A stretch of 35,733 nucleotides of DNA from Deltaproteobacteria bacterium (lineage in GTDB: Bacteria > Myxococcota_A > Bradymonadia > REDH01): contig REDH01000092.1 of the NCBI GenBank assembly GCA_007693585.1, forward strand, positions 1 to 35,733, read 5' to 3'. Positions 1 through 35,733 of the stretch are shown here, one piece after another (the stretch's first letter is position 1; each line of letters starts with the position of its first letter). The notes below the pieces were generated by a model, which had not been told where the DNA came from, searched no databases, and saw nothing but the letters and a program-made list of their open reading frames with translations. Both the position numbers and the translations under genes were made by a program.

Positions 1-52
1 CGCCGATGGTACTGCACGGGAGACTGTGTGGGAGAGCAGGTCGTCGCCGGCA
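1..52 (+). rRNA. rrf: 5S ribosomal RNA, 3' part (cut by window edge)
   Basis: The first ~52 bases match the conserved 3' half of bacterial 5S rRNA: CGCCGATGGTACTGC at the start, GGGAGAGCAGGTCGTCG at 30-46, and a final CGCCGGCA that would pair with the missing 5' end. The exact 3' end is placed by comparison with remembered 5S sequences and could be off by a few bases. A strong terminator hairpin follows 8 bases later, as expected for the end of an rrn operon. The rest of 5S, and presumably 23S and 16S, lie left of the window. Confidence 0.88.
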
Positions 53-59
53 CCCTTGC

Positions 60-93
60 GCAACACCCGCCAGCGGACGCTGGCGGGTGTTGC
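60..93 (+). terminator. rrn operon terminator hairpin
   Basis: Perfect 15-bp inverted repeat: GCAACACCCGCCAGC (60-74), loop GGAC, GCTGGCGGGTGTTGC (79-93), followed by the weakly T-rich TCGTCTT. It lies directly after the 5S rRNA, so it is read as the rrn operon terminator. The stretch 94-214 between it and the convergent phosphatase gene shows nothing recognisable. Confidence 0.88.
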
Positions 94-214
94 TCGTCTT
101 GCACGCCATCGGCGCGGCGCCCCACCTGCCACCTGCGCCGGGCAGGAAGACCGCACGATCGAAAGCCACAGACAGCCGAGCATCGTCCCCAGCACGGCCG
201 CACCTCGTGCCCCG

Positions 215-777
215 TCAGCCCTCCACGGACTCGTGGGGACAGGGTGTCACCCCGAGAAGCGTCCGTGCACGCCAGTCGAGATGGACCACCGTCGCGTTGG
301 GCACGAATGCCTGCTCATCCAGTTCACGCAACAGCAGACGGATCACCCCACCGTGGGTGAAGATGACGTGACGACCCTCACCGAGCCGCGAGACGGTGTT
401 CAGCACCCGGAGGCGGAATGTCCGCACGCTCTCCCCACCCGGCGCCTCGAAGTCGTCGAAGGCCTTCATCGCCGCCCGCAGACCAGGGTTCAGCGACGGC
501 CAGGGTACGCCCTCGAGCTTCCCGAAGTCGAGCTCTCGCCAGCCGCTGGAACGCGTGGGCTCTCCCAGCGCCAGCGTCGCCGTGTCCACGGCCCGCCGCA
601 GATCGGACGAGTGGATCGGAAGTGGGCCGAACGGGTGGAGCAGCTCCCGCAAGGACGCCGCCTGGAGGCGACCACGCGCCGTGAGGGGGCTGTCGCTCCA
701 CCCGGTCAGGCGCTGCGCGACGTTCATTTCGCTCTCGCCATGACGCACCAGCAGCAGCTCGTCCGGCCCCGAGGCGC

Positions 778-781
<4 letters not shown>
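215..781 (-). CDS. Histidine phosphatase (phosphoglycerate-mutase-like) family protein
   Basis: 188 aa. The histidine-phosphatase RHG signature is LVRHGES with the phospho-accepting His14; LTARGR follows at 33-38, a candidate acid is Glu83 in WRELDFG, and the second catalytic His143 is in FTHGG. The length and the RELDFGKLEG segment resemble the CobC/GpmB-like small phosphatases, but the substrate cannot be told. A longer frame exists upstream, but the ATG at 781 overlaps the miaB stop by 4 nt (ATGA) and starts directly before the catalytic motif. The gene is therefore read as translationally coupled to miaB in a mutY-miaB operon. It ends facing the rrn operon. Confidence 0.85.
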
Positions 782-2129
<1,348 letters not shown>

Positions 2130-2142
<13 letters not shown>

Positions 2143-2207
2143 CGGGGGGGGCGGGGGAGGGAGGGGGGGGGTGCGGGCGGGGGAGGGGGCCGTGCCCTCG
2201 GGGGGGG
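2130..2207. repeat. Cluster of poly-G (poly-C) homopolymer runs
   Basis: On the + strand there are G runs of about 10 (2130-2139), 8 (2144-2151), 5 (2153-2157), 9 (2163-2171), 5 (2179-2183), 5 (2185-2189) and 8 (2200-2207), with one to a few bases between most of them and ten before the last. They cover the mutY-miaB gap and the first codons of miaB, which is transcribed as C-rich RNA. The pattern satisfies G-quadruplex rules on the + strand and is prone to slippage. Run lengths may also contain sequencing errors. Confidence 0.85.
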
Positions 2208-2229
2208 TCTACCAGATGGAGGGGCGGGC

Positions 2230-3402
2230 TCAACAGGAAGACGTGCGGAAAGGAGCCACAATTCGCCGGGCGAAGCGCGACAGGGCGACGCTGTCTGGGT
2301 CGAACCATCCGACATTGTCGGCACCGAGGCGTTGTTCGAGGAGGCGACGGAGCCGATCACGCTCGCCGTCGCCGAGGTCGACGGAGAGGACGCGGGCGCG
2401 GAGGTCGCGATGGGTGAGGATGTGTCGCACCTCCGCGTGCTCTCGGATCGGATCGCTGTGGACGATCCCGGGAAAGTCCCGTTCCAGGATCGCCCGTGGC
2501 GTGTCGCCGCACGGCGAGGACAGTGGAGGAGCCCAGAGGCCGCCGAAACGGCGCCTTGAAGTCTCGCGGACCAGGAGGACCTGGGGCTCGGTGGAGCCCG
2601 GGAACACCCAGGCGATCTGGTGTTCGATCCGGGGCGGGCGGCGTGGGCGAGACACGGGACGTTCGTGGACGACATCCCGCTGGCGGGCCAGACACAGGTC
2701 CGCGGCGGGGCAGTCGACGCAGCGGGGCACACGCGGCGTGCACACGGTGGCTCCGAACTCCATCAGCGCCTGGTTCACCGCGGACGGGTCGTCGTGACGC
2801 GCCCACTCGCCGGCCAGCGCCCAGAGCACCTCGCCGGTCTCGCGGGCGTCGGCTGGCGAGTCGATGTCGAACGCCCGCGCGAAGACCCTCCGGACATTGC
2901 CATCCACGATGGGCTCGGGGAGCCCGAAGGCGATCGAGGCGATGGCCCCGGCGGTGTAGGCGCCGATGCCGGGCAGGGCGAGCAGGGCGTCGGGATCCGA
3001 CGGGATGACCCCGTCGTGGCGCTCCAGGATGGTCCGCGCGCAGCGAAGCAGGTTTCGCGCCCGGCTGTAGTAGCCGAGCCCCTGCCACTGGAGCAGGACG
3101 TCGTCCTCGGAGGCTGCGGCGAGGGTGGCGACGTCCGGGAACCGCGCCATCCATCGCAGGAAGTAGTCGGTGGCCGTAGCGACCCGCGTCTGCTGGAGCA
3201 TCACCTCCGAAATCCAGACCCGATACGGGGTCGGGTGGTCCCGCCAGGGCAGGTCGCGGGCCTCGCGGCGATAGTGCCGCAGCACACGCTCGCGCAGGTG
3301 GGGGAGGGCTGCCCGTCGCGCGGAGAGATGATGGGAAGGGGGGGGCACGGGTCGGAGGGGATGCGGGATGTGGCCGGGACAGTCGTGACCCGCCATTGTC
3401 AT
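2230..3402 (-). CDS. mutY: A/G-specific adenine DNA glycosylase (MutY)
   Basis: 390 aa. Removes adenine mispaired with 8-oxoguanine or G in base-excision repair. The HhH-GPD domain shows LPWR (51-54), SEVMLQQTRV with catalytic Glu66, the hairpin LPGIGAYTAGA (143-153) and catalytic Asp167 in IVDGNV. The 4Fe-4S loop is Cys221-x6-Cys228-x2-Cys231-x5-Cys237, the exact spacing of the family. The C-terminal part is a Nudix-like 8-oxoG recognition domain. The first ~30 residues (His/Pro-rich) are longer than usual, and the start codon coincides with the -35 element of the divergent rpsU promoter, so the true start may be somewhat further in. First gene of a minus-strand operon with miaB. Confidence 0.94.
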   Translation of the reverse strand: MTMAGHDCPGHIPHPLRPVPPPSHHLSARRAALPHLRERVLRHYRREARDLPWRDHPTPYRVWISEVMLQQTRVATATDYFLRWMARFPDVATLAAASEDDVLLQWQGLGYYSRARNLLRCARTILERHDGVIPSDPDALLALPGIGAYTAGAIASIAFGLPEPIVDGNVRRVFARAFDIDSPADARETGEVLWALAGEWARHDDPSAVNQALMEFGATVCTPRVPRCVDCPAADLCLARQRDVVHERPVSRPRRPPRIEHQIAWVFPGSTEPQVLLVRETSRRRFGGLWAPPLSSPCGDTPRAILERDFPGIVHSDPIREHAEVRHILTHRDLRARVLSVDLGDGERDRLRRLLEQRLGADNVGWFDPDSVALSRFARRIVAPFRTSSC

Positions 3403-3424
3403 CGGTCGGGAGCGTGACTAGACT
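3396..3424 (+). promoter_or_regulatory. Sigma-70-type promoter of rpsU
   Basis: TTGTCA (3396-3401), 17-nt spacer, TAGACT (3419-3424): five of six and four of six matches to the -35 and -10 consensus at ideal spacing. It points at rpsU, whose start lies ~30-40 nt further on. The -35 box overlaps the start codon of the divergent mutY (3400-3402). Confidence 0.7.
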
Positions 3425-3459
3425 CGTCAAGGTGTTCGTGACGCAACCCCAACCGGAGC

Positions 3460-3714
3460 GTGAGTACGTTGAGCGAGAAGAAGATCAGCAATGACATGGA
3501 GCTGGGCCCCATCGAGGTGGTGGTCCAGCGTGACAATGTGAACCGCGCGCTGTCGCAGCTCAAGCGCATGATGGCCCGCGAAGGGATCCTCAAGGAAGTG
3601 AAGATTCGACGCTTCTACGAGAAGCCCAGCATCCGTTCGAAGCGCAAGCGGCGAGATGCCGAGCGTCGGCGCCGCAAGGAAATGCGCAAGTCGCAGCAGC
3701 AGCGCCGATTCTGA
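3460..3714 (+). CDS. rpsU: 30S ribosomal protein S21
   Basis: 84 aa if the GTG at 3460 is used. The core IEVVVQRDNVNRALSQLKR, then REGILKEVKIRRFYEKPS and a long Arg/Lys-rich helix, are the S21 signature. S21 sits in the small subunit near the anti-Shine-Dalgarno region and helps initiation. Start choice is uncertain: the GGAG at 3455-3458 is only 1 nt from the GTG but 10 nt from an in-frame TTG at 3469, and family alignments often begin near the ATG at 3496, so 8-13 residues at the N-terminus may be untranslated. The gene is monocistronic, with its own promoter and a hairpin downstream. Confidence 0.93.
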   Translation: MSTLSEKKISNDMELGPIEVVVQRDNVNRALSQLKRMMAREGILKEVKIRRFYEKPSIRSKRKRRDAERRRRKEMRKSQQQRRF

Positions 3715-3732
3715 AGCGGCGAACCGGCTCTG

Positions 3733-3766
3733 CTCCGGTGGAATGCCCGTCTGGGCAGGTCCGGAG
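3733..3766. terminator. Two-tier hairpin between convergent rpsU and the 181-aa gene
   Basis: Outer stem CTCCGG (3733-3738) / CCGGAG (3761-3766); inner stem TGCCC (3744-3748) / GGGCA (3753-3757) with loop GTCT. There is no T-tract on either side. It lies 18 nt past the rpsU stop and just before the stop of the opposing gene, which suggests a bidirectional terminator. Confidence 0.5.
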
Positions 3767-3768
3767 AC

Positions 3769-4314
3769 TCAGGCAGCGCCGCCAGGCGAGGTGCCGACCG
3801 CTGCTTCCGGTAGCCAGAAGAGCAGATCGGCGATCACCCGCGCGGCGTCCGCGCCGGCGGGCAGATCCAGCACGTGGCGCTCGAGGCGCAGCTCCTCGAC
3901 CAACCGCCCGTCCGCCGCGTCCCGGACCAGAAGGGACCGGGACTCCGTGAGGTCGGGACGAAACCCGTGTCGTCCGAGCGCCTGCTGGAACCCGTCGGCC
4001 TCCGGGGTTCCCCGCAGGCGAACCGTCGCCGGCAGGAGCGGTTCGAGGGTGCCTCGCTCCGTGTCGAGCATGCAGTCGAAGCCGAGCTCACCCTGCCGCA
4101 CGACGGGCTGAATTGCCGCGGACGCATGTCGCCGCTGAAGGATGAACCGAACGCCGATTCGGGGCGGGGCGACGTCCACGTCCGTGGGCAGGCCGAGGAC
4201 ATGGAGCCGGTGACGTGGCCCGTCCGGCTCGAGCTCGAGATCGCGGTCGAGCGCGACGAGGGCATCCCGGAGTGACGCCAACCACTCGCTTGCGTCCTCC
4301 GGAGGGAGGTTCAT
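3769..4314 (-). CDS. Hypothetical protein coupled to tryptophan dioxygenase
   Basis: 181 aa, not recognised. It begins MNLPPEDASEWLASLRDAL, is acidic and soluble-looking, and has no signal peptide, membrane segment or cysteine pair. A central beta-rich stretch (RIGVRFILQRR, LGFDCMLDTERG) precedes an amphipathic C-terminal third ending in a predicted helix (ADAARVIADLLFWLPEA). The ATG at 4314 overlaps the tryptophan 2,3-dioxygenase stop by 4 nt, so it is translationally coupled as the last gene of the GNAT > dioxygenase > unknown operon. High third-position GC and coupling support a real gene. A role connected with tryptophan breakdown is only inferred from position. Confidence 0.75.
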   Translation of the reverse strand: MNLPPEDASEWLASLRDALVALDRDLELEPDGPRHRLHVLGLPTDVDVAPPRIGVRFILQRRHASAAIQPVVRQGELGFDCMLDTERGTLEPLLPATVRLRGTPEADGFQQALGRHGFRPDLTESRSLLVRDAADGRLVEELRLERHVLDLPAGADAARVIADLLFWLPEAAVGTSPGGAA

Positions 4315-5219
4315 TCCTGTGGCCCGCCGTGGAGCGGGCAGCCCGTGACGGACTGGCCGCCCTCGGCGTAGCCCGCGAAGTAATCGCTGTCGTCCAGGAA
4401 GGAGCGCGCCGCCCAGAGCAGCGGGAACGCCCGGTGGCGCAGGGTGCTTTCGAGATAGGGCACCCCCGGGCTTCCCCCGGTTCCCGGCTTCGAGCCGATG
4501 ACGCGCTCCACCACGCGGACGTGGTGGAAGCGCCAGATGAGCAACCACTGGTCGTGGGCCACGAGCGCTTCGAGGAGCTGGTAGATGGCGCTGTGGGTGT
4601 CGGGCTCCGCGTAGATCGGAAGAAGCGCGCGGGATGCCTCGCGGACAGCATCGCCGTCGTCCATGTTCAGCTCACTCGGGATCTCGAAGCCGGCCCGGGC
4701 GAGTGCACCCCGCAATGCATCACCCAGAGACGGCTCTCCGAGGCGTCGCTCGAGGGCCGCCCGCTCGGGGGAGCCCTCCGCAAGGTAGCGCAGGTAGGAG
4801 GGCCGCTTGAGGCCGGTCAGGAACTCCACCTCCCGGAACTGAACCGACTGGAATCCGGAGGCCGGATGCAGCGCTGCCCGGAAGGCGCAGAAGTCGCGGG
4901 GGCGCATCGTCTCGAGCAGGTGGATCTGCTGAACGAGCACGCGCTCGATGGCGGCGACGCGGTCGAGCAGTCTGCGCGCCTCGATGAAGTCGTCGTGGTC
5001 GAGTCGGTCCCGGACGGTCTCCAGCTCGAACAGGATCTGCTTGAACCAGAGCTCGTAGGCCTGGTGGATGACGATGAAGAGCAACTCGTCGTGCGAGCGG
5101 TCGCCCGTGAGGCAGTGCTGCAGGTCCAGAAGTTCCGGCACCTTGAGGTAGCTGCCGTAGGTCAGTCCTTCGAAGGGGTTCTTCGGGGCGAGGTCCTCGC
5201 CCTGGCCTTGCTGCGTCAT
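4311..5219 (-). CDS. kynA: Tryptophan 2,3-dioxygenase
   Basis: 302 aa haem dioxygenase that opens the indole ring of L-Trp to N-formylkynurenine, first step of the kynurenine route. Signature segments are LTYGSYLKVPELL (19-31), HQAYELWFKQ with substrate-contacting His52, MRPRDF followed by PASGFQSVQFRE (119-130), and a haem-ligand His at 232/233 in WRFHHVRVVER, followed by GTGGSPGVPYL (246-256). Length fits the bacterial family (~280-306). It overlaps both neighbours by 4 nt. Kynurenine formamidase and kynureninase are not in the window, but nadC, which uses the quinolinate end product of this route, lies ~5 kb away in another operon. Confidence 0.95.
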   Translation of the reverse strand: MTQQGQGEDLAPKNPFEGLTYGSYLKVPELLDLQHCLTGDRSHDELLFIVIHQAYELWFKQILFELETVRDRLDHDDFIEARRLLDRVAAIERVLVQQIHLLETMRPRDFCAFRAALHPASGFQSVQFREVEFLTGLKRPSYLRYLAEGSPERAALERRLGEPSLGDALRGALARAGFEIPSELNMDDGDAVREASRALLPIYAEPDTHSAIYQLLEALVAHDQWLLIWRFHHVRVVERVIGSKPGTGGSPGVPYLESTLRHRAFPLLWAARSFLDDSDYFAGYAEGGQSVTGCPLHGGPQE

Positions 5220-6052
5220 TCGAACCTCCGGTACGCGTGCGCGGACGCCTGTCGGTGCACGAGGTGTCCCTCGTGGAAGTCGGAGTAGTGCCGGAACCCG
5301 AAGTGGCGATAGGTTCGGATGGCGGGATCATTGTCCCGCTGCACGTCGAGGGTGACATGGCGGACGCGCTGGAACAGCTCGCGAAGCAGTCGCGCGGTGC
5401 ACAGCTTGGCGTGGCCCCGGCCCCGGTGGTCCGGGTGGGTGACGAGGTTCCCGATGGCGGCGATGTCGTAGGCACTCGACAGATTGTGCGTGCCCGCGAT
5501 GCACGCCAGCTCACGGCCCTCCGACCGCACGCCGAAGTAAAGGCCGGTCTCGAGCTGGTGCGGCTCGAAGAAGTGATCGGGCCAGTGCGCGTACAGGCGC
5601 ATGATGGCCGCGGTATCGATGTGGGTCAGCCGGATCACCTCCTGCTCGGACAGCAGATCGTGTCGGCGATCTCCGTAGTCGTCCCGACTCAGCCCCATGC
5701 GATGCATCGGCTTGAGCGGGGTCGTCGCCTCGAACACCGCGGTGACCGCGTCCACGTGGTCCACCGGAATGTGGGCCGTGACATCCGTGGGCAGGAGCGC
5801 GGCCACCTCCTGCAGGATGGACACCACACCGCTGCTCGCGCCGGCGGTGAACAGACCCGGACGGGCCAGGCCGCTGTACACGAGCACCAGCGCCTCGATC
5901 TCCTCCCCGGGCTTGGACACGAACCAGCGGCAATGGTCCGCGTAGTCGTCATCCAGATAGCCGAGCGGGTATGCGCAAGGGATCGGGTGGCGCTGAAGAA
6001 AGGCAGCGAGCTCCTCTCGACGGCGGGTTTCCTGGATGCCTCGGGAAGCCAT
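5216..6052 (-). CDS. GNAT family N-acetyltransferase (two-lobed)
   Basis: 278 aa from the ATG at 6052; the frame is open further upstream but becomes Arg/Pro-rich and non-protein-like. The C-terminal GNAT core is clear: IAAIGNLVTHPDHRGRGHA (199-215) contains the acetyl-CoA pyrophosphate loop (HRGRGHA), followed by LDVQRDNDPAIRTYRHFGF (235-253), the usual beta6-alpha4 segment. Residues 1-130 form an extra N-terminal lobe, as in tandem or FR47-like acetyltransferases. First gene of the operon that continues into tryptophan dioxygenase with a 4-nt overlap. Substrate unknown; an amino acid, amine or kynurenine-pathway metabolite would fit the context, but this is a guess. Confidence 0.85.
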   Translation of the reverse strand: MASRGIQETRRREELAAFLQRHPIPCAYPLGYLDDDYADHCRWFVSKPGEEIEALVLVYSGLARPGLFTAGASSGVVSILQEVAALLPTDVTAHIPVDHVDAVTAVFEATTPLKPMHRMGLSRDDYGDRRHDLLSEQEVIRLTHIDTAAIMRLYAHWPDHFFEPHQLETGLYFGVRSEGRELACIAGTHNLSSAYDIAAIGNLVTHPDHRGRGHAKLCTARLLRELFQRVRHVTLDVQRDNDPAIRTYRHFGFRHYSDFHEGHLVHRQASAHAYRRFE

Positions 6053-6401
6053 GGCGAAGTCTCGGGCGGGTGAGGCGCGCAGGGCCGGTGGTGCGTGAGC
6101 GACGACCCGGCGCGGATGGCGGAGAATCCGCGTGGGCGCCGCTCTATCGGAGCCGAGGTCGATTGTCCACCACCCGCCCCGCTCCCGTCGCGACGCGTTG
6201 CGTGGTCGCACGCGAGCGCCGAGCCCCTCGGGCCACCCCTCCGCCGCCGCCTGTCGCGTCCTCCTGCGCACACGCCGCGCAGCCGCGGTCCGCTGCCGCC
6301 TCCCTATGGACGCAGACCGCGTCGGTGGAGTAGCATCCGACGAACGGGTCGGTCGCTGTCGGAGACGGGCCACCCCGCCGGAACCAGCCCGAGGAGCGAC
6401 G
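6053..6401. other. Divergent intergenic region, GNAT operon / protein kinase
   Basis: 349 bp between divergent genes. Reading frames cross it but give Arg/Pro-rich peptides with no family resemblance. The only element seen is a weak promoter candidate for the kinase at 6307-6336. No convincing promoter was found for the minus-strand operon. Confidence 0.5.
6307..6336 (+). promoter_or_regulatory. Possible promoter of the protein kinase gene
   Basis: TGGACG (6307-6312), 18-nt spacer, TAGCAT (6331-6336): four of six matches in each box. It is ~65 nt upstream of the chosen GTG start. If correct, it excludes the longer reading from the ATG at 6306. Confidence 0.35.
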
Positions 6402-8099
6402 GTGGACGACAACGCAACGCGTGAACTCGCGGGAGGGGGACTCACCTCCGCCACCGACGGGGTGGACCCGCTCATCGGTCGGACCCTCGAAGGAAAGTAT
6501 CGCGTGGAGTCCCTCCTCGGCGTCGGCGGAATGGGCCGCGTCTACCAGGGACGAAACGAACGCACAGACAGCCCCGTCGCCATCAAGACCCTCAGCCGTG
6601 AGCTGACCTCCGACCCGTCCCTCGTCAAGCGCTTCGAGGTCGAGGCCCGTAGCGCCTCCAACCTCCGGCACCCGAACACCATCCGGATCTACGACTTCGG
6701 GAGCGACCAGGGCGTCCTCTTCATGGTCATGGAGCTGCTCTCCGGCCGCTCCGTCGACGACCTGATCCGCGCCGAAGCCCCCATCGACCAGCGCCGAGCC
6801 GCGTGGATCATCATCGAGGCCTGCAAAAGCCTCTCCGAAGCACACGACGCCGGACTCGTCCACCGGGACCTCAAGCCCGACAACCTCTTTCTCAATGCCC
6901 TCAGCGAAGGCGGCCAGGAACACGTCAAGGTGCTCGACTTCGGCGTCGCCAAGCTCCGCGACAAACGGTTCTCCGACGCCACGCTCACCCAGGCCGGGAT
7001 GATCTTCGGCACCCCGCGGTACATGTCGCCCGAACAGGCCCGGGCGCAGGACCTCGACGGCCGCTCCGACATCTACGCACTCGGCGTCATCCTCTTCGAA
7101 CTCCTCTCCGGACGCCCCCCCTTCGATGCCGCCGAGCCCATCGGCCTCCTCATCAAGCACGTCAACGAGGCTCCCCCCCGAATCGGAGACCTCGCACCCC
7201 ACGTCACCGTCGACCCCGAACTCGAGGCGCTGACCTACCGATGCCTCGCCAAGGAGCCCGGCGATCGCCCCTCCTCCGTCGAGGAACTCCTCCACCTTCT
7301 CGAGAACATCTACGTCCGTCTCGGCGGATCCGACGCCCTGCGAAGACTCAGCTCCGACCGCGTGCTCGCCGCACCGTCCAACACCCTCACCGACCACCCC
7401 GCCCACGGCGCAGCAGATGGAGCCACCCTCGGCGTCGAGGCCCCCGAGCCCGCGCCCCACACCTTCGCCATGTCCTCCGATGGCGACCCCCCACCCGACT
7501 TCACCGGAAACCGACCCGCCGTCCAGGCCGCACGCTCCCCCATCACCCTCCTCGTCGTGCTCGCCGTGGCCGTCGTCATCGTCGCCGGCATCGTCATCCA
7601 GACCCTCCGAACCACCGGAGACCCCCCACCCTCCTCCGCTGCGCCGGAACCCCCCAGACCCGCCCCCACCCAGGCCCTCGCCGCCAGCTCGACGGCGCTC
7701 GACGGTGCACTGCGCGAAGCGCGACTCGCCGCCCAGGACGCCACCATCGTCCTCGAACTCCACGGCCCCAACGACGTCGAGGCCCGCGCCTGGCCCGAAG
7801 GGCGCGAAGAACTCGCCAGCACGCTCCCCCATCGCTTCCCCGTCCGACGCGGCGAGGAGGACGACCCCCTCGCCTTCATCGTCCAGGCCGAAGGACACGA
7901 GGAACTCCGCACCGAACTTCCCCGCGCCCGATCCGGCGTCCACCAGCTCGAGCTGCAGCCCATCCGCGCACGCCGGCCCGGCCGCGACAGCCGGCCCGAC
8001 ACCGCACGACCCGCAGCCGAAACCAGACCCGTCCCAACTCCACCCCGGCCAACCACCCCCACCGACGACCGCACCGACCGCATCGTCGACCCCTACTGA
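6402..8099 (+). CDS. Membrane Ser/Thr protein kinase with PEGA-like C-terminal domain
   Basis: 565 aa from GTG 6402, chosen for the Shine-Dalgarno GAGGAG (6391-6396) 5 nt upstream and because sequence before it is not protein-like. The Hanks-type kinase domain (~33-300) has the glycine loop LLGVGGMGRVY (38-48), VAIK Lys62, HRDLKPDN with catalytic Asp156, the DFG motif (179-181) and GTPRYMSPEQA in the activation segment. All catalytic residues are present. A Pro-rich linker leads to one transmembrane helix (~381-400) and an extracytoplasmic part whose beta-rich segment (~430-520) resembles a PEGA-type domain. This layout is common in myxobacterial receptor kinases. Stand-alone gene; its targets are unknown. 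Confidence 0.92.
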   Translation: MDDNATRELAGGGLTSATDGVDPLIGRTLEGKYRVESLLGVGGMGRVYQGRNERTDSPVAIKTLSRELTSDPSLVKRFEVEARSASNLRHPNTIRIYDFGSDQGVLFMVMELLSGRSVDDLIRAEAPIDQRRAAWIIIEACKSLSEAHDAGLVHRDLKPDNLFLNALSEGGQEHVKVLDFGVAKLRDKRFSDATLTQAGMIFGTPRYMSPEQARAQDLDGRSDIYALGVILFELLSGRPPFDAAEPIGLLIKHVNEAPPRIGDLAPHVTVDPELEALTYRCLAKEPGDRPSSVEELLHLLENIYVRLGGSDALRRLSSDRVLAAPSNTLTDHPAHGAADGATLGVEAPEPAPHTFAMSSDGDPPPDFTGNRPAVQAARSPITLLVVLAVAVVIVAGIVIQTLRTTGDPPPSSAAPEPPRPAPTQALAASSTALDGALREARLAAQDATIVLELHGPNDVEARAWPEGREELASTLPHRFPVRRGEEDDPLAFIVQAEGHEELRTELPRARSGVHQLELQPIRARRPGRDSRPDTARPAAETRPVPTPPRPTTPTDDRTDRIVDPY

Positions 8100-8136
8100 C
8101 GACCAGGGCCGCGCAACGAGGCATCACCCCGAACCG

Positions 8137-8916
8137 TCACTCGGGATCCCGCACGTTCCGCTCGTGCAGCAGCCGAAGCCCCGACAGCGTCAGGTTCTCG
8201 TCGTGCGCGTCGATCAGGCTGCTCTCCTCCGCGAACAGCCTCGACAGACCACCGGTGGCGATGACCTTCATCTCCGGCGCGCCCGCCTCCTCCCGGATGC
8301 GCGTGACCAGGCCCTCGATCAGCCCCACGTACCCGAACACCAGGCCGGACTGGATGCAGGCCACCGTGTTTCGCCCGATCACCCGCGACGGACGCACGAT
8401 CTCAACCCGCGGCAGCTTCGACGCCCGCTGAAACAGCGCCTCGGCGCTGATCGCGATGCCCGGACAGATGATGCCGCCCAGGTACTCCCCTCGACCACTC
8501 ACCGCGTCGAACGTCGTCGCCGTTCCGAAGTCCACCACGATCACCGCGTCACCCACCCGATCATACGCCGCCACCGCGTTCACGATCCGATCGGCGCCCA
8601 CCTCCCGCGGCTGCTCCATCAGGATCGGCATCCCCGTGCGGATGCCCGGACCCACCACCAGCGGCTCCAGATCCGCATACCGCTTCACCATCTCCACCAC
8701 GATCGGAAGCATCGGCGGCACAACGCACGCGATGATGCACCCCTCGATGCCACCGGGATCCAGCCCCGCCGTCTCGAACAGCTGACGGACCAGAATGCCG
8801 TACTCGTCGCTCGTGCGATGCCGGGACGTCGACAGGCGCCAGCACTGCACCAGGGAACGCCCGCGGTAGAGCCCGAACACGCTATGCGAATTTCCAACGT
8901 CGATGACGAGCAGCAT
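8137..8916 (-). CDS. coaX: Type III pantothenate kinase
   Basis: 259 aa. Phosphorylates pantothenate in the first step of coenzyme A synthesis; the type III enzyme is not feedback-inhibited by CoA. ASKHA-fold motifs: DVGNSHSVFG (6-15, phosphate 1), GADRIVNAVAAY (107-118, substrate), DFGTATTFDAVS (129-140, phosphate 2) then GGIICPG (147-153), and IATGGLS near the C-terminus. Length is typical. It is the last gene of nadC > birA > coaX, 83 bp after birA; birA-coaX adjacency is common in bacteria. It converges with the kinase gene across a 37-bp gap with no clear hairpin. Confidence 0.95.
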   Translation of the reverse strand: MLLVIDVGNSHSVFGLYRGRSLVQCWRLSTSRHRTSDEYGILVRQLFETAGLDPGGIEGCIIACVVPPMLPIVVEMVKRYADLEPLVVGPGIRTGMPILMEQPREVGADRIVNAVAAYDRVGDAVIVVDFGTATTFDAVSGRGEYLGGIICPGIAISAEALFQRASKLPRVEIVRPSRVIGRNTVACIQSGLVFGYVGLIEGLVTRIREEAGAPEMKVIATGGLSRLFAEESSLIDAHDENLTLSGLRLLHERNVRDPE

Positions 8917-8999
8917 GCTTCCTCACAGTCCGAACCGCTCAAGCCGCGGCGCCTCCCGCGACCGCCCACCCGACCCCTATCACCCCCCGCCACTGTCCC

Positions 9000-9776
9000 T
9001 CAATCGCCTTCGGCAGACCCACCCGAGTCGGCCCGGCGCACCCGCGTCACCTCCCCCGAGACCACCCGCACCACCGCTCCCTCCATCGTCTCGAGCAACA
9101 GCGCACCGTCCTCCGCGATTCCCGCGGCCCGCCCCTCCACCCCCACTCCCCCCACCTGCGCCTTCACCCACGTCCCGCGCAGCACGTCCAGCGCGCTCCA
9201 CGCCGACCGGACCGTCGACGGCGCGGACACCAGAGCGTCCACTCCCTCGAGCATCTCCTGCCGAATCCGCTGCGCCGTCGCCTCCAGCGGCCACGCCCCG
9301 CCCGTGACCTCCGACCAGGTCACCGCACCACCCCCGATCTCCGCCGGCAGCATGTCACGATCGCCCGCAAGGTTGATCCCCACCCCCACCACCACTGCCT
9401 CCACCCCCGAACGCCCGGGCAGGCCCTCGCACAGGATGCCTCCCAGCTTGCGCTCCCCCACGACGATGTCGTTCGGCCACTTCAGCCCGACCCCATGGGC
9501 AGCGTCCGGATCGAGCGCCCGCGCCACCGCCACCCCCGCCACCAGCGGAACGAGCCCCGTGTGCCGCACGAGCAACGGGTGCCGAAGCCCGACCGACAGG
9601 TGAAGGTTCGCCTCCCCCGCCGTCACCCACCGGCGACCATGACGCCCGCGGCCCGCGCGCTGACGACGCGCCAGGACGGCGCAACCGTGCGCCGCCCCCG
9701 CCTCCAGTTGCCGCCGCACCTCGTCGTTCGTCGAGTCCACCTCGTCCAGCACCGCCCAGCTCCGTACGCCGATCAT
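9000..9776 (-). CDS. birA: Biotin--[acetyl-CoA-carboxylase] ligase
   Basis: 258 aa. Activates biotin as biotinyl-AMP and attaches it to BCCP of acetyl-CoA carboxylase. Seen: DEVDSTNDEV (11-20), the biotin/AMP loop GRGRHGRRW (42-50), KWPNDIVVGERKLGGIL (99-115), GVGINL, and a C-terminal SH3-like domain. There is no N-terminal helix-turn-helix, so it is the single-function type and not a repressor. The ATG at 9776 overlaps the nadC stop by 4 nt. Confidence 0.95.
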   Translation of the reverse strand: MIGVRSWAVLDEVDSTNDEVRRQLEAGAAHGCAVLARRQRAGRGRHGRRWVTAGEANLHLSVGLRHPLLVRHTGLVPLVAGVAVARALDPDAAHGVGLKWPNDIVVGERKLGGILCEGLPGRSGVEAVVVGVGINLAGDRDMLPAEIGGGAVTWSEVTGGAWPLEATAQRIRQEMLEGVDALVSAPSTVRSAWSALDVLRGTWVKAQVGGVGVEGRAAGIAEDGALLLETMEGAVVRVVSGEVTRVRRADSGGSAEGD

Positions 9777-10636
9777 GTCCCCTCCCCGTCCACCAGCACC
9801 CGCAGGCTCAGATCGCTCTGTGGCGCGGAGTGGGTCAGCGCACCGGCGCTCACGAAGTCCAGCCCGATGTCACGCAGCCCCGGAAGCCGATCCTCCGTGA
9901 CGTTCCCGCTCGCCTCGGTCAGCGCCCGCCCCCCCACGCGCCGCACCGCCTCCCGCATCGCCTCCTCCCCCATATTGTCGAGCAGCACCGCGTCCGCTCC
10001 CGCCGCGAGCGCCTCGTCCAGCTCGCCCAGCGTCTCCACCTCCACCTCGATCCGCAGCAGGAACGGCGCGTGCGCACGAACCCGCTCCACCGCCGCCGTG
10101 ATCGAGCCCGCCGCCGCAATGTGGTTGTCCTTGATCATCGCTCCCGAACCCAGGCTGTAGCGGTGGTTGCACCCGCCTCCCGTCCGCACCGCATACTTCT
10201 CCAGCTCCCGGAACCCCGGTGTCGTCTTCCGTGTGTCCAGCAAACGCGGTCCTGCCGGCCCCAGCACCTCCACCCAGCGCCGAGTCATCGTCGCAATGCC
10301 GCACAGATGCCGCAGGAAATTGAGCGCCGTACGCTCCGCACGCAGCAACGAACGGGTGCTCCCCTCCAGCCGGGCCAGAACCGCGCCCCGCTCGGCGGAG
10401 CCACCCTCCGGCACCTCCCAGGTCACCACCACCCCCGGGTCCACCGCCCGGAACACCGCCTCGAAGATCGCCCCCCCCGCCAACACCGCCGGCTCCTTCG
10501 CCGCCAGCACCGCGCGCGACCGGTGCGCCTCGTCGAAGATGGCGTCGCTCGTCACATCGCCCGCGTGCAGATCCTCGCTCAGGGCCAGGGTGATCAGCGC
10601 GGGTACTCCAGGCGAGAAGGGAAGGGCGACTGGCAT
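9773..10636 (-). CDS. nadC: Nicotinate-nucleotide pyrophosphorylase (carboxylating)
   Basis: 287 aa quinolinate phosphoribosyltransferase: quinolinate + PRPP to nicotinate mononucleotide, the entry into NAD. Motifs: ALSEDLHAGDVTSD (18-31), ERTALNFLRHLCGIAT (101-116), DTRKTTPG (134-141), GGGCNHRYSL (153-162) and KDNH (169-172), then EVEVETL and LLDNM. The frame is open for 110 more codons upstream, but those residues are low-complexity; the ATG at 10636 gives the family length. First gene of the nadC-birA-coaX cofactor operon, divergent from the metallopeptidase gene across 173 bp. Confidence 0.95.
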   Translation of the reverse strand: MPVALPFSPGVPALITLALSEDLHAGDVTSDAIFDEAHRSRAVLAAKEPAVLAGGAIFEAVFRAVDPGVVVTWEVPEGGSAERGAVLARLEGSTRSLLRAERTALNFLRHLCGIATMTRRWVEVLGPAGPRLLDTRKTTPGFRELEKYAVRTGGGCNHRYSLGSGAMIKDNHIAAAGSITAAVERVRAHAPFLLRIEVEVETLGELDEALAAGADAVLLDNMGEEAMREAVRRVGGRALTEASGNVTEDRLPGLRDIGLDFVSAGALTHSAPQSDLSLRVLVDGEGT

Positions 10637-10809
10637 GACGACACCGGGGAACGCGAAGGGGGTGGCGGGGCGATCGGACCGTCCCCAAGGGGGCTCCCGG
10701 CGCGCGCATCGTCGCACGCCGGCCGCGCCTGCGCTACGTCCGACAGGGCCGCACCGCAAGCGCATCCATCCGACCCCGTCCGCCGGACGGCGCGCCCGCG
10801 AGCACCCCC

Positions 10810-12384
10810 GTGCCTCCCGCATCGACCCACCCCCACCGCACCCGCCCCCCGGGCCGCCCCATCCGGTCGGTGCTGGTCGCCTGCGCGCTCCTCGTCCTCG
10901 GCGCCATGCATACGGCCAACGCGGAACCCCACGCCGGCAGCCACCAAGCCCCGGACGACCCCGCACTCGACGCCAGAGTCATGGATGCCGCCGAGACCAT
11001 CGGCGCCCTCCGCGGACTGACCCCCACGGCCCCCGTGCGTGCACGCATCCAGTCCCGTGCCGAGATGCGCGCGAGCCTCGAGATGCTCGTCGCCGAAGAA
11101 CTCTCCCCGGACGAGATCGCCGTGTCCAGCCGGCTGCTCCGCGCTCTTGGCCTCCTCGCTCCGGACGTCGACTTCCTCGAGATGATGCTCGGCCTCTACG
11201 AGGATCAGGTCGCCGGGTACTACGACACCCGCACCCAAACCCTCTACCTGCTCAGCGACGACGGACTCGACCAGGACGACCTCATCCTCGTGCACGAGCT
11301 CTTCCACGCCATCCAGGACCAGCACTTCGGCATCCGCCCCCTCCAGGACGCCGGCCGGCACATCACCGACGTGGGGCTCGCCCGGAGCGCCATCATCGAA
11401 GGCGACGCCATGGCCGTCATGATCGCCGCCATGACCGGCGCGCCGGTGAGCGCCGCCCAGGGCGCCCTCATGCAGGGGCTCATGGACGGCGCCGCCGGGC
11501 TCGTCGCCCCCGACGCCGACCTGGGCGTGCCGCATGTCCTCTGGCGACAGCTCCTCTTCCCCTACTCCGCGGGCATGGGATTCATCCTGCAGGTTCACGA
11601 CGCCCGCGGTTGGGAAGGCGTGAACGAGATCTACGCGCAGGCCCCGGTGTCCAGCCGGGCCATCCTGCAGCCGCGGCGATGGATCGAGGGCTGGGATCCC
11701 ACCTGGCTCGACACGCCGGACCTCGCCCACCTCGCCGGACAGCAGCCCGCGCGCGCGCAGCACGCCCTGTGCACAGACCTCGCGCAGCCCGTGCTGCAGG
11801 GCCCGGCCGATGGGGCCGAACCCGCCGGCGCGGCCCAGGGTTCCGCCGGCGCGGCGCCGGAGGCATCCGCGTTCCCCGGCGTTCGCCGCTACGCCGCCGA
11901 CGTGCTCGGGGTGCTCACCGGAGCCGCCATGGTGCAGCAGCTTCTCGACGGCGCGGTGCCCGCTCCACGTGTCGAGCAGCGGATGCTCTCCCTGGCCGGC
12001 GACCGGCTCGACGCGTGGAGAACGCCCGGCGACCCCGAGCGGGACATCCTCGTCTGGCTCACCGTCTGGGACTCCGTCGCCGCCGCCGCCGCGGCCGGAG
12101 CGCTCCTCGCACGACTCGGCGAGGCCTGGGTGCCCGACGCCGCGGCGCCGCGCCAGGACGAGGGCGCGCACGGGCAGTGGACCCTCGCCGTCGACGGCGC
12201 AGGGGCGCTCCTCGTGGAACGCTGGGGCGATCTCGTGCTGGTGGCCCTGGATCGCGGCGGACACGCCTCGGCGGCGGAGCGCTGCGCGACCCTGATCATG
12301 GCCGCGGAGCGGGTCATGACGGGGCATTCGCGGTCGCGGTTCCCCGACCTCGACGCCGCGCAGGACTCCGCCGCGGCACCCTGA
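10810..12384 (+). CDS. Secreted HExxH metallopeptidase-like protein
   Basis: 524 aa from a GTG. The N-terminus carries a signal peptide (positive segment, hydrophobic core SVLVACALLVLGA at ~20-32, possible cleavage after TANA at 35-38). The zinc motif is HELFHAIQDQHF: His162-Glu163-x-x-His166, with a likely third ligand Glu198 in AIIEGDAM, 32 residues on, a gluzincin-like arrangement. The segment before it (AGYYDTRTQTLYLL) is the strand-loop typical of secreted zincins. Residues ~275-524 are Ala-rich without recognised motifs. Related HELxHALQDQHF proteins occur widely but I know no function for them. It converges with the GAF gene across 12 bp. Confidence 0.85.
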   Translation: MPPASTHPHRTRPPGRPIRSVLVACALLVLGAMHTANAEPHAGSHQAPDDPALDARVMDAAETIGALRGLTPTAPVRARIQSRAEMRASLEMLVAEELSPDEIAVSSRLLRALGLLAPDVDFLEMMLGLYEDQVAGYYDTRTQTLYLLSDDGLDQDDLILVHELFHAIQDQHFGIRPLQDAGRHITDVGLARSAIIEGDAMAVMIAAMTGAPVSAAQGALMQGLMDGAAGLVAPDADLGVPHVLWRQLLFPYSAGMGFILQVHDARGWEGVNEIYAQAPVSSRAILQPRRWIEGWDPTWLDTPDLAHLAGQQPARAQHALCTDLAQPVLQGPADGAEPAGAAQGSAGAAPEASAFPGVRRYAADVLGVLTGAAMVQQLLDGAVPAPRVEQRMLSLAGDRLDAWRTPGDPERDILVWLTVWDSVAAAAAAGALLARLGEAWVPDAAAPRQDEGAHGQWTLAVDGAGALLVERWGDLVLVALDRGGHASAAERCATLIMAAERVMTGHSRSRFPDLDAAQDSAAAP

Positions 12385-12396
12385 TGCGGGCGGTGC

Positions 12397-13473
12397 TCAG
12401 AGCGGCTGGGCGTCGAGCTGGAGCTGGATGAACTTGCCCATCTGCTGGCCGATGTAGGCGAGGATGTTCGCTTCCTCGGGGGGGAAGGCGCCGCCCTTGC
12501 GGTTGAACAGGGCGATGGCTCCGAAGGCGCGCCCCTCGAACTGGACCGGCGCGCAGATCGCCGAGGCGATGCTGAACGACATCCGCTGCTCGATCTCGGG
12601 GGTGTGCCGCGGGTCGGAGGCCGGCTCCTGCATGTTGAGGGTGAACCCCTCGCGCATGGCCAGCGCCGGGAGCCCCGCGTCGATGGAGATGTCGAACTCC
12701 ATGAACGCGTCCTTCCTCGGCCCGGAGGCGGTGGCGGCATACAGGCTCGTGGCGTCGTCGTTTGCGAAGAACAGCGCCCCGTGCTCGCAGGGGATGTTGT
12801 TCACCCCGAGGTTGAGCACGTAGTCGATGGCGTCCTCGAGCGGATAGCCGGGCTCGAAGATCGTCATGATGTCGAGGAACACGTCCTCGAGCGCGGAGGA
12901 GGCGACGGCGATCGGCTGGGAAGCCGGCGGCGGGGCCTTGCCTTCCGCGATGGCGCGGGCGGCCTCGATGTCCACCGGCCCCGTCGTGGCGCGGCTCTCG
13001 GTGATGATGCGCCCGGTCGGCTCGTGGTCGGACGGCATCGGGGGTGCGGCCGCAGGGGCGGCGCCGATGGCGCGGAAACTCCCCGTGTTCCGATCCTTGA
13101 ACACGATGTTGCCCGTGCCCGTGCTCGCCAGTCGCGCGGCCTGTGGGCGCGTGGGCTCGTCGTCGCCGGGCACCGGAGCGGCGCCGGGAGGGCTGACCGT
13201 CGCGTGACCTCCCGAGGCCGCCTTGAGCACCTCGGCGGCCCGGCTGGTGATGTCCTGGCCCTTCACGATGGTGTACACCCGACGCGTTCGCGGATCCGTC
13301 ACCAGCACGGTCTCTCCGCGGGACTCGACCGAGAAGCCGTCGAGGGAGTCCAGCGCCGTCCCCTCCTGCTGGAGGCCCGTCTGCAGCGCGAGCCGCCAGT
13401 TGCGGGCATCCACCTGGAACGTCGTCGCATACTTGCGATCGTCGAGATTCGGAATCGTGACGTTGAAGATCAT
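12397..13473 (-). CDS. GAF domain protein
   Basis: 358 aa from the ATG at 13473, which has GAGG 4 nt upstream; the frame extends 23 codons further but without support. Residues 1-75 form a small beta-rich domain (MIFNVTIPNLDDRKYATTF...), and ~80-190 is a Pro/Ala-rich linker. Residues 193-352 are a GAF domain (CEHGALFFANDD; SIASAICAPVQFEGRAFGAIALFN). There is no kinase, cyclase or output domain, so it may act as a small-ligand sensor that works through partners. The 241-bp gap upstream (13474-13714) holds no gene and only short weak hairpins. Confidence 0.85.
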   Translation of the reverse strand: MIFNVTIPNLDDRKYATTFQVDARNWRLALQTGLQQEGTALDSLDGFSVESRGETVLVTDPRTRRVYTIVKGQDITSRAAEVLKAASGGHATVSPPGAAPVPGDDEPTRPQAARLASTGTGNIVFKDRNTGSFRAIGAAPAAAPPMPSDHEPTGRIITESRATTGPVDIEAARAIAEGKAPPPASQPIAVASSALEDVFLDIMTIFEPGYPLEDAIDYVLNLGVNNIPCEHGALFFANDDATSLYAATASGPRKDAFMEFDISIDAGLPALAMREGFTLNMQEPASDPRHTPEIEQRMSFSIASAICAPVQFEGRAFGAIALFNRKGGAFPPEEANILAYIGQQMGKFIQLQLDAQPL

Positions 13474-13714
13474 CGGGCCTCGGCTCGGCTGGATGGAACG
13501 AACCACCGCGCGACTCCTCGTGGAGGACGCTCGGGGGCACACGGCGCGTGGGCGCCACCATGGGCCAATTCCCGCCAGCGCGCAAGGGATCCGCGAGCGG
13601 TGGTCCTCCGCGCTCCCCGGGCACCGGACCGGTCGCCGGCGCCGCTCCGACTCTCCGGGCGCCCGACCCGCCGTCTACAGGGCTCCGGGTCTCCCGGCTC
13701 GGCACGGCGCACAC

Positions 13715-13969
13715 TCAGCCGCGGCCGCAGCCCCCGCCGCCGCACCCGCCCCCATCCCCGGGGACCTCGTCGAGGGTGAAGCCGAGCTCCCGGAGCCCGT
13801 CCGCATCCGCGGGCCGCCGGTCCGCGTCCGCGGGCAGCACCGCGTTGCAGCGCGCGCAGACCGCCACCAGCTCCTCCGCCTCGTCGAGATCCCACGCCAC
13901 GAGCACGTCCGTGCCGCACGCCGCACAGGGCGCAACCGGCAGCAGGGGTTCCGGACGCCCGCCGCTCAC
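13715..13969 (-). CDS. Small zinc-ribbon protein
   Basis: 84 aa from a GTG at 13969 that overlaps the VWA gene stop by 4 nt (GTGA); a longer frame with an ATG at 14050 would overlap the upstream gene by 85 nt. Two CxxC knuckles, Cys15-AA-Cys18 and Cys38-AR-Cys41, should bind one zinc. An acidic stretch follows, then a glycine-rich tail with two more cysteines (Cys76, Cys81 in GGGCGGGGC). Last gene of the DUF4159 > VWA > zinc-ribbon block. The role is not known; coupling suggests it works with the VWA protein. Confidence 0.75.
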   Translation of the reverse strand: MSGGRPEPLLPVAPCAACGTDVLVAWDLDEAEELVAVCARCNAVLPADADRRPADADGLRELGFTLDEVPGDGGGCGGGGCGRG

Positions 13970-16284
13970 AGCCGCCCCCAACGTCGCCGCAGCGACCACT
14001 CCACACCGAGCAGCAGCAACAGCGCGAGCAGCACGAAAGGGTGGTTCCACAGCATCACGAACGTCCGGCGGTCCACGTCCACCACCCGCGCCGGCTGCAG
14101 CGGCGGAAGCGCGTCCCGGCCCGCCGGCAGCGCCGTGAACGTCCCCCCCGTGGCCTCGGCGATCGCCTCGAGCAGGTCCCGCCGCGGCGCCAGATCCCGA
14201 ACCTCGCGGTCATCCAGCCGCACCAGCACGATCTCCTCCTCCACCAGGGTCTCCCCGTCCTCCTGCGGAACCGTCGCCCGCAGCGTCCACGCCCCGGGAG
14301 CGTCCGGCACGAAGAGCACCTCCGCCACCCCCCGGTCGTCGGTCTCGAACGTGCCCTCGTCGCGCAGCTCCCCCTCCTCCCCGAGGGCCGACAGGTCCCG
14401 GAACCGCGCCTCCCACCGCCCGGTCACCTCCTCCGCCGGCGCGTAGTCGGGCCGGAACACCCGCACCCGCGCCCGAACCTCCTCCCCGGGACGCACCGCC
14501 GTCTGCTGGATCCCCACCTGCAGCAGGTTCAGCTCCGGATCGCGGATCAGCCACCGCATCGCGTTGCCCCAGAACGTGTTGTACGGACGCGCCGAGCCCC
14601 CACCGCCGAGCTGCTGGAACGTCCAGCGCCACGTGCTGTCCGCCGTGACCGCCATCGACCGGCCCTCCCCCACGTCGCTCACCGCCACCACCGGCATCAT
14701 GCCCCCATCGCCCCGCCGCGACGGATGATGCGCCAGCACCACCGCCCCGGGCGCCGGACCGCGCACCACGTTCGTTCCCGTCAGCTCCGGAAGCGTGTCC
14801 CACGTCTCCTCGTTCCGGCGCGCGTCGAACTCCACCCGCGTGATCGGGTGCCGCTGCCCCGCGTCGGTCAGCGCCGGCCGGAACGCTGCGCGATCGATCA
14901 ACGTGCCACCGGACGGCAGCCGCACCGGCAGGATCCGCTCCACCTCCGTGCCCGCGAACCCCCCCGACGCGAACGACTGCTCCCCCCCGATCATCAGGAA
15001 CCCGCCCCCGCCCTCCACGTACCGCGCCACGTTCGGCAGGTACTGGCGCATGTGGTACGGCACATGCGTGAAGTTCTGGAAGATCACCAGGTCAAAGCTG
15101 CCGAGCTGCTCGTTGAACAGCTCGTCCGTCGGAAACGCGATCAGCGACAGCTCGCTCTGCGCCGCCCGCGCCACGTCCGACTGCGACCGAAGGATGTAGA
15201 ACGACACCATGTCCACGTTCGGGTTGCCCGTCAGAAGCTCCCGCAGGAACCGCTGGTCCCACCCCGGCCGCCCCACCACGTGCAGCACCCGGATCCGGTC
15301 GCGGATGATCCGCAACACGAACGCGTCGCGGTTGTTGCGCGCCACCAGCTCTCCGTCCAGCACCGGCACCTCCACCGTGTACAGCTCCTTCCCGATCAGC
15401 TCCGGCACGAACTCGAACCGCACCGTGTGCCGCGTCTCGTCCGGCGACAGCGTCACCACCCGCGTCTGCAGCAGCTCCCCCTCCCGGTGCAGCGACACCG
15501 GTAGCGTGCCGCTCGTGTACCCCAGCACCCGCAGGTCCACCTCCACCGACACCGCGTTGCGCACGAACGCGAAGTCCTCGTGCCGAATGCGCTCGATCGC
15601 CACATCCCGCACCTCCTCCGGCGGCACCGTCAGCATCGTGTGGACCGGGAACCCCAGCGCCTCCAGCCGGCCGCGGTGCGACGCGTCCAGCGGCTCGCCG
15701 CGCGGCGTGCGCTCCCCCAGCTCCCCGTTGTCGATCCCGTCCGAATACAGCAGCACTCCCCCGATATCCCGCCGGTCGAACCGCTCCGTCAGCCCGTCGA
15801 GCGCCGCCAGGATGTCCGTCCGATCCCCGTCCGCCGTCAGCGAGCCGTCGCTCAGGACCTCCGCGGGCACCCGCTGAAGTTCCGCCGCGAAGGCAAACGA
15901 CTCCAGCCGATGATCGTCGTGGGCCGCGATGCGCGGCGCCATCCGCGCGACGTGGTCCGCCGCACGCTCCACGCCGCTGCGCCCCCCCACCTCCAGGCCG
16001 TGGCTCTCGGACTGGTCCACCACCACCGCCACGTGGTTCGGCACGCGACGCACGTCGCGCAGCTCCACCGCCGGCTCCAGCAGCAGCACGAGGAGCGTGC
16101 CGAGGACGATCGCGCGCAGCGCCAGGATCGTCGCCGTGCGGGACCCCCGCATGCCCCGCAGGTCGAGCCAGGTCAGCACCAGGATGCCCACCGCCGCGAC
16201 CGCCAGCACGAGAAGCCAGCCCGGGGCCATCGTCCCGGTGAACAGCAGCTCGCTCTCGCTGTGGGTGGTGCCGGTCGGATCCAT
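13966..16284 (-). CDS. VWA / glutamine-amidotransferase-like membrane protein
   Basis: 772 aa. Two N-terminal transmembrane helices (~22-40, ~51-70) are followed by a von Willebrand A domain with a complete metal site: DQSES (90-94), the Thr in GDRTDILAAL, and SDGIDNG. A GATase1-like segment comes next (FDLVIFQNF ... GGGFLMIGGEQSF), then a beta-sandwich region and a last transmembrane helix near the C-terminus (HPFVLLALLLLLGVEW). Such proteins usually sit in MoxR-DUF58-VWA loci linked to envelope stress or aerotolerance. Here it follows DUF4159 with a 6-bp gap, its GAGG ribosome site overlapping that stop codon. No MoxR ATPase or DUF58 gene is nearby. Confidence 0.85.
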   Translation of the reverse strand: MDPTGTTHSESELLFTGTMAPGWLLVLAVAAVGILVLTWLDLRGMRGSRTATILALRAIVLGTLLVLLLEPAVELRDVRRVPNHVAVVVDQSESHGLEVGGRSGVERAADHVARMAPRIAAHDDHRLESFAFAAELQRVPAEVLSDGSLTADGDRTDILAALDGLTERFDRRDIGGVLLYSDGIDNGELGERTPRGEPLDASHRGRLEALGFPVHTMLTVPPEEVRDVAIERIRHEDFAFVRNAVSVEVDLRVLGYTSGTLPVSLHREGELLQTRVVTLSPDETRHTVRFEFVPELIGKELYTVEVPVLDGELVARNNRDAFVLRIIRDRIRVLHVVGRPGWDQRFLRELLTGNPNVDMVSFYILRSQSDVARAAQSELSLIAFPTDELFNEQLGSFDLVIFQNFTHVPYHMRQYLPNVARYVEGGGGFLMIGGEQSFASGGFAGTEVERILPVRLPSGGTLIDRAAFRPALTDAGQRHPITRVEFDARRNEETWDTLPELTGTNVVRGPAPGAVVLAHHPSRRGDGGMMPVVAVSDVGEGRSMAVTADSTWRWTFQQLGGGGSARPYNTFWGNAMRWLIRDPELNLLQVGIQQTAVRPGEEVRARVRVFRPDYAPAEEVTGRWEARFRDLSALGEEGELRDEGTFETDDRGVAEVLFVPDAPGAWTLRATVPQEDGETLVEEEIVLVRLDDREVRDLAPRRDLLEAIAEATGGTFTALPAGRDALPPLQPARVVDVDRRTFVMLWNHPFVLLALLLLLGVEWSLRRRWGRL

Positions 16285-16290
16285 GCAGCC

Positions 16291-17067
16291 TCAGTCGACG
16301 CGCCAGCGCCGGCGGCGCAGGATGTGGGGCACGTGCACCTGATCCTCCTTGTAGTCGAGGGTCAGGGCGAACATCGCCAGGTTGACGCCGAGGCGCGTCG
16401 CCATCTCGCGTTGCCGATCCCCCCCCGGGTGGACCGCGAACTCCGGGTTCCCGAAACGGTCCCGGGCCCACGCACCCATCATGTCGTTGTGCGAGTAGAT
16501 CACCGCCGTCCGGCCATCCAGGGTGAGCCCGTCGAGGTGGTTCGCCACCCGCACACGCCCCGGAGCGCCGTCGACCAGATAGTACGTCTGGAAGACCACG
16601 TGGTCCGACGGAAGCCGCCGGAGCGTCTCTCCCGGGAACAGCGCCGACAGTTCGCGTTCCATCGACTCCCGGAAGCCGCCGTCGAGGCGATCCTCCGCCG
16701 AATCGACGAACCACAGCCCGCCGGCGCCGAGGAAGCGGCGCAGCGCCTCCCGCTCCTCGTCCCGGAACGACGGGAAGGCGCGGTCGCCCGTCATCGCCAG
16801 CATCGGGCTCGTGAAGAGCTCGTCGATCGTCGGCCGCACCACCGCGGGATCCTGCACCACCCGGATGTTCGTGCGCATGTCCACGTCGATCAGCAGCCGG
16901 CGGATCGCCGACGGCCGGCTGTTCCATGTCGGCGAGTCGTACCGCAGCAGCGGCATGTCGAAGGCGTTCGCCGTGCCGAACCCGGACGCGCTGCGGGAGG
17001 GCAGCACCGTCAGGCCCGCCAGCGCGGACATCGTCTTCAGGAACTGGCGACGGGAGGCGGAAGACAT
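16291..17067 (-). CDS. DUF4159 domain protein with Tat signal
   Basis: 258 aa. Twin-arginine signal SRRQFLKTMSALAGL (3-17), so exported folded. The rest matches the DUF4159 pattern as I know it: LLRYDSPTWNSRP, LFTSPMLAMTGDRAFP, the loop GGLWFVDSAED, then VIYSHNDMMGAW and a C-terminal LGVNLAMFALTLDYKEDQ. DUF4159 has an amidotransferase-like fold and usually lies beside VWA membrane proteins, as here (next gene 6 bp downstream). Biochemical function unknown. It starts 41 bp after the helicase gene, probably in the same transcript. Confidence 0.88.
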   Translation of the reverse strand: MSSASRRQFLKTMSALAGLTVLPSRSASGFGTANAFDMPLLRYDSPTWNSRPSAIRRLLIDVDMRTNIRVVQDPAVVRPTIDELFTSPMLAMTGDRAFPSFRDEEREALRRFLGAGGLWFVDSAEDRLDGGFRESMERELSALFPGETLRRLPSDHVVFQTYYLVDGAPGRVRVANHLDGLTLDGRTAVIYSHNDMMGAWARDRFGNPEFAVHPGGDRQREMATRLGVNLAMFALTLDYKEDQVHVPHILRRRRWRVD

Positions 17068-17108
17068 GAACGGGGTTCCGGGGGCAGCGGACGGGACGGC
17101 ATCCGTCC

Positions 17109-19157
17109 TCAGGACGCGTCAGGGTCGATGGCGTCGAGCCGGGCGAGCGCCTCGGCCAGGCCGCGGGACGTGCGCTCGGCCCGCTCGGCCTGGGACGCCC
17201 CGACGCTGTCGACGATGCGGTCGATCCGCAAGTCCGGAGGGATCTCGTCGAGGAAGCGGGACGGCCGCAGCGCGATGCGCTCGTTCCGGCGCCGGGTGGC
17301 GCGCGCCCGTGTGAGTACAAGGCGCTCCTGCGCCCTGGTCATTCCCACGTAGCACAGCCGTCGCTCCTCGGGCACCGCGTGCTCGTCGATCGCGCGCTGG
17401 TGGGGGAGCAACCCCTCGCTCATCCCGCACAGGAACACGAGCGGGAACTCGAGCCCCTTGCTGGAGTGGATCGTCAGCATCGTCACCGCGTCCGCGTCCG
17501 CATCCTCCTCCCCGCCGTCGGTGCGCGGATCCAGGCTCACGTCCGTCACGAAGCGGTCGAGCCGGGCCCGCGCATCCGGAGCATCGATCCGGCCCAGATC
17601 CCCGATCAGGTCCTGCACGATGGACCACCGGATCCGGGCGATCTTCTCGTTGCGGTCGCCCTGCAGGATCGCCTTCTCCAGCGACACCCGCATCAGGAAG
17701 GTGTCGAGGATGTCCTCGAGTCCGTCCGCGGCCGCCTCGCGAAGCGCGTACCGGGCCTCGTCGAGGGCCTGGACGACCTGGGTTGCCCCCTCCCGGGCGC
17801 GCTCCGGCAGCGAACCGTCGCGCAGCGCCGCCCGCACCGCATCGAGCAGCGGCAGCCCGTCCTCCCGCGCCCGCTGATCGAGCGCGGCCAGCGTCGTCGT
17901 CCCGATCCCCCGCGGGGGGACGTTGATCACCCGCCGCAGCGACAGCTCGTCGCGCGGGTTGAGCACGAGCCGCAACCACGCGAGCAGGTCCTTCACCTCC
18001 TTGCGGTCGAACAGGCTCTGGCCGCCGATGATCCGGTACGGCACCCGCTGGGACCGCAGCACCTCCTCGAGGATCCGCGACTGCGGGTTGATCCGGTACA
18101 GAATGGCGAAGTGCCGCCAGGGGCGCGCATCCCGCTCCGCCACGCGCCGGATGCGGTCCACGATCCACTCCGCCTCCTCCGCATCCGTCGGAAACTCGAG
18201 GCTGGGGATCGGATCGCCGGCGCCCAGCGTGCTCCACAGGTTCTTCTCCCGCCGCTGGTCGTTGTGCGAGATCACCGCGTTGGCCGCCCGCAGGATCGTG
18301 CCCACCGAACGGTAGTTCTGATCCAGCGTCACCACCCGGGCCCCCGGAAACCGCTGGTCGAACTCGAGGATCGTCCCCGCCACGGCTCCCCGGAACGCGT
18401 AGATCGACTGGTCGTCGTCGCCGACCACGACCAGGTTGGCCCGCTCCCGCTGCACCAGCTCCTCCAGCAGGGCGAGCTGGATCGCGTTGGTGTCCTGATA
18501 CTCGTCCACCATCACGTACCGGAACCGCTGCCGGTACTTCTCCCGCAGATCCGGCCGCTGCCGCATGAGCTGCACCGGCAGCAGCAGCAGGTCGTCGAAG
18601 TCCACCGCGTTGAGGTTGCGCAGCGCCTGCCCGTACAACGTGTGCACCCGCTGCGCCCGTGGCATCTCCGGGTTGTACCGGGCCTCCGGCAGCTCGGCCG
18701 GAGAACACAGCGCGTTCTTCGCGCGCGAGATGATCGCCAGGATCCGGGCCTCGGTCTTGCGCGTGCCCCCCACCCGCAGCTCGCGGAGAATGTCCCGGAT
18801 GATGCGGAACCGATCCGCCTCGTCGAGGATCACGAACGGGCGCTGATAGCCCAGGGCCTCGATGTCCTCCCGGAGCATCGTCGCCCCGAGGGCATGGAAG
18901 GTCGACAGGTGCACCTGCCGTGAGACGGTCCGGCCGAGCAGCCCCCCCACCCGCTCGCGCATCTCTCCGGCCGCCTTGTTCGTGAAGCTCACCGCCAGGA
19001 TGTGCTCGGCGCGGATGCCCTGCTCGATCAGCCAGGCGATGCGGCACGTGATCACGCGCGTCTTTCCGCTGCCCGCCCCGGCGAGCACCAGCATCGGCCC
19101 CTCCCGGTGGGTCACGGCCTGGCGCTGCGGGGGGTTGAGCGTGGAGAGGTCGAGCAT
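17109..19157 (-). CDS. UvrD/Rep-family ATP-dependent DNA helicase
   Basis: 682 aa superfamily 1A 3'-5' helicase. Motifs in order: NPPQRQAV (Q motif, 8-15), Walker A GAGSGKT (27-33), VSFTNKAAGEM (Ia), motif II DEYQDT (218-223), GDDDQSIYAFRGA (III, 246-258), DQNYRS (IV), TIHSSKGLEF (V) and LCYVGMTRAQERLVL (VI). The size is close to Rep (~670) and below UvrD/PcrA (~720), with no long C-terminal tail, so a Rep-like role in fork progress or repair is favoured but not proven. It sits between an amidohydrolase (63 bp upstream) and DUF4159 (41 bp downstream), with no obvious functional link. Confidence 0.94.
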   Translation of the reverse strand: MLDLSTLNPPQRQAVTHREGPMLVLAGAGSGKTRVITCRIAWLIEQGIRAEHILAVSFTNKAAGEMRERVGGLLGRTVSRQVHLSTFHALGATMLREDIEALGYQRPFVILDEADRFRIIRDILRELRVGGTRKTEARILAIISRAKNALCSPAELPEARYNPEMPRAQRVHTLYGQALRNLNAVDFDDLLLLPVQLMRQRPDLREKYRQRFRYVMVDEYQDTNAIQLALLEELVQRERANLVVVGDDDQSIYAFRGAVAGTILEFDQRFPGARVVTLDQNYRSVGTILRAANAVISHNDQRREKNLWSTLGAGDPIPSLEFPTDAEEAEWIVDRIRRVAERDARPWRHFAILYRINPQSRILEEVLRSQRVPYRIIGGQSLFDRKEVKDLLAWLRLVLNPRDELSLRRVINVPPRGIGTTTLAALDQRAREDGLPLLDAVRAALRDGSLPERAREGATQVVQALDEARYALREAAADGLEDILDTFLMRVSLEKAILQGDRNEKIARIRWSIVQDLIGDLGRIDAPDARARLDRFVTDVSLDPRTDGGEEDADADAVTMLTIHSSKGLEFPLVFLCGMSEGLLPHQRAIDEHAVPEERRLCYVGMTRAQERLVLTRARATRRRNERIALRPSRFLDEIPPDLRIDRIVDSVGASQAERAERTSRGLAEALARLDAIDPDAS

Positions 19158-19220
19158 TCGGGGTGGGTGCGGTGAAGCCTGCGGAGGCGAGGAGAGCGGC
19201 AGGGTGAGCGAGGGACCCGG

Positions 19221-20567
19221 TCAGTCCAGCGTGTCGAGCATCCCGCGCAGCGCCCGGCTGCCTTCCGCGAGCAGCCGCGCCGGGTCCAGCCCCGTCGCTG
19301 CGGTGGGTGCCCGATCGGCCACGAGCTGCTCGCCGCGGACCCACACGTCGCGCACGAGGTCCCGGACCCCGGCGCACACGATCTCGGTGAAGGGGTCGCT
19401 CCCCAGCCCGAGCCGCGGATCGGAGCGGTCGAGGCGCACCAGGTCGGCATCCTTCCCCACCTCCAGCGAGCCGATGCGGTCCTCCCACCCGAGCGCCCGG
19501 GCACCGGCCCGGGTCGCCATGTGCAGCACCCGCCGCGCGTTGAGCGCCTCGGCCCCGTGGCGCGGGCCCTGCAGCAGGTGGGCGAGGCGCATCTCGGTGA
19601 ATGCATCGAGTCCGTTGTTGCAGGGCGCCCCGTCGGCGCCGAGGGCCACGTTCACGCCCTGGCGCAGGAGCGTGAGCACGTCCGCGATGCCCGAGCCCAG
19701 CTTGAGGTTCGACGACGGGCAGTGGCAGATGGTCGTCGCGGACTCGCGCAGCAGGTGCCGCTCGTGGTCGTCGAGCTGCACGCCGTGCGCGAACACCGAG
19801 CGGGGGCCGCACAGCCCGAGCTCGTGCAGCAGGGTCACGTTGCGCATGCCGCGCGTCGACTCGATGAACGCCACCTCCTCCGCGTGCTCGGAGGCGTGGG
19901 TGTGGATCAGCCACCCCTGCTCCGCGGAGTGCCGGGCGACCTCCCGCTGGAGATCGTCGGAGCAGGACAGCACGAAGCGGGGGGCGAAGGCGTACCGGAT
20001 CCGGTCCTCCTCCGCGCCGTGCCACCGGCGCGCGAGGGCGATCGACTCGTCGAGGGACTCGGCCGTGGTCTCGCGCAGGGTGTCGGGCACCTCGTCGCCG
20101 ACGTCCATCATCGCCTTGCCGAACGCCCCCCGGATGCCGGTCCTGCGGGCCACCTCGAACACCGCCTCCTGGTGGTGGACCGTGCCCATGTCGAGCAGGC
20201 AGGTGGTCCCGCCGCGAAGCAGCTCGAGTACGCCGAGCTCGGCGGACAGCGCGAGGGTCTCGGGCGTGTGGCTCCCCTCGAGGGGCCAGATGCGCTCGCG
20301 CAGCCAGGCGAGCAGGGGGCGCGACTCGGCCTCGTGCCGGAAGAGCGTCTGGCACAGGTGGATGTGGGCCTGCACGAAGCCGGGCAGCACGTAGTCCCCG
20401 CCGCACCGGATGGGGGGCAGGTGAGCCAGCTCGTCGGGCAGCGTGTCGTCGGCGCCGACGTATGCGATTCGTCCGCCGAGCACGGCGAGGGTGCCGCGGA
20501 GGATGTGGTCGTCGTCGTCCATGGTGACGAGGGTGGCGTCGACCAGTCGGAAGCTCGGGTGGGTCAC
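19221..20567 (-). CDS. Amidohydrolase, MTA/SAH or related amine deaminase type
   Basis: 448 aa from a GTG that overlaps the PPIase stop by 4 nt (GTGA). Metal-dependent hydrolase of the ATZ/TRZ group: the strand-1 metal pair HIH (68-70, in GFVQAHIHLCQTLFR), HTHASEHAEE, FAHGVQL, CHCPSSNLKLGSG and GADGAPCNN with the metal-site Asp. These are the marks of 5'-methylthioadenosine/S-adenosylhomocysteine deaminases and their relatives (8-oxoguanine, cytosine-like and triazine hydrolases). The substrate cannot be assigned from sequence alone. A role in recycling SAM by-products is the default guess. Confidence 0.88.
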   Translation of the reverse strand: MTHPSFRLVDATLVTMDDDDHILRGTLAVLGGRIAYVGADDTLPDELAHLPPIRCGGDYVLPGFVQAHIHLCQTLFRHEAESRPLLAWLRERIWPLEGSHTPETLALSAELGVLELLRGGTTCLLDMGTVHHQEAVFEVARRTGIRGAFGKAMMDVGDEVPDTLRETTAESLDESIALARRWHGAEEDRIRYAFAPRFVLSCSDDLQREVARHSAEQGWLIHTHASEHAEEVAFIESTRGMRNVTLLHELGLCGPRSVFAHGVQLDDHERHLLRESATTICHCPSSNLKLGSGIADVLTLLRQGVNVALGADGAPCNNGLDAFTEMRLAHLLQGPRHGAEALNARRVLHMATRAGARALGWEDRIGSLEVGKDADLVRLDRSDPRLGLGSDPFTEIVCAGVRDLVRDVWVRGEQLVADRAPTAATGLDPARLLAEGSRALRGMLDTLD

Positions 20568-22096
20568 GGTTCGGTCTCCGGCGGAAGCGGGGCGGATCGT
20601 GCGGCGTCGCGCTGCAGGGTTTCGCGGACGGCGTCGAGGTCGATGACGGGTCGGAACCGCTCATCGAGGTCGGCGAGGCGCTGCTCCAGGAACCGCCGGC
20701 GCAGCGCTTCGCGATGCTCCGGTTCGAAGGCCTCGCGGTCCTGCTCGAAGCCGTCGGCGTCGGGGCGTGTGCGCTGCAGCAGGTACACCACGTGGATCCG
20801 GGCGGGGCTGTTGTGCAGCACAAGGGAGGGGACAGCGCGTTCGGGATCGAAGAGGTCCGCCATGAGCTCCGGGGCTCGGCCGAGCATCGGGATGAACCCC
20901 TGCGGATGGACCGTGAACGCCGGAGGCTGTTCGGTGCGGAGGTCGAGCTCGGCGGCGCGGGCGAGGAAGGCGTCGACATCGGCGAGCGGCTCCTCCTGGA
21001 GCTGCTGCACGAGTTCCGTCGCACGGGGGGAGGGACCACGCTCGCGCAGCATCTGCATGGCAATTCGGCGCTCGAGGGCCGCGTCGAGCGGAGGGACGTG
21101 CGCATCCCTCCGCTCGCGCAGAAGATAGACCACGAAGGCGTCCGCGAGCTCCACCACCGGGCTGACCTCCCCCGGCTGCATCGGGGGGATGCCGGGGACA
21201 TGCTGCGGCTCGCGCCAGCCGAGATCGCCGTGGTTGGGGTGAGCCTCGCCATAGGCGTGGTGCTCGGCGAGCTCGGCGAACGCGTCCGGATCGCCTTCGA
21301 GTTGCAGCGCCTCGGCGCGGACGAGCTCCGCGCGGACCCGCGCTTCCGCGCGCTGCGCGGGGTCGTCGGCGGGGGCCGGGAAACGGATGGCGTGGGCCCG
21401 GATGCGCAGGGGCTCCCGGAACCGTTCGGACGCGTGCTGGTCGTGGTACACCCGGATCTCGTCCTGCCGCTGGCGGACGAAGGCGTCGACGATGTCCCCG
21501 GGATAGCGGTTGGGAATCACCGCCCAGGCCACGCGCACGCTGGTGTTCGCCGTGCGCCACGCCTCCCGCAGGGCATCCTCCTCGAGCTGGCGCGGCGGCA
21601 CGCCCGGCCACAGACGCGCCCGGGTGAGCCGGTCGAGAAAGTCCTCGGCACTGTCCTCGTCGAGGTCGAGGGCGCGCAGGGTGTCCTCGCGGGCCTCGTC
21701 GAGGTCGTTGCGCACGAGGGCGACGAGCCCGGGGTGTTCGCGCGCGAGCTCGTCCCGCACCGCGGCGACGTCGTCGGGGAGCGCGACATGCCGGCTCTCG
21801 TGCAGGATGTAGCCTTGCCGGATGGCTTCGGTGATGGCCTCCTGCAGGGTGGGATCGTCGACCTCGAGCAGCCGGTCCCGGAGCGTGGTCATGCGCAGGG
21901 CGCCGGTCGCGGCGCGCAGGCGGAGGGCGTCGCGCAGGTCGCCCGCGGTGAGCCGGTACGGTCCCCACGCGGCGAGGTAGCGCTCGTCGGCCACCGGCGC
22001 GGCCTCGTCCGCCGGCGCGGAGGTCGGGCACCCGGGCAGGAGCAGCAGGGCGATGGCGATGGCGAGGGCGAGGTGGCGCCGAGGGGTCTGGAACAT
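20564..22096 (-). CDS. SurA/PpiC-like peptidylprolyl isomerase lipoprotein
   Basis: 510 aa from the ATG at 22096; the very long open frame upstream of it is not coding. Lipoprotein signal with lipobox LLLPGC (Cys23). Residues ~40-225 are helical and charged, like the chaperone part of SurA. A parvulin domain (~231-330) includes FAELAEHHAYGEAHPNHGDL, GWREPQHVPGI and LADAFVVYLLRERR. A second, more divergent parvulin-like repeat may lie at ~370-445 (ADVDAFLARAAELD ... IHVVYLLQRTRP). Likely helps fold envelope proteins. First gene of a minus-strand run; it overlaps the amidohydrolase by 4 nt. Confidence 0.82.
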   Translation of the reverse strand: MFQTPRRHLALAIAIALLLLPGCPTSAPADEAAPVADERYLAAWGPYRLTAGDLRDALRLRAATGALRMTTLRDRLLEVDDPTLQEAITEAIRQGYILHESRHVALPDDVAAVRDELAREHPGLVALVRNDLDEAREDTLRALDLDEDSAEDFLDRLTRARLWPGVPPRQLEEDALREAWRTANTSVRVAWAVIPNRYPGDIVDAFVRQRQDEIRVYHDQHASERFREPLRIRAHAIRFPAPADDPAQRAEARVRAELVRAEALQLEGDPDAFAELAEHHAYGEAHPNHGDLGWREPQHVPGIPPMQPGEVSPVVELADAFVVYLLRERRDAHVPPLDAALERRIAMQMLRERGPSPRATELVQQLQEEPLADVDAFLARAAELDLRTEQPPAFTVHPQGFIPMLGRAPELMADLFDPERAVPSLVLHNSPARIHVVYLLQRTRPDADGFEQDREAFEPEHREALRRRFLEQRLADLDERFRPVIDLDAVRETLQRDAARSAPLPPETEP

Positions 22097-22328
22097 GGGC
22101 AGTGTGGCCTTGCCAACGGAGCGGAGCTCTGGTAGGGGAGCCGGCCCGCGCCGCTGGGTTGACGTGTTCAGCAGGTACCGGCAGCGCGGCTCGGCTCGGC
22201 GACGTCGAACGTGGCGGTCCCCGGTCGATCCTGTCAAGCGATGACTTCCGGAATGGGGCTGCCCCGAGGCGGTTCCATGGCTTTCCCGGCACCCCGTTCG
22301 CGAACGGTGGGCCAGCGTGGAGGAGACG

Positions 22329-22670
22329 ATGCGAAAGAGCCCGCTGATGAAGGTGAAGGAGCAGTTCGGGTCCAAGGAGGCCCTCGCCGGCAAGCTCGCG
22401 CCGCTCCTGCGGCGTCCGGAGGACGAGCCGGAGGAGGAGTTCGAGCGACGGCTGCGCACGACCAGCAACCGCAAGCTCCTCAGGCTCTGGGAGGCGGAGG
22501 AGCGCACGAAGGCCCTCGGGGGACGCGACGCCGTGATCGACTTCATCATGAAGGCCAAGTTCGGCGAACGGCCGGAAGCGGCGTTCCGCACCCGGCTGGA
22601 GGGATACGCGAACACCCGCCTGCTCGACCTGCACGCCCGGTACACTCGGGCGGCGAAGCGAGCCGGCTGA
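22329..22670 (+). CDS. Small protein made of two internal repeats
   Basis: 113 aa from ATG 22329, preceded by GGAGG (22319-22323) 5 nt upstream; a GTG at 22317 is the alternative. Not recognised. Highly charged, predicted all-helical, no cysteines, no signal. It has an internal duplication: F38-x2-R-L-x4-N-x-K-L-L-x-L53 and F86-x2-R-L-x4-N-x-R-L-L-x-L101 match with identical spacing, each preceded by a helix starting KEAL/RDAV. It looks like a small two-repeat helical adaptor or nucleic-acid-binding protein, but this is only an impression. It lies upstream of carD, in the same direction, across a 260-bp gap. Confidence 0.72.
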   Translation: MRKSPLMKVKEQFGSKEALAGKLAPLLRRPEDEPEEEFERRLRTTSNRKLLRLWEAEERTKALGGRDAVIDFIMKAKFGERPEAAFRTRLEGYANTRLLDLHARYTRAAKRAG

Positions 22671-22728
22671 GTCCCCGAGGCATCGCCCGACGGCGCGGCC
22701 GTTTGGCGATGCACTGGCATCCCGTCCG

Positions 22729-22737
22729 TGCTAGAGT
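22729..22737 (+). promoter_or_regulatory. Extended -10 promoter candidate for carD
   Basis: TGCTAGAGT (22729-22737): TGn plus TAGAGT, four of six to the -10 consensus with the extended TG. No -35 at normal spacing; TTGGCG at 22703-22708 is 23 nt away. It would give a leader of ~185 nt before carD. Confidence 0.45.
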
Positions 22738-22827
22738 GCCCGGGTGCGAGCCAGATCCCGTCCGGCCCGGTCTCGACGCTCCGTAGCACCCCCGAGGCGA
22801 CCGCGAGGTTGCCCACAGGGGAATGCG

Positions 22828-22845
22828 AACCGCGCCCGGGCGGTT
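22828..22845 (+). other. Hairpin in the carD leader
   Basis: AACCGC (22828-22833), loop GCCCGG, GCGGTT (22840-22845): a perfect 6-bp stem ~85 nt upstream of the carD start, inside the predicted leader RNA. Could be chance in GC-rich DNA or a leader structure. Confidence 0.35.
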
Positions 22846-22930
22846 GGACAGGACTGGCACCAGAGGCCGCGGTCGTCCCGACCGCCGCCGACTTCCCCGG
22901 CTCTCCCGGACCCATCGAGGTGGTGAGTTC

Positions 22931-23419
22931 ATGGAACTGAAGAAAGGCGACATGGTCGTGTATCCCGCCCAGGGTGTGGCACAGGTCGAGGGGCTCGAGG
23001 AGAAGGTGATCATGGACGCGCCCATGCGCTTCTTCGTGCTCCGTGTCCTCGACTCGGACAAGAAGATCATGGTCCCCGAGGACAAGATCGACTCCGTCGA
23101 CATCCGACGCGTCATCAGCGAAGACGAAGTCGACGAAGTCTTCGACATCCTCCGGGAACGCGACATCTCCTTCGACCACGGCACCTGGAACCGCCGCTAT
23201 CGCGCCTACGTCGAAAAGATCAAGACCGGCTCGATCTTCGAGATCGCCGAGGTCCTCCGCGACCTCAACCTGCTCAAGCACGACAAGAACCTGTCCTTCG
23301 GCGAACGCAAGATGCTCGACACCGCGCGACGGCTCCTCATCCAGGAACTCTCCGTCGCCATGCAGAGCACCGAGGAGGATGTGGAGAAGGAACTGGAGTC
23401 CCTCTTCACCGCCTCCTGA
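22931..23419 (+). CDS. carD: CarD/CdnL-family RNA polymerase-binding regulator
   Basis: 162 aa. The N-terminal RNA-polymerase-interaction (Tudor-like) domain starts MELKKGDMVVYPAQGVAQVEG; the C-terminal helical DNA-binding domain includes TWNRRYRAYVEKIKTGSIFE and IAEVLRDLNLL, then KNLSFGERKMLDTARRLL. This closely resembles CdnL of Myxococcus xanthus, the essential CarD-like protein that stabilises open complexes at rRNA and housekeeping promoters; it lacks the AT-hook tail of true CarD. The ATG is chosen because the domain begins there; a longer in-frame start at 22823 is not supported. proB follows after 29 bp and may be cotranscribed. Confidence 0.95.
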   Translation: MELKKGDMVVYPAQGVAQVEGLEEKVIMDAPMRFFVLRVLDSDKKIMVPEDKIDSVDIRRVISEDEVDEVFDILRERDISFDHGTWNRRYRAYVEKIKTGSIFEIAEVLRDLNLLKHDKNLSFGERKMLDTARRLLIQELSVAMQSTEEDVEKELESLFTAS

Positions 23420-23448
23420 ACCCCCAGGGCCCCGCGCCACGGCTCCCC

Positions 23449-24657
23449 ATGCACGACGCACGCGCCGGACTCGAACCCGTCGACCCCGAACGCGCGACGG
23501 CCGCTCGCGAAGCCATTCCCCGCGCCAGACACATCGTCGTCAAGATCGGCTCCAACGTCCTCCTCGGACACGGCCGCAGCCGACTCGACCGACGCGTCTT
23601 CTGCGACCTCGTGCACCACCTCGCCGCCGCCCTCGACGACTCCGGGCGACGCATCGTCCTCGTCTCCTCCGGGGCCGTCGCCCTCGGACGACGAACCCTC
23701 GCCGCCAGCGCCGTCCCCCCGCCGGGACCCGAGACCTCCCTCACCGACAAGCAGGCCCTCGCCGCCCTCGGCCAGCCCGCGCTGATGCACGAGTGGGCCG
23801 TCGAGTTCGCCCACCACGACCGAAGGGTCGCCCAGATCCTCATGTCCCGCGACGACTTCCACGTCCGCGAACGCTTCCTCAACGCACGCAGAACCCTGCG
23901 CCGACTCCTCTCCTTCCCCGACGTTCTCCCCATCCTCAACGAGAACGACACCCTCTCCTGGGAAGAGCTCCGGCTCGGCGACAACGACCACCTCGCCGCG
24001 CTCACCACCACCCTCGTGGAGGCCGACCTCCTCGTGCTCCTCTCCGATGTCTCCGCGCTCCACGACGCCGACCCGCGGGAACATCCGGAGGCACGGCCCA
24101 TTCCGGTCGCATTCGCCGACGATCCCGCGCTGCAGACCCTGTGCGCCCCTCCGGACCGGAACGGCGTCGGAACCGGAGGCATGCGGTCCAAGGTCGACGC
24201 CGCCCGCTCCGCCGCCGCCTTCGGGGTGCCCACCGTCATCGCCTCGGGGAAGGATCCCGGCGTCCTCGCTGCCGTCCTCGCCGGCCAACCCGCAGGGACC
24301 CTGCTGGTTCCGAGGGAACAGCGCCTCTCCGCACGAAAGGCCTGGCTGCGCTTCGGACGCAGGGCCGAAGGCGCCCTCCGGGTGGACGACGGCGCCGTGC
24401 GCGCCCTGCGACACCAGGGCCGGAGCCTCCTCCCCCGCGGCATCACCCACGTCGAAGGACAGTTCGAACCGGGGGCAGCGGTCGACATCATCGCCCCCGA
24501 TGGCACCGGAGTCGCCCGAGGACTCGCCGCCTACGGATCCGACGACCTCCGCAGAATCGCCGGACACCACTCCGACGACATCGCCTCCCTGCTCGGCTTC
24601 TCCGCCGGATCGGCCGCCGTCCACCGGGACGACCTCGTGGTCGAGAACGTCGGCTGA
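23449..24657 (+). CDS. proB: Glutamate 5-kinase
   Basis: 402 aa. Phosphorylates glutamate in the first step of proline synthesis. Amino-acid-kinase motifs: VVKIGSNVLLG (30-40), IVLVSSGAVALG (69-80), ILNENDTLS, GDNDHLAA, and the nucleotide loop GTGGMRSKVDAA. A C-terminal PUA domain (~310-400, with LLPRGITHVEGQF and RGLAAY) is present, as in E. coli ProB. About 35 residues longer than the E. coli enzyme, partly an N-terminal extension (first ~25 residues). proA is not adjacent. It lies 29 bp after carD and ends at a convergent gene with a hairpin between. Confidence 0.95.
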   Translation: MHDARAGLEPVDPERATAAREAIPRARHIVVKIGSNVLLGHGRSRLDRRVFCDLVHHLAAALDDSGRRIVLVSSGAVALGRRTLAASAVPPPGPETSLTDKQALAALGQPALMHEWAVEFAHHDRRVAQILMSRDDFHVRERFLNARRTLRRLLSFPDVLPILNENDTLSWEELRLGDNDHLAALTTTLVEADLLVLLSDVSALHDADPREHPEARPIPVAFADDPALQTLCAPPDRNGVGTGGMRSKVDAARSAAAFGVPTVIASGKDPGVLAAVLAGQPAGTLLVPREQRLSARKAWLRFGRRAEGALRVDDGAVRALRHQGRSLLPRGITHVEGQFEPGAAVDIIAPDGTGVARGLAAYGSDDLRRIAGHHSDDIASLLGFSAGSAAVHRDDLVVENVG

Positions 24658-24664
24658 ACCCGTT

Positions 24665-24682
24665 GGGCCCGACTGCGGGCCC
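24665..24682. terminator. Hairpin between convergent proB and the 927-aa gene
   Basis: GGGCCCG (24665-24671), loop ACTG, CGGGCCC (24676-24682), starting 8 nt after the proB stop, no T-tract. Probably serves both convergent genes. Confidence 0.55.
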
Positions 24683-24727
24683 CGAAGAACGGCGCGTCAG
24701 GTCGACACGACCCCCGACCCCCCGACA

Positions 24728-27511
24728 TCAGGGCAGCCGATCGCCGAGGACCGTGACGGGAGGCAGCAGGGCCCGGAGCCTCGTCGGGTCGCCCCCAGGC
24801 TCCGGTCCCTCGGTGTCTCCCGGCCACCAGGGAGGCAGCCAGGCCGGCACCGCGGCGGCTCCGGGTACATGCCAGCCGGTTCCTTCCTCGTTGATGCACG
24901 CCCGCTGACGGTTCGCGCACGTGCGCTGGTCCAGGATCGTGACCCCGTCGACGCCCAGCAGGACCTGCCGCTGCAGGCTGCCGTCGGGCCCGCGCTCGAA
25001 CCGGACCAGCGAGGCCTGGAGCCACGGGCCACCCAGCTCGGCCTGAACGGGATCCCCCTCCGCATCGAGGAAGGCCAGCGTCCGCACACCGCGCGCATCC
25101 ACCTCCCGGGCCACGCAAGTCGCACCCCGGCCGAATCCACCCAGGCTGGGGGCATGCCGCCACTGTTCGTCCATCGCGCAGCGCAGGATCCAGTCGCCCG
25201 GAAGGCTGTCCGGGCCATGCTCGAGGCGGTATCCCGCCACCCCGCCTCCGTCCTCCGTGGCCCGCCCGTCCTCCCCGAGGAAGCGTACCTGGGAGAGAAG
25301 GCCGCGGTCATCCCAGTGGTACCGGACCCGCGTGACGGAAACCGGGCCGGAGGTGCCCGGCTCGGGCTCGGTCACCCACGCCTCCGCCGGCCTGTTCGCC
25401 GAGTCGAACCGGCGCTCCCAGCGCGAGTGAGCGGTCGGTCCGACAGGACGCGGCGCACCGTCGGTCCCGAAGGCCGACAGACGGACCCGCCTGCCCCGCT
25501 CGTCCTCGTCGAGCACCAGGCAGTGGGCTCCTCCGAGGTGGTCGCTGGCGACCGGCAGATCGTCCGGGCCGAAGTGGCAGATGCGGGCAGCATGTCCGTC
25601 GGAGCCGGGCACGAAGGACATCCGGTGGACGCCCAGGGCATCGGCGGTGGGCCGACGGGTGCGGTCCAGAGTGCGAATGCCCGTGCGCCGGCCGGCCGGA
25701 CACCGGTCGACGATCACCGCGTGGACGCGGGACCCCGGGAGGCTGACCGCGTGTCCGTCCTCCCCGAGGAAACGGATGACCTCCGGCTCTCCCGGAGCGC
25801 CACTGCGGATGTCCACAGCCACGACCTCCCCCAGCAGGGGCGCAGCGACGCCGTCCTCGCTGCGCCCCTCGATGCGCAGCCGCCCGGGCTCGTGAAGGAA
25901 GTGCCAGGTGGCGGGCCGGCCGGACGCCGATGCCCGCGGCGCCCCGTCCGGGCCGAGGGTGCGGTGCCGCACGAGCCTCCCGAGGGGATCCCACGTCCGC
26001 TCGTCGGCGGTGGCAGCACCGAGGAGCGCCGCGGGTGCCCCCTGTGGATCCAGCGCTTCCCGGCGGGCCATGAGGCCTTCCGCCCCGTCGCGCCACGTCC
26101 AGAGCACTTCGTGCACCCCGGATCGGGGAAACGTGGAGGGGATCCCGTCTTCGTCCAGGCACGCCAGTCGTTCCCAGCGATCCACGCCGTCCAGGCTGTG
26201 GGTGAGCACACAGCCCGGATGGAGAGGCCGTCCCGTCCCGGACATCCAGCGCAGGGACCCCGCACCGGCGTCCATTTCGAGTCGGCCTGCGAGGTCGCCG
26301 TGGGGCGTCCGGTACTCGACGGCGAGGAGGTCGCCCGCGTCGTTCCGCTGCACGTGGACCATCCGTCGGGCGAGACCGTCCACTCCAAGGAGCGCGAACG
26401 GCTGCTCCGGCGGCGCAGCAAACGTTCGCCAGGGCACGCCGTGCTCCTCACCCGGGGGGATGGGGCCGAGGATGTGGGGCACCGGGCCGGTATGGCGCGC
26501 AACCGCGTGGGGGCGGGCTCCGTCGGTGCCTCGGGCCGGGGAGGGAGCGGCGGTGACCACGGGCTCCGGGATGGGGGTGGGAGCCTCGGTCTCGTGCGGC
26601 GGGTCGGGCGTTCGCGCTTCGTGGGGAGACTGTTCCTCCTGCCCCGTGCCGGTCGAGGCGAGGGGAACGGGGCGCTCCAGGAGCGGCCGGTAGAGGAGGG
26701 CGATCACGACCGCCATGAGGGCGAGCGCGGCGAGCTCGACCCCTGCGCGCACCCGGTGGCCGCGTCCGCGGTCGGCCCAGCGATCGAGCAGAAGGGCGCC
26801 CGACTCCGCGGGTGGCGAACCCCGCAGGGGCGGCGGGCTGCCCTCGTCGACGGCGAGGACCCGGGCCAGTGCGGCCGGCGCACCAGGCCCGTCGAGGCTT
26901 CGCAGCACGTCGGCGACGGGCTCCGGGAGCCGCCCGTGGGCGACGTCCGCCGGGACGTCGGGGTCGATACCGTACAGCCGGGCGCGGACCAGGCGCTCGA
27001 TGAAGGACCGCCGGGCCCGGGCCTCGTCCTCGGCGTCGGGCGCGGGGACGGCGACCACCCCCAGGTGCAGGGTGCGCCCCTGTGCGACGGCGCACAGCAC
27101 TCCCGGGTGGGAGAGCAGCAGGGTACAGCCGTCGTCCTCCGCGTGGGCCTCGGCGAGCTGCACGATGAGCTGTGCGCGGGCCTCTCGGCCGAGGCCACCG
27201 AGGGCCTGATCGAGAGGCATGCAGAAGGGGGACGCGTGCAGGAGGAGGAGCGTGCCGGCGGTGGTGCGCACCCGATCGACGACGGGCAGCGACGCCGCGG
27301 GGAAGTCCCGGGGCGGCGAGGCGGTGCCCGGGGGCAGCAGCAGACCCAGCAGCGCGCGGTCGTCCAGGGCGCGATCCACACAGCGTGCAAGCACCGCTCC
27401 GCCGGGGAACGCGTGCAGGAGCTCGTCCACGTGCCACCGCCCGTCGACGATCGCGCCTTCGGGCAGCGGCGCCGCGGTGGTGGGGGTCTGAAGGGGGGCG
27501 GGTGTGGTCAT
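24728..27511 (-). CDS. Membrane protein: kinase-like N-terminus plus DG-rich repeats
   Basis: 927 aa from the ATG at 27511 (42 further upstream codons are not protein-like). Not a known protein to me. Residues ~18-225 align by eye with the start and the last helices of Hanks kinases (IVDGRWHVDELL like the VDGRYRVxxxL opening; RARLYGIDPDVPADVAHGRLPE like the late lobe). The glycine loop, VAIK Lys, HRD and DFG motifs are all missing, so any kinase fold would be inactive. One transmembrane helix (~255-277) and a Pro-rich linker follow. Residues ~370-860 contain nine copies of an LGxDG-type turn (375, 452, 519, 582, 647, 681, 745, 815, 852) at ~35 or ~65 residue spacing, resembling 'DxxG...FLGxDGxP' surface repeats. 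The C-terminus is Pro/Trp-rich. Confidence 0.78.
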   Translation of the reverse strand: MTTPAPLQTPTTAAPLPEGAIVDGRWHVDELLHAFPGGAVLARCVDRALDDRALLGLLLPPGTASPPRDFPAASLPVVDRVRTTAGTLLLLHASPFCMPLDQALGGLGREARAQLIVQLAEAHAEDDGCTLLLSHPGVLCAVAQGRTLHLGVVAVPAPDAEDEARARRSFIERLVRARLYGIDPDVPADVAHGRLPEPVADVLRSLDGPGAPAALARVLAVDEGSPPPLRGSPPAESGALLLDRWADRGRGHRVRAGVELAALALMAVVIALLYRPLLERPVPLASTGTGQEEQSPHEARTPDPPHETEAPTPIPEPVVTAAPSPARGTDGARPHAVARHTGPVPHILGPIPPGEEHGVPWRTFAAPPEQPFALLGVDGLARRMVHVQRNDAGDLLAVEYRTPHGDLAGRLEMDAGAGSLRWMSGTGRPLHPGCVLTHSLDGVDRWERLACLDEDGIPSTFPRSGVHEVLWTWRDGAEGLMARREALDPQGAPAALLGAATADERTWDPLGRLVRHRTLGPDGAPRASASGRPATWHFLHEPGRLRIEGRSEDGVAAPLLGEVVAVDIRSGAPGEPEVIRFLGEDGHAVSLPGSRVHAVIVDRCPAGRRTGIRTLDRTRRPTADALGVHRMSFVPGSDGHAARICHFGPDDLPVASDHLGGAHCLVLDEDERGRRVRLSAFGTDGAPRPVGPTAHSRWERRFDSANRPAEAWVTEPEPGTSGPVSVTRVRYHWDDRGLLSQVRFLGEDGRATEDGGGVAGYRLEHGPDSLPGDWILRCAMDEQWRHAPSLGGFGRGATCVAREVDARGVRTLAFLDAEGDPVQAELGGPWLQASLVRFERGPDGSLQRQVLLGVDGVTILDQRTCANRQRACINEEGTGWHVPGAAAVPAWLPPWWPGDTEGPEPGGDPTRLRALLPPVTVLGDRLP

Positions 27512-27573
27512 GGGCGGCGTGCGGGTGGCGCGGTGCGCCGACGGTCGACCGGGAAAACTGTCTCGACGGGCCC

Positions 27574-27601
27574 TTGTCAGGACGAGAAGAGCGGTTAGCC
27601 T
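27574..27601 (+). promoter_or_regulatory. Promoter candidate for the thiolase gene
   Basis: TTGTCA (27574-27579), 16-nt spacer, TAGCCT (27596-27601). The -35 hexamer is identical to that of the rpsU promoter; the -10 is weak (three of six). A GATAAT at 27645-27650 is a second possible -10 without a good -35. Leader of ~130 nt to the thiolase start. Confidence 0.45.
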
Positions 27602-27741
27602 CCCGGCTGGTCCGCTGCCGGTCCGGCGTGCGGCCATGGATGTCGATAATCAGGGCCGTCTCCCGGCGAAACCCCGCACCGGACTTCGGGGGGTGCGCGC
27701 GGGTCGACTGCCGAGGCGGTCCCCTCGAGCAAGGAGCAAGC

Positions 27742-29001
27742 ATGAAACCTCATCGTCGTGTCTTCGTCGTGGGCGGCGCCCTCACCCCATTCATCGGCAA
27801 GAAGCACCCGGACTTCATCTGGAAGGGGCACCCGGACTTCGGCCAGCGGGAGAACCCGACGCTGGACGAGCACCTCGCCAGCGCGATCGAGGGTGCGCTC
27901 CAGTCCACCGGGGTGGACGCCGCGAAGGTGGACAAGGGCTACGTCGGCAACTTCGCCGGGGAGCTCTTCGTCCAGCAGGGGCACATGGGGGCGCTCGTCC
28001 CCCGCGTGGTCCCCGCCCTGGAAGGGACCCCCTTCACCCGGGTCGAGGGAGCCTGCGCGTCCGGCGCCCTTGCCGTCGTCGGCTGCATCGAGGCCATCCA
28101 GGCCGGCGCCAACGTCACCCTCGCCGCCGGCGCAGAGGTCCAGACCAGCGTCAGCGCCCGCGAGGGCGCGGGCTACCTCGCGCGGGCATCGCACTTCGCC
28201 ACCGAGCGGGACCTCGACGAGTTCACCTTTCCCGCGATGTTCGCCCGCCGCGCGAAGCTCTTCAAGGAGGCCACCGGGACCACCGACGAGGACATCGCCC
28301 ACGTGGTCGCCAAGGCCTACGGCAACGCGAACCGCAACCCGAACGCCCACATGCGCGCCGTCACGATGTCCGTCGAGGACGCCGCCACCGCGGGTGATCG
28401 CAACCCCTGCTTCCTGCGCAACGAGGATTACCGCGACCACCTGAAGATGAGCGACTGCTCCCAGGTGTCCGACGGCGGCGCCGCCATGCTCCTCGCCTCC
28501 GAGGACGGCCTCGCCGCCCTCGGTCTGCGCCCCGAGGACTGCGTCGAGATCGTCTCGTGGGCACAGCGCACCGGCGGGCTCGGCCGCGTCACCGACTACA
28601 CGCGCCTGGATGTCACCGCCGCCGCCGCCGCCGAGGCGTACCGCGACGCCGGGATCGCGGCAGGAGATGTGCAGGTCGCGGAGGTCCACGACTGCTTCGC
28701 CGTCACCGAGATCCTCATGGCCGAGGCCCTCGGCTTCACCGCGTTCGGTCAGGGGCGGACCCTCGCCCGCGAGGGCCGCAGCCACATCGACGGGGACATC
28801 CCGATCAACACCGGCGGCGGGCTCCTCGCCTTCGGACACCCCGTGGGCGCCACCGGCGTGAAGCAGCTCCTCGAAATCGTCCGGCAGATGAAGGGCGAGT
28901 GCGGGGACTACCAGATGCCCACCCGCCCGAAGGTCGGCCTCGCGGCCAACATGGGCGGAGATGACCGCACCTCCGTGGTCACCGTGCTGCGCGCCGGCTG
29001 A
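27742..29001 (+). CDS. Thiolase-family acetyl-CoA acyltransferase
   Basis: 419 aa, ATG preceded by AAGGAG (27731-27736) at 5-nt spacing. Thiolase fold: nucleophile Cys105 in VEGACASGA, HDCF at 316-319 and catalytic His366 in GGGLLAFGHPVGATG. The usual third motif with the second catalytic Cys (CxGGGQG) is replaced by NMGGDDRTS (403-411), as in the SCP2-like/non-classical thiolases, so degradation, synthesis or a different acyl transfer cannot be told apart. The N-terminus contains an unusual 20-residue insertion (KKHPDFIWKGHPDFGQ). Monocistronic by appearance: promoter upstream, strong hairpin downstream. It diverges from the 927-aa gene. Confidence 0.9.
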   Translation: MKPHRRVFVVGGALTPFIGKKHPDFIWKGHPDFGQRENPTLDEHLASAIEGALQSTGVDAAKVDKGYVGNFAGELFVQQGHMGALVPRVVPALEGTPFTRVEGACASGALAVVGCIEAIQAGANVTLAAGAEVQTSVSAREGAGYLARASHFATERDLDEFTFPAMFARRAKLFKEATGTTDEDIAHVVAKAYGNANRNPNAHMRAVTMSVEDAATAGDRNPCFLRNEDYRDHLKMSDCSQVSDGGAAMLLASEDGLAALGLRPEDCVEIVSWAQRTGGLGRVTDYTRLDVTAAAAAEAYRDAGIAAGDVQVAEVHDCFAVTEILMAEALGFTAFGQGRTLAREGRSHIDGDIPINTGGGLLAFGHPVGATGVKQLLEIVRQMKGECGDYQMPTRPKVGLAANMGGDDRTSVVTVLRAG

Positions 29002-29011
29002 CGCTCCACCC

Positions 29012-29042
29012 CGCGAGCCGGCCCCTGCCAGGCCGGCTCGCG
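29012..29042 (+). terminator. Strong hairpin after the thiolase gene
   Basis: Perfect 12-bp stem CGCGAGCCGGCC (29012-29023) / GGCCGGCTCGCG (29031-29042), 7-nt loop, 10 nt past the thiolase stop and 24 nt before the next gene. There is no T-tract, so it may terminate poorly and act instead as an mRNA stabiliser or partial terminator between two co-directional genes. Confidence 0.7.
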
Positions 29043-29066
29043 AAGCGCCGGACGACGAAGGTCCCC

Positions 29067-29846
29067 ATGACGCGGTTCCTCCCCTTCGCCACGGCCCTCC
29101 TCGTCGCCGTGCTCTTCGGCACGGCGCCGGAGGCGGGGATCGTCAACGTGCTCCCGGCCGCCGGTGCGGCCGAGGAGGACGGCTTCTCCGGGAGCCTGCA
29201 GGCACCGCTGCAGTGGGAGCGGGGCAACACCAACGACCTGACGGTGGGCCTCACGAGCCACACCCGCTTCCGCACCGGGCCCAACCTCGTGCTGCTCGTC
29301 CTCGATGGCGAGCTGGGGCGTGCCAACGGCGAGACGTACCGCCGCCGCGCGATGGGACACCTTCGGTTCCGGCACCAGCTCACGGAGCGGGTCGCCCCGG
29401 AGGCCTTCACCCAGCACTCCTGGGATCCCTTCCGGCGTCTCCGCAGCCGGACCCTCGTGGGCGTGGGGCCCCGCTTCACCCTCGCGCAGGGCGAGGCGGG
29501 GGCCGTGTTCCTCGGCACCGCCTGGATGCCCGAATGGGAACGCTACACCCGGGAAGAGGGCGTCGGAGACTCCGGGGCGCGGGTGTTCACCCACCGATGG
29601 TCCAGCTACCTGGAGCTCACCCTCGCCCTCGGCGACCAGCTCCTGCTGGGGCATACGAGCTACGCCCAGCCCTCGTTCACCGACCTGCAGGATGTTCGGC
29701 TGTCGAGCGTGACGTCCCTGCGCACCGGCCTCGGCGGCGCAGTCTTCCTGGAGCTCCGGGGCGAGGTCGAGCTGGATCGCCGCGCGGCCGAGGAGGTGGA
29801 ACCCCTCGACCGTCGCGTTCGCGTCGTGCTCGGGGTCGAGTACTGA
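29067..29846 (+). CDS. DUF481-type outer-membrane beta-barrel protein
   Basis: 259 aa with a signal peptide (MTRFLPFATALLVAVLFGTA). The mature part is a series of alternating amphipathic strands (LQWERGNTNDLTVGLTSHTRFR, GRANGETYRRRAMGHLRFRHQL, LELTLALGDQLLLGHTSYAQP, SVTSLRTGLGGAVFLELRGEVE) and ends in Tyr, VRVVLGVEY, a typical outer-membrane C-terminal strand. It fits the DUF481/YdiY group, which begins with a GN-rich first strand and has many RF/RH repeats. Function unknown. It follows the thiolase gene by 65 bp across a hairpin and may be partly cotranscribed. Confidence 0.82.
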   Translation: MTRFLPFATALLVAVLFGTAPEAGIVNVLPAAGAAEEDGFSGSLQAPLQWERGNTNDLTVGLTSHTRFRTGPNLVLLVLDGELGRANGETYRRRAMGHLRFRHQLTERVAPEAFTQHSWDPFRRLRSRTLVGVGPRFTLAQGEAGAVFLGTAWMPEWERYTREEGVGDSGARVFTHRWSSYLELTLALGDQLLLGHTSYAQPSFTDLQDVRLSSVTSLRTGLGGAVFLELRGEVELDRRAAEEVEPLDRRVRVVLGVEY

Positions 29847-30163
29847 AGGCCATCGGGACCGGTGACCAGCGTCCGGCGACCGGGCAGGTCGTCGGTGTCG
29901 ACCGCCGGAGCGGTCCTTCCGAGAGGGCAGGGCAGCGAAGGGACCCGGGACCGTCCGGTTGACCGGAGGGTGGGCGTGCATTAGACGTCGGCGCCCCATG
30001 GACAGGGGTCTTCCGACGGACCGGGGTCACTCCGGTGCGCTCGCGCGGGGTCCGCATGGGTCCCCATCCGGCTTCCCAATCTCCACATGCGACCTTGAAC
30101 AGCCTCTCCCAGGGCAGTGCGCGGGGCGGCGGGCAACCCGTTCCGCCGGACGCGGAGACGACC
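29847..30163 (+). other. Intergenic region upstream of the RelA/SpoT-like gene
   Basis: 317 bp without a convincing gene. A weak promoter-like pair is TTGACC (29959-29964), 17-nt spacer, TAGACG (29982-29987). The frame of the next gene is open back to 30035, so part of this stretch could be coding if an earlier start (ATG 30056) is used, but residues there are low-complexity. No clear terminator for the DUF481 gene was found. Confidence 0.4.
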
Positions 30164-31345
30164 GTGACGATCGGGTGGGACCTGATCCGGCCCATCATCG
30201 AGGGCACGAGCGGGCTGGACGAGCCGCGGCTGCACGTGGACAGCGAGGCCTCGGCCGAGGCGTTCCTGGCATGCTACGGGTTCCGGTGGGAGCGCGCCGC
30301 GCACCGGGAGCAGCTCGAGACCCTGCGGCAGGAGGCGATCGCGTTCATCGAGGGAGAGCTGCTGCACGACGAGCCTCACCTGCGCATCGAGCCGACGGTG
30401 CGGGACGAGCGGGACGTGCGCAAGGTGCTGCTGGCGAGCGCGCGTCCGGTGGGGGATCCGATGCAGCTCTGGGCCTGCACGCTGCTGCGGGTGATGCACA
30501 CGTTCGCCCACTGCGGGTCGTTCTTCAAGCACCGGTTCGACCAGCACATTCAGCGGCAGATCCTGCAGCGCTTCGAGCCCCACCTGCAGGGGGAGGGCGA
30601 CGCGCTGTGCCTCGGCACGGACCCGAACGGGATTCCTCTGCGGGAGTTCCAGGTCAAGGGATCCAAGTCGCGGACGTCCATGGCCATGAAGCTCCTGCAC
30701 AAGCCGGACAACACGGCCGCGGAGGTCTTCGACTGGATCGGTGTGCGGTTCATCACGCGGGAGCGCTTCGACGCGCTCCTGGTGGCGGAGTACCTGCGGC
30801 GGCACAGCGTGGTCATGTTCGCCCACGTGAAGCCCGGTCGGTCGCGCAACACGCTCATCGACCTGGAGCGGTTGCGGTCGGACATGGCCCGGCTGGCGGA
30901 GGGCAAGACGCTGGACGGATTGCAGGGGATGGACATCGATACCCTGCGCCGGCTGGTGCGCAGCTATCCGTATCCGCGCCCGCCGGCGGCGGGGCGGAAC
31001 GTGTTCACGTCCATCGCGTACCACTCCATCCAGTTCACGTGTTCCCAGCAGATCATCGTGCCGGCGGAGGTGCCGGAGGAGGCGCGGGTGCAGCTCGAGG
31101 CGCTGCGGCGGTGCGACCCGAGCTGTGCGCCGCACGTGGACGCGCTGGTGGACGGGATGACGGAGAAGGAGGAGGCGCGGTTCCTGTTTCCGTTCGAGGT
31201 GCAGATCCTCGATCAGGAGAGCTGGGAGATCACGCAGGCTGGGCTGGCCTCGCACGATGTGTACAAGGCGCGGCAGCGTCACGCGGTGAAGCGGCGTCTG
31301 TGGGGCAACCTCATCGCGCCCGAGCCGTCTCCGCTTCGTCGGTGA
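30164..31345 (+). CDS. Uncharacterised protein with RelA/SpoT-synthetase-like motifs
   Basis: 393 aa from GTG 30164, chosen for GGAG at 30154-30157 (6-nt spacing). I recall related proteins only as an unnamed family of myxobacteria and a few others (possibly TIGR04552; not checked). The second half carries, in the right order, motifs like those of (p)ppGpp synthetases: VKGSKSRTSMAMKL (Lys165, Ser172, Lys176), FDWIGVRFIT (Asp190, Arg195; compare YDLIAIR), FTSIAYHSIQFT (Tyr286, Ser288; compare GYxSxH), FEVQI (Glu345; compare VEIQIRT) and ITQAGLASHDVYK (356-368; compare AExGxAxHxxYK). There is no HD hydrolase, TGS or ACT domain. Residues 1-140 are helical and unlike anything I know. Its end overlaps sodA-type gene 31311-32108 tail to tail by 35 bp. 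Confidence 0.82.
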   Translation: MTIGWDLIRPIIEGTSGLDEPRLHVDSEASAEAFLACYGFRWERAAHREQLETLRQEAIAFIEGELLHDEPHLRIEPTVRDERDVRKVLLASARPVGDPMQLWACTLLRVMHTFAHCGSFFKHRFDQHIQRQILQRFEPHLQGEGDALCLGTDPNGIPLREFQVKGSKSRTSMAMKLLHKPDNTAAEVFDWIGVRFITRERFDALLVAEYLRRHSVVMFAHVKPGRSRNTLIDLERLRSDMARLAEGKTLDGLQGMDIDTLRRLVRSYPYPRPPAAGRNVFTSIAYHSIQFTCSQQIIVPAEVPEEARVQLEALRRCDPSCAPHVDALVDGMTEKEEARFLFPFEVQILDQESWEITQAGLASHDVYKARQRHAVKRRLWGNLIAPEPSPLRR

Positions 31346-32108
31346 GTCCGCGCATGCGGGCGCGGACGGCATCCCACTCCACGACCTCGAAGAAGTGGTC
31401 GATGTAGCGGCCGCGCTCGTTCCGGAAGGCGAGGTAGTAGGCGTGCTCCCAGACATCGATGCCGAGGAGCGGGTGGAGCCGGTCGGCGAGGGGGGTGTCC
31501 TGGTTGGGGGTGTCGTGGAGGACGAGCGTGCCGTCCTCGTTCTGGCAGAGCCAGGCCCAGCCGCTCCCGAAGACGCCGAGGGCGGTGTCGCGGAAGCGTT
31601 CGCGGAAGTCGTCGAAACTGCCGAAGGCATCGTCGATGGCCGAGGCGAGAGGACCGTCGGGGGTGCCGCCGCCGTCGGGGCCGATGGTGTCCCAGAAGAG
31701 GGTATGGTTGTAGTGGCCGCCGCCGTGGTTGCGGACGGCGGTGCGGACGGACTCGGGGACGGCGTCGAGGTCGGCGAGCATCAGCTCGAGGGGGCGTTCG
31801 CGCAGGGAGGGTTCCTCGTCGAGCGCGGCGTTGAGACCATTGACGTAGGCCTGGTGATGCCGGCCCCAGTGGATCTCCATGGTGAGGGCGTCGATGTGGG
31901 GCTCGAGGGCGTCGAAGGCGTAGCGCAGCTCGGGGAGCGTGTATGCGTCGGGCACGACGCTGTGGTCCGCGTGGGACACGGTGCTCACCTCGGGGCGCGG
32001 GGCGCCGCCGCAGCCCGCGGCGAGGGCGAGGCCGGCGGAGCCGGAAGCGGCGAGGAAGGTGCGGCGGGAGCGTCCGCGGGGGGTGAGGGTGCGGGAGGTC
32101 TTGCGCAT
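31311..32108 (-). CDS. Superoxide dismutase (Fe/Mn family), Tat-exported lipoprotein
   Basis: 265 aa from the ATG at 32108. Twin-arginine signal SRRTFLAASGSAGLALAAGC with lipobox Cys33, so it should be exported folded and anchored to a membrane. Metal ligands are His80 (EIHWGRHHQAYV), His135 (GHYNHTLFW), Asp218 and His222 (GIDVWEHAYY). NQD at 202-204 (DTPNQDTPL) and GSGWAWL are closer to Mn-type than Fe-type enzymes, so Mn or cambialistic use is likely. An extracytoplasmic Fe/Mn SOD is unusual, since most are cytoplasmic. Its 3' end overlaps the convergent RelA/SpoT-like gene by 35 bp. Confidence 0.92.
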   Translation of the reverse strand: MRKTSRTLTPRGRSRRTFLAASGSAGLALAAGCGGAPRPEVSTVSHADHSVVPDAYTLPELRYAFDALEPHIDALTMEIHWGRHHQAYVNGLNAALDEEPSLRERPLELMLADLDAVPESVRTAVRNHGGGHYNHTLFWDTIGPDGGGTPDGPLASAIDDAFGSFDDFRERFRDTALGVFGSGWAWLCQNEDGTLVLHDTPNQDTPLADRLHPLLGIDVWEHAYYLAFRNERGRYIDHFFEVVEWDAVRARMRGLTDEAETARAR

Positions 32109-32210
32109 GGTCGGGCCGGGAATGGGGGGATGGACGCTGCCATCGGGTGGACCGGTGTGCGGGTAGGCAGCGGGCGGCGGAGGGGCAAGGCGGGTAGGTC
32201 GGTGTGGGTG

Positions 32211-32223
32211 TTCCACCGTGGAA
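32211..32223. promoter_or_regulatory. Palindrome in the SOD / beta-lactamase divergent region
   Basis: TTCCAC-C-GTGGAA, a perfect 6-bp inverted repeat around one base, ~100 bp from each of the two divergent starts (32108 minus, 32330 plus). It has the size of a dimeric-regulator half-site pair, but no regulator gene is adjacent and no -35/-10 was found beside it. Confidence 0.35.
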
Positions 32224-32329
32224 ACCTTGCGTTCCGCTCGGGGATGGGTCTTTGTGCCCGTGCGAGCGTCCCGCGGCCGGTCCGTCGGGGCGACCGGTCT
32301 CCGTGACTCCCCATCCCCCGAATCCTGCC

Positions 32330-33832
32330 ATGGTCGAGCGATTGCTGCGTGGTTCGTTGCCGTTCCTGTTCCTCGTGCCCCTTCTGGCATGCTCGGCTTC
32401 GGGCTGTGCGGCCCGGTCCGGCGGTGCGGTGGCGGAGGCGGTGGACGAGCCGGAGGACGGCATCCTCGAGTTCGTGGTGGAGGAGATGGGCCCCGGCGAG
32501 CGGCCGGAGGAGGAGGATGGCGAGCGGGGGTGGGATGCGGCGGGCGTGCCGCTGCCGGAGGGGCGGATCTCGGTGCAGCTTCGCTGGGTGCTGGATCGGC
32601 TCGAGACGGGGGGGGGATTGCCGGATCGGGACGAGGCCCGGGAGCGATTCACGGAGGCGTTCCTGGCGCAGGTGCCCGCGGCGCAGCTCTCGGCGGTGAT
32701 GATCCAGCTCTCGGCGCTGCTCGGGGCGTTCGTGCTCGAGGAACTGGAGGACGCGCCGCAGGAGGGGATGCTGGTGGGCGTGCTGCGGGCGGAGGATGGC
32801 CGGGTGTACCGTGTGGTGGTGGGTCTGGCGGAGGGGGACGCCGACGGCCGGATGGAGACCCTGCTGGTGCAGCTCGCGCCGGACCGGATGACGGAGGACG
32901 TGGGTTCCTGGGACGGGGTGCGGTCGCGGCTGGCGGAGGCGGGCGAGCGGGTGTCGCTGCTGGCGGCGGAGGTGGGGGACGCGGGATGCGAGCCGCTGGA
33001 GTCGATGGCGCCGGCGGAGCCGCTGGCCATCGGGTCGACCTTCAAGATCTGGGTGCTCGGCGCGGTGGTGGACGCGGTGCTCGGCGGGGACACGACGTGG
33101 CTGGACGCGGTGGAGATTCGCGACGAGTGGCGCTCGATCCCGTCCGGGGTGATGCAGAACGAGCCCGCCGGGGCGACGTTCTCGGTGCGGGAGATGGCGA
33201 CGGAGATGATCCGGATCTCCGACAACACGGCGACGGACCACCTGATCGGGGTGCTGGGCCGCGAGCGGGTGGAGGAGGCGATGGAGACGTGGGGGGAGCA
33301 GCTGGCGGAGCGCAACCGTCCGCTGCTGACGACGCGGGAGATGACGGGGTTGAAGCTGCCGCGGATGGCGGAGGAGCTGACGCGCTGGCGGGCTGGGGAT
33401 GCGGACGGCCGCCGTGCGCTGCTCGACGAGGGTCCGGTGGATTTCGACGTGTTGGAGGCGCTTCGGGAGGCGGGTCCGTGGACCACGCCGCGGGCGATCG
33501 ACGTGCTGGAGTGGTACGCCTCGGCGGAGGAGCTGTGCGGAACGCTGCACTGGTTGCGGGAGCTGTCGCTGTCGCGTCCGGGGGCGCAGCCGGCGATGGA
33601 GATCCTGGGGCTGAACCCGGGACTGGAGTTCGATCGTGCCCGCTGGCCGTACGTGGGGTACAAGGGCGGGTCGGAGCCGGGGGTGCTCAACATGACCTGG
33701 CTGCTGCTGCGGGACGACGGGCGCTGGTTCGCGCTGGTGCTCACGGCGAACGACGAGGCGCGTCCGGTGCAGGAGGGTGCGCTGATGTCGGCTGCGGCCA
33801 CGGCGTTGCGGCTGCTGGGCGAGCAGCCCTGA
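32330..33832 (+). CDS. Class A beta-lactamase-fold serine hydrolase lipoprotein
   Basis: 500 aa from ATG 32330. Signal peptide with possible lipobox LLAC (Cys21). Residues ~75-190 form a small alpha+beta domain; ~200-500 is the serine beta-lactamase/PBP fold: Ser236-TF-Lys239 (IGSTFKIW), Ser297-Asp-Asn299 (ISDNTATDHLIG), Lys445-GGS (GYKGGSEPG). The two-domain layout resembles LpqF/ORF12-type proteins, some of which are esterases or have unknown function, so antibiotic hydrolysis should not be assumed; no clear Glu166-type omega loop was spotted. A run of nine G (32608-32616, Thr-Gly-Gly-Gly) lies inside the gene. Codons end mostly in G. An alpha/beta hydrolase follows 50 bp downstream. Confidence 0.85.
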   Translation: MVERLLRGSLPFLFLVPLLACSASGCAARSGGAVAEAVDEPEDGILEFVVEEMGPGERPEEEDGERGWDAAGVPLPEGRISVQLRWVLDRLETGGGLPDRDEARERFTEAFLAQVPAAQLSAVMIQLSALLGAFVLEELEDAPQEGMLVGVLRAEDGRVYRVVVGLAEGDADGRMETLLVQLAPDRMTEDVGSWDGVRSRLAEAGERVSLLAAEVGDAGCEPLESMAPAEPLAIGSTFKIWVLGAVVDAVLGGDTTWLDAVEIRDEWRSIPSGVMQNEPAGATFSVREMATEMIRISDNTATDHLIGVLGRERVEEAMETWGEQLAERNRPLLTTREMTGLKLPRMAEELTRWRAGDADGRRALLDEGPVDFDVLEALREAGPWTTPRAIDVLEWYASAEELCGTLHWLRELSLSRPGAQPAMEILGLNPGLEFDRARWPYVGYKGGSEPGVLNMTWLLLRDDGRWFALVLTANDEARPVQEGALMSAAATALRLLGEQP

Positions 33833-33882
33833 GCGAGGATGGCGCGCGGGTCGCGGGCCGATGGAACGAAGGAGAGGAGCGG

Positions 33883-34689
33883 ATGGCGACGGTGCGCGTG
33901 GCGAACGGGGAGACGGAGCTGTGGGTGGAGGAGCGCGGCGAGGGGCCCGCGCTGTTGCTGCTCAACGGGTTGAGCCAGTCGACGGCGAACTGGCGGAGTC
34001 AGATGCGGGCGCTGGCCGGGGACTACCGGGTGATCGCGTACGATGCGCGGGGGCAGGGACGGAGCGCGCTGGGGCCCGTGCCGATCCGGCTGGAGGATCA
34101 GGTGGCGGACCTGGAGGGGCTGCTGGACGCGCTCGGCGTGGAGCGGGTGACGCTGGTGGGTTTCAGCCACGGGGCGCGGGTGGCGCTCGCGGCGGCCTCG
34201 GCGTTGCCGGAGCGGGTGGAGCGGCTGGTGCTCACGAGCGTGGGGACGAACGACGGTCCGCATCGCCGGCTGATCGTGCGATCGTGGCGCGAGGTGCTCG
34301 TGCGGGGGGGCGTGGAGGCGATGGCGTGGTGCACGCTGCCGATGATCGTGGGCGAGGAGTTCGCACGTGCGCACCGGGGTCAGGTGGACGGGATCATCCG
34401 GGCGACGGTGCAGCGCAACTCGCCGGAGGGGCTGGAGGCCCTGCTGACGGCGCTCGAGGGATACCCGGATCCGACGGCGGAGGCGCGCCGGGTGCGTGCG
34501 CCGGTGCTCCTGCTCACGAGCGATCGGGACCCGCTCGTGCCGCTGGAGGACGCCCGCCGCCTCGCGGATGCGTTCGACACCGTGGAGCACGTGCTGATCC
34601 GCGGGTGCGGCCACACGCTGCCCATCGAGGCGCCGGAGGCGTGGCGGGAGGCGGTGGTGCAGTTCCTGCGGCGCCACGCCGAGGGATGA
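33883..34689 (+). CDS. Alpha/beta hydrolase
   Basis: 268 aa, ATG preceded by GGAGAGGAG. Catalytic triad: Ser95 in the elbow GFSHGA, Asp216 (or Asp214) in TSDRDPLVP, His244 in GCGHTLP. The oxyanion-region motif is LLLNGLSQS (25-33), and DARGQGRS follows. Close in pattern to small esterases, haloperoxidase-like and 3-oxoadipate enol-lactone hydrolases (PcaD); the LNGL start (instead of HG) is typical of acyl-ester/lactone hydrolases near biosynthetic genes. Substrate unknown. Probably cotranscribed with the beta-lactamase-fold gene (50-bp gap). Confidence 0.88.
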   Translation: MATVRVANGETELWVEERGEGPALLLLNGLSQSTANWRSQMRALAGDYRVIAYDARGQGRSALGPVPIRLEDQVADLEGLLDALGVERVTLVGFSHGARVALAAASALPERVERLVLTSVGTNDGPHRRLIVRSWREVLVRGGVEAMAWCTLPMIVGEEFARAHRGQVDGIIRATVQRNSPEGLEALLTALEGYPDPTAEARRVRAPVLLLTSDRDPLVPLEDARRLADAFDTVEHVLIRGCGHTLPIEAPEAWREAVVQFLRRHAEG

Positions 34690-34783
34690 TGGCGACCGCC
34701 GGCGCGGGTGGTCCGGAGGTGCGCGGCGGGCGGTTCGGGGGACCGTGCGCGGGCCTTTTCGCCGTGGTCCCGGGCGGAACGAG

Positions 34784-34811
34784 TTGCGCGCAGCGGTGGC
34801 GGTGGTATGGT
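34784..34811 (+). promoter_or_regulatory. Promoter candidate for infC
   Basis: TTGCGC (34784-34789), 16-nt spacer, TATGGT (34806-34811; four of six). It lies ~110 nt upstream of the infC ATG in a gap of 230 bp after the hydrolase gene. Confidence 0.5.
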
Positions 34812-34919
34812 ACGGGCCGCCGCGCACAGGATCTGCGCCGTGCGAAGGGACCGGCGTCCGGTCCCGGGGCTCCTCCGGATTGGGGGCGCTCCGCATCGAT
34901 CACCACGACATGGAGTTGA

Positions 34920-35588
34920 ATGAACAGGGGAGGATCATCGAGAGGGCCGTCGCCGGACATGCACCGGGTCAACCACCAGATCCGCTTTCCGCAGATCCGG
35001 GTGATCGGGGTGGACGGGGAGCAGCTCGGCATCATGAGCCCGGACGAGGCGCGCGACATCGCCGGCAACGAGGGGCTGGACCTGGTCGAGGTGGCACCGC
35101 AGGCCCGCCCGCCGGTCTGCAGGATCATGGACTACGGCAAGTTCCGCTACGAGGCCTCCAAGCGCGCGAGCGCGCAGAAGGCGGCGCGGGTCGAGGTGAA
35201 GACCATCACCCTGCGCCCGAAGACCGACAGCCACGATCTCGAGACGAAGATCAAGCAGGCGCGCGGCTTCCTCGCCAAGGGCGACCGCGTGAAGTTCGTC
35301 ATGCGGCTGCGCGGCCGCGAGCGCGCGCACACCGGCATGTGGTTCGAGAAACTCAACGGCATCCTCGCCTCCATCGAGGATGTGGCGACCATCGCCCAGC
35401 GACCGACCGAGGAAGGCCGCACCATCGTGGCGAACGTCGAGCCCATCGCCCAGCGCGACGGAGGCGGCCAGAAAGTGCAGGAAGCCCCGCAGGCCGAGCA
35501 GCCCGTTCCGGCTCCCGCCGCTGCACCGAGCGCCGACACCGGGCCCGAGGTCGTGCACACCAACCCGATCAGCCGCTCGCGGAGCTGA
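34920..35588 (+). CDS. infC: Translation initiation factor IF-3
   Basis: 222 aa. Binds the 30S subunit, checks the start codon and initiator tRNA, and prevents early subunit joining. N-domain: VNHQIRFPQIRVIGVDG, then LVEVAPQARPPVCRIMDYGKFRYE. C-domain: TLRPKTDSHDLETKIKQA, GFLAKGDRVKF and LRGRERAH. The core ends near residue 180; the last ~40 residues are a Gln/Pro/Ala-rich tail, recalling the C-terminal extension of IF-3 (Dsg) in Myxococcus xanthus. It starts with ATG, with GGAG 4 nt upstream, unlike the AUU/AUC starts used for autoregulation in several bacteria. The usual rpmI-rplT partners do not follow; instead a convergent frame overlaps its last 20 bases. Confidence 0.95.
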   Translation: MNRGGSSRGPSPDMHRVNHQIRFPQIRVIGVDGEQLGIMSPDEARDIAGNEGLDLVEVAPQARPPVCRIMDYGKFRYEASKRASAQKAARVEVKTITLRPKTDSHDLETKIKQARGFLAKGDRVKFVMRLRGRERAHTGMWFEKLNGILASIEDVATIAQRPTEEGRTIVANVEPIAQRDGGGQKVQEAPQAEQPVPAPAAAPSADTGPEVVHTNPISRSRS

Positions 35589-35733
35589 CGTCCCCCCGCA
35601 GGGACAACGCCCGCCACGAACCCAGCGGCAACGCCACGCCCTCCACGGGCGGCGGGAACGGGCGGCCGGCGCGCCGCGCCGCCGCAGCCTCTGCCCCCCA
35701 GCGGCGGGCCTCCGCCAGCGCCGCCGCGAAGGC
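35569..35733 (-). CDS. C-terminal end of a convergent CDS (cut by window edge)
   Basis: An open minus-strand frame enters from the right edge and runs 54 codons to a TGA at 35571-35569. It has no start inside the window. Nearly all third positions are G or C (about 51 of 54), as expected for real genes here, and the peptide is protein-like: AFAAALAEARRWGAEAAA, then FPPPVEGVALPLGSWRAL. It would overlap the end of infC by 20 bp. Not recognised. The opposite strand shows no continuation of an infC operon in 35589-35733. Confidence 0.5.
   Translation of the reverse strand, partial: AFAAALAEARRWGAEAAAARRAGRPFPPPVEGVALPLGSWRALSLRGDVSSASG

Follow-up and report, generated by a model that had tools for sequence, protein, structure and literature searches.

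The window, by which we mean the whole 35,733-nt stretch of DNA that was analysed, is contig REDH01000092.1 of a Deltaproteobacteria bacterium (Myxococcota_A; Bradymonadia; assembly GCA_007693585.1). The open reading frame at 30164-31345 on its forward strand has a GTG start, 393 codons and a TGA stop; a first-pass annotation had placed it correctly, and every motif quoted there from the product was found in the sequence. The encoded protein (hereafter, the window protein) matched the NCBIfam model TIGR04562 over its full length (E 7.2e-98; 328 bits, curated cut-off 140) and is also a full-length member of TIGR04552 (297.5 bits, curated cut-off 125). Both are 'subfamily' models that bear the name 'TIGR04552 family protein' and have no function attached; their assignment to the RelA/SpoT (RSH) enzymes is an addition of the present analysis. 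The features of the gene are given in Table 1.

Table 1. Features of the TIGR04562/TIGR04552 gene in the window and of its product (SaRelP, S. aureus RelP)
Position	Strand	Feature	Basis
30154..30157	+	GGAG, putative Shine-Dalgarno-like sequence, 6 nt upstream of the GTG start	read from sequence
30164..31345	+	complete gene of a TIGR04562/TIGR04552 protein, divergent RelA/SpoT-type synthetase; 393 aa plus stop	family profiles
30164..30583	+	N-terminal helical domain, residues 1-140; invariant D19, C105, L108, H112, H116	conservation, AlphaFold2
30665..30691	+	K168-x3-S172-x3-K176, predicted ATP phosphate-binding motif (SaRelP K80, S84, K88)	43/43
30731..30748	+	D190-x4-R195, predicted Mg-binding Asp and adenine-stacking Arg (SaRelP D107, R112)	43/43
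30749..31018	+	residues 196-285, enlarged acceptor-side region replacing the canonical b3/G-loop; invariant N229, N279; no conserved Lys	
31019..31036	+	Y286-F291, site of the base-stacking Tyr (SaRelP Y151); Tyr in 36 and Phe in 7 of 43	
31067..31174	+	second insertion (residues 302-337), modelled as helical	AlphaFold2, spacing
31196..31213	+	E345-x-Q347-x2-D350, predicted catalytic Glu (SaRelP E174), Gln, and family-specific Asp (Thr in Rel)	43/43
31241..31267	+	G360-x-A-x-H364-x2-Y367-K368, C-terminal RSH motif (His, ATP ribose contact, SaRelP H190)	
31271..31297	+	R370-Q371-x6-R378, family-specific motif in the last helix	R370 42/43, Q371 and R378 43/43

The genes around it in the window encode a thiolase, a DUF481 protein, an Fe/Mn superoxide dismutase, a beta-lactamase-like protein, an alpha/beta hydrolase and IF-3; the superoxide dismutase gene is convergent with the window gene and overlaps its last 35 nt. 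Around the gene, searches for Rfam families, tRNAs, promoters and terminators gave nothing. The same window contains a 969-aa open frame (24728-27637, reverse strand) with no Pfam match. Across 98 sampled loci of the family, no neighbour recurred in all families, and neighbourhoods were not conserved between families; divergent Lon-like, 173-aa, YicC-like and guanylate kinase genes, named by eye, recurred in part of the loci, the last of them a few genes downstream in 18 of the 98. Neither the neighbours in the window nor the recurring partners across these loci included an adjacent or fused antitoxin, and no pZFD-like neighbour of the window gene was found. An operon or toxin-antitoxin context was rejected because there is no conserved partner gene, and a role in housekeeping or signalling is the better fit. 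PADLOC and PHROGs gave no match for the window protein, and neither plasmids nor viral contigs contained the family; an origin in defence systems or phages is thus unsupported.

TIGR04552/TIGR04562 was found in 169 of 284 genomes sampled from the phylum, mostly in one copy, and in 0 of 14 control genomes. The loci that could be named, from a genome-wide scan with a sub-alignment of the family, belong to Sorangium, Polyangium, Sandaracinaceae and other Myxococcota. A canonical long Rel is also present in nearly every genome sampled, and the source genome itself has one family copy and, separately, a single canonical long Rel (736 aa). Three genomes (G148, G167 and G218) gave two complete-length family matches each, and in G148 and G167 the two scores were clearly apart, which suggests that both types can coexist. 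The occurrence in Bdellovibrio is taken from a single report, in which one population under experimental evolution gained a small indel in the TIGR04552 gene DOE51_RS08710 of the predator Bdellovibrio sp. NC01 (PMC9888234). This mutated gene was the only mention of TIGR04552 that we found among 5.39 million open-access papers, and no account of it as an RSH protein was found there; most subscription journals lie outside that scope.

Homology to the RSH synthetases

The RSH-like motif set of the window protein is real and far above chance. Pfam gave RelA_SpoT as its sole match (20.5 bits, E 5.8e-4), under the gathering score of 27, in agreement with the earlier statement that HD, TGS and ACT domains are absent. 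At E<=0.1 the same model matched 39 of 43 family members, with a best value of 1.5e-6. When whole genomes were searched with it, two members (G037:C15 and G062:C241) exceeded the gathering score by themselves and two others (G007:C25 and G090:C23) together with neighbouring pieces, at profile positions 4-112.

A single-sequence search of the PDB with the window protein returned a halogenase at E 0.24, which we consider a chance match; a family profile was needed. With the TIGR04552/TIGR04562 family HMM against all PDB sequences, 10 of 12 matches were RSH GTP pyrophosphokinases, YwaC being the first (E 1.3e-4) and RelSeq the next. The alignment of the family profile with the synthetase domains of 24 long Rel proteins from this phylum (the local Rel proteins) by hhalign scored 56.1 (E 2.7e-7) over 120 columns, with all motifs aligned in register. 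As controls, a reversed profile and 20 column-shuffled profiles were used, and the best of these reached a score of 19.4 with an E of 0.085 (range 0.09-0.7).

The AlphaFold2 model of the window protein, built with the family alignment, had a pLDDT of 89.3 and a pTM of 0.84. Its 37 top Foldseek matches in the PDB were all RSH enzymes, RelP, RelQ and Rel among them, and the best was the RelP of S. aureus bound to pppGpp (E 6.5e-4, probability 1.00). By query length, the TM-scores reached only 0.2-0.3, probably owing to the effect of the two insertions and the extra domain on a global superposition, and this makes the structural line weaker when taken alone. The four lines of homology share one family alignment and are thus not fully independent, although their programs and reference data differ.

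Taken together, these results bear out the RelA/SpoT-type fold proposed in the first-pass annotation, since the PDB matches are RSH synthetases. The window protein stands alone as a distant RSH member, and its residues from about 150 to 370 are homologous to RSH synthetase domains. That TIGR04552/TIGR04562 as a whole belongs by homology to this superfamily leaves us little doubt. In a tree of the motif blocks of the family, local Rel and local SAS, the family formed one side of a branch (99/99) with a stem of 2.72, a result obtained from only 99 columns and with long branches. The RSH classification of 2011 named 12 SAS groups, and its phylogenies admitted only sequences with E below 1e-5, dropping the most distant homologues (PMC3153485).

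The family shares with RelP and RelQ the SYNTH fold, the order of the ATP-site residues and the absence of HD, TGS and ACT domains. It differs from them in length (393 aa in the window protein vs about 200), in the N-terminal domain of ~140 residues, in its two insertions and in a non-canonical acceptor site. Other synthetases showed architectures of their own. In L163 (G028) and L171 (G065), the SYNTH domain stands behind a transmembrane HAMP-like segment, as judged by eye, and these are possible membrane-sensor alarmone synthetases. L164, L165, L166, L169 and L170, small synthetases of the canonical kind, begin with a hydrophobic segment, a possible signal peptide; exported alarmone synthetases, to which they may be compared, are the subject of PMC12691689. 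L174 has a small synthetase domain followed by apparent TPR repeats (by eye). L181 is a second long RSH (752-aa open frame) with degraded-looking synthetase motifs (NGSRALETKV vs NGYQSLHTT), and it is perhaps a hydrolase only.

The ATP half of the active site

Conservation was counted in an alignment of 43 homologues, with identities to the window protein down to 23%; 18 columns were invariant. K168, S172, K176, D190, R195, E345, Q347 and Y367 were found in all 43 sequences, G360 and K368 in 42, and H364 in 38. Both acidic positions that had been designated as catalytic, D190 and E345, are therefore kept throughout. The lysine had been misplaced: Lys165 is a lysine in only 16 of the 43 homologues, and the invariant one is K168. 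The resulting pattern, K168-x3-S172-x3-K176, is spaced like K-x3-S-x3-K in long Rel proteins, and the spacings of D190-x4-R195 and of E345-x14-G360-x-A-x-H364-x2-Y367-K368 are likewise exactly those of long Rel, RelA and SpoT. The family differs from these proteins in having neither HD, TGS and ACT domains nor the F-K-D-Y...P-K-x-N-x-Y G-loop.

In SaRelP, D107 and E174 bind Mg, and the residues that hold ATP are R78, K80, S84, K88, R91, R112 and H190 (PMC5794853). By motif register, K168, S172, K176, R195 and H364 are the equivalents of K80, S84, K88, R112 and H190, and D190 and E345 those of D107 and E174. The arginine of the R-x-K motif is not at its usual place, as position 166 is Gly in the window protein and mostly G, S, P or E in the family; an Arg at 167, present in 27 of 43, may stand in for it. 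Because the residues of the donor half are conserved, this half looks intact and able to bind Mg-ATP.

The acceptor half and the added segments

The acceptor side is built differently. The earlier suggestion that the stacking Tyr is kept stands for 36 of the 43 homologues, in which position 286 is Tyr, and fails for the seven that have Phe, although the position is aromatic in every one. These seven (L043, L049, L039, L048, L050, L051 and L035) all have N290 (7/7), and this constant pairing points to a subgroup whose acceptor differs or whose activity is lower; in FaRel2, replacement of the acceptor Tyr by Phe impairs activity (PMC11782079). Among the 24 local Rel proteins, five positions defined by their distance from the Tyr or the catalytic Glu are the same in all 24 (K at Y-4, N at Y-2, H at Y+4, R at E+4 and T at E+5), the first two being the G-loop Lys and Asn (K304 and N306 in RelSeq). 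In the family, Y-4 is S or T in 43 of 43, Y-2 is variable, E+4 is mostly hydrophobic and E+5 is Asp in all 43. Position 290 (Y+4) is Q, H or N, and the His that corresponds to RelSeq H312 is found in 14 of 43.

The long insertion noticed earlier between the Asp and Tyr motifs is real: R195 and Y286 are separated by 67-95 residues in the family vs 39 in the 24 local Rel proteins. A second insertion, which had been overlooked, lies between Y286 and E345 (26-73 vs 16 in Rel). No Lys or Arg is conserved in all homologues within residues 196-344, the best being position 298 (38/43), where the window protein has Ile.

The N-terminal segment, described earlier as a new helical domain of ~140 residues, is indeed helical and like no solved fold. 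Modelled alone, it had a pLDDT of 86.5 and no fold match in the PDB (best E 1.8, probability 0.15). A hemerythrin-like reading was considered from weak matches (E 1.8) and is not believed; by Pfam, this segment is not an HD domain.

Alarmone synthetases have a large positive patch beside the acceptor Tyr, and this patch is considerably smaller in the tRNA-modifying FaRel2 (PMC11782079). Applied to the family, this argument makes the usual mode of GDP/GTP binding less likely, although a patch for GDP/GTP may be built from the insertions.

Proposed activity and its alternatives

These observations show a distant RSH branch that has kept the ATP half of the active site and remodelled the acceptor half, and that is chromosomal, usually single-copy and without a conserved antitoxin neighbour. 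To the reading of its activity that we build on them, as set out below, we assign a probability of roughly 0.7. Judging from the conserved residues, the window protein is quite probably an active ATP pyrophosphotransferase. Mg-ATP would be bound through K168, S172, K176, R195, D190 and E345, and an acceptor stacked on Tyr286 would receive pyrophosphate from ATP on its 3'-hydroxyl. This acceptor would be held otherwise than GDP or GTP usually are, because the family lacks both the Lys-x-Asn that precedes the Tyr and the Arg at E+4, and also because two insertions and an N-terminal domain with an invariant Asp, a Cys and two His have been added; it might be a differently held nucleotide or an RNA 3' end. 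On the pattern of residues, we give even odds that the acceptor is something other than GDP/GTP bound in the canonical way, and such an acceptor is at least as likely as alarmone synthesis, since the residues that canonically hold GDP/GTP are not conserved. The role would probably be in cellular signalling or RNA control and not in a toxin-antitoxin module. The more specific proposal of a separate RSH branch that uses a non-GDP/GTP acceptor, to make a new signalling nucleotide or to modify RNA 3' ends, as a non-toxin signal of Myxococcota and Bdellovibrio, is tentative and somewhat less likely than not.

The family could instead be a new subgroup of small alarmone synthetases making ordinary (p)ppGpp, with residues of the insertions replacing the usual Lys and Asn. 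The overall RSH homology, the Tyr found in most members, the His at position 290 in a third of the alignment (14/43), a chromosomal and usually single-copy gene as for housekeeping synthetases, and the guanylate kinase gene nearby downstream in part of the loci (18/98) are consistent with this. The acceptor Lys could be supplied elsewhere, for example by the inserts or by the C-terminal R370/R378, and canonical (p)ppGpp synthesis might then occur. However, the loss of the Lys and Asn that are constant in Rel, the S or T that replaces this Lys in every homologue, the want of a universally conserved basic residue in 196-344, and the canonical long Rel already present in nearly every sampled genome argue against it, and we consider it rather unlikely.

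Slightly less probable still is the pyrophosphorylation of RNA, for instance of the tRNA 3' end, by a protein resembling toxSAS or CapRel but acting as a chromosomal regulator. The enzymes of the toxSAS/CapRel/FaRel2 type, which act on tRNA or make (p)ppApp, have the RSH synthetase fold in common with the family, and FaRel2 has the reduced acceptor patch (PMC11782079), to which the lack of a conserved basic patch here can be compared; the extra domain and the insertions could contact RNA, and the R370/R378 helix is basic and conserved. The family differs from these enzymes in that no antitoxin gene or domain was found and in being widespread, chromosomal and usually single-copy. There is likewise no pZFD-like neighbour, the tree of few columns and long branches gave no specific link to the local divergent SAS, and CapRel and FaRel2 rank low among the Foldseek matches.

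A pseudoenzyme that uses the RSH fold to sense or bind a nucleotide without catalysis would agree with the loss of the R-x-K arginine, the acceptor Lys and Asn and the E+4 Arg, but it is improbable given that D190, E345, K168, S172, K176 and R195 are invariant even with members at 23-28% identity. A convergent match of motifs with no RSH relation, which the subthreshold Pfam score of the window protein alone might suggest (20.5 bits vs 27), is contradicted by the profile, structure and control results and is hardly credible.

The recognition of a distant RSH branch turns a function-less NCBIfam family, which over half of the genomes sampled from the phylum carry, into a concrete biochemical target. 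If its members make (p)ppGpp, they would be a second, overlooked source of alarmone in these bacteria; if they use another acceptor, they would represent an RSH enzyme that belongs neither to the stringent response nor to the toxin systems.
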